NCBI GenBank assembly: GCA_028281325.1
Contig: JANQKC010000005.1
Location: 124,001 to 188,000 of the forward strand
Direction of reading: 5' to 3'
DNA: 64,000 nt
Source of the DNA: Alphaproteobacteria bacterium
GTDB lineage: Bacteria > Pseudomonadota > Alphaproteobacteria > UBA8366
The position numbers were made by a program, and so were the translations under genes. The notes beneath the pieces were generated by a model. That model did no database searches. It saw nothing but the letters and a program-made list of their open reading frames with translations, and was not told the origin of the DNA. How positions within the stretch are numbered: position 1 is the stretch's first letter; every line of letters begins with the position of its first letter. Below, one piece after another: positions 1 to 64,000 of the stretch.

Positions 1-159
1 CGAGGCGCACTGCTCGCGGCGCACTTGTCGGCCAGCGCCGCACTGAAAGGCAAGGCGCGGGCGGCAACGGTGGCGACGCTCGAAGACTTCTACGAGAACG
101 CCATCGCCCGCATGATCCCGGTGGTCGGCCTTTTGAAAAACGCGATGCCGCAATCCTGA
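1..159 (+). CDS. C-terminal fragment of an unrecognised protein
   Basis: Open frame entering from the left edge and ending at a TGA; 52 residues are visible. The visible part is helical in character, starts with an Ala/Leu-rich stretch and ends in a basic segment followed by ...AMPQS. I recognise no domain. It converges on the AsmA-like gene that follows, with a GC-rich hairpin between the two. The codon usage (GC at third positions) matches the neighbours, which supports coding. Too little is present to propose a function. Confidence 0.6.
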   Translation, partial: RGALLAAHLSASAALKGKARAATVATLEDFYENAIARMIPVVGLLKNAMPQS

Positions 160-172
160 TCGATAAAACGGA

Positions 173-200
173 ACGGGCGGACGCCAAAACGCCCGCCCGT
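173..200 (-). terminator. GC-rich hairpin between convergent genes
   Basis: An 8-bp perfect inverted repeat (ACGGGCGG / CCGCCCGT) with a 12-nt loop lies just past the end of the AsmA-like gene. Read on the minus strand the hairpin is followed by a T-rich tail (positions 163-172), so it most likely terminates the minus-strand gene; on the plus strand no T tract follows. Confidence 0.5.
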
Positions 201-225
201 CGTCATTCAACCGGTTGCGCGCCGT

Positions 226-1065
226 TTACTGGCCAAACAGCTTCTTCAGGCCTTTCTCGGCCTCGCTGGCGCCTTCCTTAAGCGCTTTGCCGGCGTCGCC
301 GCCTTTCTCCAGGGTCTTTTGCAGCCCCTCTGCGGCGCCGCCCAGTTCCTTGCCGAGCGCATCCTTGATAGCGCCGACATCCAGTTTCCCGACCGCGCCC
401 GTGGCGGCCGTGCTGATCGCGGCGACCACCTTCTGCGCGACCTCGGCCGGGGAGGCGCCGGAACTCCGACCGCCTTCCTTCCCGATATCCTTGAGGTGGA
501 TAGTCGGCAGGGATGCGCCGGTTTTCTGTCCTTGCAGGAAATCGGCGCTGACATTCACCTTGCCGTCCCGGACATAGAGGTTTTCGATCACCAGCTTTGG
601 CCCTTCGCCGGCGCTATCGCCGCTTGACGATCCGCCGCCGCTGCCGCCGCCCGACGATGCGCCGCCGGCCGCTTGCTCCACATTCTTCTGGATCGTGCCG
701 ATGTTGCTGCCGCCCGAGCCGAATTCATACGTCACTTCCGGCGCGGCGATCACGACTTCCTTGATGACGATCACATCGGAGGTCACCGTGGCGGGATCGA
801 CCTTGACGCTGACTTCGCCGAGTTTGAACGCGGAGTCGGTCTGAAAACCGGCGGGGTTGCCGACCGTCAGCCCGCGTATGGCGGCCTGTCCGTCGGTGAG
901 GTTGTCGACGTCGACGGCATTCAGCGTGACGCTGACTTGCGTTACCTCGGACCCTGCTTCTTCAACGGCCGTCTTGATGATGGAGCCGAGATTCGACCAA
1001 ACAAAATACAGTCCGCCGGCAACGACGATGACGAGCACCGCCAGTCCAATAAGAACCTTTTTCAT
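226..1065 (-). CDS. AsmA-like membrane-anchored periplasmic protein
   Basis: 279 residues. One N-terminal transmembrane anchor (about residues 4-24, rich in Val/Leu/Ile) is followed by a beta-rich region that repeats the pattern seen in AsmA/DUF748-type proteins: net short strands with 'L.V.NP.GF.T..AFKLGEV.V' around residues 66-88. A Gly/Ser-rich linker at about 136-152 splits the protein, and the last 80 residues are Ala/Lys/Gly-rich and probably helical. AsmA-type proteins are linked to envelope lipid homeostasis; a role here is inference. The gene stands alone and ends near a terminator-like hairpin. The start ATG is preceded by a purine-rich stretch. Confidence 0.8.
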   Translation of the reverse strand: MKKVLIGLAVLVIVVAGGLYFVWSNLGSIIKTAVEEAGSEVTQVSVTLNAVDVDNLTDGQAAIRGLTVGNPAGFQTDSAFKLGEVSVKVDPATVTSDVIVIKEVVIAAPEVTYEFGSGGSNIGTIQKNVEQAAGGASSGGGSGGGSSSGDSAGEGPKLVIENLYVRDGKVNVSADFLQGQKTGASLPTIHLKDIGKEGGRSSGASPAEVAQKVVAAISTAATGAVGKLDVGAIKDALGKELGGAAEGLQKTLEKGGDAGKALKEGASEAEKGLKKLFGQ

Positions 1066-1227
1066 ATCTAATCTCTATTCCTGTCTCTACCCAAGTGCCC
1101 TGCCCATGTGAGCCGCACTCTACCTTCAGCGGCAATTGTCTGCACGAAAATATGGCCGTCGTGTGATGTCGAATTGCCCGGATACATGCCACGGGGCCGA
1201 CAACTTCAGGCTCCGTCATGCGGGCAT

Positions 1228-1260
1228 AAAAAAGCCTCGCCGGATTCAATCCGGCGAGGC
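1228..1260 (-). terminator. Strong intrinsic terminator of the 51-residue gene
   Basis: A 12-bp perfect GC-rich stem (1234-1245 with 1249-1260) and 3-nt loop, followed on the minus strand by six T residues (A run at 1228-1233). It lies 40 nt downstream of the small minus-strand gene at 1302-1457 and explains why that gene is a separate transcription unit. Confidence 0.9.
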
Positions 1261-1301
1261 GGAGGCTACAGCCACTGGGAGGAGGCTGAAGGAAAACTCG
1301 G

Positions 1302-1457
1302 TTACCGGTTCGTGTGCAGGAACCGGCGCAGGCCGCGGACCAGAAACTCGGCGCGGGTCTGCTCCGCCTTGCTGACCAAGGCGGAAATGTGGTCGTCGGT
1401 GGGCAGCGCGCCGGTCGGCAGCGGGGTCACACCCTTGGCATGTCGGCTATACGGCAT
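1302..1457 (-). CDS. Small 51-residue protein of unknown function
   Basis: A short frame with clear gene signals: ATG preceded by AGGAG at 8-nt spacing, TAA stop, then a strong intrinsic terminator about 40 nt later. The product begins MPYSRHAKGVTPLP, contains an amphipathic helix with ISALVSKAEQTRAEFLVRG and ends in a basic tail (LRRFLHTNR). No transmembrane segment or Cys is present. The 'RAEF' helix is reminiscent of small alphaproteobacterial proteins such as the RSP_7527 group, but I cannot confirm that. It is transcribed divergently from the LysR gene, 200 bp away, making it a candidate target of that regulator. Confidence 0.7.
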   Translation of the reverse strand: MPYSRHAKGVTPLPTGALPTDDHISALVSKAEQTRAEFLVRGLRRFLHTNR

Positions 1458-1625
1458 TGTACGAACTCCTAGCTTGCGTCTAAAACTTCAGAGAATTTTA
1501 ACTGTAATATTGCGCACTTTTCGGCAAGCGTTTAAACGTTGTTAACTATGTCGCTTATATCTCTAAGCGTTGACAGGTATATAGGGTAACTCGCCGTGAA
1601 TCGCAAACGATCATTTTTCACATAT

Positions 1626-1646
1626 AATTTTAGAAAAACTAAAATT
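1626..1646. promoter_or_regulatory. Palindrome overlapping the 5' end of the LysR gene
   Basis: A perfect 8-bp inverted repeat (AATTTTAG / CTAAAATT, 5-nt spacer) ends just before the GAGG ribosome site of the LysR gene. Its position suggests an operator for autoregulation, as is common for LysR-type genes. It sits in an AT-rich stretch shared with the divergent 51-residue gene. Confidence 0.45.
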
Positions 1647-1656
1647 GAGGGTCGCT

Positions 1657-2568
1657 ATGGCCGTTAAGATGCCGCCGCTGAACGCCCTGCGCGCCTTCGA
1701 TGCGTCCGCCCGGCATCGTAGTTTCACGCGGGCCGCCGAGGACCTGAACGTTACGCCTGCCGCGATAAGCCATCAGATAAAGGGATTGGAGGCGTTTCTC
1801 GGCGCGAAGCTGTTCCGTCGCGCCAAGGGTACATTGATGCTCACGGAGGCCGGACAGCGCATCATGCCCGGCGTCCGCAAGGGCTTTTCCGCCTTCGAGG
1901 AGGCGATGGAGAATTTCGGTCTTTACGACAAGACGGGCCAGATCAACGTCGCGGTGACGCCGTCTTTCGGCGCGAAATGGCTGATTCCGCGCCTGGAGCA
2001 CTTCAACGCGGCGCATCCCGAGATCGATATTCGGATTTCCACGACGATGGAGATGATCGATTACGAGCGGGAAGGGGTCGATATCGGCATCCGTTTCGGC
2101 CGCGGCGAGTATCCCGGCTTAGTCGCCGAACCGCTGCTAAACTCCGAGGTGACGCCGGTCTGCAGTCCCGACCTGTTGAAAGGCGACCATCCCAAGCTGG
2201 AATCGCCCAGCGATCTCAGGCATTTCACGCTCTTGCACGACGAAAATCCCCTGCTCGACGAGGCGCATCCCAACTGGGCCATGTGGTTGCTGGCCGCGGG
2301 GGTGACGGACGTGGACGCGTCGCACGGCATGCGGTTCGACAGCGCCAATTCGGCCATCAGCGCCGCCATCGAAGGGGTCGGGGTGGCGCTCGGCCGCACG
2401 GCCTTGATGGGCCGGGACCTGGAGGCCGGGCGGCTGGTTCGTCTCTTCAAGCTTAGCTTGCCGATCCGTTTCGGCTACTATGTCGTGTATCCACCCCGTA
2501 GCCGCAACTTTCCTGCCGTCATGATCTTCCGCGACTGGTTGTTCGAGGAAGTGCGCGAGCCGGATTAG
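1657..2568 (+). CDS. LysR-type transcriptional regulator, GcvA-like
   Basis: 303 residues, the usual size for the family. The N-terminal winged helix-turn-helix is plain (residues about 6-64: PLNALRAFDASARHRSFTRAAEDL, AISHQIKGLE, LFRR), followed by the periplasmic-binding-like effector domain. The sequence 'MPPLNALRAFDA' and the pattern 'ESGRSDPNIA-like' effector region place it in the GcvA/AmpR branch. I chose ATG 1657 because GAGG lies 7 nt upstream; an in-frame TTG 12 nt earlier is less likely. The divergent neighbour is a 51-residue gene, and the gene converges with DAHP synthase with a 4-nt overlap of stops. Effector and targets cannot be read from sequence. Confidence 0.9.
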   Translation: MAVKMPPLNALRAFDASARHRSFTRAAEDLNVTPAAISHQIKGLEAFLGAKLFRRAKGTLMLTEAGQRIMPGVRKGFSAFEEAMENFGLYDKTGQINVAVTPSFGAKWLIPRLEHFNAAHPEIDIRISTTMEMIDYEREGVDIGIRFGRGEYPGLVAEPLLNSEVTPVCSPDLLKGDHPKLESPSDLRHFTLLHDENPLLDEAHPNWAMWLLAAGVTDVDASHGMRFDSANSAISAAIEGVGVALGRTALMGRDLEAGRLVRLFKLSLPIRFGYYVVYPPRSRNFPAVMIFRDWLFEEVREPD

Positions 2569-3623
2569 GCGTTTTCCCGGCGCGCGCGGACATCCGCGGC
2601 CAACCGGTCCAGCACCCGTTCGGACGTTTCCCAATCGATGCAGCCATCGGTGATGCTTTGGCCGTAGGTCAGCGCTTTTCCCGGCACCAGGTCTTGCCGG
2701 CCGCCGACAAGATGGCTTTCGACCATAACGCCGATGATCCGGCCGTCGCCCGCCGCGATCTGGCGGCCGACCTCCGCCAGCACCGCCGGCTGGTTTTCGG
2801 GTTTCTTCGCGCTGTTCGCATGGCTCGCGTCGATCATCACCGCAGGCGTGAGACCGGATTTCACCGCGATCGCGCTGGCGTCGTTGACGCTGTCGGCGTC
2901 GTAATTCGGCTCGCGGCCGCCGCGCAGGATGATGTGGCAATCCTTGTTGCCCGCGGTGGCGGCGATGGCCGACCGGCCGTCCTTGGTGACCGCCATGAAA
3001 TGATGCGGATGCGAGGCGGAACTCACCGCGTCGACCGCGATCTGCACGTTGCCGTTGGTGCCGTTCTTGAAGCCGACCGGGCAGGACACGCCGGACGCCA
3101 GTTCGCGGTGGACCTGGCTCTCCGTCGTGCGCGCGCCGATCGCGGCCCAGGACACCAAATCCGCAATGTATTGCGGCGTCGTCATCTCCAGGAACTCGCA
3201 GCCCGCCGGCAGCCCCAATTCATTGATATCGAGCAGCAGCTTGCGGGCCAGGCGCAATCCTTGTTCGATCTCGAAGCTGCCATCCAGGTTCGGGTCGTTG
3301 ACCAGACCCTTCCAGCCCACCGTGGTGCGCGGTTTCTCGAAATAGACCCGCATGATGACCTCCAGCGTGTCCGCATGGCGCTCTCGCAACGCCGAAAGAC
3401 GGTTTGCGTAGTCCATGGCGGAGGCCGGATCGTGGATCGAGCACGGGCCGATGATGACGGCCAGCCGGTCGTCCTGCCGGTGAATGATGCGCTGGATCGC
3501 GCTGCGCGCCTCCGTCACGGTGCGGGTGACCGCGGCGTCGCGCGGCAACTCGCCCATCACCTGGGCCGGCGTGTCGAGGGCCTTAATTTCGCGGATGCGT
3601 ATATCGTCTGTCGTGTCGAGCAC
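2565..3623 (-). CDS. aroG: Class I 3-deoxy-7-phosphoheptulonate (DAHP) synthase
   Basis: 352 residues, the normal length for AroF/G/H enzymes, which condense phosphoenolpyruvate with erythrose 4-phosphate as the first step of the shikimate pathway in the cytoplasm. Family signatures are intact: IGPCSIHDP with the metal-site Cys (about 62), FEKPRTTVGWKG, GFKNGTNG, ILRGG and IDASHANS near the C-terminus. The start is GTG at 3623: it has AAGGAG at 8-nt spacing, the residues that follow match the family N-terminus, and longer in-frame extensions run through the attenuator. Expression appears to be controlled by the upstream leader peptide and terminator. I cannot say which aromatic amino acid inhibits the enzyme itself. 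Confidence 0.95.
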   Translation of the reverse strand: MLDTTDDIRIREIKALDTPAQVMGELPRDAAVTRTVTEARSAIQRIIHRQDDRLAVIIGPCSIHDPASAMDYANRLSALRERHADTLEVIMRVYFEKPRTTVGWKGLVNDPNLDGSFEIEQGLRLARKLLLDINELGLPAGCEFLEMTTPQYIADLVSWAAIGARTTESQVHRELASGVSCPVGFKNGTNGNVQIAVDAVSSASHPHHFMAVTKDGRSAIAATAGNKDCHIILRGGREPNYDADSVNDASAIAVKSGLTPAVMIDASHANSAKKPENQPAVLAEVGRQIAAGDGRIIGVMVESHLVGGRQDLVPGKALTYGQSITDGCIDWETSERVLDRLAADVRARRENA

Positions 3624-3661
3624 GGCGTAAACTCCTTGTTTGCGTGTCACGCCGGCGGCAC

Positions 3662-3687
3662 AAAAAAACCGCCAGGGACTGGCGGTT
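3662..3687 (-). terminator. Attenuator terminator upstream of DAHP synthase
   Basis: Perfect 9-bp stem (AACCGCCAG / CTGGCGGTT) with a 3-nt loop followed on the minus strand by seven T residues. It lies between the aromatic leader peptide stop and the GTG of DAHP synthase, inside the same transcript, so it can only work as an attenuator. A GC-rich segment inside the leader ORF (the GCG GCG codons 20-21 region) is complementary to the 5' arm (CCGCC) and could form the competing antiterminator; that pairing is inference. Confidence 0.9.
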
Positions 3688-3711
3688 CTGAGACTTTCTT
3701 CGGTCTTTGCT

Positions 3712-3795
3712 TTAGACCAAACGCATCCCTTCCGCCGCCGAAGGCTTCGGATAGCCAAAAAACCAAAAATAGGACGCGGCGGTCGAGTGATGCAT
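3712..3795 (-). CDS. Aromatic leader peptide controlling DAHP synthase
   Basis: 27-codon ORF on the minus strand whose residues 9-15 read Y-F-W-F-F-G-Y: three Phe, two Tyr and one Trp codon within seven. This is the signature of a ribosome-stalling leader peptide for aromatic amino acid attenuation. The stop codon lies 24 nt before the terminator stem. There is no good ribosome-binding site; the predicted transcription start falls on the A of the ATG, which suggests translation of a leaderless mRNA, as is known for rhizobial trpL. Because codons for all three aromatic residues are present, starvation for any of them could relieve termination. Confidence 0.85.
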   Translation of the reverse strand: MHHSTAASYFWFFGYPKPSAAEGMRLV

Positions 3796-3802
3796 GGCCG
3801 CT

Positions 3803-3831
3803 TACATAGTACCGATGGGCCGGTTTGTCCA
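3803..3831 (-). promoter_or_regulatory. Promoter of the leader peptide-DAHP synthase unit
   Basis: Minus-strand hexamers TGGACA (3826-3831) and TATGTA (3803-3808) are separated by exactly 17 nt. The leader ATG begins 7 nt after the -10 box, so the expected start site coincides with the start codon. The nitroreductase gene starts 113 nt away on the other strand. Confidence 0.75.
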
Positions 3832-3943
3832 TGGGTCTTTTGGCGATGGACCTCATTCGGCGAATTGCTGCCGGTTGGCGTGCGGACCGGCTGCCCGTAT
3901 AAGATGCCGCCCAGCCGACAACAACCGCGGACCAAGGACGACA

Positions 3944-4675
3944 ATGAGCGCAAACGCCAAATCCTTCGATATGACCCCGCCGAAAGAGGCGGATGTCGCC
4001 ACATCCGTCGACGACGCCATCGCCTCCCGGCGCTCGATCCGCGCCTTTCTGCCGACACCGGTGCCGCGCCCCCTGGTGGAGCACATCCTGGAGGTGTCGT
4101 CCCGCGCGCCGAGCGGCACCAACATGCAGCCGTGGAAGGTCTATGTGACCAGTGGGGCCACCAAGGAACGGATGTCGCAAGCGATCGTGGACGCGTTCGA
4201 GGCCGGGGAGACGCATAAGCGAAGCTGGAAATACTATCCGGACGAGTTCTTCGAGCCGTACAAGTCGCGCCGTCGCAAGGTCGGCTGGGATCTCTACGGC
4301 ACGCTTGGCATCGAACGCGGCGAAACCGAGAAGATGAAGGCGGCGCGCGCCCGCAATTACGTTTTCTTCGATGCGCCGGTCGGGCTGATCTTCGCCATCG
4401 ACGACAAGCTGGAGATCGGCAGTTGGCTAGACTACGGCATGTTCATGGAGAACATCATGATCTCGGCCCGCGGTCACGGCCTGCACACCATCCCGCAGGC
4501 GGCGTTCAGCGATTATCACAGGATTATCCGCGAGCACTTGGGCATCCCCGAGGATCACACCATCATTTGCGGCATGTCGGTGGGGTACGCGGATTTGGAT
4601 GCGCGGGTGAACCAATTCACCACCGAGCGCGAGCCGGTCGAAGGGTTCGCGACCTTTATCGATTATCCGGCTTAG
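3944..4675 (+). CDS. Nitroreductase-family flavoprotein
   Basis: 243 residues, typical for the FMN-dependent nitroreductase fold, which works as a homodimer reducing nitro groups, quinones or flavins with NAD(P)H. Visible signatures: RRSIRAFLPTPVP (residues about 27-39) for the FMN phosphate, APSGTNMQPWKVYV at 53-66, and GMSVGYAD near the C-terminus. ATG 3944 is preceded by AAGGA; the frame is open upstream but enters the divergent promoter and leader region of DAHP synthase, so a longer start is unlikely. It converges on and overlaps the next gene by 20 bp. Substrate is not predictable. Confidence 0.9.
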   Translation: MSANAKSFDMTPPKEADVATSVDDAIASRRSIRAFLPTPVPRPLVEHILEVSSRAPSGTNMQPWKVYVTSGATKERMSQAIVDAFEAGETHKRSWKYYPDEFFEPYKSRRRKVGWDLYGTLGIERGETEKMKAARARNYVFFDAPVGLIFAIDDKLEIGSWLDYGMFMENIMISARGHGLHTIPQAAFSDYHRIIREHLGIPEDHTIICGMSVGYADLDARVNQFTTEREPVEGFATFIDYPA

Positions 4676-5480
4676 GCGGCGGCACGCGGGGCGGCAAGGA
4701 TGCGGTCTGTTCGCGGCGGTAACGGCTGAAATGGCTCAGCAATTGCGGCACGTCCGGGTTGAGCGTATCCCATAGCGCCATTTTCGAGGGCGCGTGCCGG
4801 CGCATGTGATCGCGGAAATCGGCGCAATAACGGTTCTCCAGGCGCTGCCGGAACAGCACGATGGAGCGGGACTTCTTGGGGACGCCGAAATCCTGATAGG
4901 CCTGCTCTTCATACAGCGAGGCCTCGCATTCCAGGTCCAGCTCGCGGCCGCCCGTGATACGGCCCTGCAAGTGTTGCCCGCCATGTCCGGCCAGTTCGTG
5001 CACGATGATGGCGGCCAACTCGGGCACGCTCCATTTGATACCGAATTGGTTGATAACCACGACGAATTCCTTGCCGTCGCTCAGCTTGATGCCCTTCCGG
5101 CTGAGGAAATCCGGTAGGAAGAGCGCGACATTCTGCGTATTCAGATTGGTACGCCTGCGGAAATTGTTGGGAAAATAGGCCAGAAGGACCAACCCCCGGC
5201 GTTTCAGCGCGTCGATCCGTCGGGCGTTGCGCGGCGACCGACTGTAGATCAGCTCGATGGCGGCCGCGATCTTGTCCAGGCTCTCGGCCGAAGGCGGCAC
5301 GGAAACGTCGAACCGGCTGCCCGCCACCGGTGCGAAGGCCATGAGGCGGATGTCCCGATGAACCCGGTCCATCACCGGGTCGGCGCGTCCCATGTCGGCG
5401 GGCAGCAACGACCCGCCCAACCCCATGAGGATAAGGCAAAGTCGGGCGATCCGGCCATTGATGAATGACAGGCGGGGCAT
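4656..5480 (-). CDS. Secreted zincin-like protein with an HExxxH motif
   Basis: 274 residues. A basic N-terminus and hydrophobic stretch (ARLCLILMGLGGSLLPA, about 12-28) form a signal peptide, so the product is probably periplasmic. At about residues 175-185 it carries VHELAGHGGQH, a possible zinc-binding site, followed by LDLECEASLYEEQAY, which could give the third ligand. The spacing is HExxxH rather than the HExxH of standard zincins, so peptidase activity is uncertain. ATG 5480 has no clear ribosome site; it was chosen because it gives the complete signal peptide. The stop overlaps the convergent nitroreductase end. Family is otherwise unrecognised. Confidence 0.7.
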   Translation of the reverse strand: MPRLSFINGRIARLCLILMGLGGSLLPADMGRADPVMDRVHRDIRLMAFAPVAGSRFDVSVPPSAESLDKIAAAIELIYSRSPRNARRIDALKRRGLVLLAYFPNNFRRRTNLNTQNVALFLPDFLSRKGIKLSDGKEFVVVINQFGIKWSVPELAAIIVHELAGHGGQHLQGRITGGRELDLECEASLYEEQAYQDFGVPKKSRSIVLFRQRLENRYCADFRDHMRRHAPSKMALWDTLNPDVPQLLSHFSRYRREQTASLPPRVPPPKPDNR

Positions 5481-5580
5481 ATTTGAGGATTGTAAGGAGC
5501 GGTGATTAACGCGAGGTTGATGACGGCTTCGCCAAGGCTCAATTCGGGGTCTCAAAACCTAAAACGGGAGGAAACATCGT

Positions 5581-6285
5581 ATGGCCAAGCAGGAAACGGC
5601 AGTCATCGTCGGCAGCGGTCGGGGGCTCAGCGCGTCCTTGGCGCGTTTGTTCGCGCGGGAGGGGATCCAGGTGGCGCTGGCGGCCCGGGATGTGGACAAG
5701 CTCGCGGATCTGGCCAAGGAAACGAACGCCACGGTCTATGCGTGCGACGCCAGCCTCTCGGGTGATGTGGAGAAGCTCTTCGCCGGGTTGGTCGAGAGCG
5801 GCGGCGTGCCGGATATCGTCGTCTACAACGCCAGCAACCGCGGCGGCCGCGGCCCGATCGTCGACCTCGATCCGGAGGCCGTGCGGCAGGGAATTCTGGT
5901 CACCTGCTATGGCGGGTTCCTGGTGGGGCAGACGGCCGCGCGGCTGATGACCGAGCGAGGCCACGGCACGATCCTGTTTACCGGCGCGTCGGCCAGCTAC
6001 AAGGGCTACCCGAACTCATCCTCCTTCGCGATGGGCAAGTTCGGCTTGCGCGGACTGGCGCAGAGCATGGCGCGGGAACTCGCGCCGCAGAACATTCATG
6101 TCGCCCATTTCCCGATCGACGGCGGTATCCGTCAAGGGCCGGACGACCCGCGGATCGAAGGGCGCCCGGAAGACGGTATGCTCGATCCCGACGCAATCGC
6201 GGAAACCTATCTGCATGTGCATCGTCAGCACCGCAGCGCCTGGAGCTGGGAAGTCGAACTCCGGCCCTGGACCGAATCCTTCTAG
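5581..6285 (+). CDS. Atypical short-chain dehydrogenase lacking the catalytic Tyr
   Basis: 234 residues with an SDR Rossmann fold. The dinucleotide loop reads VGSGRGLS (about 10-17), the ordinary NNAG motif is YNASN, and the active-site Ser is present in TGASAS (about 131-136). Where classical SDRs have YxxxK the sequence is FAMGK, with Phe149 and Lys153, so the catalytic Tyr is missing. A similar substitution occurs in the SDR at 51111-51869. The gene may encode a non-classical reductase or a cofactor-binding protein. ATG follows GGGAGG at 9 nt. It converges with the serine hydrolase with a 4-bp overlap. Confidence 0.85.
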   Translation: MAKQETAVIVGSGRGLSASLARLFAREGIQVALAARDVDKLADLAKETNATVYACDASLSGDVEKLFAGLVESGGVPDIVVYNASNRGGRGPIVDLDPEAVRQGILVTCYGGFLVGQTAARLMTERGHGTILFTGASASYKGYPNSSSFAMGKFGLRGLAQSMARELAPQNIHVAHFPIDGGIRQGPDDPRIEGRPEDGMLDPDAIAETYLHVHRQHRSAWSWEVELRPWTESF

Positions 6286-7400
6286 CCGATGCTCGCCATC
6301 ATACGGCCGGCGAACTCGTTGATCTTGCTCTGATCGATCCAGCGGGCGACGACGGCGAGATCGAGCGCCGGATCGAGCCAGATGATGCTGGTGCCGGCGC
6401 CGACGGCGAAGAAGCTGCTTTCCGGCGCATTGGCCTGGTAGGAACGGTCCGGATTGAGCCACCACAGCAGGCCGTAGCCGGCGTTGATGTCGCAGGGCGC
6501 GTGCAGCGCGTCGACATAGTCGGCGGGCAGGATGTCGACGCCTTGCCATTGGCCCTTTTGCAGGATCAGTTGCCCGACGCGGGCATGGTCCAGCGTGCTG
6601 ATCCAGAGACCGCCGCCCCAATGCGAGCCGCCGGGCACCGATTGCATCTCGCGGCCGTCCAATTCGATGGTGGAATTGCGGTACCCGTGCCATTCCCAAT
6701 CGCTTGACGCGCCGATCGGGTCCATCACCCGTTCGCGCAGCACGTCGGGCAGCGGCCGCCGGAAAAGCTGCATCAGCGAGAGCGAGAAGCGATTGACCCG
6801 CACGTCGTTGTATTCCCAATAGGTTCCCGGCGTCTGCAGGTCGCGATGCTGTCCCTTGCGCGAATTATCCGCCCCGGGGCCGACTTGCCGGTTGCGGTCG
6901 ATCAGGTCCGGCTTGGTCCAGAGTTCGCCTTCCCATTCGCTGGTCTGCGTCAGCATATGCCGCCACGTGATGGCGCGGTTCTGCGGCGCGTCGTAGCCGT
7001 CGTCGAGCGCGTAGTCGCGGATCGGATCGTCCAGATCCTTGATCAGTTTGTCCTTGAGCGCGATGCCGGTCAGGATCGAGAGATAGCTTTTCGCGATACT
7101 GAAGGTCATGTCGGCGCGCGTGACGTCGCCCCAGGCCGCGACGAACTTGCCGCCGCGCAACACCACTCCGTTCGGGCCGGTGCGGGGCTTGGTTGGGCCC
7201 AGGACCTCGTTCCACGGCGGCGGCTCGATGTCGCCGGAGGCTGCGAGACCCTCGCTGAGGTCATAGGGCCAGGGCGTTTCCGCCTCGGTCTCGGCATATC
7301 GGATGGCGTCCTGCAATTTCACGGGATCGAACCCGCAGTCGGCCGGGTCGGCGCAGGTCATGGGATCGATGGCGCCCGCGATGTCTCTCAAGTCGTCCAT
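6282..7400 (-). CDS. Serine hydrolase of the class C beta-lactamase/EstB family
   Basis: 372 residues. The SxxK nucleophile motif is SIAKS (about residue 128) and the Tyr motif is in WEYND, both standard for the beta-lactamase/penicillin-binding-protein-like esterases. No signal peptide is visible, which points to a cytoplasmic esterase or amidase, not a resistance enzyme. GGGGAGAG precedes the ATG. The gene is divergent from the enoyl-CoA hydratase and lies between CoA and SDR enzymes, in keeping with ester cleavage in a catabolic setting; the substrate is unknown. Confidence 0.88.
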   Translation of the reverse strand: MDDLRDIAGAIDPMTCADPADCGFDPVKLQDAIRYAETEAETPWPYDLSEGLAASGDIEPPPWNEVLGPTKPRTGPNGVVLRGGKFVAAWGDVTRADMTFSIAKSYLSILTGIALKDKLIKDLDDPIRDYALDDGYDAPQNRAITWRHMLTQTSEWEGELWTKPDLIDRNRQVGPGADNSRKGQHRDLQTPGTYWEYNDVRVNRFSLSLMQLFRRPLPDVLRERVMDPIGASSDWEWHGYRNSTIELDGREMQSVPGGSHWGGGLWISTLDHARVGQLILQKGQWQGVDILPADYVDALHAPCDINAGYGLLWWLNPDRSYQANAPESSFFAVGAGTSIIWLDPALDLAVVARWIDQSKINEFAGRMMASIG

Positions 7401-7485
7401 TTGTCGGCTCTCCCCTTCAGCGAATAGTATTCGTTAAGCCGCGACGGCATAGGCCGAAGAATGACCCGAATTGGGGGAGGGAACA

Positions 7486-8283
7486 ATGGCGACGGAACCG
7501 CAATCGGACGCATCGAGCCCGGTGCTTCTGGATTTCGACGACCGCGGTGACGCCGGCCGCATTGCCCGGATCACGTTCAACAATCCGGAAAAGCGCAACG
7601 CGCTCGGCCTTGCCGGCAAGGAGAAGTTCATCGAGGTGATGACCGGCCTCAAGCACGACGAAAGCCTGCGCGCGGTCGTCCTGACCGGGGCCGGGGACCG
7701 GTCCTTCGTCGGCGGCACCAACCTCGCCGAGATGGCGGAATTCGATCTCGACGACGCGGAAGGCTCCTCCACGAAGACCCACCGCGTCTGCGATGCGGTG
7801 CGCACCTTCCCGGTGCCGGTGATCGCCCGGATCAACGGCTATTGCTTCGGATCCGGGATGGAGATCGCGGCCTGCGCCGACATGCGGGTCGGGGCCGATC
7901 ACGCGAAGTTCGGCATGCCCGAAACCCGCTTCGGGATCCCGTCGGGGATGGAGGCGTCGATCCTGCCGAAGATCATCGGGTGGGGCAAGGCCGTGGAACT
8001 GGTGCTGACCGGCGACCATATCGATGCCGACGAAGCCTATCGCATCGGCTTCCTGCAGCGCCTGGTCCCGACGGCGGGGCTGGACGAGGCGGTGGAAACC
8101 TGGATTCAGTCTCTATTGGCCTGCGGACCGCGGGCGGTGCGGATCCAGAAACGGCTGATCATCGATTGGGACCGCATGTCGACCACCGACGGCGCCCGGG
8201 CGGGGATCCAGGCCTATGTCGACTCCTATCGGACCGATGAACCGAAACGCATGATGACGGCCTTTCTGAACCGCAAGAAGTAG
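7486..8283 (+). CDS. Enoyl-CoA hydratase/isomerase family protein
   Basis: 265 residues, full length for the crotonase superfamily. Oxyanion-hole regions are seen at about 79-85 (SFVGGTNLAEM, replacing the common AGADI) and at INGYCFGSGMEIA (about 118-130). FGMPETRFGIPSG carries the Glu expected for hydratase activity. ATG 7486 is chosen because GGGAGG lies 5 nt upstream; an in-frame TTG 15 nt earlier is the alternative. It probably acts on a medium or branched enoyl-CoA, possibly in the pathway that includes the acyl-CoA dehydrogenase at 22.4 kb, although they are not adjacent. Confidence 0.92.
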   Translation: MATEPQSDASSPVLLDFDDRGDAGRIARITFNNPEKRNALGLAGKEKFIEVMTGLKHDESLRAVVLTGAGDRSFVGGTNLAEMAEFDLDDAEGSSTKTHRVCDAVRTFPVPVIARINGYCFGSGMEIAACADMRVGADHAKFGMPETRFGIPSGMEASILPKIIGWGKAVELVLTGDHIDADEAYRIGFLQRLVPTAGLDEAVETWIQSLLACGPRAVRIQKRLIIDWDRMSTTDGARAGIQAYVDSYRTDEPKRMMTAFLNRKK

Positions 8284-8309
8284 GAGCGGTTATCGCTCTG
8301 TAGTCCGGC

Positions 8310-9668
8310 TTACTCCGCCGCGTCGGCCATGGTCTTCCACGCCCCAATCGCGGGCTTTGACAGGCCCAGGTGATCGCGCAGCGTGGCGCCGGCGTACTCC
8401 TTGCGGTAAATGCCGCGCTTCTGCAGTTCCGGGATGACGTATTTCACGAACTCTTCGAAAGACCCCGGCTGATGGGTCGGTCCGATGACGAAGCCGTCGC
8501 AAGCTGGCGCGGCGAACCATTCCTCCATCATGTCGGCGATTTCCTTCGGACCGCCGATCCATTTGGTGTTGAGCAGCCCGCGCTTCGTGATCCGCATGAA
8601 ATCGCGTACGGTTGGGTTCTCGATGCCGGTCGAGGTGACCCGATCACGAAGGTCGTGCATGCCTTGGATGCTAGCGATTTCCTCTTCGGTGAACGGGTCG
8701 TCCAATCCTTTGGCGGCAAAATCGTAGTTAAGGGCTTCCGACAACAGGGAAAGCTGGTCGATATCCGTTGTCAGTTTGTCGTAGGCGGCCTTCTTGTCCT
8801 CCGCTTCCGATTTGGACTCCCCGGTCACGATATAGGCCAGCGTCGTGATCTTCATGTGATCCGGATTGCGCCCGAGCGCTGCGGCGTCGGCCTTGAGTTG
8901 CGCGTAGTTCCGCTTCCCGACCTCGACATCCGGATAGACCACGAAGATCAGTTCGCCCCAACGGGCGGCGAATTGCTTGCCGCGTCCGCTCTGACCCGCC
9001 TGGATCAGGACCGGATGGCCCTGCGGTGACCGTGGCACGGTGAACGGTCCGCGCGATTTCAAGAATTTGCCTTCATAGTCGAGGCGGCGAACCTTATCGG
9101 GATGGGCATAGAGGTTGTTGGCCTTGTCGGCGACGATCGCGTCGTCGTCCCAGCTATCCCAATGGCCGAGAACCGCTTCGAGGAACTCGTCGGCGCGGTC
9201 GTATCGGGTGTCGTGCTCGATCACGCCCTCGCGTCCCATGTTGCGCGCCTCGGCGTCGTTGAGCGACGTCACCACATTCCACGCCGCCCGACCGCGCGTC
9301 ATCAGGTCGACGGTCTGGAACACGCGGGCCACATGGAAGGGCTCGTAATAGGTCGTGGAGTAGGTGGCCCCGAAGCCGAGCTTCTCGGTCACGCCCGCCA
9401 TCGTCATCAGGCAGGTCACAGGGTCCATCTTCACGCAACGGATGCCGTTCTCGACCGTGTGCGCATGATCGCTGGAATAGATGTCGGGCATGGCCAACCG
9501 GTCGTCGAAAAAGCCCATGTCGAACTTGCCGGCTTCGAGAACCCGCGCGATATGCTGATAATAGTCTGGTGAGTAGGTATCGGTCCTGGCATCTGGGTGA
9601 CGCCAGGACGCCGGAAGCGTCGTGCAATTCTGCGCCTGCAGGAAGGCCACGAGGTGAAGTTGCCGCAT
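8310..9668 (-). CDS. FMN-dependent LLM-class monooxygenase (NtaA/DszA type)
   Basis: 452 residues, the usual length of the NtaA/SnaA/DszA/DmoA branch of luciferase-like monooxygenases, which use reduced flavin from a separate reductase. Typical segments are the N-terminal HPDARTDTYSPDYYQHIARVLE (first part only about 24-44), FFDDRLAM, GFGATYSTTYYEPFHVARVF (about 138-156) and QAGQSGRGKQFAARW. Residues 235-300 form the expected insertion with many charged residues. No flavin reductase lies next to it, so a partner must be encoded elsewhere. Substrates in this family include chelators, dibenzothiophene sulfone and dimethyl sulfide; none can be assigned here. Confidence 0.92.
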   Translation of the reverse strand: MRQLHLVAFLQAQNCTTLPASWRHPDARTDTYSPDYYQHIARVLEAGKFDMGFFDDRLAMPDIYSSDHAHTVENGIRCVKMDPVTCLMTMAGVTEKLGFGATYSTTYYEPFHVARVFQTVDLMTRGRAAWNVVTSLNDAEARNMGREGVIEHDTRYDRADEFLEAVLGHWDSWDDDAIVADKANNLYAHPDKVRRLDYEGKFLKSRGPFTVPRSPQGHPVLIQAGQSGRGKQFAARWGELIFVVYPDVEVGKRNYAQLKADAAALGRNPDHMKITTLAYIVTGESKSEAEDKKAAYDKLTTDIDQLSLLSEALNYDFAAKGLDDPFTEEEIASIQGMHDLRDRVTSTGIENPTVRDFMRITKRGLLNTKWIGGPKEIADMMEEWFAAPACDGFVIGPTHQPGSFEEFVKYVIPELQKRGIYRKEYAGATLRDHLGLSKPAIGAWKTMADAAE

Positions 9669-9801
9669 GGAAGCCGCCTTTCGCCAATTCGTCCCCTTCC
9701 AGCGTACTGCAGGGGGGCGTCCGCGGTAAAACCGCCGCCGTCCCGAACGGCGTCAACGATAAGGGATGATGGGTCGGGTCGTCGTGAGGCTTGCAGGCGG
9801 C

Positions 9802-10974
9802 CTACGGCGTTACCTTGAGGACGCGGCAAAACCCGCCCTCGGCCTTGATGCTGTCGCAGAGCGATTTCGATTCCGCCCGGGTCGGCGCCGGGCCGGCCAG
9901 GAGCCGATAGAGCGTTCGTTTCGGATCGCCCAACTCGACCGGTTGAACCGTGTACTCCGCGCGCCCTTCGAGCGAGGCATATTTGCGCCCCAGGATCGTC
10001 CAGGCCTTATCGGCGTTGGCGGGGCTGGAGAACGAGCCGATGTGTACGCCGAAACCGTCTGTCCTGGCCGCGGCTTTTGGCGGCGCGGGCTTCGGTTTTT
10101 CGATCAACGGCATGCGCAGCGCGATCGGCGCGTCGCTGCGGCTGGCCACCAAGGTCCGTTTCGACGGTGCGGGAATCTCGGCACTGGATTTCGACTCTTC
10201 CGACGGCCGTGTCAGCCCCAGGGGTGGATTGGCCGCCGCCACCGTTTCCGGTTGCAGCCGGGGCAGCGCGCCGCCGCTTTGATCCCAGGTCGCGATGGCC
10301 GCGTTGGACCATCCGCCCGGCAACGATTCCGCGCCGTTTGCCGCGATGCGCGGCGCGTTCCCGGCCTTGAAGGATAACAGCGTCCGGACGACTTCTTGGC
10401 CGTTTGCGTCGGTTTCCGTTGTGGATACGGTGCTGTTCAACGCCGGGGCATAGTAGGATTCGACCTTCTGGCCGTCGCTGCGGCGGCAGAAGACCGGGAA
10501 GGCGGCGAAGTCGCCCGCCGGCACGGAGACGCGCCGCGGATGGCCGGTATAGCAATTCCAGACGAACAGGGCATGGCCCCGCTCGCCGCCGACACGGACC
10601 GCTGACTTGTAGGTCAGTTTGTTACCGGCCTTCAGGGGGAACAGACTGCCGGTCCATTCGACGATGCGACGTTCGCCGGTCGACAAGTCGGCCTTTTGCC
10701 AACGGATCGGCGGCAGCAGAGGGTCGAACATCGTCGTTTGGCGATGGCCGAGCGTGCTGTCCCAGCTAATCAACCCGTCCTGGATCGAGACGACGGTCCA
10801 TTTTTCCCTCGGGTTGTCGAAGACATACTCGTCGCCCTTGGCGTAGGTCGGCAACTCGGCGGGCGGCAGATCGGTCTGCAAGGTATCGGTAAAGGCACGC
10901 TCCGCATCGCCCTGCAGCGCACACGCCGAGAGCAATGCTGCCAAGCAAATCGGCGGTAATAGCCGATCCCACAT
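9802..10974 (-). CDS. SPOR-domain lipoprotein
   Basis: 390 residues. The N-terminus is a lipoprotein signal (PPICLAALLSAC, lipobox LSAC with Cys19 or so). The middle resembles a beta-rich periplasmic domain, a Pro/Ala/Lys-rich linker follows (about 240-305), and the last 75 residues match a SPOR domain (GVHIGSFSSPANADKAW ... LYRLLAGPAP ... CRVLKV), which binds denuded septal peptidoglycan. ATG 10974 has GGGAGG 8 nt upstream; the TTG one codon earlier is less likely. Probably anchored to the outer membrane and recruited to the division site. It is monocistronic. Confidence 0.85.
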   Translation of the reverse strand: MWDRLLPPICLAALLSACALQGDAERAFTDTLQTDLPPAELPTYAKGDEYVFDNPREKWTVVSIQDGLISWDSTLGHRQTTMFDPLLPPIRWQKADLSTGERRIVEWTGSLFPLKAGNKLTYKSAVRVGGERGHALFVWNCYTGHPRRVSVPAGDFAAFPVFCRRSDGQKVESYYAPALNSTVSTTETDANGQEVVRTLLSFKAGNAPRIAANGAESLPGGWSNAAIATWDQSGGALPRLQPETVAAANPPLGLTRPSEESKSSAEIPAPSKRTLVASRSDAPIALRMPLIEKPKPAPPKAAARTDGFGVHIGSFSSPANADKAWTILGRKYASLEGRAEYTVQPVELGDPKRTLYRLLAGPAPTRAESKSLCDSIKAEGGFCRVLKVTP

Positions 10975-11278
10975 CAAGCCGACCTCCCACTTTCGTTATC
11001 CACAGTATAGAAAATTATTATGGCGCCGTCTTCAATGACAGATTTAGGCGATTCGATGATCGGCTTTGTCCGGGCAAGGCAAAATTAATAAATCGTCTGT
11101 ACTCTTAAGACCATTGCCCAACGCATTGGTCTATCGGCAATTTTCGCCGTGGATATGGCCCGTAACGGCGGTGGGGCAAGAATGAAATCCTTTTCGAGTG
11201 ATGATTATCACTTCGAGTTTACTCAAAAAGTGGGTATCTACCACTTCGTTGAGGGTGGGTTGATTGCATAAAGAAACG
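10975..11278. other. Intergenic region with one perfect DnaA-box sequence
   Basis: About 300 bp without a credible gene. It contains one consensus DnaA box, TTATCCACA, at 10996-11004, just upstream of the SPOR lipoprotein, and AT-rich stretches. A single box is not enough to call an origin; it could regulate the lipoprotein gene or be chance. A GAGGG stretch at 11251-11255 belongs to the start of the next gene. Confidence 0.4.
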
Positions 11279-11476
11279 ATGATCAGCGACCAGGAAAGTT
11301 GGCGTCTGGCCAAGATGCTGATCGAGGAGCACGGGGAAAAGGCTCTTCGACATGCCCGCAATAATGCGGAAAAGCTGCTATTCGGCGACGATATACAGGG
11401 CGGCGCGTCATGGATGCGTGTCGCCAGGGCCGTTGGCATGCTGCTGGAGAACGAATGGACGGGCAAAGTCCACTGA
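11279..11476 (+). CDS. Small DUF6961-like protein, copy A
   Basis: 65 residues, all-helical, no Cys. The core reads AKMLIEEHGEKA ... A..NAEKL ... GD ... G.. SWMRVARAVGMLL, and the same pattern is present in the products at 11661-11858 and 58292-58483. I recognise it as resembling DUF6961, a small alphaproteobacterial family of unknown function. ATG 11279 gives an N-terminus of the same length as the paralogues; a TTG at 11264 with GAGGG upstream is the alternative start. It is followed 185 bp later by its neighbour copy, with a perfect hairpin between them. Confidence 0.75.
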   Translation: MISDQESWRLAKMLIEEHGEKALRHARNNAEKLLFGDDIQGGASWMRVARAVGMLLENEWTGKVH

Positions 11477-11536
11477 TTTTTCGGCCATTTTAGGACGTCG
11501 TTCCTAGATTTCCCATATTCTCGAAGGACTATCGAC

Positions 11537-11561
11537 AATCGCCTGCTTTTTTCAGGCGATT
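11537..11561. other. Perfect hairpin between the two DUF6961-like genes
   Basis: Nine-bp perfect stem (AATCGCCTG / CAGGCGATT) with a seven-nt loop that is mostly T. It lies 60 nt after the first small gene. T residues are in the loop and not after the stem, so it is not a textbook terminator; it may be an RNA-stability element or weak terminator. Confidence 0.4.
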
Positions 11562-11660
11562 CTCGAGATTTTGTGATCGGACCGTGATCGTCATCACAGT
11601 CGACATGGTTAAGATTTGAGAAACTATATCTGCGCTTCACATAGCAAGGGATGGGTAGCC

Positions 11661-11858
11661 GTGTTCGTAAAGCCAGATGTTCATGTCATCGCCAGGATGT
11701 TGATCCACCAGCATGGCGCGCAGAGCCGTACGCTCGCCACCGAAAAGGCGGACGAACTGAGCGCCGAGGGCAACTCCGGCGGGTTTGCCTATTGGACGCG
11801 GGTTATCCAGGCCATCGAGCAGGAGCTCGATACTCCCTTAACCACCACAATTCATTAG
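11661..11858 (+). CDS. Small DUF6961-like protein, copy B
   Basis: 65 residues starting at GTG with an AAGGGATGGG purine-rich stretch just upstream. The product aligns along its whole length with copy A: IARMLIHQHGAQ ... ATEKADEL ... G. ..G..YWTRVIQAIEQEL. Identity between the copies is low by eye, but the helical pattern, the His-Gly pair after the first helix and the W..RV..AI motif are kept. A tandem arrangement suggests an old duplication. Function unknown. A strong bidirectional terminator follows about 120 bp downstream. Confidence 0.7.
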   Translation: MFVKPDVHVIARMLIHQHGAQSRTLATEKADELSAEGNSGGFAYWTRVIQAIEQELDTPLTTTIH

Positions 11859-11977
11859 GGTATTTGTCGGCACCGTTCCGGTTCCCGGACGGCATTCTTA
11901 CGCTCTTATGGGCCTAGCATAGACGGACAGTCGAGATATAGCGCTCGCTCAGAGTGCACATAGATAAAAGTAAATAG

Positions 11978-12005
11978 AAAGCCCCGCCGTGTTTGGCGGG
12001 GCTTT
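11978..12005. terminator. Bidirectional intrinsic terminator
   Basis: Perfect 11-bp stem AAAGCCCCGCC / GGCGGGGCTTT with a 6-nt loop (GTGTTT). It has A residues on the left arm and T residues on the right arm, so it can stop transcription from either side. It ends the unit containing the two DUF6961-like genes. Confidence 0.85.
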
Positions 12006-12246
12006 CGCCGTCGATCAGCCCGTTGACCAGGCTCTCCCCATTTTGCCGGCTCGGGCGCCACCACCTGGCCGGTCGCTACGCCACATCCGCGTATCTCGAA
12101 ATCTTCCTGTACTTTACCCGCATTCGAATCACGCGGCAGTGAGCCGCGTCACAAAGGGGCAACTTTGCCGGAATCGCCGCGACCGACCGAGGATGTCGCT
12201 GAGGATCAAACGAACCCTCGGAATTCCTAGGATAAATGAAGTAATG

Positions 12247-12288
12247 GGAATGTATTATCTAGATTAACTATAATACAGTTCGCATTCC
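12247..12288. promoter_or_regulatory. Nested dyad upstream of the LuxR-type gene
   Basis: The stretch between the terminator at 11978 and the LuxR gene (about 390 bp) has no gene. It contains a perfect 8-bp inverted repeat TGTATTAT / ATAATACA (12251-12258 and 12270-12277, 11-nt spacer), nested in an outer repeat GGAATG / CATTCC (12247-12252 and 12283-12288). The region is strikingly AT-rich compared with the window. It is a good candidate operator about 110 bp upstream of the regulator start; it could also fold as RNA. Confidence 0.5.
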
Positions 12289-12397
12289 TAAACATTAACT
12301 TTCGACATATGTCTTATTAATAAAGTATTAATCCAAAATTTGAGTGACATTTGCGAGGCATTAATACTAGCATTTCAATTGTTAGGGAGTGGCGCAA

Positions 12398-13078
12398 ATG
12401 GGGATACAAATGGATCAAGTGCGTATTTATTTAGTAGGAGGGTCAAACCTCTTCCGGCACGGCCTGCGGAGCTACCTCGATGGCGGGGACTTCGAGATCC
12501 TGGGCGAAGCGGACGGCCATAAGGAGTTTTTGGACGCCAAGGATCGCATGTCGGATCCGGATTTGGTCCTGTACGCCAAATCCAACGCGGACGAAGATCC
12601 CGCCGCGGCGATCGTCGAGATGCGCGGAAAGATGCCCGAGACCCAGTTCCTGGTCATGGCGGAAAGCCTTTTGCCGGCCGAGTTCAGCGATTGCCTGGGC
12701 GCCGGAATCAGCGGGTATCTGTTGAGCGATATTTCCCGCGACGCATTGCTGCATTCGATTAAGCTGATCATGCTGGGCGAGAAGGTCTTCGCCACCGAAT
12801 TGGCCAAGATCTGGATGAGCGGCGGTCTCGACCGCAAGCTGCAATGCGCCAAGAAGTTGGAACATAGCCTGACCAACCGCGAAAGCGAGATCCTCGGTTG
12901 TCTGTTGGAAGGCGATTCCAACAAGCTCATCGCCCGCCGGTTGGAAATCACGGAATCGACCGTCAAGATTCACATGAAATCGTTGCTTCGGAAGATCAAC
13001 GTCCAGAACCGCACGCAAGCGGCGATCTGGGCGATGGAATCCGGTTTCAATTCGGATGCAGCCGGTTTGACGAATTGA
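12398..13078 (+). CDS. LuxR/NarL-type regulator with a degenerate receiver domain
   Basis: 226 residues. The C-terminal helix-turn-helix (about 155-215) is classical: LTNRESEILGCLLEGDSNKLIA followed by VKIHMKSLLRKINVQNRTQA. The N-terminal 120 residues have the receiver fold of NarL/FixJ proteins, but the phospho-acceptor site normally reading LLD is LVLYAKS, so Asp is replaced by Tyr. Phosphorylation control is therefore unlikely, and the domain may respond to another signal or work in dimerisation. ATG 12398 is preceded by AGGGAG at 8 nt. No sensor kinase is adjacent. Followed by a strong hairpin. Confidence 0.9.
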   Translation: MGIQMDQVRIYLVGGSNLFRHGLRSYLDGGDFEILGEADGHKEFLDAKDRMSDPDLVLYAKSNADEDPAAAIVEMRGKMPETQFLVMAESLLPAEFSDCLGAGISGYLLSDISRDALLHSIKLIMLGEKVFATELAKIWMSGGLDRKLQCAKKLEHSLTNRESEILGCLLEGDSNKLIARRLEITESTVKIHMKSLLRKINVQNRTQAAIWAMESGFNSDAAGLTN

Positions 13079-13156
13079 TTTGAACCCACCAGGGACACCC
13101 CCGACATTACCGTCCCGACCCGCGATATACGCAAAATATAGTCGATTCATACTCCA

Positions 13157-13190
13157 ACGGCCTGGCGTCTCATATATGACGCCAGGCCGT
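13157..13190. terminator. Strong hairpin between convergent LuxR and permease genes
   Basis: Perfect 13-bp stem (ACGGCCTGGCGTC / GACGCCAGGCCGT) with an 8-nt AT-rich loop, sitting between two genes that end toward each other. An AAATTATT tail follows on the plus strand and T-poor sequence on the minus strand, so it probably serves both directions. Confidence 0.75.
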
Positions 13191-13212
13191 AAATTATTGC
13201 GTGCTGTTGTTT

Positions 13213-14961
13213 CTAATCGACTTCGAGCGCCCCCTTGCCGGCGATCTTGCGGGCGATCACCACTGTCGCGACGCTCAGGAAGGCGATCAGGACCGAAATC
13301 GCGGCGGCATGCTCGACCGCGCCGTCATCCAGGAACTGGAAGACCGCAACCGCCATGGTCTCCGTTCCCGGCTGAGCGAGCAGGATCGACATGGCCAGTT
13401 CCCGCAGCGAGATCGAGAAGATCAGCACCCAGGCGACCCAAATTCCCGTCTTCATCAGCGGGATCGTGATGTCCCAGACCATGCGCGCCCAGGAAGCGCC
13501 GGCAATCCGCGCGGCCTCCTCGAGTTCTTCCATGATCTGCTTGATCGCGTTGCGCAGGAAGATGAAAGCGAAGGGAATTTTCTTCGCCATATAGGCGACG
13601 AAGAGAATCCATAAGGTCCCGTAGAGCCAATTGATGTAGCCGATCAGGATACCCACACCCATCGCGACCGCCGGGAAGCCGAAGGTAATCATGATGATCA
13701 CCGTCACCGATCCGCGGCCGACGATCTCGGTGCGCTCGACGATCCAGACATAGGCGATGCCCAGCAAAACGCAGAGCGTTGCCGTGCTGACGGAGAGGAT
13801 AAAGCTGTTCTCGATGGACTGGAGCACGATGAACGAGTCGTCGAAGAAGATCTGATAGTTCTCCAACACCATGTTCTTGAACTCGATCGGCGCGCCGAAG
13901 GTATTCAGCAGGGATAGGATGAAGAGCCCGGCCATCGGCAGCAACACGCTCAAGGTGATGACGATGAAACAGAAGCCGAACGCCGCCCAGCGCCACGCAC
14001 CCAGGTCCGTGGCCCGGGCTTGCCCCGCCTTGCCGGTCAACGTGGTGTAGCGGCCGCGCCCCAGCCACCATTTCTGCACGAACAGGCAGGCGGCGGTGAA
14101 GAAGACGATCGGCACCGCGACCGCCGCGGCGAGTTCGAACTTCGGCGGATGCAGGATGAGGGTGTATATCTTCGTTGTCAGGACGTGGAAGCCGCCGGCG
14201 AACCCCAGCGCCGCCGGCGCGCCGAACGCGGCCAACGCGTCCAGGATGCAAAGGATCGCGCCGGACAGGACGGCCGGCGTGACCAACGGCAGCGTGATCG
14301 TCATGGCGGTGCGGAGCCTGCCGGCGCCGAGGTTGCGCGCGGCTTCCTCGTAGGATGGGTCCATGTTGTCCAACGAGGCGCTGACCGCGAAGAGGACCAG
14401 CGGATAGAAATGCATGACCAAGACGAAGACGAGGCCTTCCATCGTGAAGATGTCGAGCGGCGGCGAGTCGAGGTTGAACCAAGAGACCAACGTCTTATTG
14501 ATCAGCCCCGAGTTGGGCGCCATCAGGAAGATCCAACCGATCGTGCCGATGAAGGAAGGAATGACGAAGGCGATCCCGGCGAAGGCCCGGACGAACAGTT
14601 TGCCGGGCATGTTCGTACGCGACACCATCCACGCCATGGGCAGGCCGAGCAGCAAACAACCCAAGGGAACCAACACGCCCAGCAGGAGCGTGTTCAGCAG
14701 CGCGCTGAACAGATCCTTTCGCTGCATGACCTCGATGTAGTTCGCCGCGGTCAGGCCGCCCTTCGGATCGACGATGCTGAACTGGAACAGCAGCCAAACG
14801 GGATAGACGACCAGAAGCGCGAGAATGATCACCGCCGTGATCAGCAGGGAGTATTTCATCGGCTCCCGGGCGTATCCGAGCCGGAAATCCGCCCACCCAC
14901 GGGAGAATTTCACGCCGAGCCCGTTCAGGAAGGACCCGGAATCAAGCGTTGTGGTAGCCAT
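13213..14961 (-). CDS. ABC importer permease, fused two-domain type
   Basis: 582 residues with about 12 transmembrane segments forming two copies of the BPD_transp_1 domain, the layout of FbpB-type permeases where one chain makes both halves of the channel. The EAA-like loops read EEAARNLGAGRLRT in the first half (about 221-234) and EEAARIAGASWARM in the second (about 489-502), both for contact with the ATPase. Its start ATG overlaps the ATPase stop by one base (TAATG), so translation is coupled. It is the last gene of the SBP-ATPase-permease unit. Substrate is not decided by this protein. Confidence 0.93.
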   Translation of the reverse strand: MATTTLDSGSFLNGLGVKFSRGWADFRLGYAREPMKYSLLITAVIILALLVVYPVWLLFQFSIVDPKGGLTAANYIEVMQRKDLFSALLNTLLLGVLVPLGCLLLGLPMAWMVSRTNMPGKLFVRAFAGIAFVIPSFIGTIGWIFLMAPNSGLINKTLVSWFNLDSPPLDIFTMEGLVFVLVMHFYPLVLFAVSASLDNMDPSYEEAARNLGAGRLRTAMTITLPLVTPAVLSGAILCILDALAAFGAPAALGFAGGFHVLTTKIYTLILHPPKFELAAAVAVPIVFFTAACLFVQKWWLGRGRYTTLTGKAGQARATDLGAWRWAAFGFCFIVITLSVLLPMAGLFILSLLNTFGAPIEFKNMVLENYQIFFDDSFIVLQSIENSFILSVSTATLCVLLGIAYVWIVERTEIVGRGSVTVIIMITFGFPAVAMGVGILIGYINWLYGTLWILFVAYMAKKIPFAFIFLRNAIKQIMEELEEAARIAGASWARMVWDITIPLMKTGIWVAWVLIFSISLRELAMSILLAQPGTETMAVAVFQFLDDGAVEHAAAISVLIAFLSVATVVIARKIAGKGALEVD

Positions 14962-16052
14962 TATGCGATCACCCAGGCGAGTTCGGGGTTGATGTTCACA
15001 TTCACGTCGTCGCCGAAGTCCATCTGCGGCACTTGGCACCGGAATTCTCGGCCCTTGATATCCAGCCGCAGGTCGAAACGGTTGCCCAGGAAGGCGCTCG
15101 CCTTGACCTTGGCGTCGATCGGCGGGTTATCGTCTTCCGCCGCGCCGTTCACTCGGATTGCCTCGGGCCGGACGGACACCGAAATGCCGGCGCCCTTCGA
15201 AAGGCCGGCGACCAGGTCTTTCGGGCCGCTCGCCCAGAACGGGTCGCCGTATTCCTGCGCGACGCGGACGCGTCCGCGGGCCCGGTCCGTGTCCTCGACC
15301 CGACCGTCGATGATGTTGTTGATGCCGACGAAATCGGCGACGAAATGGGTGGCGGGACGCAGATAGATATCGGTCGGCGCCGCCACTTGCTCGATCGTGC
15401 CGTCGCTCATCACGACGATTCGGTCGGCCAGGACGAGCGCCTCTTCCTGGTCGTGCGTGACGTAAAGCGTGGTCATCTCGATGCGTTCCTGCAACTCTTT
15501 CAGTTCGAACCGCATTTCCTCGCGCAGGCCGGCATCGAGGTTGGAGAGCGGTTCGTCCAACAGCAGCATCGACGGCTCCGCGACGATGGCGCGGGCGAGG
15601 GCGACGCGTTGTTGCTGACCGCCCGACAACTCGCCGGGATAGCGGTCCTGCAGACCGCTCAGTTGGACGAGTTCCAAGGACCGGTAGACCCGGTCGTTGA
15701 TTTCCTGTTTCGGCCGTTTCTGGATCACCAAGGCGTAGGCAACGTTCTGAAACACGGTCCGGTGCGGCCAGACCGCGTAATTCTGAAAGACCATGCCGAG
15801 ATTGCGTTTCTCGGGCGGCAGCATGTTCGTTTCCGTGGCGATGATAGTGCCATCAAGCAGGATTTCCCCGCCGTCGGGCTGAATGAACCCGGCGACCGAC
15901 CGCAAGGTCGTGGTCTTGCCGCAGCCGCTCGGTCCCAGCAATACGACGCTTTCGCCGGTCGCGATCGTCAGATCGATTCCGTCCACCGCCCGGACGTCAC
16001 CGAAGTGTTTCGCCAATTTCCGGAGTTCAAGTTTGGAGTTGCCGTCCATCAT
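14961..16052 (-). CDS. ABC importer ATP-binding subunit
   Basis: 363 residues. Walker A is GPSGCGKT (about 39-46), the Q-loop is in VFQNYAVWPH, the signature is LSGGQQQRVALARA, Walker B is MLLLDEPLSNLD and the switch His is in VTHDQEEA. The C-terminal 120 residues form the TOBE-type regulatory domain seen in PotA/FbpC/MalK-like subunits. It energises the fused permease encoded immediately downstream with a one-base overlap. The binding protein gene lies upstream, separated by a 185-bp gap carrying a strong hairpin. Confidence 0.94.
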   Translation of the reverse strand: MMDGNSKLELRKLAKHFGDVRAVDGIDLTIATGESVVLLGPSGCGKTTTLRSVAGFIQPDGGEILLDGTIIATETNMLPPEKRNLGMVFQNYAVWPHRTVFQNVAYALVIQKRPKQEINDRVYRSLELVQLSGLQDRYPGELSGGQQQRVALARAIVAEPSMLLLDEPLSNLDAGLREEMRFELKELQERIEMTTLYVTHDQEEALVLADRIVVMSDGTIEQVAAPTDIYLRPATHFVADFVGINNIIDGRVEDTDRARGRVRVAQEYGDPFWASGPKDLVAGLSKGAGISVSVRPEAIRVNGAAEDDNPPIDAKVKASAFLGNRFDLRLDIKGREFRCQVPQMDFGDDVNVNINPELAWVIA

Positions 16053-16177
16053 GTCGTCGAACCTTCCGACCTAATCTGTCTTTCTCCGCCGCGGCGCGTT
16101 GCCGCCGGAGTCGCGGCGCCGGTCGCGCGCTATCGCACGATCCATTCGTTCAATTGGAGCATTTCAACTAGGGAGCG

Positions 16178-16214
16178 GCGATCCTCCCGCCCGCAAAGCG
16201 GGCAGGAGGATCGC
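16178..16214 (-). other. Intercistronic hairpin between binding protein and ATPase
   Basis: A 17-bp inverted repeat with one mismatch and a 3-nt loop (arms 16178-16194 and 16198-16214) immediately after the binding protein stop. No T tract follows on the minus strand. Such hairpins between a binding-protein gene and its transporter genes typically protect the upstream mRNA 3' end, giving more binding protein than transporter. Confidence 0.65.
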
Positions 16215-16236
16215 AGGCGTGTGCAAACCGCCTACG

Positions 16237-17295
16237 CTAGCCGCGCTTACCCATCAAATCGCCGAACTTGTCGAGGAACTCTTTCTGTCCCTTGATCATG
16301 AATTTCAAATCCGGGATGACCATGTTGAACTTGTCCAGCGGCGGCATCCCTTTGGGCGATTCCGCGCCCTTGACGACGCCCCATTGACGCCCCCAACGGG
16401 CAAGCTGGTTTTGGCCCTCGACGGAGAAGGTCCATTCCATCAGAAGCTTCGCCGCGTTTGGATGTTTGGCGGACTTCAAGATACCCATCGGCGAGTGGTT
16501 CACGATGGCGCCGTCTTCATAGGCGTACCACTTGATCGCTTGCCCCTTATCCATTGCGACCACGATGTTGTGGGATGAAATCGCGACCGCAAGCGGGCGC
16601 TCGCCGGCGACGATCATGCGCGCGGCGGCACTGTTGCCCCGCGTATAGAACAGATCCTGTTTGCCGAGTTCCTTCAGGAAATCCCATCCGCCGGCAAGAT
16701 TGTTGTGCACCATGGTGGCGTAGAAGGTGCGGGACGATCCCGCTGTTTCGGGATGCGCCGACAGAAGCTGCTTGTTCCATTTCGGATCGAGCAGATCCTT
16801 AAACCTCTTTGGGAGCGTCGACGTGTCTTTGACCAGATTGGTGTTATAGGCGCCGAGCAAGAGAAAGACCGTCCGTGAAATGTAGTGCCCGTCCGGGTCT
16901 CTTAGGCCGGGATCGATCCTGTCGAAGGTCGCCGGCTTGTAGGGCGCATATAGGCCTTTCTCGAGCCAGATTTCCGCCATGTAGGGCACCGAGACGCTGA
17001 TCACATCCGGCCGCGGCTTTCCGGCGGCCATTTCGGCGGCGAATGTCTGGATCAGCTTGCCCGAATTCTTGCGGAGGATCTTGAGCTTCACCTCCGGAAA
17101 CTTCTTCTTCCAAAACTGACTGAACTTCTTGTTATAGGCTTTTCGGCCGGTCGTATAGAAAATGACCTCGCCTTCTTTTTTCGCCGCTTCGTAAAGCGTG
17201 GCGATGCGATCGCTCGATGCGTTCCCTGAACCGGGTAACGCGACCATCGCCGCAACGGCAGCCGCCAGCGCCGTTCGTTTCATTGTACGGTTCAT
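16237..17295 (-). CDS. ABC transporter substrate-binding protein (family 1, FbpA-like fold)
   Basis: 352 residues with a signal peptide (about 1-26, ALAAAVAAMVALPGSGNAS), so periplasmic. The pattern EAAKKEGEVIFYTTG at the mature N-terminus and DLLDPKWNKQLL in the middle are those of extracellular solute-binding family 1/FbpA-like proteins. The adjacent Tyr pair that binds ferric iron in FbpA is not seen; the corresponding segment reads AVAISSHNIVVAM. I therefore favour a carboxylate, phosphonate or similar anion over iron. First gene of the importer unit. Confidence 0.9.
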   Translation of the reverse strand: MNRTMKRTALAAAVAAMVALPGSGNASSDRIATLYEAAKKEGEVIFYTTGRKAYNKKFSQFWKKKFPEVKLKILRKNSGKLIQTFAAEMAAGKPRPDVISVSVPYMAEIWLEKGLYAPYKPATFDRIDPGLRDPDGHYISRTVFLLLGAYNTNLVKDTSTLPKRFKDLLDPKWNKQLLSAHPETAGSSRTFYATMVHNNLAGGWDFLKELGKQDLFYTRGNSAAARMIVAGERPLAVAISSHNIVVAMDKGQAIKWYAYEDGAIVNHSPMGILKSAKHPNAAKLLMEWTFSVEGQNQLARWGRQWGVVKGAESPKGMPPLDKFNMVIPDLKFMIKGQKEFLDKFGDLMGKRG

Positions 17296-17703
17296 CGTGT
17301 TCCTCCCACGGTGTGACCTATTGTCCCCAACCGACCGGGCGGATTCTTCGTTTGTATATGGCCTTCGCCAATTGCCCGGAAGGCGTGATTATTCGCCCAT
17401 ACCCGCTGCAGCCGGCTGTCTAACGATTATTGGATCGGCCGCATTGCGTCTTGGACCTGCATTATTCGATCATAAATTGCCGAATGATGACAAGCGACGG
17501 ACCGGCATTAAATAAAATCAATAGTTTAAGTATTGTCTTTTTCTCAACTCGAATTTGCGTCTCGTGAATAAAAATACGCGCGATATGAGGTGTGTCGATG
17601 TTCGACGGCGTGGGCGAAGGCATAGGGGAAACTCGGGTCGCGGCCTTCTTAACCTTCATTAACGGTATCTCCACCATTGCGTGACATAAACGCCGGGCAA
17701 GAA
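17296..17703. other. Gene-free stretch upstream of the importer
   Basis: About 400 bp between the divergent binding-protein gene and the membrane protein. It is AT-richer than the flanks, especially 17440-17600. I see no convincing ORF, tRNA or terminator; it presumably holds the promoters of both flanking genes. Confidence 0.4.
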
Positions 17704-18489
17704 ATGCCAACGATTGGCGGGACTTACGAACGGCAACGCATGTGGGTGGAAATTGACCCTATCGCCACCATCGCCATTGGGCTGATGGTCGGGCTTTTGA
17801 TGACCGCCGTTTTGTATGTGACGGTGGTGCGCTGGAAACGGCGTTCCGGCTTCGCCTTCTGTTTGCCGGCTTTCCTTCTTTACGTCCTGCTGTTCGTTGC
17901 CACCTTCCGCCACAGCGTCGTCAACGCCGATCCCGGCGCAGGGGAAATCTCCGACTATGCGGTGACGCTTTTGCTGTTAGGACAGGCGGCGATCTCAGCC
18001 TTCGGCGTCGCGATCGCGATTCTCGCCGTGTTCGGATTATATCTCGCCGTGCTGCCGCGGCTGGATCGGCCGGTGAACCGGGTGCGCGCCTATGCGAGTT
18101 GCGCGATCGTCTGCCTGATCGTTGCGGTTCTGTTCAATCCGAACGACGCCGTCCGGAAGTTGGAACCGGCGATGGCCGCAGGGGTCGTCGCGGCGACCGC
18201 AAACACGGCCGATGCCGCGATGCTGGCGAAAGCAAAGGATACGCTCAAGAAACTACGTGAGCTGGGTGTGGTCACGCGGATCGAAACCGACGACACCGCC
18301 GTTACGCATTATGTCAGCGAGCCCTTCATCACGTTGCCGGACGACGTGGTGGAGGAATATGCGCGCGCCGCGTATGTGCATCACATTCACACGGACTCCG
18401 GTAAACCTAAATCCGTGATCCTGCGGGAAACCGCAAGCGGGCGTCGGATCGCGGTGCGGGACCAAGACGGGACCTTCCGCCGTTTCTGA
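17704..18489 (+). CDS. Membrane protein of unknown function
   Basis: About 261 residues. Four transmembrane helices are clustered in the first 150 residues (starting at IATIAIGLMVGLLMTAVLYV, FCLPAFLLYVLLFVATF, LLLLGQAAISAFGVAIAIL and YASCAIVCLIVAVLF). The last 110 residues are soluble, mixed alpha/beta, with KAKDTLKKLRELGVVTRIETDD and end in a basic tail. No family is recognised. The start is uncertain: ATG 17704 or ATG 17740 or GTG 17677 are all in frame with weak ribosome sites. It converges with the SDR gene that follows. Confidence 0.7.
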   Translation: MPTIGGTYERQRMWVEIDPIATIAIGLMVGLLMTAVLYVTVVRWKRRSGFAFCLPAFLLYVLLFVATFRHSVVNADPGAGEISDYAVTLLLLGQAAISAFGVAIAILAVFGLYLAVLPRLDRPVNRVRAYASCAIVCLIVAVLFNPNDAVRKLEPAMAAGVVAATANTADAAMLAKAKDTLKKLRELGVVTRIETDDTAVTHYVSEPFITLPDDVVEEYARAAYVHHIHTDSGKPKSVILRETASGRRIAVRDQDGTFRRF

Positions 18490-18507
18490 CGCTGCGACGC
18501 CGCCGAC

Positions 18508-19284
18508 CTAGCCGCCGGTGAGCATGCCGCCTTCCACCAACAGTTCGGTGCCCGAGACGTGCCGGCTTTCATCGGACGCCAGGAACAGGGTGGCATAGGC
18601 GATATCCTCGACCGTGCCCAATTCTCCCATCGGCACAGCCTTCAGCCGTTCCGCCGCGCCGGCGTCCTCGTCGCCCCAGCGATGCTTCAGGACGTCATTG
18701 CCGAGCGGCGTGCGCACCATGCCGGGATGGATCGAATTGCAGCGGATCTTGTACCCTTTGCGCCCGCAATGCTGGGCGACGGATTTGGTGAGCTGGCGCA
18801 CCGCGCCCTTGCTGGCGCCATAGGCGACTATATGCGCGGTCCCGCGAATGCCCGCGGTCGACGATATGTTGATGATCGAGCCGCCGCCGGATTTCGCCAT
18901 CGCCGGGATCGCCGCCCGGCAGCCGAGAAAGACGCCGTCGAGATTGATGTCGTTGACGAAACGCCACTCCTCAAGACTGATCGACTCGATGTCCTGCGGC
19001 GCGCCGGTGCCGTAGACGCCGGCATTGTTCATGAGGATGTCGATCTTGCCGTACCGTTCCATGGTGTCTTTCACCACGCGGTCCCAATCCTCGGGCTTGG
19101 CCACGTCCAACGCCAGGAAGATCGCGGCCGCGCCGATTTCATCGGCGACACGGGCGCCGTCCTTGACATTCTTGTCGGTTACCACGACGCTCGCGCCTTC
19201 GCTGGCGAGCAACCGTGCGGTCGCCGCGCCAAATCCGGACGCGCCGCCCGTTATGATCGCTACTTTGCCGTCGACTCGGCCCAT
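18508..19284 (-). CDS. Classical short-chain dehydrogenase/reductase
   Basis: 258 residues, all landmarks of a classical SDR: TGGASGFGAAT (NAD-binding, about 12-22), LDVAKPEDW, NNAGVYG (about 90-96), INISSTAG with the active Ser, and YGASK with catalytic Tyr and Lys (about 158-162). Asp at position 36 or so (VVVTDKN) suggests NAD(H) preference. The C-terminus GTELLVEGGMLTGG is typical of 3-oxoacyl/hydroxysteroid-like enzymes. ATG is preceded by GGAGGATT. It is divergent from the aldo-keto reductase. Substrate unknown. Confidence 0.92.
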   Translation of the reverse strand: MGRVDGKVAIITGGASGFGAATARLLASEGASVVVTDKNVKDGARVADEIGAAAIFLALDVAKPEDWDRVVKDTMERYGKIDILMNNAGVYGTGAPQDIESISLEEWRFVNDINLDGVFLGCRAAIPAMAKSGGGSIINISSTAGIRGTAHIVAYGASKGAVRQLTKSVAQHCGRKGYKIRCNSIHPGMVRTPLGNDVLKHRWGDEDAGAAERLKAVPMGELGTVEDIAYATLFLASDESRHVSGTELLVEGGMLTGG

Positions 19285-19402
19285 TCTGAATCCTCCCTGT
19301 GCGGTATATCGCTACGATTGGGGCATTGTAGCCGGGCAGGGGATGCGGATGGCAAATTCCGGCGCCGACGGTTCGGGCCGGCGCGATTAGATAGAGGATG
19401 CA

Positions 19403-20371
19403 ATGGATTACACGACACTCGGAAAGACGGGGTTGAAGGTCAGCGTCGCGGGTCTCGGTTGCGGCGGGAACAGCCGCCTGGGACTGGGCACGGGGCGCAG
19501 CGAGGAAGAAGCGATTGCGATCGTTCGGACCGCGGTCGACCTGGGCGTCAATATCCTGGACACGGCGGCGAACTACAAGACCGAGGATCTTGTCGGGAAA
19601 GCCATCGAACCGCTAGATCGGGACTCTCTCGTCATCGCGACCAAATCGAGTTTCCAGAAGGAGGGGGCTTTCTTCACGCCGGAACAGATGGTCGCCAGTC
19701 TTGAAAATTCCCTTCGCGAACTCCGAACCGATTATATCGATGTCTTCCAACTCCATGCGGTGCCGCCCAAGGGATACGATCATGCCTTGAACGTGTTGGC
19801 CCCGGCGCTGGAACGCGAAAAGGAAAAGGGCAAAATCCGCCATATCGGCCTGACCGAGACGTCCCCCAACGACCACGGTCACGAGATGTTGCAACGCGCG
19901 GTCCACGATCCGGTCTGGGAAGTGATGATGCTCGGCTTCAACATGATGCATCAGAAGGCGCGGCAGAAAATCTTTCCGCACGCGATCGAGAATAACGTGG
20001 GCACCCTGTTGATGTTCGTCGTGCGCAATATCTTCAGCCAGGAAGGTTATCTGGCCAACACGATGCGCGACCTGGCGGCGGCGGGGAAGGTTCCCACCGA
20101 TTTGGCGGAGAGCGACAACCCGCTCGATTTCCTGATCCACGACGGTGGCGCCACCAGCTTGACCGATGCCGCGTATCGTTTCGTCCGGCACCAGCCCGGC
20201 GTGAATGTCGTGTTGTTCGGCACCGGCAGCCAGGATCACCTGCGGACGAATATCGACTCCATCCTGTCGCCGCCGCTGCCCGAGGCCGATGTGAACAAGC
20301 TTCACGATTTGTTCGGGCATTTGGAAGGCGTCGGCCTCGATCTGCCGGACAGGAGTCAAAAGAAGGCTTAA
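19403..20371 (+). CDS. Aldo-keto reductase family oxidoreductase
   Basis: 322 residues, TIM-barrel AKR. The catalytic tetrad is visible: DTAANY (Asp and Tyr, about 51-56), Lys in IATKSS (about 78) and His in FQLHAVP (about 118). The sequence GLGCGGNSRLGLG near the N-terminus matches the YghZ/Gfo-like AKR12-type branch. A short Arg/Glu-rich region at the end is less conserved. NADPH-dependent reduction of an aldehyde or ketone is expected. GAGGATGCA precedes the ATG. It is followed by a GNAT gene 42 bp later, probably the same transcript. Confidence 0.92.
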   Translation: MDYTTLGKTGLKVSVAGLGCGGNSRLGLGTGRSEEEAIAIVRTAVDLGVNILDTAANYKTEDLVGKAIEPLDRDSLVIATKSSFQKEGAFFTPEQMVASLENSLRELRTDYIDVFQLHAVPPKGYDHALNVLAPALEREKEKGKIRHIGLTETSPNDHGHEMLQRAVHDPVWEVMMLGFNMMHQKARQKIFPHAIENNVGTLLMFVVRNIFSQEGYLANTMRDLAAAGKVPTDLAESDNPLDFLIHDGGATSLTDAAYRFVRHQPGVNVVLFGTGSQDHLRTNIDSILSPPLPEADVNKLHDLFGHLEGVGLDLPDRSQKKA

Positions 20372-20413
20372 GGCGTTACCTGCCGGGGCAAAGTGGACTG
20401 AAATGGAGTATCC

Positions 20414-21010
20414 ATGACAGGCGAATTCACCTTTCGCGACGCGCGCCAGGAAGACGCGCGCGACATCGCGGAACTCTTCCAAATCTCGTCCGACGGTGTG
20501 GCCGATTATGTTTGGAGCACCCTGCAGGATGAGTATCCGGGGTTGTCGCTTATCGAAATCGGCGAGCGGCGGTATGCGCGCGACGGCGGGAAGGAGATCG
20601 CGTTTTCCTTCGCCAACTGCATGGTTGCCGAAAGCGATGGGCGGGTCGTGGGTATGTTGCACGCCTTTCCAATGCCGGAACCCGATCCGCAGGACGATGG
20701 CCCCGGTGATCCCGTTCTCCAGCCCTATGCGGAACTCGAGCTGCCGGGCAGCCTCTATATTTCGGGCATTGCCATGCGCGAGGGTTTTCGCGGCCGGGGC
20801 GGCGGCAGCGCGCTGTTATCGACCGCACGGGAAACCGCGCGCGCGTTGAGTTTAGATCGATTGAGCTTGCTGGTATTCGAACAGAACGCAGCCGCCTTGC
20901 ACCTGTATCTCCGGGAAGGGTTCGAAGAGATCGACCGCCGGGCGGTCGTCCCCCATGAGTTCATCCATTATACCGGCGATATCGTCATGATGGCCGCCCC
21001 AGCGGGTTAG
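20414..21010 (+). CDS. GNAT-family N-acetyltransferase
   Basis: 198 residues. The acetyl-CoA-binding motif A is recognisable as GFRGRGGGSALLSTA (about 122-136), with the preceding beta strand ISGIAM, and motif B as LSLLVFEQNAAALHLYLREGF (about 153-172, first 20 shown). The N-terminal third has many Asp/Glu residues (FTFRDARQEDARDIAELF). GGAG precedes the ATG by 8 nt. Lies just after the aldo-keto reductase. Acceptor unknown; both small molecules and protein N-termini are possible for this fold. Confidence 0.88.
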   Translation: MTGEFTFRDARQEDARDIAELFQISSDGVADYVWSTLQDEYPGLSLIEIGERRYARDGGKEIAFSFANCMVAESDGRVVGMLHAFPMPEPDPQDDGPGDPVLQPYAELELPGSLYISGIAMREGFRGRGGGSALLSTARETARALSLDRLSLLVFEQNAAALHLYLREGFEEIDRRAVVPHEFIHYTGDIVMMAAPAG

Positions 21011-21304
21011 ACCGCCTCCATCCCAGTTTGCCGGCGGCATGTCGGGAGGAAACGGTCAAGCCGCACTCGTCTTGGGCCGGTCGCGGTATACGCATCTGGA
21101 CACTTCAGGGGGATTTATTGGAGTGTCCATTATCATCGATGCTGCATCGACAGCCGCGCCGCCGGCAACGCGATCCCTTTTAGATGCCGGAACCATCGCA
21201 CTGGCATCGGGGAAATAGCGCCATCGTTGCGTTTTCTTAAGGCTATTGCGGTTTCCTGTCCCCGACCATGGACCATCCATCATCAAGACACCGGAGCCAA
21301 CTTC

Positions 21305-22413
21305 ATGCGAGCCGCGCCCCTTTTTGCCGTTGCCTTGGTCATGCCCTTGGCAATCGCCCCGCAATCCGTCCATGCCGAGGACGGCAAAAGCTATCCGCGC
21401 GTCGATGCGAGCATCGTGATCGAGGTTCAAAACGACAACACGTATAAATCTCAAGACGACGACGCGGAACTGAACGATCTTTTCACCACGACCGAGCCTG
21501 AGGTGACGTTCCATTTCAACCGTTATGTGTCGCTGTTGGTCCATGGTGTGCTGGAGCCGGTCAAGGACCCGGGGCCGCGCGATGACCGGTTTTTTGAGGA
21601 CCACGGATTCTACCTGCAAGATATCATATTGCAGTTCGATGCGGATCGGGTGTTCGGTTTCGGCGGCAAGTTCACACCGAACTTCGGCTTGGCATGGGAC
21701 ATCGCGCCGGGCGTTTACGGTACAGACTTCGCCGAAGACTATGAATTCTCCGAGAATATCGGATTCGGCGGCGGCTTTGCGTATGCGTCGGACAGTGTCG
21801 GCACACACACAGTGTCGGCACACACAGCGTTGCAGCCAGCACGTTTTTCCAAGACTACAGTGTCCTCAGCGAGTCCGCGATCACGAGCCGGGGGCGGACC
21901 CGTGTGAGCGACGGCGGCGTGGGGAACACCGGCGATTTCTCCTCCTTCGCCGTCTCGATCGACGGTGCGGAGATGCCCTTTGCACCCGGCTTCGCCTATC
22001 ACGCGGCCTTCATCCAGCGCGGGAAGGGGAAGGGCGATGCCCAGGACGAAAAAGGCGTGATGTTTTCCGGAAGCTATGCGTTCGAACTACAGGGCGTCAC
22101 GGTCACGCCGCTGGTCGAGTATGCGCATTTCTTCGATGCGGACGGCGTGAACGATCAGGAGCGCGGGTTTCTTACCACCGCCGTGCAGGTGGAATGGCAG
22201 AAATGGAATCTGGCGCTGTCCCGCACCAGCCGGGATACCGACCGCCCGAACGATAGCGATATCGACGATGCCCAGATCCAGGTATCGGCGGGGTATAGCT
22301 TCGACGTCGGCCTTACCGCCGATGTGGGGTGGAAGATCGCCGAGGAAGAAGACGTCGAATCCCAGACGATTGGCTTTCTGCTCACGTATGAGGCCGATTT
22401 CAGCGCGCCGTGA
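21305..22413 (+). pseudogene. Frameshifted outer-membrane porin-like gene
   Basis: Two overlapping frames make one protein. The first part (from ATG 21305, GGAG 8 nt upstream) has a signal peptide (APLFAVALVMPLAIA...VHA) and alternating strands such as RVDASIVIEVQND; it runs out of frame after YASDSVGTHT. The second frame continues as VAASTFFQDYSVLSES and ends with GFLLTYEADF, a typical beta-barrel C-terminus. The break is at a 17-bp tandem duplication (21794-21827). Deleting one copy gives an uninterrupted 364-codon frame (1,092 bp), so the parent was a 363-residue outer-membrane beta-barrel. It may be a pseudogene, a phase-variable gene or a sequencing artefact. Confidence 0.8.
21794..21827 (+). 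repeat. 17-bp tandem duplication that breaks the porin frame
   Basis: Two copies of a unit starting AGTGTCGGCACACACA lie back to back (21794-21810 and 21811-21827); the second differs at the last base, where the CA run is one repeat shorter. Removing 17 bp restores the reading frame of the porin gene. The CA-microsatellite inside the unit makes slipped-strand mispairing plausible. Confidence 0.85.
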
Positions 22414-22437
22414 GAGGCCGCCTGAGGTCGCTCTGGC

Positions 22438-23583
22438 CTATTTCAACAGGTCGCGGCCGATGATCTCCCGCATGATCTCGCTGGTGCCGCCGGCGATGCG
22501 GCTCATGCGGGCGTCGGCCCAGGCGCGCGCGATCGGGTATTCCCACATATAACCGTAGCCGCCGTGCAGTTGGACGCAGGTGTCCAAAGCTTGGCACAAG
22601 CGTTCGGTCGAATAGAGCTTGGCCATGGCCGCGTCCTCGGCGGTCAATTCGCCCTTGAGATGCAGTTCGATACACCGGTCGATGAAGATGCGCGCCGCGA
22701 CCGCCGCGGTTTTCACGTCGGCGAGCTGGAAGCGGCTGTTCTGGAAGGCCGCAAGCGGTCGCCCGAAAGCCTGGCGCTCCTGCGTATATTCCACCGTCCA
22801 GTCGAGCGCGGCCTCGATCATGGTGACGCAGCGGATCGCGACCAGCAGCCGTTCCTGCGGCAGTTGCTGCATCAGTTGGATGAATCCTTCGCCTTCGACG
22901 GTGCCGAGCAGGTTGGTCATCGGCACGCGTACGTCGTTGAAGAACAGTTCCGACGTATCCTGCGCCTTGTAACCGACCTTTTCGAGATTCCGACCGCGCT
23001 CGAAACCCTCGCGTTCCCGTTCGACCAGGATCAGGCTGATCCCCTTGGCCTTTTCGTCCGGATCGGTTTTCGCAACCACGATGACGAGATCGGACAATTG
23101 ACCGTTGCTGATAAAGGTCTTTTGGCCGTTGAGGACATAATGGTTGCCGTCCCGCACCGCGCGGGTGCGGATGCCCTGAAGATCCGATCCGGCGCCCGGC
23201 TCGGTCATCGCGATCGCGCCGATCGTTTCGCCCCGGACCATCTTCGGCAGCCAGTCCCGTTTTTGATCTTCCGTACCGTACTGCAGGATGTAGGGCGCGA
23301 CGATATCCGAATGCAGATAGAAGGCCGGGCCGGAGGTGCCGGCGCGCGCCAGTTCCTCGACGACGATGGCGCTGAACCGGAAATCCGCCTCGGGACCGCC
23401 GTATGCTTCCGGCATCGTGCAGCCCAAAAGGCCCGCGTCGCCGGCCTTGCGCCAAACGTCGCGGCTGACCATGCCGTCGCGTTCCCACCGGTCATGATGC
23501 GGGGCGACTTCGGACTCGATGAAGCCGCGTACGGTCTCGCGGAACAGTTCGTGCTCGCCCGAATACAGGGTCCTTGGGATCAT
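22438..23583 (-). CDS. Acyl-CoA dehydrogenase
   Basis: 381 residues, full length for the FAD-dependent family. Typical elements: GGPEADFRFSAIVVEELAR, AIAMTEPGAGSDLQGIRTRA (flavin/substrate contact, about 131-150), NGQKTFISNG, and TVEYTQERQAFGRPLAAFQ (about 260-278). The usual catalytic Glu position is in GYGYMWEYPIARAW, where the Glu is present. The C-terminus SRIAGGTSEIMREIIGR is standard. Divergent from the HMG-CoA-synthase-like/thiolase cluster, 80 bp away, so a shared acyl-CoA pathway is likely. ATG has GGAAGG 7 nt upstream. Confidence 0.94.
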   Translation of the reverse strand: MIPRTLYSGEHELFRETVRGFIESEVAPHHDRWERDGMVSRDVWRKAGDAGLLGCTMPEAYGGPEADFRFSAIVVEELARAGTSGPAFYLHSDIVAPYILQYGTEDQKRDWLPKMVRGETIGAIAMTEPGAGSDLQGIRTRAVRDGNHYVLNGQKTFISNGQLSDLVIVVAKTDPDEKAKGISLILVEREREGFERGRNLEKVGYKAQDTSELFFNDVRVPMTNLLGTVEGEGFIQLMQQLPQERLLVAIRCVTMIEAALDWTVEYTQERQAFGRPLAAFQNSRFQLADVKTAAVAARIFIDRCIELHLKGELTAEDAAMAKLYSTERLCQALDTCVQLHGGYGYMWEYPIARAWADARMSRIAGGTSEIMREIIGRDLLK

Positions 23584-23664
23584 GCGCGGCCTTCCTTGGG
23601 TTGAATATTTCCATTCGATCCGTCGCCGTATAAGTTAAGGAAAAGTCGCAACAAGACCAACCGG

Positions 23665-25134
23665 ATGATGATGAGCAAGACAGGAATTACGGCCGTCGGC
23701 GGATATATCCCGCGGTTACGGATGCAGCGCGCCAAAATCGTGGAAGCGAACGCCTGGGCGAATTCGGCCCTGAAGGGCTATGCCAAGGGCGAGCGGTCCA
23801 TGTGCAACTGGGACGAGGACAGTGTCACCATGGCGGTGGAAGCCGCCCGGGATTGCCTGGGCAACGGACCGCGGGATGCGGTGACGGCGGTGCATTTGGC
23901 GTCGACGACCCTGCCGTTCGCCGACCGGCAGAACGCGGGCATCGTGGCCGAAGCGCTGAACCTGCCGGAGAATCTGTCCACGCTCGACATCACGTCGTCG
24001 CAGCGGGCGGGCACGTCGGGGTTGATCAATGCGTTGAACGCGGCCGCGAACAGTCCGGTTCTGTTCGCCGCGGCCGAGCATCGTCGGTCGCAAAACGGCA
24101 CGCCGCAGGAATTGCTGGCGGGCGACGGCGCGGCCGCACTCCTGGTCGGCACCGACGATCCGATCGCGACCTTCCTAGGCGGCCATACGGTGTCGATCGA
24201 TTTCGTCGACCATTATCGCGGCCAGCATCATGAATTCGATTACGATTGGGAAGAACGCTGGATCCGCGACGAAGGCTACATGAAGATCGTGCCGGAAGCC
24301 GTCGGCGCGCTGTTCGCCAAGGTCGACAAAGAAGTTACGGACGTGGACCGGTTCATCATCCCGGCGGCGCTGCGCGGCGTGCCCGCCATGCTGGCCAAGC
24401 GCCTGGGCATCAAGGACGAGGCGGTCTGCGACGTGCTGCAAGGCATTTGCGGCGATACCGGCGCGGCGCATGCGGTCGTCCTGCTGGCGAAAGCGCTGGA
24501 AGAAGCGACGCCGGGCGAGACGATTCTCGTCGCTGGGTTCGGCCAAGGCTGCGACGCGCTACTGTTCGAAACCACCGACAAGATTACGTCGCGCCGCCCA
24601 GGACGTGGGATCAACGGCAGTTTGGCCGTCCGGGCGGTTGAAGAGAACTACAACAAGTTCCAGTCCTTCAATCAGACGGTCGACAAGGATTTCGGCAAGC
24701 GCGGCGAGGTGGACAAACAGACGGCGCTGTCGACGCTGTACCGGAACCGTAAGATGTTGACCGGCTTCATCGGCGGCAAATGCACCAAATGCGGGACGGT
24801 GCAATTCCCCAAGTCGCGCTATTGCGTGAATCCGAACTGCGGGGCGCTCGACACGCAAGAAGACCACGCCATGGCGGACACGCCGGGTAAGGTGAACACC
24901 TATACCGCGGACTCGCTGACCTTCTCGCTGGACCCGCCGGCTTATTTCGGCATGGTCCAGTTCGATGGCGGCGGACGGCTGATGGTCGACTTCACCGACG
25001 TGGACCGCGACAGTTTCGATATCGGCGTGCCGGTGCGGATGCAGTTCCGCGTCCGCGAATACGACGACGAGCGGGGATTTCGCAAATATTTCTGGAAGGC
25101 GGTGCAGACGGCATCGTCCGGCGCAGAGGCGTAG
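23665..25134 (+). CDS. HMG-CoA-synthase-like condensing enzyme fused to DUF35 (OB-fold/zinc ribbon)
   Basis: 489 residues. Residues 5-350 have the thiolase-superfamily fold of HMG-CoA/KAS III synthases, ending in VAGFGQGCDALLFE. The C-terminal 120 residues are a DUF35 domain: a zinc ribbon with KCTKCG (from residue 373) and CVNPNCG, then an OB fold. In archaea, separate HMG-CoA synthase, DUF35 and thiolase form one channelling complex; here the DUF35 is fused and the thiolase is the next gene, 11 bp away. The nucleophilic Cys position is Gln113 (ITSSQRAGTSG), and the Glu and His sites also look altered, so ordinary condensation is doubtful. Several ATGs are in a row at the start. Confidence 0.88.
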   Translation: MMMSKTGITAVGGYIPRLRMQRAKIVEANAWANSALKGYAKGERSMCNWDEDSVTMAVEAARDCLGNGPRDAVTAVHLASTTLPFADRQNAGIVAEALNLPENLSTLDITSSQRAGTSGLINALNAAANSPVLFAAAEHRRSQNGTPQELLAGDGAAALLVGTDDPIATFLGGHTVSIDFVDHYRGQHHEFDYDWEERWIRDEGYMKIVPEAVGALFAKVDKEVTDVDRFIIPAALRGVPAMLAKRLGIKDEAVCDVLQGICGDTGAAHAVVLLAKALEEATPGETILVAGFGQGCDALLFETTDKITSRRPGRGINGSLAVRAVEENYNKFQSFNQTVDKDFGKRGEVDKQTALSTLYRNRKMLTGFIGGKCTKCGTVQFPKSRYCVNPNCGALDTQEDHAMADTPGKVNTYTADSLTFSLDPPAYFGMVQFDGGGRLMVDFTDVDRDSFDIGVPVRMQFRVREYDDERGFRKYFWKAVQTASSGAEA

Positions 25135-25145
25135 GAGGACAGACG

Positions 25146-26351
25146 ATGGCGAGTGGAATTCGCGACAAGGTCGCTATCTTGGGAATGGGCTGCTCGAAGT
25201 TCGGCGAGCGCTGGGATGCGGAGCCGTTCGACCTGATGGTCGAGGCCTTCGCCGAATGCATCGAGGATGCCGGCATCGAGAAGGACGAGATCCAGGCGGC
25301 ATGGCTGTCGACGGCGATCGATTCCGTCAATGTCGGGCCGAGCGGCGTGCCGCTCGCCGTGGCGCTGCGCCTGCCGTTCATCCCGGTCACGCGCGTGGAG
25401 AATTTCTGCGCCAGCGGGACCGAAGCCTTTCGCGGCGCGGTCTATGCCGTCGCGTCGGGCGCCTGCGACATCGCCTTGGCGCTTGGCTGCGAGAAGCTCA
25501 AGGACACGGGCTATGGCGGTTTGCCGCAGCGCACGCGCGGCGTCACCAACTCGATGTATTGGCCGAACCTCTCCGCGCCGGGCGTCTTCGCGCAGCTTGC
25601 CGCGGGTTATCGGGGAGCGTATGGCGTCGACCGGGACGAATTGAAACGCGCGATGGCGCAGGTCTCGGTGAAGAGCCACGCCAACGGCGCGAAGAACCCG
25701 AAAGCGCATCTGCAGCGGCCGGTGACCATGGACAAGGTCCTGGGTGCGCCGATAGTCGCCGAACCGATCGGCCTGTTCGACTGCTGCGGGGTCAGCGACG
25801 GCGCGGCCGCGGCCATCGTCTGCACGCCGGAACTGGCGAAGAGCCTCGGCAAGCAGGACCTCGTCTCGGTCAAGGCGTTGCAGCTCTCCGTCTCGAACGG
25901 GTCCGAGGCCGGGCATAACTCCTGGGACGGGTCGCATATCAAGACGACGCGCATCGCCGCCAAGAAGGCCTACGAAGAGGCAGGGATCAGGAACCCGCGG
26001 GAAGAGATCAGCATGACGGAAGTGCATGACTGTTTCTCGATCACGGAACTGATCACCATGGAAGACCTCGGCCTGTCGCAGGAGGGCGCGGCGGTCAAGG
26101 ACGTGCTCGACGGCGTGTTCGACGCGGACGGCGAGGTGCCCTGTCAGATCGACGGCGGGTTGAAGTGTTTCGGCCATCCGATCGGCGCGTCGGGGCTGCG
26201 GATGCTCTACGAGATGTACACCCAGCTATTGGGCCGGGCGGACGAGCGGCAATTGGCCGACCCCAGAATCGGTCTGACCCATAACCTGGGCGGTTTCCCG
26301 CACATGAACGTCAGCAGCGTGTCGATCGTGGGCCGCTACGAAGGGGCTTAA
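25146..26351 (+). CDS. Thiolase-family protein, SCP2-like
   Basis: 401 residues. The nucleophile Cys is in VENFCASGTEAF (about 85-96) and the C-terminal His site is in CFGHPIGASGLRM (about 342-354). The usual CxGGG motif at the end is replaced by NLGGFPHMNVSS, so this is the SCP2-thiolase/Ltp branch, which includes acyl-CoA thiolases and retro-aldolases working with DUF35 partners. GGAGG precedes the ATG by 7 nt. It follows the DUF35 fusion by 11 bp and precedes a DUF1737 gene by 2 bp, so it is cotranscribed. Confidence 0.92.
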   Translation: MASGIRDKVAILGMGCSKFGERWDAEPFDLMVEAFAECIEDAGIEKDEIQAAWLSTAIDSVNVGPSGVPLAVALRLPFIPVTRVENFCASGTEAFRGAVYAVASGACDIALALGCEKLKDTGYGGLPQRTRGVTNSMYWPNLSAPGVFAQLAAGYRGAYGVDRDELKRAMAQVSVKSHANGAKNPKAHLQRPVTMDKVLGAPIVAEPIGLFDCCGVSDGAAAAIVCTPELAKSLGKQDLVSVKALQLSVSNGSEAGHNSWDGSHIKTTRIAAKKAYEEAGIRNPREEISMTEVHDCFSITELITMEDLGLSQEGAAVKDVLDGVFDADGEVPCQIDGGLKCFGHPIGASGLRMLYEMYTQLLGRADERQLADPRIGLTHNLGGFPHMNVSSVSIVGRYEGA

Positions 26352-26353
26352 CG

Positions 26354-26539
26354 GTGGCCGAAAAGCTACGCTACCGCCTGTTGACCGGAGAGGACGACCG
26401 TAAGTTCTGCGAACGCGTCTCCGCGGCGCTGGACGACGGGTATGAGCTACACGGCTCCCCCGCCGTCACCTTTAACGGCGACACCGTGATCGTCGCACAG
26501 GCCTTGGTGTTAAGCGAAAATAAAGCGTCCAGTAACTAG
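26354..26539 (+). CDS. DUF1737-domain small protein
   Basis: 61 residues, starting at GTG two bases after the thiolase stop. The sequence RYRLLTGEDDRKFCERV ... LDDGYELHGSPAVTFNGD ... VAQALV matches the DUF1737 family, small soluble proteins of unknown function. Translational coupling with the thiolase is likely. It may be an accessory subunit of the thiolase/DUF35 system, though no published role is known to me. Confidence 0.8.
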   Translation: MAEKLRYRLLTGEDDRKFCERVSAALDDGYELHGSPAVTFNGDTVIVAQALVLSENKASSN

Positions 26540-26609
26540 CATCCGCTAAACCGTAACGCTCGGCGCGTATGATCGCGATGGGGCGGTGTTTGGCGATAGG
26601 AGCGATGCG

Positions 26610-28163
26610 ATGCAGAGTTGGACACGGCGTGGCGTACTCCAGCGGTCGGCGATGATGTCCGCGTTGCCGTTGCTCGGGCCTTTGGCCGGGTGCGCAACGA
26701 CCGTGGATCCGATCAAAACGAGCGCGAATCCTCTTTTCACCCTTGGCGTTGCGTCGGGCGATCCCTGGCCCGATAGCGTGGTGCTGTGGACCCGGTTGGC
26801 CCGCGATCCACTTCACGGCGGCGGCATGGGCGACGCGCCCGTTGCCGTGCGATGGGAAATCGCGGCGGACGAGGGATTTCAACGGATCGTCAATAAGGGC
26901 ATGGTGACGGCGCGCGCCGAAACCGCGCATTCCGTGCATGTCGAGGCCGGCAGCCTCGAACCGCATCGCTGGTATTGGTACCGGTTTAACGCGTTGGGGA
27001 TCGAGAGCGCGGTCGGCCGGACCCGAACAGCGCCTGCTTTGGATGCATCGACCGATCGCGTTCGCCTCGCGCTCGCCTGTTGCCAGCATTACGAACACGG
27101 GCATTACACCGCCTATCGCCACATGGCCGCGGAGGAGTTGGATCTCGTCCTGCATGTCGGCGACTATATTTACGAAAACAAGGCCAGAGAGGGACGGCCC
27201 CGGCTTCATAACTCCCGCGAAACGAAAACGCTGGCCGAATACCGCAACCGCTATGCGCTTTACAAACTGGATCCGGACCTCCAGGCGGCGCACGCGGCGT
27301 TTCCGTGGGCCGCCGTACCGGACGATCACGAGGTCGAGAACGACTACGCCAACGACATCGAGGAACACGGCCGCCAGGCCCCGCAAGAGTTTCTGAAACG
27401 CCGCGCCGTGGCGTATCAGGCCTATTACGAGCATCTGCCATTCCGGCGCGCATCCCGGCCTGTCGGTCCGGCCATGCGGCTGCATCGGCCGCTCAGGTTC
27501 GGCCGGCTGGCGTCCATCAATTTGCTGGATACCCGACAGTACCGGACGGACCAACAGTGTTCCGGCGGCTGGGGGCCGCGCTGCGCGGCGGCGCTCGACC
27601 CGGCCGCGACGATGCTTGGCCGGGAGCAAGAGCGTTGGCTCGATACGATGTTGAACGGATCGGCAACCCGCTGGGACGTGCTGGTGCAGCAATTGCCGAT
27701 TTTCGAGCGGGCCCGCATGCGCGACGGCCAACTGGAACACAATATGGATAAATGGGATGGATACACCGCGGCGCGGCAACGGCTGTTTGAGTCCATCCAG
27801 CGTCGCGACCGGGGCGGCATGGTCGTGCTATCCGGCGACGTGCATGAAGCATGGGCCGGAAGACTGAAAGCGGATTTTGCCGATCCGAAATCCGCGACAT
27901 TCGGGACGGAGTTCGTCGGAACGTCGATTTCGTCCGGCGGGAACGGATTCGACGGCAAGAAGAGCCGGGACGGGATGCTTGACATCAACCCGCACTTGGC
28001 ATTCTACAACGGCCGGCGAGGGTATGCGCGGTGCGACATCACCGCCGATGCGTGGCGGACCGACTATCGCGTTCTTCCGTATGTGAAGGAACCGGGGGCG
28101 CCGATTTCCACACGCGCCTCCTTCGTGGTGGACCGCGAGAGCAACCGGTTGGAAACCGCTTAA
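26610..28163 (+). CDS. phoD: PhoD-type alkaline phosphatase
   Basis: 517 residues. N-terminus has a twin-arginine signal with lipobox-like end: TRRGVLQRSAMMSALPLLG ... LAGCATT, suggesting Tat export and lipid anchoring. A PhoD N-terminal domain follows (LFTLGVASGDPWPDSVVLWTRL first 20 shown). Metal-site motifs: CCQHYEHG, LHVGDYIYE, PDDHEVENDY and VLSGDVHEAW, all in the expected order. PhoD enzymes cleave phosphate mono- and diesters outside the cytoplasm, using calcium and iron. ATG 26610 has AGGAG 7 nt upstream; GTG 26586 is the longer alternative. Follows the thiolase unit with about 70 bp of gap. Confidence 0.93.
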   Translation: MQSWTRRGVLQRSAMMSALPLLGPLAGCATTVDPIKTSANPLFTLGVASGDPWPDSVVLWTRLARDPLHGGGMGDAPVAVRWEIAADEGFQRIVNKGMVTARAETAHSVHVEAGSLEPHRWYWYRFNALGIESAVGRTRTAPALDASTDRVRLALACCQHYEHGHYTAYRHMAAEELDLVLHVGDYIYENKAREGRPRLHNSRETKTLAEYRNRYALYKLDPDLQAAHAAFPWAAVPDDHEVENDYANDIEEHGRQAPQEFLKRRAVAYQAYYEHLPFRRASRPVGPAMRLHRPLRFGRLASINLLDTRQYRTDQQCSGGWGPRCAAALDPAATMLGREQERWLDTMLNGSATRWDVLVQQLPIFERARMRDGQLEHNMDKWDGYTAARQRLFESIQRRDRGGMVVLSGDVHEAWAGRLKADFADPKSATFGTEFVGTSISSGGNGFDGKKSRDGMLDINPHLAFYNGRRGYARCDITADAWRTDYRVLPYVKEPGAPISTRASFVVDRESNRLETA

Positions 28164-28167
28164 GCGG

Positions 28168-28716
28168 TTATTTGGTCAGGCTCGCGCGAAGCTGCGGAGC
28201 GAAGTGTCCGAAATCCGGCGTCTCGGCGTCGGGCCGTTTCGCCAGGTCGTCCCAGCGGCGCAGGTCTACGCCTTCCTTCGCGAACGGTTGCGCCAGGAAC
28301 GCGTCGGCTTCGGCAGCGCTGAAGACGCCGCCCTGGCCTTTCAGGCTACGATGCGAACCGTCCGATACCTTCTTCTGATAGGCGGGGTCCGTCGCCATGA
28401 GGTACCGCTTGGCGGCGACATGCCAGTAGATCGGCATCGTGACATCGGGGCCGAACCAGGGCTCCAGGAACTTCTGCGCGACGACCTCATGTTTCGCGTC
28501 GCCGCCGCTATCCGTGATCTTCCGGTCCTTCGGGTTGATGATGCGCCCAATATCGTGGAGCAGGGCGGCCGTCACCATCGGTGCGCCGGCGCCCGCTTCC
28601 TCGGCAATCATCGCCGTCTGTAAGGCATGCGCGGTTTGGCTGACCGACCGGTCGCCTTCGAATATCTCGTATCCGGCCGTGCCGTAGATGTCGGCGAGCT
28701 TCTCAATCGGGTCCAT
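28168..28716 (-). CDS. PhnZ-like HD-domain mixed-valent diiron oxygenase
   Basis: 182 residues. The pattern SQTAHALQTA, LLHDIGR, KHEVVAQKFL, YWHVAAKRYL and the late Asp in VDLRRWDD are those of the PhnZ/TIGR03276 family. The preceding YEIFEGD has the Tyr and Glu that gate the PhnZ site. PhnZ oxidatively cleaves 2-amino-1-hydroxyethylphosphonate; the substrate of this one is unknown, since no PhnY-like dioxygenase is adjacent. ATG 28716 is preferred because AAAGG lies 7 nt upstream; ATG 28737 has no ribosome site. Third gene of an operon with an SDR and an isocitrate-lyase-family lyase. Confidence 0.88.
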   Translation of the reverse strand: MDPIEKLADIYGTAGYEIFEGDRSVSQTAHALQTAMIAEEAGAGAPMVTAALLHDIGRIINPKDRKITDSGGDAKHEVVAQKFLEPWFGPDVTMPIYWHVAAKRYLMATDPAYQKKVSDGSHRSLKGQGGVFSAAEADAFLAQPFAKEGVDLRRWDDLAKRPDAETPDFGHFAPQLRASLTK

Positions 28717-28780
28717 GTCTTGGCCTTTCGACGCCATTGCAGCAGGCGAAGATTAACGTTTCCTGTCGAAGCGGCGGGGA

Positions 28781-29530
28781 TCAACCGCGCCCGACGAAGG
28801 GCATCTTGGTCGCCATGATGGTCATGAACTGGACGTTCGCATCCAACGGTAAATTCGCCATGTAAACAACGGCGTCGGCGACATGTTTCACGTCCATCCG
28901 CGGTTCCGCCACCACGTCGCCATTGGCCTGCGGCACGCCGTCGCTCATGCGTTCGGTCATCGGCGTCGCCGCGTTGCCGATATCGATCTGGCTGCACGCG
29001 ATATCGTATTTACGGCAATCCAGGGAGGTCGATTTGGTCAATCCCGTCACCGCGTGTTTGGTCGAAGTATAGGGTGCGGAATTCGGGCGCGGCGCATGCG
29101 CGGAAATCGACCCGTTGTTGATGATCCGGCCGCCCCTCGGGTCCTGATCCTTCATGATGCGGATGGCTTCCTGCGTACACAGGAACGTGCCGGTCAGGTT
29201 CGCGTTGACCACCGTGGTCCACTGCTCGTAGGTCAAATCTTCGAGCGGGACCGGCGGCGCACCGGTCCCCGCGTTGTTGAACAGCACGTCGAGGCGGCCG
29301 AACGTCTCTTTCGTCTTGGCGAAGAGGGCCTTCACCGCGTCCCGATCGCCGACATCCGCCGGCAGGGCGAGCACTTTCTCCGCCGGGGCGCCGGATTCCG
29401 CGATCGCGGTTTCCAATGGCTCGAGCCGCCGCGCCGACAACACGACGGCGTAGCCTGCGTCGAGCAAGGCCAAGGCGGACGCCTTGCCGATCCCCGATCC
29501 GGCGCCGGTCACGATGGCGACCTTCTCCAT
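28781..29530 (-). CDS. Short-chain dehydrogenase/reductase
   Basis: 249 residues, classical [14 protein letters not shown] (8-18), [10 protein letters not shown] with Arg residues after beta-2 suggesting NADP(H), [14 protein letters not shown] with Ser, and YTSTKHA with the catalytic Tyr and Lys. GGAGAG precedes the ATG by about 8 nt. Middle gene of a three-gene operon, 24 bp after the lyase and 64 bp before the HD oxygenase. It may reduce the aldehyde or keto product of one of these partners; that is inference. Confidence 0.92.
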
Positions 29531-29554
29531 TGCGTCTCTCCTTCAGTCCTTCAC

Positions 29555-30490
29555 TTATTCCGCGGCCGGACGATGACCGAGGGAATCCGAGTATTTCTCC
29601 AATTCCTCTTCGCCCATGAACCGTTTTTCCAACTCCATGACTTCGTCGAACCCGGCGAAGGTGTGGAAGTCGCCCAAGGGGTGATCGGTGAAGATTTCGT
29701 TGAAACGCTTTTCGGCGTCCGGCCCGTCCTGCTTCATGGCGACGGCGAGGTCATAGACGGCGACCATCGTCGCGCGCAGGGTCGCGCCGGGCACGATGGT
29801 GATCGCGATGCCCAGCTCGTTCATCTCGGCTTCGCTAAGGCGCGGCGAGATGCCGGTCTGGTTGTAGAGGATCGGTCCCTTGACCTCGGCGCAGATCCGC
29901 TTCACCTCGTCGGTGTCGCGGGGGCCTTCGACGAAGGCGATATCGGCGCCGGCGTCTAGATAGGCGTTGGCGCGGTTGATGGCGTCATCGAGCGTGCCGC
30001 CATGAGCGCCGCGCGCGTCGGTGCGGGCGATCAACACGAAATCGGGGTCGACTTCCTTCCGGGCGTAATCGGCCGCGCGGTATTTGCCGACCGCTTCCTC
30101 GATCGGAATGACCTGCCGCCCGGCGACGTGGCCGCAACGTTTCGGGATGATTTGATCTTCGATGTGGATCGCTGCGACACCGGTCTGGATGTACTCCTTG
30201 ACCGTCCGCACCACGTTGATGGCGTTGCCGTAGCCGTTGTCCGAATCCGCGATGACAGGGGCGTCGGTGACATTCGCGATGTTGCGCGCGTTGAGATGCA
30301 TCTCGGTCATCGTCGCGAGCCCCGCATCCGGCATGCCCAGCAGGGAAAGTGAGGTTCCGTAGCCCGTCATGTAGATCGCCGGGAAGCCGACCTTATCCAA
30401 GATCTTGGCGCTCAGCGCGTTGTAACAACCTGGAACAAATAGCGTTTTTCCCGATTTCATCAAATCGCGCAACTGCGTTGTCTTTTTCAC
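29555..30490 (-). CDS. Isocitrate lyase/PEP mutase superfamily lyase
   Basis: 311 residues. The catalytic lyase motif reads IIPKRCGH (about 121-128), with the Cys of C-C lyases, so it is not a phosphonate-forming mutase or phosphonopyruvate hydrolase, which lack that Cys. Other marks: ADSDNGYG, IHIEDQ and VLIARTDA, giving the Mg-binding Asp/Glu residues. Closest relatives by pattern are methylisocitrate lyase, dimethylmalate lyase and oxaloacetate decarboxylase. GTG 30490 was chosen because GGAGG lies 7 nt upstream. First gene of an operon with an SDR and the PhnZ-like oxygenase. Confidence 0.92.
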   Translation of the reverse strand: MKKTTQLRDLMKSGKTLFVPGCYNALSAKILDKVGFPAIYMTGYGTSLSLLGMPDAGLATMTEMHLNARNIANVTDAPVIADSDNGYGNAINVVRTVKEYIQTGVAAIHIEDQIIPKRCGHVAGRQVIPIEEAVGKYRAADYARKEVDPDFVLIARTDARGAHGGTLDDAINRANAYLDAGADIAFVEGPRDTDEVKRICAEVKGPILYNQTGISPRLSEAEMNELGIAITIVPGATLRATMVAVYDLAVAMKQDGPDAEKRFNEIFTDHPLGDFHTFAGFDEVMELEKRFMGEEELEKYSDSLGHRPAAE

Positions 30491-30662
30491 TGACTTTCCT
30501 CCACAACCTGTCTGACTCCTGCCCTGAACAGATACCGAGACGCGCCGCAGGTCAAGTTGGGCAAACGGAAACCGGCGGTTCCGGCCCGTCCGCAATCACG
30601 GTGGGCGCGCTGGGTGCGGTGGGCGTGCTATTTTGCGGCGGACCGACTGTGGGAAAGACTGA

Positions 30663-31478
30663 ATGGCGACGATTACGCTGCGGCTGACGACTTTTCTGTC
30701 CATATCCGCTTGCTTGCTATCGATCGTGACGGGACCGGCGTCGATGGCGGCGGAACGGCATGTCATCGAACCGCGACCCGGCGTGAAGCAAGAATTCTTG
30801 CTGCTACGGCCCGACGGCCCGCCGTCGGCCAGCGTGGTGCTGTACGCCGGCGGCAGCGGATCGATCGGCATAGGCAAAGACGGTTCCCTCAAGCGTGGCG
30901 GAAATTTCCTGGTCGAGGCACGGGCGCTGTTCGCGGACCAGGGGTTCCTGGTGCTGGTTCCCGACCGGCCATCGGATTGGGCCGGCGGCGACAAATGGTC
31001 CTACCGGCTGACCGCGGAACATGCGCAGGACGCCGCCGCCTTGATCGCCGTCCTGCGCGCCGAGGCGGACGTTCCGGTTTGGCTGATCGGGACGAGCCGC
31101 GGGTCGATTTCCGCGGCGAACGCAGCGGCTCGGATCGATCAGAACGGACCAGCGGGGATCGTCCTGACCGCGTCGGTGACCAATGGGGGCAACAAGCTGC
31201 GACCGTCGCTTGCCGATATCGACCTCGGGCGGATTTCGGCTGCGACGCTCATCGTCGGTCATGAGGACGATGACTGCCATGTCACGCCGTGGTCGGAGCA
31301 GGCGGATCTGGTCCGGAAACTCACGAAGGCGCGAAAGGTCGAAGCCGTTGCCGTAGCGGATGGCGAGGCGGGAGACCTATCGGCCCCTTGTAAGTCACAT
31401 TCCCATCACGGTTTTCTGGGCATTGAGAAATCGACCGTGGCCCGCATCGCCGCGTGGATTCTCACGGCCGGCCGCTGA
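30663..31478 (+). CDS. Secreted alpha/beta hydrolase
   Basis: 271 residues. A signal peptide occupies about 1-29 (LTTFLSISACLLSIVTG...MAA), so it is exported. The nucleophile elbow is GTSRGS (about 144-149), an oxyanion-type GGSGS follows the first strand (about 65), and SHHGF near the end carries the catalytic His. The acid is probably Asp in VGHEDDDC. It resembles small dienelactone-hydrolase-like or lipase-like hydrolases of unknown substrate. ATG has AAAGA upstream. Converges with the DUF1028 gene, 17 bp apart. Confidence 0.88.
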   Translation: MATITLRLTTFLSISACLLSIVTGPASMAAERHVIEPRPGVKQEFLLLRPDGPPSASVVLYAGGSGSIGIGKDGSLKRGGNFLVEARALFADQGFLVLVPDRPSDWAGGDKWSYRLTAEHAQDAAALIAVLRAEADVPVWLIGTSRGSISAANAAARIDQNGPAGIVLTASVTNGGNKLRPSLADIDLGRISAATLIVGHEDDDCHVTPWSEQADLVRKLTKARKVEAVAVADGEAGDLSAPCKSHSHHGFLGIEKSTVARIAAWILTAGR

Positions 31479-31495
31479 AGGGCAGCCGCACGGCG

Positions 31496-32182
31496 CTATT
31501 CCTTGGTCTGTTGGTCGGCGAGCCAATCGTCCAACCGGGGCACCCGGGCATCGACCAAGCGCCAGTTGTAGTAGGGAATGGTCGGCTTGTAGATGTCGTA
31601 GACGCGGCGGAGTTCCCCGACCGGTTCGTCGTGGATATCGACGCGTAAATTCACCTCGGAAAACTCCTTGTCGCCGTACACGAGGATGGCCGCCGACCGC
31701 TGGCCGCCATGTTGGCCGCCGGCATCGCGTCCGGCCTCGATACCGCGCATCAGGCGATCCTCCAACGGATCGTCGGGCGAGGCGAGGTAGGCTTCCTCGA
31801 TCGCGGAAAGGACATGCTCGCCTTTCAAGGCGTTGCCAAGCGCGAGATGACTGTCGCCGATGTGATAGCCAGTGTAATCCCGGTTTTCCGCGCCGTTGCG
31901 GCAGGCGATGAAGCCATCGTCGTCGATCACGCCCAACTGCCGGTATTCCGCATAAGGATCGCCCGCAACCACCGCGTCGATGACGTTCGGCGCCTTGTAG
32001 CCCAGTTCCAGGAACCGCATGGCGGTGTCGCCCAGGCGCGGGTCGGCGATGGCCATGATCGATACCGCGCCCACCCTGGGCCGGATGAAGGGGACCCTTA
32101 CGCCGACGGCCAGGGCATTTGTCGCCGTGGCGATGCCGAGACGCCCGGACTCCTTGCACCGTCCCATGATTGTGAACGTCAT
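31496..32182 (-). CDS. DUF1028 Ntn-hydrolase-like protein
   Basis: 228 residues. Begins MTFTIMGRCKESGRLGIATAT, matching DUF1028, whose members are predicted Ntn hydrolases with Thr2 exposed after Met removal. Further conserved pieces: VGVRVPFIRPRVGAVSIMA (about 25-43), GDTAMRFLELGYKAP, LGNALKG and the C-terminal DIYKPTIPYYNWRL. Family members often sit in peptidase or catabolic operons, but here it stands alone. GGGAGG precedes the ATG by 7 nt. The peptidase-like role is inferred only. Confidence 0.88.
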   Translation of the reverse strand: MTFTIMGRCKESGRLGIATATNALAVGVRVPFIRPRVGAVSIMAIADPRLGDTAMRFLELGYKAPNVIDAVVAGDPYAEYRQLGVIDDDGFIACRNGAENRDYTGYHIGDSHLALGNALKGEHVLSAIEEAYLASPDDPLEDRLMRGIEAGRDAGGQHGGQRSAAILVYGDKEFSEVNLRVDIHDEPVGELRRVYDIYKPTIPYYNWRLVDARVPRLDDWLADQQTKE

Positions 32183-32319
32183 TGTCTTCCCTCCCGCGAT
32201 TGTCACGCAGACCGCAAATTCGACTGCTCTATGGGAATTGTGCGCGGGGGGACGCCGCCGACGCAAGAAATAGGGAGAACACGGTGAAGGAAGGGCGGGT
32301 TATGCCCGTCCGGTCTACG

Positions 32320-32553
32320 CTAGGATTCGCTCAACTCGTCGTGCGAATTGGCGGCGGGGGGTGTCGCGGAGCCCGCATCACCGAACATTTTGACCGCCAT
32401 TTCGTAGATCGCGATGGACGAGGCGGCGAAGATCACAATCAGCAGCCATGGCGCCATGGCGGATTCCAGATTGTGCGCCATCAATGCAACGCAGCCGGTA
32501 ATAAAGACCGCGATCGCAATTGCACCGAATAAGGGCCGTCGCTGTAGGTTCAC
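32320..32553 (-). CDS. Small two-helix membrane protein
   Basis: About 77 residues. Two hydrophobic segments are clear: FGAIAIAVFITGCVALMAH and APWLLIVIFAASSIAIYEMAV, followed by a short polar tail ending HDELSES. No family recognised. The start is uncertain: GTG 32553 gives a basic N-terminus (NLQRRPLFG) before the first helix; GTG 32592 adds 13 residues. It is monocistronic and divergent from the zinc-ribbon gene, with a 420-bp gap. Confidence 0.55.
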   Translation of the reverse strand: MNLQRRPLFGAIAIAVFITGCVALMAHNLESAMAPWLLIVIFAASSIAIYEMAVKMFGDAGSATPPAANSHDELSES

Positions 32554-32592
32554 AGAGCGCCATCCTCTCCAAGACGGTACTGGATCCACCAC

Positions 32593-32976
32593 CAGCGTCC
32601 CAATTCTATCCCTGTGAGCGCCGGTACGCCACTAAAACACCTAAAAGCGGTATTCCCACCCGCTCGATAAATCAAGGGATGCATCGACCACCTGCCGAAT
32701 TATTTCCTATCAAGCTGATTCACAGTGCTTTTCCATTCAATGATCCGACCGGCGATGTCACTCGCTCGGCCGATCGCCGAGGGATTCGGGCGTAGGATCC
32801 GCGACTCGCAACGCTTAGAACCGGCTTCCGCGACGGTCGAATTCCATGATCACGGGCGGCTCCACCCGGACGCAAACGGTCGACCCCCGAAGGACTATCG
32901 ACCCATCCGGCATCGCGTGGTTCCTTGGGTGCCTGGCGCCTCGAAACAGCGCATCTCCGCGGGACAGAGCAATTCA
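32593..32976. other. Gene-free stretch before the zinc-ribbon gene
   Basis: About 380 bp. One plus-strand frame stays open through 32725-32976 in phase with the next gene, but its composition (many Arg/Pro/His, no good start) looks accidental. I see no terminator or RNA. It should hold the promoters of the two divergent small genes. Confidence 0.35.
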
Positions 32977-33216
32977 ATGAAACCGGAAAAAGAAATCGAT
33001 ATCGAGGGTATCAACTTCGACTGCAGCTGCCCCAAATGCGGCCATGAAACCGGCAAGACGGCGGCCTATATCCGCCAATACGCCGAGTATGTCTGTCAGG
33101 CATGTGAAACAATCGTTCCGATCGTCGATCGCCGCGAAATCCTGCAGGCAATCGCCGTCGGCGAAAAGGTCATCGAACTCGCCAAGACGATCCGGGACCC
33201 GAAGTCGGCCGCTTGA
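32977..33216 (+). CDS. Small CxxC zinc-ribbon protein
   Basis: 79 residues. Four cysteines form a zinc-ribbon-like pair: CSCPKCGHETG (about 14-24) and VCQACETIVP (about 37-46), with a Tyr-rich turn between them. The C-terminal half is a helix (REILQAIAVGEKVIELAKTI) ending RDPKSAA. Such proteins are seen as single-domain adaptors or transcription accessory factors, but I assign no role. ATG 32977 has only a weak purine-rich site. The frame is open upstream, so a longer start cannot be excluded. Confidence 0.65.
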   Translation: MKPEKEIDIEGINFDCSCPKCGHETGKTAAYIRQYAEYVCQACETIVPIVDRREILQAIAVGEKVIELAKTIRDPKSAA

Positions 33217-33481
33217 GCACGCGGACCAGCCGCACCGCCGACGACACTAAACTCTTCATTTTAGCATGGAACCGGCGCTTTCCTTGACGTCCTCAAGGGA
33301 AGCGTATCGGCGCTCGCACGCAATTTTCACACTTAAAACGAGTGACAGGGAAAATCATTTAACGGAATTTTTACGCAAAGTGCGTAGTTTCCAGCGCTAT
33401 TCCGGCGCTGATCTCTCATAGGTAGTTGGTCATGCAAAGGTTCACGTATTAGTTTTTACAATCTTTAATATAGGCGCAAAA

Positions 33482-34978
33482 ATGGGATTCGCTCTTCTCA
33501 AGTCCAAGCCGGCAAACGCAGGGATTGATCCGTCCGTTTATCGGCAGATGATCGACAACATGCCGGTCAGCGTAATGATCTGCGAGTTGGAAGACTTCAC
33601 GATCACCTTCGCGAACCAATCATCGCTCACCGCGCTCAAGTCGTTGGAACATGTCTTGCCGGTCAAGGCCGACGAGATCATTGGTCAATCCATCGATATT
33701 TTCCACAAGAACCCAGCGCATCAGCGGAAACTGTTGGCCGATCCGAAGAATCTGCCGCATTCAGCGAGGATTGCAGTCGGAGACGAGTGGCTGGACCTTC
33801 TGGTGTCTCCGCTGATGGATCGCAACGGCGCCTATATCGGTCCGATGCTGACGTGGAGCATCATCACCGAGCAGGTGAAGCAGGAGGCGGAAACGGAGAA
33901 GCTTCTGCAAATGCTCGACGAGATGCCGATCAACGTCATGCTGGCCGACAAGGACACCCTGGAGCTGACCTACGTCAATGAGACCAGCATCAAGACGCTC
34001 AGCGCCCTAGAGCATCTCCTGCCGTGCAAGGCGAGCGAGCTAAAAGGCAAGTGCATCGATATCTTCCATAAGAACCCGCAACATCAGCGCGACCTGCTCA
34101 AGGATTCGTCAAGACTGCCGCACCGGGCCGTCATCACCCTGGGTGAGGACAAGCTGGAACTGAATGTCACCGCGCTGACCAGTCCATCCGGCGAGTATCT
34201 CGCGCCGATGTTGAGCTGGTCGGTGATTACGGACAACGTCAAAATGGCGGAGAACGTATCCGGCGTGGTGTCCGCGGTGGCGGCGGCGTCCGAGGAGATG
34301 CAGAACAGCGCAACCTCGTTGACCAGCACGGCCGACCAATCGCGTTCGGTCGCCGCGACGGTCGCCTCGGCGACGGACGAGCTTGGATCGTCCATCCAGG
34401 AAATCTCCCGCCAGGTCGGCCAGTCGACCCAGTTGGCCAACGAAACCGCGGAGGCGGCCGACCAATCCCGCGAAAAGATCGAGGGCCTAGCCCAGGCGGC
34501 GGAGCAGATCGGCGATGTCGTCAATATCATTCAGGACATCGCGGAGAAGACCAATCTGCTGGCCTTGAACGCCACCATCGAGGCGGCGCGCGCTGGGGAG
34601 GCGGGTAAGGGCTTCGCGGTCGTGGCGAGCGAGGTCAAGACGCTGGCGAACCAGACGGCGAAGGCCACCGAGGATATCAGCCAGCAGATTGAGAATATCC
34701 AGAACGAGACCGGTTCCGCGGTCGCGGCGACGCAATCCATTACCAGCAAGGTCGAGGAAATGAATGGCGTGACATCGACGATCGCTGCCGCCATCGAGGA
34801 ACAGAATTCGGCCACGCAGGAAGTCGGCATGAACATCAACCAGGTTTCCGATGCCTCTGTCGAAACCGAGCGTATGGCGAAGGACACCTTGGGTGCGGCG
34901 GCGGAACTCGCCACCAAGTCCGACGAACTGCAGGGTCACATCAACCAATTCATGGAAAACCTCGGCGTCAAATCTTAA
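33482..34978 (+). CDS. Soluble chemoreceptor with two PAS domains
   Basis: 498 residues with no transmembrane segment, so cytoplasmic. Two tandem PAS domains (about 15-135 and 137-255) share the motif [11 protein letters not shown] / [11 protein letters not shown], so they arose by duplication. The C-terminal half is a methyl-accepting coiled-coil hairpin; the CheA/CheW-binding tip reads [20 protein letters not shown] (about 357-376). Gln/Glu pairs for methylation are visible on either side. AGGCG precedes the ATG. It presumably senses an internal redox or ligand cue and controls a kinase encoded elsewhere. Confidence 0.94.
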
Positions 34979-35006
34979 CGGAAGGTTCTGTTAAGATATC
35001 GATGGG

Positions 35007-35037
35007 CGGCCAGTTGGATACGCAACTGGCCGTTTTT
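35007..35037 (+). terminator. Intrinsic terminator of the PAS chemoreceptor
   Basis: Perfect 10-bp stem CGGCCAGTTG / CAACTGGCCG with a 6-nt loop followed by five T residues. The rest of the 335-bp gap to the next chemoreceptor is very AT-rich (35040-35150) and holds no gene that I can see. Confidence 0.92.
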
Positions 35038-35312
35038 GCTTATTTTTATATCGTTTTTGAAACAATTAAACGATTGTGCTAGATAAATGAAATACAATTA
35101 ATATTCAATATACATATTATTTTCAGATATTTACAATATTTCAATCTCCCAATGACATATTCAGAAACCTTGATAGTGCAAATTTCTGATCCGGGATCGT
35201 GACATTTACGAACAGTGACTGCGGATGCTTGCAGCGATCGCGAGGACAAGAATCGCGATGAGCCGAAGCGCCCGAGTAAAGGATCAAAGAATAGAATATT
35301 GGAGTTATTGGG

Positions 35313-37418
35313 ATGCCGTTGGATTCAATGAACGAGGCGCCGGACCAAGTCAAAGACCCGGTAGATCAGAAAGCCGATAAGCCCAAAAAGAAATCTGGTG
35401 CGAAAGGCTTCTCTATCCAAAACATGAAAGTTGGGATGAAGATCGGACTGGGTTCCGCTCTGATCCTGGTATTCTTGGTCATCGTTGCGGGTACCAGCTA
35501 CTATGGCCTTTCCATCGGGAACAAGGACTTCACAGAGTACCGGTCGATTGCGCGCCAAACGACTCAGATGGGCCGCATTCAGGCGAATCTTTTGTCCGCG
35601 CGGCTTGGGGTGAAGGACTACATCATTAATGGGTCCGACAAAGCCGCCGAGGTTGTAAACGAGCGAATCGCCGCTCTCATAAAGTACACTAACAAGGCAA
35701 AAGAGTTGGTCACGAATCCCGACCAGTTGAAAGCGATAAATCACGCGGCGGCACAGATCGGCGTCTATAAATCCACCTTCGACAAAGTCATTGATTTTCG
35801 CGCGAAGCGGAACGCCGAAGTGGACAAGATGAACGCGTTCGGGCCGCAGGCAGAACGCAGCCTGACCAAGATCATGGAAAGCGCATTCCAGGACAACGAT
35901 CCGCAAGCCAGCTTCCTGGCCGGCAAGACGCTGCGCCATCTATTGTTGGCACGGCTCTATTCCAACCGCTTCCTCGTGGATAATGCGCAGTCGTCTGCGG
36001 ACCGCGCCAATCAGGAACTGGACGCGCTCGCCCAAAATGCGGAACAAATGAAAACGGAACTTCAGAATCCAACGCGCCAGCAACTGGCGGCTGAAGTCCA
36101 AGCCCTTACAAAGCAATACAAGCTAGCCTTCACGACGGTTACCGCCACTATCTTCGAACGGAACGGAGTCATCAGCGGAACGTTGGACAAGATCGGCCCG
36201 GAAATCGCCAATTCGATGGAGCAGATTAAGCTTCAGAACAAGGCGGAGCAGGACCGGTTGGGTCCGGAAGCGACCGAAGCGATGGATAATTCGGTTCTCA
36301 TGATGGAAGTCGTCGCAGCGCTTGCGATTATCATCGGAGGAATCTTGGCCGTCTTCATTGGCCGTGCGATTTCCCGGCCGGTCATCGCAATGACCAGTTC
36401 CATGAATCGGTTGGCCGATGGCGAGCTAACGGTGGAAATTCCGGCGATCGGCCGGACCGATGAAATCGGTCAGATGGCCGATGCGGTCCAGGTGTTCAAG
36501 GACAATGCCATCGAGGTCGACCGCTTGCAGAAAGAACGGGCCGAACAAGAACGGCTGGCGGAAGAGAAGAAGCGCCAGGACATGGAAAAGCTGGCCGACG
36601 AATTCGAGATGAGTGTCAGCGAAGTCGTGAAGACCGTCTCGGCCGCCGCGACGGAAATGCAATCGACGGCCAAGGAGATGTCTTCGACCGCCGACCAGAC
36701 CAAGACCCAGGCCGGTCACGTCGGCACCGCGTCGGAGAACGCCTCCGGCAACGTGCAGACGGTCGCCGCGGCCGCCGAGGAACTCTCGGCGTCGATTTCG
36801 GAGATCAGCCGGCAGATCAGCGATTCGAATACGATCGCACAGCAGGCCGTCGGGGATGCCGAAACGACCAATGACGCGGTTCAAGGCCTCGCCACCGCTG
36901 CGCAAAAGATCGGCGATGTCGTCAGCCTGATCCAGGACATCGCGGAGCAGACCAACTTGCTCGCCCTCAACGCCACCATCGAGGCGGCGCGCGCGGGCGA
37001 GGCGGGTAAAGGCTTCGCGGTCGTCGCAAGCGAGGTGAAATCGCTGGCCAATCAGACGGCGAGCGCTACGGAGGAAATCTCCAACCAGATCACCGAAATG
37101 CAGCAGGCGACCGACGGTACGGTTGAATCGATCGAGAAGATCACGGGCGTGATCAATCAGATCAGCTCGAACGCGGCGACAATCGCATCCGCTATCGAGC
37201 AGCAGAACTCGTCGACGCAGGAAATTTCTCGAAACGTTCAGCAGGCCTCGCAGGGCACGCAGGAAGTGACGCAGAATATTTCCAACGTCAGTCAAGCTGC
37301 CGAAGAAACGGGTACCGCCGCGGGGCAAGTCCTCGACGCCGCCGGGGAACTGTCCCAGCAATCCGAGTTGCTGCGGTCGAAGGTCGAGACCTTCATCTCC
37401 GATCTTCGCGTGGCATAG
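35313..37418 (+). CDS. Transmembrane methyl-accepting chemotaxis protein
   Basis: 701 residues. The N-terminus is Lys-rich and cytoplasmic, then TM1 (about 42-64, [15 protein letters not shown]). A periplasmic helical-bundle sensor of about 260 residues follows, with regular heptads typical of a four-helix or CHASE3-like ligand domain. TM2 is at about 328-350 ([17 protein letters not shown]), then HAMP ([18 protein letters not shown]...), and a methyl-accepting hairpin with the tip [20 protein letters not shown] (about 545-564). ATG has GGAG 8 nt upstream. Its tip is nearly identical to that of the previous receptor. Ligand unknown. Confidence 0.95.
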
Positions 37419-37440
37419 CAGACCCTATCGAAACGCAATC

Positions 37441-37473
37441 GGACCTGGCCATGTGCGGCCGGGTCCTTTTTTT
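37441..37473 (+). terminator. Intrinsic terminator of the transmembrane chemoreceptor
   Basis: Ten-bp stem with one G-T pair (GGACCTGGCC / GGCCGGGTCC), 6-nt loop, and seven T residues directly after the stem. It lies 22 nt after the chemoreceptor stop. Confidence 0.92.
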
Positions 37474-37557
37474 GGCAAAACGGTTCCATTTTAACCATGT
37501 TTTAATTCCTATCGCCTAGTATGCGATCGTCACATGACGCATTAAATTCGATCGAAT

Positions 37558-37590
37558 AAGCCCCGCAATCTCTCCCTGCGGGGCTTTTTT
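37558..37590 (+). terminator. Second intrinsic terminator, 90 bp after the first
   Basis: Perfect 10-bp stem AAGCCCCGCA / TGCGGGGCTT with a 9-nt loop and a T run. No gene separates it from the previous terminator, so it either acts as a back-up or ends a short unannotated RNA made from the 85-bp interval. The strand is plus, judging from the T run. Confidence 0.8.
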
Positions 37591-37724
37591 TCTTTTCTTA
37601 CAATCGGTTGGCGAAAACCTCCAAGGCTAGTTCCTATGGACTAGTCCGTCGGCATGCTAGGCGGAAACGGTACAACCGCTAGGCTTCCTTTCCGAGCGAA
37701 CACTCGAAATCAGGAGCGCCCCGC

Positions 37725-37859
37725 ATGTCCGAAAACGCCGCCGAACAGACTGGTTCCGTCGATTGGGACACCACCCAGTCCAACGACATGCTGATCGGCA
37801 CTGTCGTCCTGGCCGGTTGTTTCGCTCTCGTTTGCCTGTTCATGGTCGCTTCGGTCTAG
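37725..37859 (+). CDS. Small 44-residue single-span membrane protein
   Basis: Short ORF with AGGAG 8 nt before the ATG and a TAG stop. The first 26 residues are polar and acidic (MSENAAEQTGSVDWD...), and the remainder forms one transmembrane helix (MLIGTVVLAGCFALVCLFMVA). It lies right after a terminator and before the convergent DoxX gene. The size and layout recall the small accessory subunits of respiratory enzymes, but I see no family match. Short but well supported by the ribosome site and codon usage. Confidence 0.65.
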   Translation: MSENAAEQTGSVDWDTTQSNDMLIGTVVLAGCFALVCLFMVASV

Positions 37860-37897
37860 CGCGGGGGACCGGCCTGGCGTCCCACCGCGCCGAACCG

Positions 37898-38347
37898 TCA
37901 ATCCGCTGTATCGTAACGCCGCAGGAGCGTGTCCAGAATAGGCTCACGGGCCGTCATGGCGTAGGCGCCGCCACCCAACAAGGCCTGAACGACCGCTGTC
38001 ACGGTCAGAAACAGCGGATACTCCCAACCGCCGCCATTCGCGGAAAACAGCCATCCATTGCCTGAATGCGCCCAGGTCGCCCCGAGCAGCACAGGGACCA
38101 GGATCAAGGCCACCGTTCGGGTCTGGAAGCCCAAGATCAACGCCAGGCCACCCGCCGTTTCGAGCGCAAAAATGAGATACGCACTCTCGGGCGGCAAACC
38201 CAAGCTTCCGAAATAGTCGGCCGTGCCCGGCAAGGTAAAGACGACGAGTTTGAGGTAAGCGCTGTGCGCCAAGAACATCACGCCCAGCGATAGGCGCAGC
38301 AGCAGCGCCGCATAGGGGGCGGTTCGGGGATCGATTGCCGTGTTCAT
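37898..38347 (-). CDS. DoxX-family membrane protein
   Basis: 149 residues with four transmembrane helices (LLLRLSLGVMFLAHS, YLIFALETAGGLALILG, TVALILVPVLLGATW and PLFLTVTAVVQALLG), as in DoxX/DoxD-type quinone-linked proteins. The motif RLSLGVMFLAH at the N-terminus is typical. It is divergent from a LysR gene with an inverted-repeat operator between them, so it is the likely target of that regulator. Redox or thiosulfate-related function is known for some members only. Confidence 0.9.
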   Translation of the reverse strand: MNTAIDPRTAPYAALLLRLSLGVMFLAHSAYLKLVVFTLPGTADYFGSLGLPPESAYLIFALETAGGLALILGFQTRTVALILVPVLLGATWAHSGNGWLFSANGGGWEYPLFLTVTAVVQALLGGGAYAMTAREPILDTLLRRYDTAD

Positions 38348-38417
38348 CGTATTTCTCCTCTTGTTCGCTCGTGATGATGCGTGTCATTCGCTGTGGGCTA
38401 AGATGATTGTTTTTCTA

Positions 38418-38456
38418 TGCAAGAAAAATTCGCTATAATTCGAAACATTTCTTGCA
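38418..38456. promoter_or_regulatory. LysR operator and divergent promoter region
   Basis: Perfect 9-bp inverted repeat TGCAAGAAA / TTTCTTGCA with a 21-bp spacer, centred between DoxX (minus) and LysR (plus). A TATAAT sequence on the plus strand (38434-38439) lies between the arms. This is the expected layout for a LysR-type regulator binding at overlapping divergent promoters. Confidence 0.65.
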
Positions 38457-38487
38457 AATTTGCACAGAGTGCTGGATTTAGCGGCCG

Positions 38488-39378
38488 ATGGATTGGGACG
38501 ACCTGCGAATTTTTCTTGCCGTCGCCCGGGAAGGCTCGCTTTCCGGAGCGGCCCGGACGCTGGGTGTGAACCACTCGACCGTTTTTCGCCGCATAAAGGG
38601 ATTCGAGGACCAGATCGGCGTCCGCCTATTCGACCGGATGCCGTCGGGTTACGCATTGACCGTGGCCGGCACGGAAATGCAGGAGACCGCCGAACGGATG
38701 GAGGAGGAGGTCGAATGGCTCGACCGTCGGATCGCGGGTCAGGATCTGCGCTTGAGTGGCGAAATCGTGGTCACCACGGCCGACACGCTGGTCGATGGAT
38801 TTCTGGGGCCGCATCTGAGAGGGTTCTGCGACGCCTTTCCCGGAATCAAGGTCGATCTGATTCTCGATGCACAGTTTTACAATCTATCCAAACGGCAGGC
38901 CGACATCGCGATCCGGCCGACACTATCCCCGCCGGAGACGCTCGTCGGGCGGCGGCTTTGCGCGGTCGCCTTTGCGTGCTATGCCGCTCCGTCCTATCTG
39001 GCCGCGATCGGGCCGGAAACGGATCTACAGGACCATCGATGGATCGGACCCGACGAAAGCCTTGCGCATCTTGCCGCCGCCCAATGGCAACGCGGCGTTG
39101 CGGGCGAGGGGCGGGTCCAGATGCGCTGCAACAATCTGCTCGGGCTGCGCAGCGCGGCGGTGGCGGGGCTGGGCGTGGCCACGCTTCCGTGCTTCATGGG
39201 CGACGCAGACTCCGGCTTAACGCGGGTGACGGCGCCGGACCCCGCTCTCGCGTCCGCGCTCTGGTTGCTGACGCACCAGGACCTGCGGAACACGGCGCGC
39301 GTTCGGGCCTTTCTGGACTATATGGCGCAATCCCTCGCGTCCGATATCGATTTGATGGAGGGCGATCGGAGCGGTTAG
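38488..39378 (+). CDS. LysR-type regulator divergent from DoxX
   Basis: 296 residues. N-terminal HTH (about 1-60: WDDLRIFLAVAREGSLSGAARTLGVNHSTVFRRIKG, first part) and an effector-binding domain with FLGPHLRGFCDAFPGIKVDLI. The HTH sequence, with 'VNHSTVFRRI', is that of the TupR/PcaQ-unlike group with strong similarity to regulators of small transporters. It is adjacent and divergent to DoxX with a shared palindrome, so it probably controls DoxX. It converges on the lumazine synthase gene with a 4-bp overlap. Inducer unknown. Confidence 0.9.
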   Translation: MDWDDLRIFLAVAREGSLSGAARTLGVNHSTVFRRIKGFEDQIGVRLFDRMPSGYALTVAGTEMQETAERMEEEVEWLDRRIAGQDLRLSGEIVVTTADTLVDGFLGPHLRGFCDAFPGIKVDLILDAQFYNLSKRQADIAIRPTLSPPETLVGRRLCAVAFACYAAPSYLAAIGPETDLQDHRWIGPDESLAHLAAAQWQRGVAGEGRVQMRCNNLLGLRSAAVAGLGVATLPCFMGDADSGLTRVTAPDPALASALWLLTHQDLRNTARVRAFLDYMAQSLASDIDLMEGDRSG

Positions 39379-39890
39379 GGCATTGCCGCGACGCGAGACA
39401 GGTTATCCAGCGTTTGCGCGCACGCTCGGGCCGCTTCCGCGCCTTTCACCTTGAAATGCTCGAAGAAGTACCGCTCGTGCTCACCGTGCTCGTGGAAATG
39501 ATGCGGCGTCAGGACGACGGACAGGATCGGCACGTCCGTCGCCAATTGCACCGTCATGATGCCGTCGATGACGGATTTGGCGACGAAATCATGACGGTAG
39601 ATCCCGCCGTCGACGACGAGCCCCGCCGCGACGATGAGCGTATAGCGCCCGGTCCTCGCGAGGAGCTTGGCCTGAAGGGGTATTTCCAAGCTGCCCGGCA
39701 CATCGACGGTATCGACCGTAACCGGTTTGACGCCCAGATCGTCCAGCGTATCGACGAATGACAGATAGGCTTGATCGACAATTTCCTTGTGCCAACAGGC
39801 GCGGATAAAGGCGATGCGATGGGCGGCGGCTGAGGTCGCCGTGCGGTCGCCTTCGGTGTTTGTGGTGTTTGTCGCGAGAATCTGATTCAT
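39375..39890 (-). CDS. ribH: 6,7-dimethyl-8-ribityllumazine synthase, type 2
   Basis: 171 residues. The product catalyses the penultimate step of riboflavin synthesis. The sequence HRIAFIRACWHKEIVDQAY with DVPGSLEIPLQAK, GLVVDGGIYRHDFVA and HHFHEHGEHERYF carries the substrate- and phosphate-binding residues, including His of the active site; the pattern is that of the RibH2 branch described in Brucella and rhizobia. CAGGA precedes the ATG by 8 nt. It is the only riboflavin gene here and is preceded by an FMN riboswitch, so its expression falls when FMN is plentiful. Confidence 0.94.
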   Translation of the reverse strand: MNQILATNTTNTEGDRTATSAAAHRIAFIRACWHKEIVDQAYLSFVDTLDDLGVKPVTVDTVDVPGSLEIPLQAKLLARTGRYTLIVAAGLVVDGGIYRHDFVAKSVIDGIMTVQLATDVPILSVVLTPHHFHEHGEHERYFFEHFKVKGAEAARACAQTLDNLSRVAAMP

Positions 39891-39977
39891 GGTTTTTTCC
39901 TGCAATGCGAGACCAGAATCAGGGCGTGAAGGACACGGCAAGTCGCAGCATGTCGGCTGCAACGATGGCGATATCCC

Positions 39978-40121
<144 letters not shown>

Positions 40122-40240
40122 GTCGCGGATGGCTATTGAAATCCACCCGCCTGATCAATATAGAGCGTCGGCACGGCCCAGGCAAAACGGTATGGTGGGC
40201 GGGATGTTAGCGTGTTGGGGAGTTTCGGACTCGGTGGCCT

Positions 40241-41626
40241 ATGGCGTTCGATCGCGAAGCCTTGGAAGATATCTACAATCGGGTACCGGTCTCCTTGCAG
40301 AACGGTGCCTTGAGCGCCTATGGCCTGCACACCCGTTTGACGCGCTATAATAAAGGCTTCTTTCGCCTTCTTGACGACCTTCGTGAACGGGAGGCCTGGA
40401 GCGCCGACCGAATGATGGCGTATCGGGACGACCGCCTTCGCCGCTTCGTCCGACATAGCGCGGATACGGTCCCTTACTACCGCGAATTGTTCCGGACGTT
40501 GCGGATCGATCCGCGTGAGATCAATGGGCTCGGAGCGTTGCGGCAGCTTCCCATTCTCGACCGGTCGACGGTCCGCGAACGCTGGCGCGAATTCATCTCG
40601 GATGCGATTCCGACCAAACGGCAAGAGCTAAAATTCACCAGCGGCACCACCGGGGCCGGGCTCCGCTACGTCGCGACCCGGGCGGCCACCCGCGAACAGT
40701 GGGCGGTCTGGTGGCGGTTTCGCTACGCGCACGGCATCCGCTTCGGAACGCCCTGCGCGATGTTTCGAAGCGCGTTGCTCGTGCCGTTGGACCGCACGGA
40801 GCCGCCTTTCTGGCGCCGGAACATGGCAACGGGCGAGATTTTCTTCAGCGGCAACCACATGGCACCACGCTATCTTCCCTTCTATATCGAGGAATTGAAC
40901 CGCTTGCGGCCGCCATGGATTCATGGCTTCGGATCGACGGTGACCACGCTCGCCTCCTTCATTCTAGAAACCGGAAAAACGCTCGACTACCCCATCCGAT
41001 GGGTCACCCTGGGATCCGAGCAGGTCTATCCGCATCAGATCGAAAAAATCGAGACGGCCTTCGGCGTCCGCCCCCTTCAGCTCTACGGCATGACGGAAGC
41101 CGTCGCCAATGTTTCCGAAGCGCCGGACGGCGAGATGTACGTCGATGAGGATTTTGCCGCCATGGAATTCCTGCCGATCGACGGCACGGAAAGTTGCGAC
41201 ATCGTCGGCACCAATTTCAGCAATCCGGCCTTTCCGTTGCTGCGCTACCGCGTGGGCGATCTCGGCACGCCGACCGCGCGCCGGGGCGCGAACGGCCGGC
41301 GGATCGTCTCGCGGCTGGAAGGGCGGAGCGACGACTACATCATACGGCCCGACGGATCGCGGCTCGGCCGGCTCGATATCCTGTTCCGGCGGATGGTGAA
41401 TATCCGCGAAGCCCAGATTTATCAGGACATGCCGACCGAAGTGCGTTTGCGCGTGGTGAAAGGCAAAGACTACACGGTCGCCGATGAATCCGCGCTTTTG
41501 GCGGTGGCCCGCAAGCATATCGGCGACGACATCGGCATCGCCGTCGACTATGTCGAGGCCATCGAGCGCACGCCGTCCGGGAAACTCCTGCATGTCCGGT
41601 CGGAACTCGCCGGCGGGCGGCTCTAG
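40241..41626 (+). CDS. Adenylate-forming enzyme, PaaK/CapK-like
   Basis: 461 residues with the AMP-binding fold. ATP-binding loop FTSGTTGAGL (about 130-139), core motif QLYGMTEAVAN (about 282-292) and YRVGDLGTP (about 330-338) match phenylacetate-CoA ligase and the CapK-like group, where aryl or acyl-CoA or adenylate is made. The C-terminal part has the lid domain with GRSDDYII and the Lys near the end (TPSGKLLHV). No neighbouring paa genes. It converges with the aldolase gene by a 4-bp overlap. Substrate unknown; ligase or polysaccharide-associated transferase are both possible. Confidence 0.85.
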   Translation: MAFDREALEDIYNRVPVSLQNGALSAYGLHTRLTRYNKGFFRLLDDLREREAWSADRMMAYRDDRLRRFVRHSADTVPYYRELFRTLRIDPREINGLGALRQLPILDRSTVRERWREFISDAIPTKRQELKFTSGTTGAGLRYVATRAATREQWAVWWRFRYAHGIRFGTPCAMFRSALLVPLDRTEPPFWRRNMATGEIFFSGNHMAPRYLPFYIEELNRLRPPWIHGFGSTVTTLASFILETGKTLDYPIRWVTLGSEQVYPHQIEKIETAFGVRPLQLYGMTEAVANVSEAPDGEMYVDEDFAAMEFLPIDGTESCDIVGTNFSNPAFPLLRYRVGDLGTPTARRGANGRRIVSRLEGRSDDYIIRPDGSRLGRLDILFRRMVNIREAQIYQDMPTEVRLRVVKGKDYTVADESALLAVARKHIGDDIGIAVDYVEAIERTPSGKLLHVRSELAGGRL

Positions 41627-42309
41627 GAACGCTCGGCTTCCGCCGCGAACACTTCGGCCCCGTAGCGCAGGAAGCCGTTCACATGTTCATAGAAGAACGT
41701 GACGCCGAGCGATGCATAGCGTTGAACGGTGTCCCGGTCGACCATCACCCCGGCGTTGCGGCCGCCCGCGCGAATACGGCCGATGGTCTCGTCCATGACT
41801 TTCTGCATCGGTGGGCATCGATAATCGCCGCCATGTCCCAGGCTCTTCGAAAGGTCGACGGGGCCGATGAAATACGCGTCGATCCCATCCAACGCCAACA
41901 AGGCGTCCAGATTATCCAATGCCTCCCGGCTTTCGATCTGAATGACGAGGACCTTATCCTCGTAGCCGTCCGGATAGCAGTATCGCACCGCGTCGATCAT
42001 GCGCCGCGCCTGATCCGGCGTGTCGATCCGGGGCACCACGATGCCGTCGACCTTTCGGAACAGCGTGCGCTCGACGAGCCAAGGTTCCGGCTGATAGATC
42101 CGCGCCAACGAGGTCAGGCCGGTCAAGCGCGCCGCCCGCGCCATGTCTTCCACCGCCAGAAAATCAGGCGCTCCCTGTTCGCAATCGATGAACACGGCAT
42201 GGACGGGCAGGGAGCCTAGAACCTCCACCAGGCTTGGCGAGACATGATCGACATTCACCACGGTCACCGGCCGGCCGGCCGCGAGACGCTGTTTGAGGGG
42301 ATTGCCCAT
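41623..42309 (-). CDS. HpcH/HpaI-family class II aldolase
   Basis: 228 residues. Sequence DHVSPSLVEVLGSLPVHAVFIDCEQGAPD ( first part ), ARI, RKVDGIVVPRIDTPDQA (about 102-118), IQIESREALDNLD and FIGPVDLSKSLGH match the metal-dependent HpcH/HpaI group, which cleaves 4-hydroxy-2-oxo acids to pyruvate plus aldehyde. Metal ligands are Glu in IQIES and Asp in GPVDLS. ATG 42309 is chosen; a TTG 30 nt further upstream would overlap the preceding stop. It is cotranscribed with the FAH gene 17 bp upstream, as in aromatic meta-cleavage routes. Confidence 0.92.
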   Translation of the reverse strand: MGNPLKQRLAAGRPVTVVNVDHVSPSLVEVLGSLPVHAVFIDCEQGAPDFLAVEDMARAARLTGLTSLARIYQPEPWLVERTLFRKVDGIVVPRIDTPDQARRMIDAVRYCYPDGYEDKVLVIQIESREALDNLDALLALDGIDAYFIGPVDLSKSLGHGGDYRCPPMQKVMDETIGRIRAGGRNAGVMVDRDTVQRYASLGVTFFYEHVNGFLRYGAEVFAAEAERS

Positions 42310-42325
42310 GGGCGTCGTCGTTCCG

Positions 42326-43174
42326 TTACTCGTCGACAATCGGATTGCGGAGCACGCCGATCTGCGACACCTCGACCTCGATCGTGTCGCCTGCCTTCAT
42401 CCAGACCGGCGGCGTTCGATACGCGCCGACGCCGCTGGTCGTGCCGGTGGAGATCACGTCTCCCGGCGTCAGTTCGGTGAAGGCGCTGATGTATTCCACC
42501 AGCGCCGGCACATCGAAGATCAGGTCGTCCAAGCTGCCTTGTTGCATGACCTCGCCGTTCAGGCGCGTTTGAATGCTCAGAACGCTCGGATCGGGAATTT
42601 CATCGGTGGTGACGAGCCAGGGGCCGAACCCGCCGGTGCCGACGAAGTTCTTGCCCGGGAGATACTGCGTCGTATGGCGCTGCCATTCCCGGACGCTCCC
42701 GTCGTTGTAGCAGGAATATCCCGCGACATGATCGTAGGCATTCGCCTTTTTCACGTGGCGGGCCGTTTTGCCGATGATAAAGGCGAACTCACCTTCGAAG
42801 TCGAAGGTCTCCGACACTGTCGGCCGGACCATCGGTTGGCCGTGCCCGACCTGCGTATTGCTGTAGCGCGGGAACAGGCTCGGGAACTCGGGCAGCTTGT
42901 TGCCGCCTTCCGCCGCGTGCGATGCATAGTTGAGCCCGACGCAGATGATCTTTTCCGGATCGGGGATCGGCGGCAGCAGGGTGACCGCGTCGAGCGCGGC
43001 GTCCGCTGTTCGGCCTTCGGCATAGGCGCGTGCGGCCGCCAGGGCGTCATTCGCTAACATCTGGCGTAGCGTGTTTCCCGGGACGCCCTCGGCGCGGCCG
43101 ACATTGATGACGCCGTCGCCGTCGACAACACCGACCGTTTCGCCTTCGCTGTCACGGTAGCTGATAAGTCTCAT
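42326..43174 (-). CDS. Fumarylacetoacetate hydrolase (FAH) family protein
   Basis: 282 residues. The FAH core is present: KIICVGLNYASHAAEG (about 76-91), TFDFEGEFAFIIG with acidic metal ligands (about 121-133), NDGSVREWQRHTTQYLPGK, and STGTTSGVGAYRTP (about 229-242). Such enzymes are hydrolases, decarboxylases or hydratases of 2-oxo or 2,4-dioxo acids. Followed by an HpaI aldolase, so together they probably process ring-cleavage or lactone-derived products to pyruvate. ATG is preceded by GGAGG. Confidence 0.93.
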   Translation of the reverse strand: MRLISYRDSEGETVGVVDGDGVINVGRAEGVPGNTLRQMLANDALAAARAYAEGRTADAALDAVTLLPPIPDPEKIICVGLNYASHAAEGGNKLPEFPSLFPRYSNTQVGHGQPMVRPTVSETFDFEGEFAFIIGKTARHVKKANAYDHVAGYSCYNDGSVREWQRHTTQYLPGKNFVGTGGFGPWLVTTDEIPDPSVLSIQTRLNGEVMQQGSLDDLIFDVPALVEYISAFTELTPGDVISTGTTSGVGAYRTPPVWMKAGDTIEVEVSQIGVLRNPIVDE

Positions 43175-43389
43175 TCATTGGTCCTCCCTGTCGGCCGCAT
43201 GATGCCCGACGACGTCTGCGTAAGCAAAGGCAAGCGACCGTGTCGCGCGGAAACAAATGAAACAATACCGACGAGCGCCGGAAATCCCCCGGAAACAACG
43301 GCTCTCTAGGGTCGCGCCCGTCGGCGCGGCGCGGTCGGGCAGCGGTCCGGATTGCCTCGCCTTAATCGTTGTTTCTTGGAGAGTTAGAT

Positions 43390-44472
43390 ATGTGTAACGC
43401 GATTGTTCCGGCGGCGGATACATTGTCCGAACGTCTTTTTAATTCCGCGATTCAGTCCCTCGAACTATTCGGCGTTTATCTCGGCAAGCGGCTCGGTCTC
43501 TACAAGGTTTTGGAAAGAAGCGGTGCGATGACATCGGGCGGTCTCGCGCAGGCCGCCGGCGTTCACGAGCGGTACGCCCGGGAATGGCTGGAGCAGCAGG
43601 CCGTCGCCGGCTTTCTCGTCGTCGAACAGAATCATCCAGACGCGGCGATGCGGCGCTACGCGCTGCCTGCCGAGCATGTTGGCGTTCTGGCGAAGGATGA
43701 CGACCCGGCGCATGTGGCGCCCTTTGCGCAAATGATCGTCGGCATCGCCGCGGCGCTGCCCGAGGTCGTCGACGCCTACCGAAATGGAAACGGCGTGGCC
43801 TATGAACGGTATGGCGTCGATTTCCGGCAAGGGCAGGGCGGTATCAATCGGCCCGCTTTCCGCCAGGATCTCATCGAAGATTGGATTCCATCCATCCCGG
43901 ACCTGCATGACTATCTCACGGGAACGGAGGGTGCGAAGATAGCGGACGTCGGGTGCGGCGAGGGCTGGTCCACCATGGCGCTGGCGAGTGCCTATCCAAA
44001 GGCGCAAGTCGTGGGTTACGACCTGGATCAGGGATCGATCGCCGCAGCGCGGGATTACGCGGCAACGACAGGGGCGCGCGCCGCCTTCCATCAACGGGAC
44101 GCCGTCGAAATGGAATCGGAAGGGCCGTTCGACCTTATCCTGATCCTCGAAACCTTGCACGACATGTCGCAACCCACGAAGGCGTTGGCTGCACTCCGCT
44201 CCGCCTTGGCTCCGGAGGGTTCCATCGTCATCGCCGACGAGCGGGTCGCCGAAGCCTTCACCGCGCCGGGCGACGAGATCGAACGCATGATGTACGGCTG
44301 GAGCATTTCGCACTGTCTGCCCGTCGCCATGTCGGACGCGCCATCGGAAGCGATCGGGACGGCGATCCGGCCGGAGACGGTGCGGAACTGTGCCGTGAAT
44401 GCTGGTTTCACGAATATCGAGTTCCTGCCGATCGAGAACGACTTGTTCCGTTTCTATCGGCTTCGCGCCTAG
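43390..44472 (+). CDS. SAM-dependent methyltransferase with winged-helix domain
   Basis: 360 residues. The N-terminal 90 residues resemble the dimerising winged helix of O-methyltransferases (LGLYKVLERSGAMTSGGLAQ, AREWLEQQAVAGFLVVE). The SAM-binding motif I is ADVGCGEGWST (about 183-193), motif II is VVGYDLDQGSI and the later DLILILETLHDMSQP matches motif IV. The start codon is ATG 43390 with GGAG 8 nt upstream. It stands alone with a terminator-like hairpin after it. Substrate unknown. Confidence 0.92.
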   Translation: MCNAIVPAADTLSERLFNSAIQSLELFGVYLGKRLGLYKVLERSGAMTSGGLAQAAGVHERYAREWLEQQAVAGFLVVEQNHPDAAMRRYALPAEHVGVLAKDDDPAHVAPFAQMIVGIAAALPEVVDAYRNGNGVAYERYGVDFRQGQGGINRPAFRQDLIEDWIPSIPDLHDYLTGTEGAKIADVGCGEGWSTMALASAYPKAQVVGYDLDQGSIAAARDYAATTGARAAFHQRDAVEMESEGPFDLILILETLHDMSQPTKALAALRSALAPEGSIVIADERVAEAFTAPGDEIERMMYGWSISHCLPVAMSDAPSEAIGTAIRPETVRNCAVNAGFTNIEFLPIENDLFRFYRLRA

Positions 44473-44484
44473 CCGTCAGAGAAA

Positions 44485-44514
44485 ACGCCCCGGTCGCGGT
44501 CTGGACCGGGGCGT
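44485..44514. terminator. Hairpin after the methyltransferase gene
   Basis: Perfect 11-bp stem ACGCCCCGGTC / GACCGGGGCGT, 8-nt loop. The T run is clearer on the minus strand, where four T residues follow, than on the plus strand (TCTC). It may serve both the methyltransferase and the minus-strand lipoprotein gene. Confidence 0.7.
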
Positions 44515-44530
44515 CTCATCACGCGGATTG

Positions 44531-44630
44531 TTATCCACGGCGCGCTCGCGGCGAAGCCTGTGGATAGCGTGGAAACATGCGCATTCCGACGCCTCGACCC
44601 GCTGAAACTGTGGATAGAACCGGGGATAAA
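44531..44630. other. Cluster of DnaA-box-like sequences
   Basis: Between the methyltransferase and lipoprotein genes are TTATCCACG (44531-44539), TGTGGATAG (44559-44567), TGTGGATAG (44609-44617) and GGGGATAAA (44622-44630). The consensus DnaA box is TTATCCACA or its complement TGTGGATAA; three of the four sites differ from it by a single base. This could be a DnaA-titrating site, a regulated promoter or chance; there is no dnaA, parAB or AT-rich unwinding element beside it. Confidence 0.5.
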
Positions 44631-44662
44631 TCCCAGATTGTCTTGATGCTTGCGGGGCTGCT

Positions 44663-45058
44663 CTATTGAACGGCTTCGCGGATCTTCGACCCGGTGTCTT
44701 GCAAGGCATCGCCCGCTTTGTCCGCGGCGTCCTTACTGACTTCCTTCGCTTTCTCGCCGACGGTCTTCAGCGCGTCGCCGGCCTTGTCCGCCGCCTCCTT
44801 GGAATAGTCGATCGCCGTGTCGGCGGCTTCCTTGCTCGCTTCCAGCGCTTTCTTTCCGGCTTCTTTCAGTGCTTCACCGGCGTGCGACGCCGCTTCCTTG
44901 GCTTTCTCGCCGGCGGCCTTGAACGACGCCTCGGCGGACGCCGCGGCGCTGCCGGCCTTTTCGGCCGTGTTCTCGTCGCCGCAACCGGACATCGCGAGGA
45001 CCGAAACCATGACGGCGATGACGCCAAGCGATGTATGGGCCGGGAATAACTTCCTCAT
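44663..45058 (-). CDS. Lipoprotein with Lys/Glu/Ala helical repeats
   Basis: 131 residues. Lipoprotein signal with lipobox ending in SGC (Cys26, MVSVLAMSGCGD). The mature part is a long amphipathic helix in 11- and 22-residue repeats such as KEAADKAGDAL and EKAKEA, as in LEA-like and apolipoprotein-like proteins. It may coat or buffer membranes during stress; that is a guess by analogy. AAGGATAT precedes the ATG. The gene follows the DnaA-box-like cluster, on the same strand orientation as PilZ beyond. Confidence 0.8.
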   Translation of the reverse strand: MRKLFPAHTSLGVIAVMVSVLAMSGCGDENTAEKAGSAAASAEASFKAAGEKAKEAASHAGEALKEAGKKALEASKEAADTAIDYSKEAADKAGDALKTVGEKAKEVSKDAADKAGDALQDTGSKIREAVQ

Positions 45059-45179
45059 ATCGGCATATCCTTACGTCATTTTGCGCCGCGGCTTGCTAAG
45101 CAATTTACCGGATCGCAGCATGCGTCAACAAAAGGCGCCGGCATCAAGGTCCGGTGCGGCGAGGTCTACTCTCCGCCGA

Positions 45180-45494
45180 TCACCGCGACGCGGCCGGAAT
45201 CTCGAACGAGACGCCGACTTCTTCGTCCCCGCGGTACTGCACATTGCATTGCAGGAACAGATCATGCTCGAGTTCCAGTTCGAAATTGTCCGGCAGTTTC
45301 GGCGCATCCGCCGGCCGTAACCGGGCGCCGGTCGGGGACAGGTCGGCCACGAAGCACCGCATGGTTTTCGATGGGTCGCCGAAATGGATGCGCGTACGCT
45401 TCAACGCTTTCACCCGCTTATGCCGGCGGCGTTCGTCGCGCTCTCCCTTCAGAACGGAGATGAGGTCGTCAAGTTTTCCTAGAGGATCGGACAT
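45180..45494 (-). CDS. PilZ-domain protein
   Basis: 104 residues. An N-terminal basic stretch ERRRHKRVK (about 20-28) includes the RxxxR site, and ADLSPTGARL (about 49-58) is the (D/N)xSxxG motif, so cyclic di-GMP binding is likely. It is a stand-alone PilZ with no catalytic partner fused. The HD-GYP protein at 60 kb could degrade the same messenger. No clear ribosome site. Confidence 0.85.
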   Translation of the reverse strand: MSDPLGKLDDLISVLKGERDERRRHKRVKALKRTRIHFGDPSKTMRCFVADLSPTGARLRPADAPKLPDNFELELEHDLFLQCNVQYRGDEEVGVSFEIPAASR

Positions 45495-45657
45495 GACCGC
45501 TACGGTAGCGCGAGGTCGTTGACAAAAATTTAACGTTACCGCGACAGTTCCGGTTTTGAGAAAATAATTTCAAAACAAATACTTATTTTGCTAGCTCCAT
45601 CTGGCCGTAGTCTTTCGCCTAGCCGACACCGGCTCTGCGCGTCGCCGTCGTCCCCGA

Positions 45658-46686
45658 CTACACGCTCAGACGGTAAATCCTTGCCGCGTTATCGTGATAA
45701 AGTTTAGCTTTCTCGTCGGCCGAGTAGTGCGATGTCAGCCGCTTGAAGGAGTTCCACAAGACATTGTAGCTGCAGCTCAGCTTGTCGACGGGGAAGTTCG
45801 ACTCGAACAGGCATCGGTCCACGCCGAATTGCTCTATCGTATAGTCGAAGTAAGGCCGCGTTGCATCGAGCAGTTCCTTGCTGGTGGGCGGTTTCGGGCG
45901 GTGTTCCCAGCCGAAGCCGTTATAGTCCATGTTCAAGCCGCCGAGTTTCGCCACGACATTTTCGCATTGCGCGATCTCGGCGATGTAGCCTTTCCATTCC
46001 TCGAAAATCTCGTCCCGGCGTCCGTCATACGGTCCGATGCCGAGCGGCCCGCCGAAATGGTCGAGGATGATGGTCACGTCCGGACACGCCTTGGCCAGAT
46101 CGATCAGTTCCGGCATCTGCGGGTGATAACACCAGCCTTCCATCGATAGGTCGCGCTTCACCAGTTCGGCGACGCCTTTGCGGTAGCGCGGATCGAGCAG
46201 GGCATGCGGTCCATAAGGCCAGCGCCCGTTCTTGATCGCGTCGCTTTCTTCCCATGTGGCGCTGCAGCGGATGCCCCGGAACCGTCCGCCGCCGGCCGCG
46301 ATATGCGCGTCGAGGACATCGCCGACCGCTTCGCCGAGCATCATGTCCGCCGTGCCGATGATCCCGGCAGCCACGCGCCGCGGCCCATATTCGCCGGATG
46401 CGCTCATGGCGGCGATGCCGTTGACAAACTCCGTCTCGCCGACGACACGCAAGTCTTCGGGGCCATCGGTCTTGTACATCGCGCCGCACTCGATAAAGAC
46501 CGTCGACACCACATTGTGGCCGCTGTTTAGGTCTTCGAGGATTTCGTCCAACAGATACCGTGGCGACGTCCGCTCGAACCTGAAATCCCACAGATGATGG
46601 TGCGGATCGCAAATCGGCAGATCCGGTTCCAGCGTTTCCTCATCGTATTGAACGAGCCAATCGTGATTGGTGGCCTTGGACGGCAT
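45658..46686 (-). CDS. Amidohydrolase-family protein (COG3618 type)
   Basis: 342 residues. Metal motif CDPHHHLWDFR (about 26-36) with His ligands, then IECGAMYK, IRCSATWEES, CYHPQMPELIDLAKACPDV, ILDHFGGP (about 207-214), and the C-terminal FESNFPVDK (about 296-304) with the last Asp. This matches the lactonase-like amidohydrolase 2 family (for example 2-pyrone-4,6-dicarboxylate lactonase and fucolactone hydrolase). AAAGG precedes the ATG. Acts on a lactone or cyclic ester, probably in the cytoplasm. Confidence 0.92.
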   Translation of the reverse strand: MPSKATNHDWLVQYDEETLEPDLPICDPHHHLWDFRFERTSPRYLLDEILEDLNSGHNVVSTVFIECGAMYKTDGPEDLRVVGETEFVNGIAAMSASGEYGPRRVAAGIIGTADMMLGEAVGDVLDAHIAAGGGRFRGIRCSATWEESDAIKNGRWPYGPHALLDPRYRKGVAELVKRDLSMEGWCYHPQMPELIDLAKACPDVTIILDHFGGPLGIGPYDGRRDEIFEEWKGYIAEIAQCENVVAKLGGLNMDYNGFGWEHRPKPPTSKELLDATRPYFDYTIEQFGVDRCLFESNFPVDKLSCSYNVLWNSFKRLTSHYSADEKAKLYHDNAARIYRLSV

Positions 46687-46816
46687 GGCGGACCTTTCTG
46701 AATCGCGTGATGTATAGAGGAGGCAGGCCTCCTATGCGACGACATGCGAAACAATACGGTCGAAGGACGAAGCATGCAAAACGACGCCGGGGAGGGCGCA
46801 TGATCGAGAACGCGCG

Positions 46817-47311
46817 TTAGACCGGTAGGACCAGGATATAGGACAGCACCATGTCGACGGTATCGCCTTCCGCCGCGAAGGGCAGGTTGAGCCGCTCGAT
46901 CTGGACATACTCCTTCCCCTCGGTGAGGAGCGGCTGTCCCCGACGCCAATTCGGTTTCTGGGTCGTGACGGCATTCAACAGGTTGAGATGCGTGCCCGAT
47001 CCGTCGAAATTCTCGTAGGCATCGTCCAGCCATTGTCCGGTGTAGTCGAAGCCGTGCAGGTCAACCAGTTTCGTGCCGACCAGCCGGGCAAGGAAGCGCG
47101 GCGGACTGCCATGCACGTCCACCAGCCGGATGTTGGCAAGGAGCCCGGGAATCTCGACGGGGTCGAAATGTTGGCGCCCCGGCAGACCGGTACGGGGATG
47201 GATCGACCGCCAGTATGACGCCATATCGACGACCAACGGATGGCAGTCCGCTGGAAGCGTGTCGGCGTTCGGGACCAGCTTTCTTTCGTCGTGCGGCGTG
47301 ACGCTGAACAT
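46817..47311 (-). CDS. PAS_5-domain protein
   Basis: 164 residues. The pattern YWRSIHPRTGLPGRQHFDPVEIPGLL (about 33-52 shown in part), ARLVGTKLVDLHGFDYTGQWLDD and the C-terminal VLSYILVLPV match the PAS_5 family of single-domain alphaproteobacterial proteins. No output domain is fused. Role unknown, possibly as a small ligand or redox sensor, or as a modulator of an unlinked kinase. Located between an amidohydrolase and a dioxygenase, all on the minus strand. Confidence 0.85.
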   Translation of the reverse strand: MFSVTPHDERKLVPNADTLPADCHPLVVDMASYWRSIHPRTGLPGRQHFDPVEIPGLLANIRLVDVHGSPPRFLARLVGTKLVDLHGFDYTGQWLDDAYENFDGSGTHLNLLNAVTTQKPNWRRGQPLLTEGKEYVQIERLNLPFAAEGDTVDMVLSYILVLPV

Positions 47312-47413
47312 AGGATTTTGATCCTTCGATCCACAAAAGTACGTGCCGCATATTAATATAAATTGAATTTCGAAAAACGAAATACTCGGCTATTTAGAAT
47401 TTTTGCCGGTTAT

Positions 47414-48289
47414 TCAATAGGGAACTGATCCTTCAACGGTGCACCGTTGCATGACCCGCCGCAGCGATGTGTCGTAATCGAAGGTCGCCTTGTGCTGCAC
47501 AGCGCAGTTATCCCAGATCAACAGGTCGCCGACGCGCCATTTATGGCGATAGAGGAATGCCGGATCGGCAATGTGGTCGAACAGTTCCGCCAATAAGGCA
47601 TCGCTTTCCGTCTTATCCATTCCAATAACGGCATGCGTGTAGCCGTAGCAGACGAATAGGCATTTCCGGCCGGTGTCCGGGTGGGTTCGAACGATCGGAT
47701 GCAGCGCGTCCGGCGGGTATTTCTCAAGTTCTTCCTCGCTGAGGACCGGACGCTTACCGAATTCATGCGCTTTCTTGTTCCACATATAGCGGTACCCGTT
47801 CGCGGCTTTCAGCCCGTCGAGCCGGTTCTTCATCCCATCTGAAAGGGCGTCATAGGCGGCCGCCGCACCGGCGAACACTGTATCGCCGAAGGTTTCGCCA
47901 TCCTTCTCCGGAACCTCGACGGCGTTCAGCAACGTCGCCTTGCTCGGCTTCTCCAGATAGCAAAGGTCGGAATGCCAATACCGTCCCGCGTCGTGGGAAC
48001 CCAGGGGTTTGCCGTCTTTCACAACGTTCGAGACCCAAAAGACTTCCGGCGACTCGTCGCTATTCGCCTCGGCCCGCACATTCACCTGCAACTTGCCGAA
48101 CCGGCGAGAGAAGGTGGCGAGTTGCGCCGACGACAAAACCTGATCGCGAATGACGATGACCGCACGCTCATTCAGGGCCTGTTCGATACGGGCAAACGCC
48201 TGATCGTCGAGCGCTCCCGCCACATCGACGCCGGTGATCGCAGCGCCGATCGGACCGTCGGCATTCTCTATCGTCATCGTGGCGGACAT
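47414..48289 (-). CDS. TauD/TfdA-family 2-oxoglutarate dioxygenase
   Basis: 291 residues. Iron ligands in YWHSDLCY (His and Asp, about 99-106) and a late His in WDNCAVQHKA (about 257-266), with the Arg for 2-oxoglutarate in RRVMQR. The N-terminal part GAAITGVDVAGALDDQAF is typical. Hydroxylation leading to cleavage of an ether, sulfonate or phenoxy substrate is the usual chemistry. ATG 48289 has GGAGG 6 nt upstream; longer in-frame starts are not supported. Divergent from a dienelactone hydrolase. Confidence 0.92.
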   Translation of the reverse strand: MSATMTIENADGPIGAAITGVDVAGALDDQAFARIEQALNERAVIVIRDQVLSSAQLATFSRRFGKLQVNVRAEANSDESPEVFWVSNVVKDGKPLGSHDAGRYWHSDLCYLEKPSKATLLNAVEVPEKDGETFGDTVFAGAAAAYDALSDGMKNRLDGLKAANGYRYMWNKKAHEFGKRPVLSEEELEKYPPDALHPIVRTHPDTGRKCLFVCYGYTHAVIGMDKTESDALLAELFDHIADPAFLYRHKWRVGDLLIWDNCAVQHKATFDYDTSLRRVMQRCTVEGSVPY

Positions 48290-48460
48290 GCACGCCCTCC
48301 GATGCAGCTTGATGCGGGTATCCGTCGTTTCGTTAACGCACGGCCGCCAAGGCGATGTCAAATTCTGGGACCGGCGGCGCGCGACGCCACGCCCGGGGTT
48401 GGAACCGCCAAGCATTGACTTCATACTTCGAAACGCTCACTGGGATTCAAGGAGGGAAAA

Positions 48461-49198
48461 ATGGCGCTCATCGAGAAAGACGTGGTCGTGACCACCAAGC
48501 ACGGCCGGATGCCGTCCTTCGCGGCCTGTCCGGACGGGGATGGCGCGTTCCCCGCGATCATCTTTTACATGGATGCGCCGGGGTATCGCGAAGAACTCAA
48601 GAACATGGCCCGGCGGATCGCCAAACACGGCTATTTTTGCCTGCTGCCGGATATGTACTATCGGCTTGGAACCTGCCGGTTCGACCTGCCGCGCCGCAAC
48701 GACGCGATGTCGGCCGTTATCACCGCCGCCATGAACCACATCACGAATGCCGACGTGGTGGACGACACCGGCGGCATGCTTGCCTGGATCGACGGGCAAG
48801 ACAAGGCCAAGCCCGGCCCGGTCAGTTGTGTCGGCCATTGCATGAGCGGCAAGTATATTACGACCGTCGCGGCCAAATTCCCGACACGCTTCGCCTCGGC
48901 GGCATCGTGTTACGGCGTCGGAATCGTGACAGATCAGGAAGATTCGCCGCATCTGCTGCTCGATCGGGTCCAGGGGGAATTGTGTTACGCCTTCGCCGAG
49001 ACCGATCACACGGTGCCGGACCATGTCATTCCGGACTTGCGCGTGGCGCTGGAAAAGGCGGGCACCAAGCATACGCTCGATATCTACCCCGGCACGCAGC
49101 ATGGGTTCCTGTTTTCCGAACGGCCGGCCTATGCGCCGGTCGCCGCCGAGGAAGTGTGGGACAAGCTCTTCGATCTCTGGGATCGCACGCTTACGTAA
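48461..49198 (+). CDS. Dienelactone hydrolase family protein
   Basis: 245 residues. The Cys nucleophile sits in GHCMSG (about 128-133), the family's GxCxxG elbow; other parts are AIIFYMDAPG with oxyanion loop, LLPDMYYR, and GTQHGF with the catalytic His (about 211-216). Asp is likely in FAETDHTVP. AAGGAGGGAAAA precedes the ATG. It could open a dienelactone or hydrolyse another small ester. Divergent from the 2-oxoglutarate dioxygenase and convergent with NIPSNAP. Confidence 0.92.
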   Translation: MALIEKDVVVTTKHGRMPSFAACPDGDGAFPAIIFYMDAPGYREELKNMARRIAKHGYFCLLPDMYYRLGTCRFDLPRRNDAMSAVITAAMNHITNADVVDDTGGMLAWIDGQDKAKPGPVSCVGHCMSGKYITTVAAKFPTRFASAASCYGVGIVTDQEDSPHLLLDRVQGELCYAFAETDHTVPDHVIPDLRVALEKAGTKHTLDIYPGTQHGFLFSERPAYAPVAAEEVWDKLFDLWDRTLT

Positions 49199-49222
49199 AC
49201 CTCGGCGGCCCCGCTACCGGCG

Positions 49223-49840
49223 CTATTGCGCGGGCGAGAAGGGCGCGGGCAGCATGATCTTGCTTTCCTGCGCGACCAGCCGGTCGCCGCTGCCGCCCGG
49301 CGGCCAGATGCCGTCGGCCTTTGCCTTGGCGCGGACTTCCATGCGCTGGTTCAGGCTCTCATACGCCCAGATGTGGACGAATTTGTTGAGATCGCCGACC
49401 TCGGTATGCATGCCCATGATCAGGGGCGACCGCGCGCGCCGTCCCTCGATCTTCTCCTTCCAGCCTTCCATCATCGCCGGCAGCTTGCCGGGTTTCAGCG
49501 TATAGCTGCGCATCTCGTAGAAGGGTCCGTTCTGGCCCGTCATCAATTCCGGCGTGAACGGGCTCGGCGTGAAGATTTCCGAGTTCATCGACACGAGGAA
49601 ATCCTTGATCGCCGGCGGCCAGTGCGGGCTTTTCCCCGCTTCGCCGCGAATCTTTTCGCGCTCGGCGGCATCCGCATACGGCCAGACATGGATGATCTGG
49701 TTGAGCGGCCCGATCTCCGTGTACCAAAAGGCCGCCAGTTCGGAGAATTCCTTGCGGTGCCGATAGCCTTCTTCGAACCGATGCAACACCTCGGGCAGCG
49801 AGCCCGGCGTAATTTGGTAGCTTCGTACTTCGTAGATCAT
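49223..49840 (-). CDS. NIPSNAP-family protein with two repeats
   Basis: 205 residues made of two NIPSNAP-like ferredoxin-fold repeats: YEVRSYQITPGSLPEVLHRF (2-21) and YEMRSYTLKPGKLPAMMEGW (about 107-126), each followed by LNQIIHVWPYADAAER or LNKFVHIWAYESLNQR. The family is linked to small-molecule binding or monooxygenase-like activities, without a firm function. GGAGAAGACG precedes the ATG. Converges with the dienelactone hydrolase gene. Confidence 0.92.
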   Translation of the reverse strand: MIYEVRSYQITPGSLPEVLHRFEEGYRHRKEFSELAAFWYTEIGPLNQIIHVWPYADAAEREKIRGEAGKSPHWPPAIKDFLVSMNSEIFTPSPFTPELMTGQNGPFYEMRSYTLKPGKLPAMMEGWKEKIEGRRARSPLIMGMHTEVGDLNKFVHIWAYESLNQRMEVRAKAKADGIWPPGGSGDRLVAQESKIMLPAPFSPAQ

Positions 49841-50046
49841 CCCGTCTTCTCCTAAAGATTAGCGCCCTACATGGTGACGTATTGGCGACCGGCGATAGCC
49901 CCACCGTTTCAGCCTATCACGGCCTGTCAGAAGCGCCATGCCGTTGCGGGGAACGAACGCGCCGAGGATCCGTCGATAGAAGCTGCTGGACTCGTAACGG
50001 CGGCGGCGGTAGGGGGAGGCCGGCACGTTTTTCAAGGGGACTGGAT

Positions 50047-50451
50047 ATGAATGTTAAACGCTACCTCATCGCCACCGTGGCGCTGTTCGTCTTTACCGGC
50101 GTCTATGATTTCTTGATGCACGGCGTTTTATTGGCCGACACCTACAAGAGCCTCGGGACTCTTTGGCGGCCCGAAGCGGACATGCAGGCGTTGATGCCGC
50201 TCATGTTCGTCGCGCAAATCGCGTTGGCCGCGGTCTTTACGTTCATCTTCACGCGGAACTATGAAGGCAAGGGGATCGGCGAGGGCGTTCGCTTCGGACT
50301 CTACGCCGGTCTTCTGCTCGCCGCGCCGCAACTCGCCAGTTATGTGTGGCTGCCGGTCACGGTCGCGCTGACCGCGATCTGGGTCGGTAACGTGATCCTT
50401 TGGGGCATCCTCGCCGGCATCGTCGTGTCCGTCGCGTACAAGGAAGCTTGA
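50047..50451 (+). CDS. Four-helix membrane protein of unknown function
   Basis: 134 residues with four hydrophobic helices (YLIATVALFVFTGVYDFLMH, LMPLMFVAQIALAAVFTFIF, GLYAGLLLAAPQLASYVWLP and ALTAIWVGNVILWGILAGIV). His in FLMHG and a central RN. No family assigned, although small four-TM proteins of this type are common in alphaproteobacteria. AAGGGG precedes the ATG by 8 nt. It converges with the GST gene, 13 bp apart. Confidence 0.8.
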   Translation: MNVKRYLIATVALFVFTGVYDFLMHGVLLADTYKSLGTLWRPEADMQALMPLMFVAQIALAAVFTFIFTRNYEGKGIGEGVRFGLYAGLLLAAPQLASYVWLPVTVALTAIWVGNVILWGILAGIVVSVAYKEA

Positions 50452-50464
50452 GTGATTGGAGCAA

Positions 50465-51106
50465 TCAACGCGGTGTGTTCGCCTCTTTGGCCATGGCGTA
50501 GGCAGCGCGATCCACTATCGCGGTTCGGTACCCCTCGAACGGTGCGGGCAACGGCAATCCGTAACGGTGCGCCCAGGTCAGGACGCTGACCATCAGAATA
50601 TCCACCCCGCTGAAGTTCTCGCCCAAGAGATAGGGGCCGTCCTCCAGACGCATCGCGGCGGCGTTGATCATGCGATGGAAATACTCGTGGGCCGCCTCGC
50701 ACGCCTTGGGCGCGTCGCCATACACCTCGGGCAGACCCTCGTGACGGCGGAGCACGTAGAGCGACGTGGCGTCCAGTTCTGTGCAGATGAAGGACAACCA
50801 TTCCATATAGCGGGCGCGCTGTTCCATGCATTCCGGGACAAGCCGCCGTTCATCGGTCGAATACCGCTCCGCCAGATAGGTCACGATGGCGGCGCTTTCG
50901 GTCAGAATGAGATCGCCGTCTTGCAGAACCGGGATCTTCTTGCGTGGATTGACCGACAGGAAGGCCGGATCGTCCATGCCCGCCGTCCGTGTCAGGAGGG
51001 GGACCGTCCGATAGGGCAAGCCCAGTTCGATCAACGCCCAGTGCACGCGGATGGTGCGCGACGTGCCGATCCCCCAAACGACAAGATCCTTCGGCTTAAC
51101 GGTCAT
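50465..51106 (-). CDS. Glutathione S-transferase family protein
   Basis: 213 residues. N-terminal thioredoxin-like domain: VWGIGTSRTIRVHWALIELGL with Ser/Thr at the active site (about 13-15), NPRKKIPVLQDGDLILTESAAI (first part, NPRKKIPVL, holds cis-Pro). The C-terminal helical domain follows. It is four bases downstream of the atypical SDR and cotranscribed with it and a 2-oxoglutarate dioxygenase. Glutathione-dependent thioether or ether cleavage would fit this operon, as with Lig-type etherases, but is speculation. Confidence 0.92.
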   Translation of the reverse strand: MTVKPKDLVVWGIGTSRTIRVHWALIELGLPYRTVPLLTRTAGMDDPAFLSVNPRKKIPVLQDGDLILTESAAIVTYLAERYSTDERRLVPECMEQRARYMEWLSFICTELDATSLYVLRRHEGLPEVYGDAPKACEAAHEYFHRMINAAAMRLEDGPYLLGENFSGVDILMVSVLTWAHRYGLPLPAPFEGYRTAIVDRAAYAMAKEANTPR

Positions 51107-51110
51107 ACCG

Positions 51111-51869
51111 CTACCACGGCTCCATGAAGGGCCGGATATCGAGTTCGTGGGTCCAGGCGTCGCGTTTCTGCTGGCTGAGGGTCCAATAGGCCTCGGCGAT
51201 GGAGGCCAGATTCATCAGGCTGTCTTCGGGAAATTCCAGGGCGTCGTCGCCGGCGGCCGCGCGACGGCGCGCATGGATGGCCGGGCTGTCGACGCCGCCG
51301 TCGATCACCAGATGCGCGACATGGATGCCTTTCGGGCCGAGTTCGCGGGCGAGGCTCTGCGCCACCGCGCGCAAGCCGAATTTCGCGCTGGCGAAGGCGG
51401 CGAACCCGGCGCCGCCCCGGAGGCTTGCCGTCGCGCCGGTGAACAGGATCGTGCCCGACCCGCGCGGGATCATGCGGCGTGCGGCTTCGCGGCCGCTCAA
51501 AAAACCGCCGAAACAGCTTAGCGCCCAGACCTTGCGGAACATCTCGGCCTCGGTATCCAGGATCAGGAAACGCGCATTCGCGCCGGCGTTGTAGAGGCAG
51601 ACGTCGATCGGCCCCAGATCGCATTCGACCGCGTCGAACAGCGCCACCGTCGACGCCTCGTCGCGGGCGTCGACGGAATAGGCCATTGCCGTCCCCCCGC
51701 TCGCCTCGATCTCAGTGATGAGCGCATCCGACTTCGATGCATCCCGGCGCGCCACGGCGACGGCATAACCGCCGGCCGCGAAACGCCGGGCAAAGGCCGC
51801 CCCGATCGCATCGCCGGCTCCGATGCCCAACGCCACCGGCCGCCGGTTCGCGCAGGCTGTATCGGACAT
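51111..51869 (-). CDS. Atypical short-chain dehydrogenase, second copy without Tyr
   Basis: 252 residues. SDR fold with GIGAGDAIG cofactor loop (15-23), YNAGANA in place of NNAG, and TGATAS holding the active Ser. The catalytic motif is FASAK, with Phe159 and Lys163, so the Tyr is replaced as in the product at 5581-6285, which also ends in an ELxxRPW.E-type tail (LDIRPFMEPW versus ELRPWTESF). The two are evidently related. ATG 51869 lies 5 bp after the dioxygenase stop, and the stop is 4 bp before the GST start, so the three genes form one operon. Confidence 0.88.
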   Translation of the reverse strand: MSDTACANRRPVALGIGAGDAIGAAFARRFAAGGYAVAVARRDASKSDALITEIEASGGTAMAYSVDARDEASTVALFDAVECDLGPIDVCLYNAGANARFLILDTEAEMFRKVWALSCFGGFLSGREAARRMIPRGSGTILFTGATASLRGGAGFAAFASAKFGLRAVAQSLARELGPKGIHVAHLVIDGGVDSPAIHARRRAAAGDDALEFPEDSLMNLASIAEAYWTLSQQKRDAWTHELDIRPFMEPW

Positions 51870-51874
51870 CGCGG

Positions 51875-52939
51875 TCAAACCGCTTCGAGCGGGGCGTTCA
51901 AGGCGACGCCGGGGACGACGATGCCGTTCGGGCGGCCATTGCGGGTCTTGCCTTCGTAGCTCTCGGTCATCCAATGGGGCAGGGCGGGACCGCCGTCACA
52001 CGCCAGCCACAGCCGCAGCAAATGGCGGCGATCCTCCGACGCCTCCCAATCTTCGAAAGCCGTGCGGCTGTGCATCGTGTAGTGATTGCAGACGAACTGG
52101 ATGTCACCCGGGCGAAAGGTCATGTCGAGATGGATGTCCGGGTCCTGGGCCAGGCTGTCGACGAAATCCAACGCTTCGGTCTGTGCATCGGTCAACGGCG
52201 GAACGCCGCCGATCAACTGCCCCTTACGGATCGCGCTGCGGACGTAATGCGCTATGATCCGGCCGTCTTTCGGCATGAAGACCGGGATTTCGGCCCAGGG
52301 CAGTTTTCCCTCGGGCACCTCGCCCCAACGGGTCCGGTGGAACGGCTGCATCAGCACCGGCAACAGATCCGGGCGGCGCGCCAGGACTTCGTTGTAGAGC
52401 GTGGTCGAACTGACGATCGACGAGAGCCCGCCGGATTTCGCCGCGCGCCAGCACAGCAGCGCCGCGATATCGCTCGAGTCGGTGTGATAGGGCAAGCGCG
52501 CATTGGTCTGGTAACCGCGCGCCATGGGGTCGCCGTAGTCGAGGCCCAGGTTCTTGACGTGTCCCAACACGTGTCCCTTGCCGTTCTGCGAACAGGCTTG
52601 GCCGAGATGGGCGCCGAGCCCCCAGAAGGCGATCGCGGCGCGTTCGAGGGACCAGTCCGCGATCGGCAATCCGCGGAGAAAATAGAAACCGGGCCCTTCC
52701 AGAAGATAGTTCCGGATGTCGGCCAGGCGGCTCGCTGCGGTCGGGAGTGGAAAGTCCGTCGCACGGATATGCAGAATGTCGAGACCCTTGGATTGGACGG
52801 TGTCGACCGCGGCCGTGATTTCCGCGATCTCCTTGGAGGTCCATTCATGGCTCCAATCCTGTTCCCGGTCGCGCATCGCCGCTCCATACCATGCCTGCGG
52901 GCCTGTAATCGGCCGATTGTCCTGTTCGACGCTATCCAT
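51875..52939 (-). CDS. TauD-superfamily 2-oxoglutarate/Fe(II) dioxygenase
   Basis: 354 residues. HxD motif in YHTDSSD (about 148-154) and distal His in HYTMHSRTAFED (about 288-299), Arg for 2-oxoglutarate in RRHLLRLWL. Family closest by pattern to the gamma-butyrobetaine/clavaminate-synthase-like TauD group. ATG 52939 follows GGGAAG by 5 nt. First gene of an operon with the Tyr-less SDR and a GST. Substrate probably a small carboxylate or ether. Confidence 0.9.
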   Translation of the reverse strand: MDSVEQDNRPITGPQAWYGAAMRDREQDWSHEWTSKEIAEITAAVDTVQSKGLDILHIRATDFPLPTAASRLADIRNYLLEGPGFYFLRGLPIADWSLERAAIAFWGLGAHLGQACSQNGKGHVLGHVKNLGLDYGDPMARGYQTNARLPYHTDSSDIAALLCWRAAKSGGLSSIVSSTTLYNEVLARRPDLLPVLMQPFHRTRWGEVPEGKLPWAEIPVFMPKDGRIIAHYVRSAIRKGQLIGGVPPLTDAQTEALDFVDSLAQDPDIHLDMTFRPGDIQFVCNHYTMHSRTAFEDWEASEDRRHLLRLWLACDGGPALPHWMTESYEGKTRNGRPNGIVVPGVALNAPLEAV

Positions 52940-53247
52940 TTTTTCTTCCCGGGCTGATGTTCGTGGCGAAGGGGTCCGCACATTTTGCGCGCGATGCCAT
53001 GCGAAGGGCAAGTGACCCCGCAATTCCCGTGTCCGGCCAAGGGCCTAACCGGCAGTGCCGCCATTTTCCGAAAGCGGTACAGGAAGCGATTGCTAATACC
53101 GAGGAAGTAATCCGATCGACCGGTGCCGGGTATCGCCAAACCGGGCGTAAAATGGGCGCGGAGGTTTCAGTGCGTAGAAATTATCAATGGTGGCGGGAAT
53201 ACGCCGCCAGCGCCGAGTGCCGATCGATTGACGGCGAGGGGAACGGA

Positions 53248-54102
53248 ATGACGTCTGTCCCTTCCGATGGCGTCCATGCGCAACAGCGCGCCGCCGCCGC
53301 GGCGATGATCGCCGAGGAGGCCAATGCCGCGCGGCTCAAGGCGCTTTTGGATGCCGCCCGCGAACAAGCGGATCGAAACACCATCCTCTCCGCCGAGGCG
53401 CGTTTCAATCAAGCCCGCGATGATTGGGAGACGGCGCGCGACGCAATGTTGGCGCGGGAGGAGCCGAAAGAGCCCCCGGCACCGGCGGCGGGACCGGCGT
53501 CGGAAACGCCTTTTGCCGTCGAAATCGCAGCCGCCGTCAACCGCGTCTTCAACCGCTTATCCTCGCAACAAAAAGCGATAAGCCTCGGTGTGGTCGCGGC
53601 CTTGCTGCTTGGGATCGGGGTTGGCACCGGCGGCTATTTCATGCTGAACGGCGGATCGGACCCCTCCGCGACCTCGAGTCAAACCGCCACCGCGGCGCAA
53701 CCTCGGATCCAGACGGAACGCACGCCTTTCGACCGTGCCCCGGCGGCGGCCGCAATCGAGCCATCCGGTGTTGCATCCACACCGCCCAGTCCCGAGACGA
53801 GCGCCGCCGCCGTTGTTCCAGCCTCCGCCGAAACGGCCATCGTCCCAGAGCCGGCCGCGCCGCCGCCGAAAGCACCAATCGTGCAGCCCGCCTCCGCGCC
53901 ATCGACGGCCGACTCCGCCGGACAATCGATCAAGCGGCCGGCCGCGAAGAGCGAAGCGCGGGTCACGACACGACGACGCGGTGTTTCGCGCGCACCGGTC
54001 GCTCCCCCGCCGCCCAGTCCACGGGTCGCCGCGACCGGCGTTCAAGTCGTGGAGACGCCCGTGCCGGCAAGCGCCGCACCGGCGCTGGACGAAGCGGAAT
54101 AG
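53248..54102 (+). CDS. Single-span membrane protein with Pro/Ala-rich tail
   Basis: 284 residues from ATG 53248 (GAGGGG about 6 nt upstream). An Ala/Glu-rich helical N-terminus (AQQRAAAAAMIAEEANAARL) is followed by one transmembrane segment (about 113-134, VVAALLLGIGVGTGGYFML) and a long, disordered Pro/Ala/Ser-rich C-terminus with basic RRRG near the end. No domain recognised; a periplasm-spanning or envelope-anchored function is a guess. An in-frame GTG at 53170, with GGAGG 5 nt upstream, is an alternative start adding 26 residues. Converges with the MFS gene. Confidence 0.7.
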   Translation: MTSVPSDGVHAQQRAAAAAMIAEEANAARLKALLDAAREQADRNTILSAEARFNQARDDWETARDAMLAREEPKEPPAPAAGPASETPFAVEIAAAVNRVFNRLSSQQKAISLGVVAALLLGIGVGTGGYFMLNGGSDPSATSSQTATAAQPRIQTERTPFDRAPAAAAIEPSGVASTPPSPETSAAAVVPASAETAIVPEPAAPPPKAPIVQPASAPSTADSAGQSIKRPAAKSEARVTTRRRGVSRAPVAPPPPSPRVAATGVQVVETPVPASAAPALDEAE

Positions 54103-54110
54103 ACCGCGCT

Positions 54111-55640
54111 CTAGTCGCTTGACCGCTCGCCCGTCTCGGGGCTCCGGAGGACCAGTACGAGCGGCAGCAGCATCAACATCAGCACCGTCATCAACCGGAA
54201 ATCGTGCAGGTAGGCGATGAACTCGGCTTGTTTGTCGATCATTCGGTTGAGCGAAATCACGCCGTTCAAATGTTCGATGTCCCAATTCTCCGGCAGCGGA
54301 TAGTCGCGGATCCGGTCGTTGTAGAGGCTGATGTTTTCGGACAGCGTCGATCGCGCGCTTTGCGTGCTGCGGGCGAGTTGCGCGACCAATACGGAAACGC
54401 CGATGCTCGATCCCAAACGCCGGAACAGGCTCAACACGCTGGTGCCGTCGGGGCGCAACGATGTCGGCATCGACTGAAACGCCAGGGTCATGATGGACAC
54501 GGACAGGAAGCCGAAGCCCGCGCCTTGAATGAAGACCGCGACCATGACGGTGCCCGCATCCACATCGGGGGTGAACTGCGACATCATCCAGGTGGAAAAG
54601 GCGATCAGGCATATGCCCGTCGCCACGACCGGTTTCGGCTGGAAATGGAACAGCAGGAACCCGGCGATCAGGGACGAAATCATGGTGCCGACGCCGCGCG
54701 GCATCATGACAAGACCGGTGGTCAGCACCGGGTATCCCATATGATCCTGCAGGATCGGCGGGATCAGTCCCGCATAGCCGAAGACCATGAAGTTAAGCAG
54801 GAAGCCGATCAGCAGCCCGACGACGAACTCCCGGTTCCGGAACACGTTCGGATTGACGTAGGCGTTGCGCGTGGTCAGCACATGGACGCCGAACACGTAG
54901 AATGTCACCAGGGCCAACAGACCCATGACGATAATGAACGGCGAATCGAACCAATCGAGCCGCTGCCCCTGGTCGAGCATGAGCTGGAACGCGCCGATGC
55001 AGAGGCTCAGCACCAGGAAACCGAAGAAGTCGAACCGTTTCTTGGTGGTGGACATGCCGGCGGGGACGTAGCGGACGATCAGCACCAGCGCCAGAATGCC
55101 GAGCGGCACGTTGGCGAGAAAAACCCACCGCCAACTGAAATATTCGGTCAAAAGCCCGCCGAGGATCGGCCCGACGATGATGCCGCTCATCCGCCCGGTG
55201 GTCAGCCACCCGAAGGCCGTGCCTTGGTGTTCCCGCGGAAAGGTCGCAAGCACCGTCTGCATCAACAGCGGGTTGAAGCCGGCTCCGAAGAATCCCTGAA
55301 TGAAGCGAAAGACGACGATTTCGAGCAAGGTGTCGGATTGCCCGATCAGGATGGCGCAAAGACTGAAGCCGACGATGATGAACAGGAACAGGTTGCGCCG
55401 GCCGACCCGCTGACTCAGCCAGCCGTAGAGCGGCGTGAAGATCGCCGACGCGACCAAATAGGACGTGAGAATCCACGAGACTTCCATCAGGGTCGCCGAC
55501 AGCACGCCCTGCATCCGGGGCAGGGCGACGCTGACCGCGAATGTATCCATCCCGGTCATCATGCCCGCCGGCAGGATCCCGAGGGCCACGGCGATGCGAT
55601 CGCCGGGCGAGAGGGTAGGTTCGGTGGTTGCCGCGGTCAT
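54111..55640 (-). CDS. MFS transporter, DHA2/EmrB family
   Basis: 509 residues with 14 transmembrane segments, as in EmrB/QacA drug:proton antiporters. Conserved parts: GMDTFAVSVALPRMQG (motif D1-like), WLSQRVGRRN (motif A, about 73-82), FIQGFFGAGFNPLLMQTV and GWLTTGRMSGIIVGPILGG (motif C, about 146-164). No membrane-fusion partner (EmrA) lies beside it. Probably exports hydrophobic compounds. Divergent from the FAH gene with a 220-bp gap. Confidence 0.93.
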   Translation of the reverse strand: MTAATTEPTLSPGDRIAVALGILPAGMMTGMDTFAVSVALPRMQGVLSATLMEVSWILTSYLVASAIFTPLYGWLSQRVGRRNLFLFIIVGFSLCAILIGQSDTLLEIVVFRFIQGFFGAGFNPLLMQTVLATFPREHQGTAFGWLTTGRMSGIIVGPILGGLLTEYFSWRWVFLANVPLGILALVLIVRYVPAGMSTTKKRFDFFGFLVLSLCIGAFQLMLDQGQRLDWFDSPFIIVMGLLALVTFYVFGVHVLTTRNAYVNPNVFRNREFVVGLLIGFLLNFMVFGYAGLIPPILQDHMGYPVLTTGLVMMPRGVGTMISSLIAGFLLFHFQPKPVVATGICLIAFSTWMMSQFTPDVDAGTVMVAVFIQGAGFGFLSVSIMTLAFQSMPTSLRPDGTSVLSLFRRLGSSIGVSVLVAQLARSTQSARSTLSENISLYNDRIRDYPLPENWDIEHLNGVISLNRMIDKQAEFIAYLHDFRLMTVLMLMLLPLVLVLRSPETGERSSD

Positions 55641-55861
55641 CGGCGGCGTGACTGCCTCCTCAACGGTTTATCGGTCACTCTGGGAGAGAAAACTATGGAC
55701 CTAGGTATAGCAGAGATTCGCACAGCGTTCCCGGCGTGGACGGAAACCGCTTGAGACCGGGAAGGTATCGACCGTGCAGACCGTCAAGCGGGATGCGATC
55801 CGACACCATTGGCGCGGCGTGGTATCATTGCCGAAATCGCCGACCACAGGAGAGAATACGA

Positions 55862-56794
55862 ATGAAACTGCTTTACTTCGATGATTTCAAACTCGGTGTT
55901 CTCACCGGCGACACCGTGGTCGACGTGTCGGCGCTGGTGCAGGACATCCCGCATACCGGGCCGCATGACCTGATCAACGGCTTGATCGCGCGGTTCGATG
56001 CGTATCGGTCGAAACTCGAAAACGCCGCGGCGAAGGGCGGGGGCGTGCCGGTCGCGGACGTCCGTATCCGGCCGCCGCTGCCGAAGCCCGGCAACATCGA
56101 CTGCATGGCGGTCAACTACATGGAGGACGGCACGCTCGACAAGCCGGCACCGATCAACGCCTTCCACAAGGCGTCCAGCACGGTCATCGGGCATGGCGAC
56201 ACCATGGTGCTGCCGGATGTCCCGGCGACCATCTTCGAAGGCGAGGCGGAAGTCGCGCTCGTCATGGGCAAGCCGGCGAACAACGTACGCGAAGCCGACG
56301 CGATGGATCATATCTTCGGCTACGTCAATTTCATCGATGGATCGGCGCGCGGACTGCCGCCCAGCAACAACACCTTCTTCCAGATGAAATCGCGCGAGAC
56401 CTTCGCGCCCATCGGCCCGTATCTGGTGACCGCCGACGAGATCGAGGATCCGCAGAACCTGCAGATCAAACTGTGGGTCAACGGCGAACTGAAGCAGAAC
56501 TTCAACACAGACGACATGGCGCATAAGATTCCGCGCTGCATCGAGTGGATTTCCTCGATCCACCCGCTGTCGCCGGGCGACATCTTGGCGACGGGCACCA
56601 ACCATCGCGGCCTCAGCTCCTTCATGGACGGCGATACGGTCGAGTTGGAAACCGAAGGCCTCGGCAGGCTGCAATTTTCGGTGCGCGACGACCTCAAACG
56701 CACCTGGTCGCGCGAGACCCGCTTGGAACACACCGAGAAAGGCGGCGAGGGCCGCCACACGCCGCAACTGACCGGGAAATACGCGGAGGGTTAA
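55862..56794 (+). CDS. FAH-family protein, second copy
   Basis: 310 residues. MKLLYFDDFKLGVL start, PGNIDCMAVNYMEDG, TIFEGEAEVALVMGKPANNV (about 124-143), FIDGSARG and ATGTNHRG (about 240-247) carry the metal and substrate residues of FAH-family hydrolases/decarboxylases. AGGAG precedes the ATG. Related to the FAH protein at 42.3 kb, but with a different C-terminus (TWSRETRLEHT). Converges with the cystathionine-lyase-type gene. Confidence 0.92.
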   Translation: MKLLYFDDFKLGVLTGDTVVDVSALVQDIPHTGPHDLINGLIARFDAYRSKLENAAAKGGGVPVADVRIRPPLPKPGNIDCMAVNYMEDGTLDKPAPINAFHKASSTVIGHGDTMVLPDVPATIFEGEAEVALVMGKPANNVREADAMDHIFGYVNFIDGSARGLPPSNNTFFQMKSRETFAPIGPYLVTADEIEDPQNLQIKLWVNGELKQNFNTDDMAHKIPRCIEWISSIHPLSPGDILATGTNHRGLSSFMDGDTVELETEGLGRLQFSVRDDLKRTWSRETRLEHTEKGGEGRHTPQLTGKYAEG

Positions 56795-56810
56795 CGCCTG
56801 AAAGCGCGGT

Positions 56811-57962
56811 TCAGTTCATCCGTTCCAGCGCCTGTTCAAGGTCGGCGATCAAGTCGTCCGCGTCTTCGATGCCGACGGACAGGCGCAGCAGGTTCTTCGG
56901 CACCAGGCTGTGCGGTCCTTCGACCGTGGCGCGGTGCTCGATCAGGCTTTCGACGCCGCCGAGCGACGTGGCGGGGATGAAGAGATCGCAGGCGGCTGCC
57001 ACCTTGCGGGCCTCGTCCGCGTCGCCGGCGACGCAAATCGACATCATGCCGCCGTATCCGTTGGTCATCTGGCGCGTGGCGACGTCATGGCCGGGATGCG
57101 ACGGCAGGCCGGGGTAGAGCACCCGCTCGATCTTGGGATGGTTTTCGAAATGCGTCGCGATGCGCATTGCATTCTCGGAATGGCGTTCGAATCGCACCGC
57201 CAATGTCCGCATGCCGCGCAGCAGCAGCCACACCTCATATGGTCCCATGACGGCGCCGAGTTTGGCCCGCACCTCCTTGATATCTTCCCATATGGCGTCC
57301 TCGGCCTTGGTGACCAAGACGCCGCCCAAGACATCCGAATGGCCGTTGAGATATTTCGTCGTCGAATGAAAAACGATATCCGCGCCGAGGCTCAACGCCC
57401 GGGTCGTGACCGGCGGCGCGACCGTACTGTCGACTCCGACCATGGCTCCGGCGGCATGCGCGATTTCGGCGCAGGCGGCGACGTCGATCACATCCCAGGT
57501 CGGGTTGGCGGCGGGTTCGACCCAGAGAATCTTGGTCTTTCCCGGTCGCATCGCGGCGGATACCGCCTCCAGGTCGCGCGGATCGACGAAATCGACGGCG
57601 ACCGCGCGCTTTTCGGCGATCCGGCGGAGCCAGTCCTGCAGGCCGTGATACATGACCTTCGGCGCGACCACGTGATCCCCGGTCGATAGCGTCTCGAACA
57701 CCGCCGTCGCCGCCGCGAGACCGGACGCGAACAGCCGCGCCTCGGCGCCGCCCTCGAGCCGCGCGATGAGTTGTTCCGCCGGCGCATCGGTCGGGTTGCC
57801 GTAGCGCGAATAGACATACGCGCCGGTCAGTTCGTAATCGGCGTTCCGCGCGTAGGTGGTCGCGGTATGGATCGGCGGCACGACGGCGCCGGTCTCCTTG
57901 TCCACATAATGCATTGCCTGGGGCAGGAGGCTGCGGGGCGACAGGTCGTTACGCTTGGTCAT
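56811..57962 (-). CDS. PLP-dependent trans-sulfuration enzyme (cystathionine lyase type)
   Basis: 383 residues. Cys/Met metabolism PLP fold: VYSRYGNPT (about 50-58), FASGLAAA, MVGVDSTVAPP, HSTTKYLNGHSDVLGG with the PLP Lys (about 204), and SLGGVESLIEHRA for substrate binding. Best fits are cystathionine beta- or gamma-lyase, or a related synthase; the exact reaction is not decided by sequence. Start ATG 57962, with a weak purine site upstream. No SAM riboswitch was recognised in the upstream stretch. Confidence 0.92.
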   Translation of the reverse strand: MTKRNDLSPRSLLPQAMHYVDKETGAVVPPIHTATTYARNADYELTGAYVYSRYGNPTDAPAEQLIARLEGGAEARLFASGLAAATAVFETLSTGDHVVAPKVMYHGLQDWLRRIAEKRAVAVDFVDPRDLEAVSAAMRPGKTKILWVEPAANPTWDVIDVAACAEIAHAAGAMVGVDSTVAPPVTTRALSLGADIVFHSTTKYLNGHSDVLGGVLVTKAEDAIWEDIKEVRAKLGAVMGPYEVWLLLRGMRTLAVRFERHSENAMRIATHFENHPKIERVLYPGLPSHPGHDVATRQMTNGYGGMMSICVAGDADEARKVAAACDLFIPATSLGGVESLIEHRATVEGPHSLVPKNLLRLSVGIEDADDLIADLEQALERMN

Positions 57963-58291
57963 ATCGGGTAATCCAAAAGGGTTAGGTATTAGGGGCGAGC
58001 GCGTGTCCCATCTTACACCCGAAAATGCGGGTTGAAACGGCGGGTCGGGCCGTCTTGGCTTGTACTCCCATTGGCCTAACCGGCTCTTCCCGGGCATTGG
58101 GCCGGCGTGGACCAAGTCCCCATGGGGGTCTAATGCTCTTTGGCGATCGACAGAAAACCGCCCAGACGAGACGCTGCGCGCCTAGCGTTCAAGTCCCGCC
58201 CCTGCATTGCAACGGAACTCTACGGGGCTCCGGTGGGGGCGGGCAACCGATACAGCGCGGCAAGCAAGGATGGTCGGGAGATCAGGCGCGC
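57963..58291. other. Gene-free stretch between lyase and small DUF6961-like gene
   Basis: About 330 bp. It contains a short palindrome GTCCCCATGGGG around 58115 and no ORF, tRNA or T-tract terminator that I can support. It should include the lyase promoter and the 3' end of the small minus-strand gene. Confidence 0.35.
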
Positions 58292-58483
58292 CTAGCTGCG
58301 CAGATGGAATCCGGACGATTGTAGCTCTTCGACCGCCTGCATCACCTTGTTCCATTGTCCGACAGCATGCTGGTCGCCCCGATCCAGCATCCGGTCCGAT
58401 CGCATCGCCGCCTCGACGAGCGCTTCCCGACCGTATTCGTTGATGAGCTTCTGCGCGGTTTCGTAAATGTCCAAATCGTCCAT
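58292..58483 (-). CDS. Small DUF6961-like protein, copy C
   Basis: 63 residues. Starts MDDLDIYETAQKLINEYGREA, then EAAMRSDRMLDRGDQHA, and QWNKVMQAVEELQ, giving the same (A..LI..HG)/(W..V..A) helical pattern as copies at 11279 and 11661. No good ribosome site; the ATG is set by the paralogue alignment. Unlike the first two it is a single gene, on the opposite strand. Function unknown. Confidence 0.7.
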   Translation of the reverse strand: MDDLDIYETAQKLINEYGREALVEAAMRSDRMLDRGDQHAVGQWNKVMQAVEELQSSGFHLRS

Positions 58484-58754
58484 GCGGCTTTGGGTACACG
58501 AAAATCGTGACAATTTTGTGGTGCGGAAAAGACACCGAGACCACTTACCGATGAAAGGGAGGGACCGGAACTGGTCTCGGTGGAAGTTGGGGACGACTCT
58601 TTGCGCAAGACGACCGAAGATTCGCATATCCAAACCGGGCCGGTGTTGACACAGGTCAAGCATGGCAGGGGAGCGTTTCCCGGTTCGTGGGCGGGGCCTT
58701 GGGCATCGCCCGCGCTGCCGGTAAGCTCGTACATCAGACGACCGGGGGACCGAG

Positions 58755-59219
58755 ATGCAGCGCAGCGACGGCGCGCGGCCGTACGCCTACCGAGACGATC
58801 CGACGGTGCCGGCTTTCGACGATAGTGGCCCTGTCGCCTTTATGGACGGGGATTGCGTCCTGTGCACAAGGGCCGCGCGCCTCATCGCGCGGATGGATCA
58901 TGCCCGGGCGTTCAAGATTTGTCCGGTGCAAAGCGATCTGGGGCAAGCGGTGCTCCGGCATTTCGGACTCGATCCGCAGTCGCCGGAAAGCTGGTTGTAT
59001 CTGGCCGATGGGCGCGGTTTCACGTCGCTCGATGCGGTCATCCGCGTCGCCGAACGGCTCGGCGGGTGCGGACGGCTTTTGCGCCTCCTTCGCATCCTGC
59101 CCAGGTCCGTTCAGGATTGGCTATACCGCCGGGTTGCCCGCAACCGTTATAGGCTGTTCGGGAAAACCGATATGTGCGCGGCGCCCGATCCAGGCCTGCG
59201 CGATCGGTTGATCGGATGA
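58755..59219 (+). CDS. DCC-family thiol-disulfide oxidoreductase (DUF393)
   Basis: 154 residues. The signature FMDGDCVLCTRAARLI (about 29-44), with DGDCxLC, defines the DCC family of thioredoxin-like predicted oxidoreductases. Followed by a short helix-rich region and YRRVARNRYRLFGKTD near the end. It probably participates in thiol-disulfide exchange in the cytoplasm, but no substrate is known. No ribosome site is clear ahead of the ATG. Confidence 0.9.
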   Translation: MQRSDGARPYAYRDDPTVPAFDDSGPVAFMDGDCVLCTRAARLIARMDHARAFKICPVQSDLGQAVLRHFGLDPQSPESWLYLADGRGFTSLDAVIRVAERLGGCGRLLRLLRILPRSVQDWLYRRVARNRYRLFGKTDMCAAPDPGLRDRLIG

Positions 59220-59248
59220 CGGGCACGCCAACCGCCGATTTGCGGATG

Positions 59249-59282
59249 CCCGCTGCGGGTCTGGACCCGCTGCGGGTCTGGG
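59249..59282 (+). repeat. Short 17-bp tandem duplication
   Basis: CCCGCTGCGGGTCTGG occurs at 59249-59264 and again at 59266-59281, i.e. two 17-bp units that differ in their last base. It lies just after the DCC gene, in non-coding sequence. Confidence 0.75.
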
Positions 59283-59300
59283 TCGGCATGCATGATAAAA

Positions 59301-59333
59301 GCCTTGCCCGGTCACCGAGTGACCCGGCAAGGC
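59301..59333 (-). terminator. Terminator of the 99-residue gene
   Basis: Inverted repeat with 15-bp arms (one mismatch) around a CGA loop (59301-59315 and 59319-59333). On the minus strand it is followed by four T residues (A run at 59297-59300), matching termination of the gene ending at 59409. Confidence 0.75.
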
Positions 59334-59408
59334 CTAGCAAGTTTCGTCCGGTGCTCCGCGGTCCGAAACCCTGAAGGCCGGACCGCGTAGACGGGCTCCA
59401 ACGGCGCC

Positions 59409-59708
59409 TTAGCCTTCCTTACGGAGCATCCAGTCGTTCCCACCGGATTTGAAGGGCAGTACGTCGAACTCTGCCGGCCCGCCGCTGTTCGGCAGGGCGC
59501 GCGCCAGGCTGATGAAGAGATAGGCCAGTTCGCCCGCGTCCTCGATCATCGCGTCGGCGACGCTCTCCCAGGTCACATGGCCGTCTTCGCCGATCTTGCG
59601 GCCTTTGGCCCAATCATGGATCTTAATCGTCGCCTCGTGGCGGGCCGCCTCGATCTCGCTATCGAACAGCTTGCCGTCACATGTCTTATACGCTTGCATC
59701 CTGTGCAT
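59409..59708 (-). CDS. Small hypothetical protein
   Basis: 99 residues. It contains QAYKTCDGKLFDSEIEAARHE near the N-terminus, a region resembling small phage-type or accessory proteins with 'FDS..EA..HE', then mainly helical sequence and a C-terminal part FDVLPFKSGGNDWMLRK. ATG 59708 is set by AGGG 8 nt upstream. Terminator follows. No function can be assigned. Confidence 0.65.
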   Translation of the reverse strand: MHRMQAYKTCDGKLFDSEIEAARHEATIKIHDWAKGRKIGEDGHVTWESVADAMIEDAGELAYLFISLARALPNSGGPAEFDVLPFKSGGNDWMLRKEG

Positions 59709-60002
59709 CACTTTGACCCTGAATTATTTTGCCAAATTTCTAATTAAAATTCAGTAGGTTAACGTAGTTCATCCCGAAAGGAGTCCGATCCCGCACGGTG
59801 CCCACAAGGACGACCCTCTCGGTGCGTCATTCCGGAATACATCATGCGAAGCCCACCCGAAATGAGCAATCCGGCCATATAGACTAGTCATTGAGTATGA
59901 GGGAACTGGCCAATCGGCGAGCCGACATCCAGCGTCAGAACGGCGGATTTCCGCTGTATATCAAGCTTTTGGCGGCTACTGACTACTGACGGTCGAGCAG
60001 CC

Positions 60003-61097
60003 TCAAGCGCTGATCTGCGCCGATTTGTTCGTGCTCATGATGAAATCGGTGAAGGTCTTCACGAAATCCTGGTCCAGGCCGTCTTCCATCGTGGACATGA
60101 TTTTCAGGGCCTTCTGGGGCGGAAATCCTGGCTTGTAGGAGCGCTTGTCGACCAGGGCCGAGTAAACGTCGGCGATGGCCGTCAGCCGCACGACATCGCT
60201 GATATCACTGCTCACCAGACCGTCGGGATATCCGGTGCCGTCGAGCTTTTCGTGATGGTGGACCGCCATGTCGACCGCGTCCTTGTCGATATCCGTCGCC
60301 GCCGCCAGGATCTCCCGGGAGTATTCCGGATGTTTCCGCATGATCTCCCACTCCTCGGCGTTCAGCTTGGCGGGCTTGTCGAGAATGGCGACGGGCACGC
60401 GGGACTTGCCGATATCATGCAGCAACGCCCCGATCGTGAGGCGGGTCATATCGTCGTTCTTGATGCCGATCGCTTGTGCGAAGGCGACGATCGTGAAGCA
60501 CACGAACATGCAATGCGTGAAGGTATAGTCGTGGTAGTGTTCGATGGACCCCAGCCATGTTTCGAGCGGCGTTTCCCCGGCGGCCGCGACAATCTTCGCC
60601 GTGGTGTCGCGTACCGCGTCCATCGGCAGGTCCTGCCCGTTTCGGCATTGCGAGAAACAGGCGCCCATCGTCGACGCGCAGGCTTCAAGCGATTGCCGCT
60701 GTACCGTATCGAGCGATTTCCAGCTTTCCTCCACCCGGCGGGAGAGGGCCTTCCGAACGGCGGTGATGAACTCCACATTCTTCAGGGGCCAAACGAAACA
60801 CTCGGCCGCGTGGAGGTCCTTGGCCTTCGTAATCGCTCCTGAGTTGAACGTGGCGAACACGAAGACGCTCGGCCGCCTGTGCGTCTCCAACAGCCGCCGA
60901 ATGGATCGGAAGGTTCCGGTGTCCTCCAGCTTCACGGAAATTACGAAGACCGATTGGGCCGACGGGCTCAAAGCCTCGGTTTTCGCCAGCGGGACCTCCT
61001 CGATATGGAACCACGGCGTCAGGAGTCCGCGTATCTGATCCGCCCGCGACGGATCATCCGAAATCAAAATGATGTCTGGAGCGGATCGTTCCAGCAT
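60003..61097 (-). CDS. HD-GYP protein with pseudo-receiver domain
   Basis: 364 residues. The C-terminal HD-GYP domain is intact: LLHDIGKSRVP (about 224-234) and HHHEKLDGTGYP (about 281-292), with EEWEIMRKHPEYSREI between. It is expected to hydrolyse cyclic di-GMP. The N-terminal 120 residues have a receiver-like fold (PDIILISDDP, VFVFATFNS, ECFVWPLKN) but the phospho-acceptor region VFVISVKLED lacks the usual Asp after the third strand, so it is a pseudo-receiver. ATG 61097; TTG 61106 is possible; neither has a good ribosome site. Confidence 0.88.
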   Translation of the reverse strand: MLERSAPDIILISDDPSRADQIRGLLTPWFHIEEVPLAKTEALSPSAQSVFVISVKLEDTGTFRSIRRLLETHRRPSVFVFATFNSGAITKAKDLHAAECFVWPLKNVEFITAVRKALSRRVEESWKSLDTVQRQSLEACASTMGACFSQCRNGQDLPMDAVRDTTAKIVAAAGETPLETWLGSIEHYHDYTFTHCMFVCFTIVAFAQAIGIKNDDMTRLTIGALLHDIGKSRVPVAILDKPAKLNAEEWEIMRKHPEYSREILAAATDIDKDAVDMAVHHHEKLDGTGYPDGLVSSDISDVVRLTAIADVYSALVDKRSYKPGFPPQKALKIMSTMEDGLDQDFVKTFTDFIMSTNKSAQISA

Positions 61098-61106
61098 GCG
61101 CGCCAA

Positions 61107-61459
61107 TCAAAAAAGAACGGCCGCGGCGGGCCTTTGGGTGATGCTATTATTAAGGGCAATAGTAAATATTTTGACAATCAATAAGGGTAAATAAATAAGG
61201 TTACAACCGTACATTCCGGCGGCGATTTGGCTACCGAAACGTGACTACAATGTTGTTTTTATGCGGATTTAGGAATTGGGAAGCCAAGGCAAAATGGTTA
61301 CCGGCCCGCAAAGCGATCACGACGGTCGACGCATGCGTCTTAAGGTTTATACCTCTGCGGCGTATAGCGGATATCATGTGGTGTACGGTTATTCCAGGTT
61401 GGCATCCGCTCCTCTACTGTCAGCGAGAGGAAATCCGCACTCTGGCAGCGAGCAATCCG
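61107..61459. other. AT-rich gene-free stretch
   Basis: About 350 bp, locally AT-rich (61130-61260), between the HD-GYP gene and the secreted protein. I see no convincing ORF or RNA. It contains TTTGACA-like sequence at 61168-61174 but no clear partner -10 for a gene. Confidence 0.35.
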
Positions 61460-62173
61460 TTAGCGGGCAAACTCGGGATTCTTTTTAGTTGTTTCTTGAA
61501 TGATTTGCCTAACCTCGGTTTGCAAACGCTGAAAAACCGGATCGGTCCGAGCCTGACGCAACGACGTTCCTTTTTCCGCCTCGCCGTAGAAATTGAACGT
61601 GAACATTCTGCCGTGGATCATCGTCCCGCCAAATACGCCTGCAACAGCGTAGCGAGGACCGCCAACGCGACCGGCCAACGCCGTGAGTGCACCGTAGTAG
61701 GCAAGTTCATCTACGCCGATAAGCACCGGACCCTCTGTTTTAACGGCCAAATCTTCCTGCTTCGCCGAGTCTTCCACGTACCGCGACGCACTCTCCTTTT
61801 TGATCCTTGGAAAGATGCTCGCCACAGTCTTAACGAATTCTGATCGTGCATATCCTGCGGGCACGCGGTTCGCTCTTCCATTCTCAAGATTCAGAAGCCA
61901 GACCGCAGCACCAATCTGATCCTCTCCTCTGCGAATTTTGGGCAGCGCGCCGCACGGGATCGCTAGAATGACTACCCTATTGATCCCGGCTTGTAATCGC
62001 TCCTGTCTTTGAATGTAGCGAAGGTCGGCAGGGTGATCTTTACTGAGAGCGCAGTACCCCTTCGGTAACGGCAATTCGGCGATTATTCCGTCCACCGCGA
62101 CGTTTTCCGCAACCGCTCCGAGCGGTGAGAAGAGAACAAACACGACCGCTGCCATTTTACACCACATCCGCAT
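61460..62173 (-). CDS. Secreted protein of unknown function, lower GC
   Basis: 237 residues. Signal peptide at the N-terminus (MAAVVFVLFSPLGAVA), so exported. The mature part includes GIIAELPLPKGYCALSKDH, LAIPCGALPKIRRGEDQ with a Cys pair, and repeated Gly/Arg motifs GRVGGPRYAVAGVFGGTMIHG (first 20 or fewer shown). No family recognised. The local base composition is nearer 52% GC than the rest of the window, which suggests recent acquisition. It is directly followed, in minus-strand order, by nothing; tRNA-Lys lies about 170 bp upstream. Confidence 0.7.
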   Translation of the reverse strand: MRMWCKMAAVVFVLFSPLGAVAENVAVDGIIAELPLPKGYCALSKDHPADLRYIQRQERLQAGINRVVILAIPCGALPKIRRGEDQIGAAVWLLNLENGRANRVPAGYARSEFVKTVASIFPRIKKESASRYVEDSAKQEDLAVKTEGPVLIGVDELAYYGALTALAGRVGGPRYAVAGVFGGTMIHGRMFTFNFYGEAEKGTSLRQARTDPVFQRLQTEVRQIIQETTKKNPEFAR

Positions 62174-62342
62174 TGCCGCACCCCTTGCTCCAATTTATCG
62201 AAGATTGTGTCGTGCCTACCGCTCATTCTGTATTGCAACTTCTAAAATGCCATAGGACCGGGCGATTACAACCTGCAATCAGAAATGCGGGCCGTTTGCC
62301 TATCGACGATTCCCAAAGGGAGCGCTGTGATAATGCGGGATT

Positions 62343-62418
62343 TGGTGAGCCCGGCAGGGGTCGAACCTGCGACAACCTGATTAAAAGTCAGGTGCTCTAC
62401 CAACTGAGCTACGGGCCC
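62343..62418 (-). tRNA. tRNA-Lys (anticodon TTT)
   Basis: 76 nt including the encoded CCA. Acceptor GGGCCCG pairs with CGGGCTC (one G-U), the D arm contains AGCTCAGTTGGTAGAGC, the anticodon arm is CCTGA-CTTTTAA-TCAGG with anticodon TTT, and the T arm is GCAGG-TTCGACC-CCTGC. Read on the minus strand. Confidence 0.97.
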
Positions 62419-62631
62419 ATCCGGGCGGCCGGGGTGATGTCCGGCGCGGTGGCCGTTTCGGGCGCGCGGGCCTGAGACGGCATCGGGGCGGTTGGTACGC
62501 TTTGGGTCACGCTTGAGGAAGCGGGTGCCCGGCCCCGACTTGCGGCGGAAAATAGGGCCGGATTCGCGCCGGGTCAACCGCTAGCGGCATAATCGCTTCA
62601 GCCCCGCCGCCGCCCACTGTATCATCCGGTC

Positions 62632-63591
62632 ATGGAGCACATCTGGGATTATGATGCCACGCCGGGATCGGTGTTCGATCCGGGCAATGCGGACGATTTC
62701 TTTCGCCTGGCGCCGCGTTATCAACCGCCGGCTGTCGCCGCGGAAATGGCGCGGCTGGCCTATTGCAGCGACCTCGATCGGGTCAGCCTGGCGCTGCGTC
62801 GGGCCGGTTATGGCGATCCGCTATGGTTCCGGGAGAAGGGAACCGACGCCTTCCTGACCCGCAGCGCCGACATGGCGGTGCTCGTCTTCCGCGGCACCGA
62901 GGGCCCCAAACTCAGGCACCTGACCGACCCCGCGCGGCTGCAACGCGCCTTCGCCCAAAGCGGTTTCGACTGGACGCAGGCGGCGCAGAGTTTCATGGCC
63001 GGACTGCGGCCCGACATGCGGGAAGTCTCCGCGCATCTGATGACCGAGCTGCAGGACCTGCTGACCGACCTGGATTTCGTGCCGACCGACTGGGTCGTCG
63101 ACGGCAAGCCGGCTGGGCGGGTGCATCGCGGCTTCGCGCAGGCCTTGGACCGGGTGTGGGACCCGATCGCCGACCAGCTTGCCGGGCTCGACATGCCGGT
63201 CGTCTTCACCGGGCACAGTCTGGGCGCGGCCTTGGCCACGCTGGCGGCGAGCCGGCATGCGCCCGAAACGCTCTACACCTTCGGATCGCCGACCGTCGGC
63301 AACGACGGTTTCGCGGAAACGCTGAAAGGGACGGTGATCTACCGCTACATGAACTGCACCGATCTCGTCTGCCGGATTCCACCCGCGCTCTACGCCCATG
63401 TGGGCACCCTGCGCTACATCGATTCCAGGGGACGGCTTGCCGACGCGGAGGAAAGCGACGCTGACACGCTCGCCGCCTGGACAGAGCATTTCCAGGCGAC
63501 GATGGGACAGTGGGACAAGCTGTGGCTGCGCGGGCTGATCGACCATGCGCCGGTCAACTATGTCCGGGCGATATTGAGCGGACAGGCGTAA
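62632..63591 (+). CDS. Class 3 lipase family protein
   Basis: 319 residues. The nucleophile elbow is FTGHSLGAALA (about 186-196), with GHSLG of fungal-type class 3 lipases. Asp is probably in NCTDLVCRIPP and His in IDHAPVNY near the C-terminus, completing the triad. No signal peptide is seen. No good ribosome site before the ATG. It follows the tRNA gene by about 210 bp and converges with the glycosyltransferase fragment. Confidence 0.9.
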   Translation: MEHIWDYDATPGSVFDPGNADDFFRLAPRYQPPAVAAEMARLAYCSDLDRVSLALRRAGYGDPLWFREKGTDAFLTRSADMAVLVFRGTEGPKLRHLTDPARLQRAFAQSGFDWTQAAQSFMAGLRPDMREVSAHLMTELQDLLTDLDFVPTDWVVDGKPAGRVHRGFAQALDRVWDPIADQLAGLDMPVVFTGHSLGAALATLAASRHAPETLYTFGSPTVGNDGFAETLKGTVIYRYMNCTDLVCRIPPALYAHVGTLRYIDSRGRLADAEESDADTLAAWTEHFQATMGQWDKLWLRGLIDHAPVNYVRAILSGQA

Positions 63592-63600
63592 GCGGCCCGT

Positions 63601-64000
63601 CTAGGCCTGCTGCACCGACAGCATATCGTCGCGTTCCGCCATCCATTCCACCGCATAGCCGCAGTCGCGGTAGTCGTCGAAATACGGGCCGCCCGACGTG
63701 TAGTGCAGGTTGGAAATCTCGGCCGCCGGCAGTGCCGGGTCGTAATCCACCAGATGGTTCCAGCCGGGCGGGATTTCACCGATCAAGTGATCGCCGTCGA
63801 GCCATTGGAACCGGTGCAGCGCCAACCCGGTCGCGGTGTTGACGTATTCCGGCGTCAGCGCCGAGCATTTCGCGCAATTCATCAGCATGACGCTCGACCA
63901 GTTCTTCTTCTCGAACTTGGTCTGCGGCTGGCCGAGGAACTTGGTCTCTTCCTTCGGCACGTGGTCGTGATGCACGCACATCACCGCATAGTTGTCGTCG
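63601..64000 (-). CDS. Glycosyltransferase-like protein, C-terminal part
   Basis: About 133 residues visible, cut by the right edge (N-terminus missing). The pattern FEKKNWSSVMLMNC, LTPEYVNTATG, LHRFQWL, IGEIPPGWNHL and NLHYTSGGPYF is that of the GT8-like glycosyltransferases with a KNWSS motif. Converges with the lipase. Donor and acceptor cannot be read from this piece. Confidence 0.7.
   Translation of the reverse strand, partial: DDNYAVMCVHHDHVPKEETKFLGQPQTKFEKKNWSSVMLMNCAKCSALTPEYVNTATGLALHRFQWLDGDHLIGEIPPGWNHLVDYDPALPAAEISNLHYTSGGPYFDDYRDCGYAVEWMAERDDMLSVQQA

Follow-up and report, generated by a model that had tools for sequence, protein, structure and literature searches.

A conserved leader with mixed aromatic codons ahead of aroG, a predicted ribosome-mediated attenuator of DAHP synthase in Proteobacteria

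In C. glutamicum, a leader peptide containing Phe-Tyr-Phe, aroR, is found ahead of aroF, and aroF expression is raised by limitation for Phe but not for Tyr (PMC11802643, PMC4046766); the attenuation at aroR-aroF is credited to Neshat et al. (2014), as cited in PMC11802643. The trpL leader upstream of trpE(G) in S. meliloti (rnTrpL/peTrpL) is leaderless and its 5' end has been mapped (PMC7298713, PMC10117765). In Acholeplasma, aroF is preceded by the uORFC-13-1 motif, which comprises an upstream ORF (uORF) and a terminator (PMC8632094), and proposals of aroF attenuation also exist for E. coli and Shewanella. Our literature search, with the key survey of Vitreschak et al. (2004) outside its scope, found no description of a leader ahead of a proteobacterial aroG. 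The first-pass annotation of the DNA studied here had named the leaderless trpL of rhizobia as a precedent; for trpL of S. meliloti the leaderless state is proven (PMC7298713). Its remark that leaders of 3-deoxy-7-phosphoheptulonate (DAHP) synthase genes are less familiar is fair but incomplete, since C. glutamicum aroR-aroF is established and the Acholeplasma aroF uORF has been described.

We analyzed a stretch of 64,000 nucleotides from an alphaproteobacterial genome (contig JANQKC010000005.1), hereafter the window, in which aroG is preceded by a leader that we interpret from its sequence, with a probability of about 0.9, as a trp-type ribosome-mediated transcription attenuator sensing charged tRNA-Tyr, tRNA-Phe and tRNA-Trp. 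Documented here are the anatomy and conservation of the leader, how closely it is tied to DAHP synthase genes and how the aromatic run fits the hairpin geometry; these findings confirm the earlier observation of an attenuator-like leader ahead of aroG and support the interpretation given to it.

The aroG locus and the parts of its leader

The product of aroG matches PF00793 (E 2.7e-91) and scores well above the cut-off of TIGR00034 (aroFGH); the gene starts with GTG at 3623, preceded by AAGGAG at 3637..3632. A class II DAHP synthase is also encoded in the window's genome, making the aroG product an additional enzyme. Scans ahead of the class II gene, trpE (800 nt upstream) and pheA in this genome retrieved no comparable aromatic leader, so that the aroG leader may be the pathway's only such sensor. 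The upstream neighbour of the leader (from about 3944) is divergent, so readthrough from that gene into the leader is not expected, and no gene on the same strand lies upstream of the leader within the window, on which ground we reject that the terminator described below belongs to an upstream gene. At its other end aroG converges with a gene for a LysR-family regulator (GcvA-like; 1645..2568, +), the two 3' ends overlapping by 4 bases. Far from this locus, the window also carries an FMN riboswitch (39974-40125, −; RF00050, 113 bits) that overlaps the start of an ORF (39375..40088, −) resembling lumazine synthase (RibH) by sequence, an ordinary arrangement. The features of the aroG leader are as follows.

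2565..3623 (−): aroG, type I DAHP synthase (PF00793, TIGR00034)
3826..3831 (−): −35 box TGGACA (sequence)
3803..3808 (−): −10 box TATGTA, 7 nt ahead of the leader ATG (sequence)
3712..3795 (−): leader ORF of 27 codons, MHHSTAASYFWFFGYPKPSAAEGMRLV, with a probable leaderless start (sequence, and homologous leaders at almost every aroG locus)
3775..3788 (−): segment 1, ACTCGACCGCCGCG, anti-antiterminator partner of segment 2 (duplex and fold)
3751..3771 (−): stall run TAT TTT TGG TTT TTT GGC TAT, codons 9-15, Y9-Y15 (sequence, conserved run)
3731..3740 (−): segment 2, CGGCGGCGGA, antiterminator strand (pairs with segment 3)
3679..3687 (−): segment 3, AACCGCCAG, 5' arm of the terminator (sequence, conservation)
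3667..3675 (−): segment 4, CTGGCGGTT, 3' arm of the terminator (sequence, covariation at its foot)
3662..3668 (−): T7 tract of the terminator (sequence)
3651..3658 (−): CCGCCGGC, a candidate segment 5 that follows the T tract and is complementary to segment 4 (pairing statistics)

The first-pass annotation had proposed a TGGACA-TATGTA promoter, a 27-codon leader with a YFWFFGY run, an antiterminator and a perfect terminator, and each of these is present on the minus strand: the two boxes are 17 nt apart, the leader occupies 3795..3712 with its ATG at 3795, 7 nt past the −10 box, the antiterminator core (GGCGGCGG, segment 2) falls in codons 19-21, and a perfect 9-bp stem (3687-3679/3675-3667, with a loop of 3 nt) followed by T7 separates the leader from aroG. 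The core of segment 1 (ACCGCCGC) coincides with codons 5-7, and together with the cores of segments 3 (ACCGCCAG) and 4 (CTGGCGGT) these elements make up the classical alternative-pairing set. A simple promoter/terminator scan of the window listed none of these minus-strand sites: TATGTA falls outside its consensus rule, and the T run is probably consumed when the stem is extended, which would leave the terminator unlisted. The leader stop codon sits within the loop of a small GGTC...GACC hairpin (about 3699..3718, −), with GATC...GATC look-alikes in relatives, and this hairpin looks conserved by eye in several alphaproteobacterial loci.

Conservation, distribution and start of the leader

An aromatic-rich leader and a terminator of the GCCGCCAG...CTGGCGGC type (CCGCC/GGCGG) were found by an upstream scan at 80 of 80 aroG loci, a set of relatives from named genomes that is biased to close relatives; the conserved aromatic leader ORFs that the earlier reading had suggested looking for upstream of homologous aroG genes are thus present throughout this set. 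The leader of L075 (MTFSRFGFHFYFSYSSPQAVEKR) was missed by the script and found by hand, and the terminators of L018 and L051 (CCACCGCC...GGCGGTTTTTTT) were placed by inspection. At least six aromatic residues in eight were present in the best ORF within 450 nt upstream at 51 of 86 loci, compared with 0 of 1720 shuffled sequences, a count in which minus-strand loci were read in the wrong orientation; the corrected scan gave the leaders at the 80-locus set. This shuffle control, together with the recurrence of the element in the class and phylum samples, rules out a chance ORF. Close relatives, in which a missing leader or hairpin would by the earlier reading have refuted the proposal, retain both, including the sister species (L004; MHRSTATSYFWFFGYPKPLAAEGMRLV), and conservation of the leader, run, antiterminator core and terminator extends to the order and class and also to beta- and gammaproteobacteria.

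In an unbiased sample of the class (289 alphaproteobacterial genomes), a covariance model of the aroG leaders and the AroG protein were run separately. The element was detected in all 8 genomes having aroG, directly adjacent to the gene in 7 and split between two contig ends in the eighth, and the 281 genomes without aroG yielded only two weak matches, both simple terminators on inspection. The phylum sample (398 genomes) gave 55 matches. Of these, 48 stand upstream of a DAHP synthase gene, comprising the match in the window itself, 43 for which adjacency was shown and four more, while 3 are ahead of pheA and 4 ahead of pheS, the phe genes being confirmed by Pfam in one pheS and two pheA cases. 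Wherever the distance from the element to the DAHP synthase gene was measured (43 cases), it was 39-144 nt. The remaining 7 of the 55 matches are the Phe attenuators of pheA and pheST, and the peptide ahead of the four pheS matches is presumably the enterobacterial pheM leader. As the model was built from aroG leaders only, its recovery of classical Phe attenuators serves well as a positive control. In the phylum sample, many other aroG genes of gamma- and betaproteobacteria had no covariance-model match, indicating that part of the aroG family has the element. An element of wider use is ruled out, as beyond DAHP synthase genes only pheA/pheST leaders were matched in this sample. The element is conserved across many alpha- and betaproteobacteria and some gammaproteobacteria. 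Phylogenetic analysis of 50 AroG proteins placed the alphaproteobacterial and Xanthomonadales-type sequences in one clade next to the Alcaligenaceae (support 100/99), and leader and aroG appear to have travelled together. In the same tree, the aroG of a record titled Mycobacterium sp. KBS0706 (L010), which also has the leader, groups with those of alphaproteobacteria, and the name is probably wrong.

In alphaproteobacteria the leader is probably translated from a leaderless transcript, as judged from the promoter-ATG spacing and the missing Shine-Dalgarno sequence. The −35 box picked at this place was GTGACA, TCGACA, ATGACA or TGGACA in 62 of 62 alphaproteobacterial loci scored, and the picked −10 box lies 4-8 nt from the leader ATG in 59 of them. 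A Shine-Dalgarno match of at least 4 nt precedes 1 of 62 leaders but 57 of 62 aroG starts at the same loci. Several Alcaligenaceae have the same promoter-ATG spacing (TTGGCA-17-TAGGAT). Alternatively, genuine attenuation could act through a leader whose translation begins at an ordinary initiation site within a longer transcript, as might be thought from the Oxalobacteraceae, in which a promoter at the leaderless spacing is not clear, and from the Shine-Dalgarno-like matches in 7 of 19 betaproteobacterial leaders. Against the promoter spacing and the rarity of such matches in alphaproteobacteria, and with a divergent upstream gene in the window from which readthrough is not expected, we consider this unlikely.

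Alternative pairing and the amino acids sensed

The switch that we infer, including its start site, stalling, readthrough and amino acid response, would work as follows. Transcription would begin at the A of the leader ATG or at a neighbouring base, and a ribosome would load on the leaderless transcript. With any one aromatic amino acid in short supply, the ribosome would stall in codons 9-15 and cover segment 1, leaving segment 2 to pair with segment 3, so that the terminator would be blocked and aroG transcribed. When all three aromatics are plentiful, the ribosome would move on over segment 2, and segments 1 and 2 could re-pair behind it; segment 3 would then be left to segment 4, the terminator would form and transcription would end at the T tract.

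In order to fold the switch, we cut transcripts at the end of segment 3 and confined pairing to RNA that the ribosome had yet to reach. For the window, the pairing probability of segment 3 was 0.82-1.00 for each A-site codon from 9 to 16, 0.53 for codon 17 and 0.01 for codon 18; the last aromatic codon being codon 15, the antiterminator is masked about two codons past the run. In 13 other loci, the same folding put the switch at an equivalent position with respect to the aromatic run. The comparison of alternative hairpins proposed earlier gave a switch near the end of the run. Where base pairs were permitted to span the stalled ribosome, the window's antiterminator was freed solely by stalling at Tyr9-Trp11 and in part at Phe12, a result that counts against the model; such pairing is sterically doubtful, though it may occur. 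The core of segment 2, GG[C/T]GG, is kept in 80 loci, and in 53 of them it starts 14 nt downstream from the first base of the final aromatic codon, an offset that should correspond to the expected position of the ribosome's front edge. The locus combines a cluster of end-product codons in a short leader ORF, an intrinsic terminator before aroG and, by computation, an antiterminator that precludes the terminator and is released when a ribosome occupies the control codons, as in trp-type attenuators.

The 144-nt leader folds better than its shuffles (z −2.25). Pairing of segments 2 and 3 had a median z of −2.0 across loci and −0.8 in the window alone; for segments 1 and 2 the median was −1.0, the window's duplex (−20.6 kcal/mol, z −1.7) also being present in the fold of its 144-nt leader. 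Segments 2 and 3 are nearly invariant at their core and their covariation, scored with an anchoring rule that favours pairing, is thin, being confined to the Rhizobium tropici group, L088 and L070, where matched changes keep the two segments paired and the terminator has a G-U pair in 2 of the 3. The terminator itself covaries from G:C to A:U at the foot of segment 4. In a few relatives (the Rhizobium tropici group, Rhodopila and L098) the aromatic run has decayed to few codons, which counts against an attenuator. The terminator was very stable in every fold computed, as would be expected if it were constitutive or ended another transcript and the aromatic ORF were incidental; with no same-strand gene upstream of the leader in the window, and with the run, its spacing to segment 2 and the gene association conserved over three classes, we regard this as scarcely credible.

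We also analyzed which of the aromatic amino acids the attenuator is likely to sense. Phe, Tyr and Trp are all present in 58 of 64 alphaproteobacterial leaders, whereas Trp is absent in the remaining 6 and in 12 of 19 betaproteobacterial leaders. For Phe, the codons TTT and TTC are used 118:19 in the alphaproteobacterial leaders as against 16:330 in aroG at the same loci, a bias that could come from slow decoding of a rare codon or from a need for unstructured, U-rich RNA. Control may in effect depend on just one or two of the amino acids, Phe and/or Tyr, with the Trp codon of little effect, as the leaders that do without Trp, the restriction of the TTT bias to Phe and the indifference of the C. 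glutamicum aroF operon to Tyr supply (PMC11802643) would suggest. Set against this are the 58 leaders holding all three residues and the TGG codon, which is invariant in 58 run-anchored leaders, though these were anchored on that Trp. On balance we think it a real possibility, but one we would not favour over sensing of all three charged tRNAs.

In most alphaproteobacterial loci, segment 4 can also pair with the 20 nt beyond the T tract (in the window, GTGCCGCCGGC), which hold candidate segment 5; a CCGCCGGC-like stretch is conserved there. Across 64 loci (62 alpha- and 2 gammaproteobacterial) this pairing had a median energy of −17.5 kcal/mol and a z of −3.25, kinship among the loci being ignored; in betaproteobacterial loci the pairing of these 20 nt with the 3' arm of the terminator is weak. 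As judged from this pairing, segment 5 may hold segment 4 in readthrough transcripts. By analogy with rnTrpL/peTrpL of S. meliloti, the terminated leader RNA or its peptide might, besides its action in cis, act in trans. The leaderless small RNA layout is similar and the S. meliloti case sets a precedent (PMC7298713), but the non-aromatic part of the peptide is explicable by RNA pairing, and we hold trans action to be unlikely. A combined scheme, in which one leaderless leader senses three aromatics and thereby the whole pathway, segment 5 locks the on-state and the RNA or peptide may act in trans, is likewise speculative and improbable as a whole.

Comparison with known attenuators

No Rfam family matched the window's leader at its gathering score, so that a known family is ruled out; RF01859 (Phe_leader, pheL-pheA) spans the leader but, at 24.9 bits (E 0.032), falls far below its gathering score of 55. 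The proteobacterial aroG leader could join Rfam. For Bradyrhizobium, Mesorhizobium, Devosia, Bordetella, Achromobacter, Massilia and others, it provides a putative regulator, open to experiment, of the step at which aromatic synthesis begins, and its mixed Phe/Tyr/Trp run lets one ask whether one leader integrates three end products.

One of the closest systems is C. glutamicum aroR-aroF, in which, as predicted for aroG, ribosomes stall on the aromatic codons of a leader peptide and so attenuate a downstream DAHP synthase gene, but which carries only Phe-Tyr-Phe, is unaffected by Tyr and belongs to an actinobacterium; the likeness is drawn from its published description. The uORFC-13-1 motif shares a uORF with Phe codons and a terminator ahead of a DAHP synthase gene, but is confined to Acholeplasma and environmental sequences, has at least one Phe codon and, as described, another structure. 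The enterobacterial pheL-pheA and pheM-pheST leaders, matched by the aroG covariance model, have an aromatic run and a GC-rich terminator; in these the run is mostly Phe and the gene is pheA or pheST rather than that of a DAHP synthase. Like the window's aroG leader, trpL of S. meliloti comes from an alphaproteobacterium; it has a leaderless leader ORF at the 5' end of its RNA, as is probable for aroG, and acts by ribosome-mediated attenuation, as predicted for aroG, but it encodes a peptide of 14 amino acids, senses Trp alone, precedes trpE(G) and has a mapped 5' end. With a mixed run ahead of aroG, the window's leader falls outside the trpL family, which has Trp codons only and lies ahead of trpE. 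Together, these comparisons single out the mixed aromatic codons, combined with a probable leaderless start, as distinctive of the proteobacterial aroG leader.
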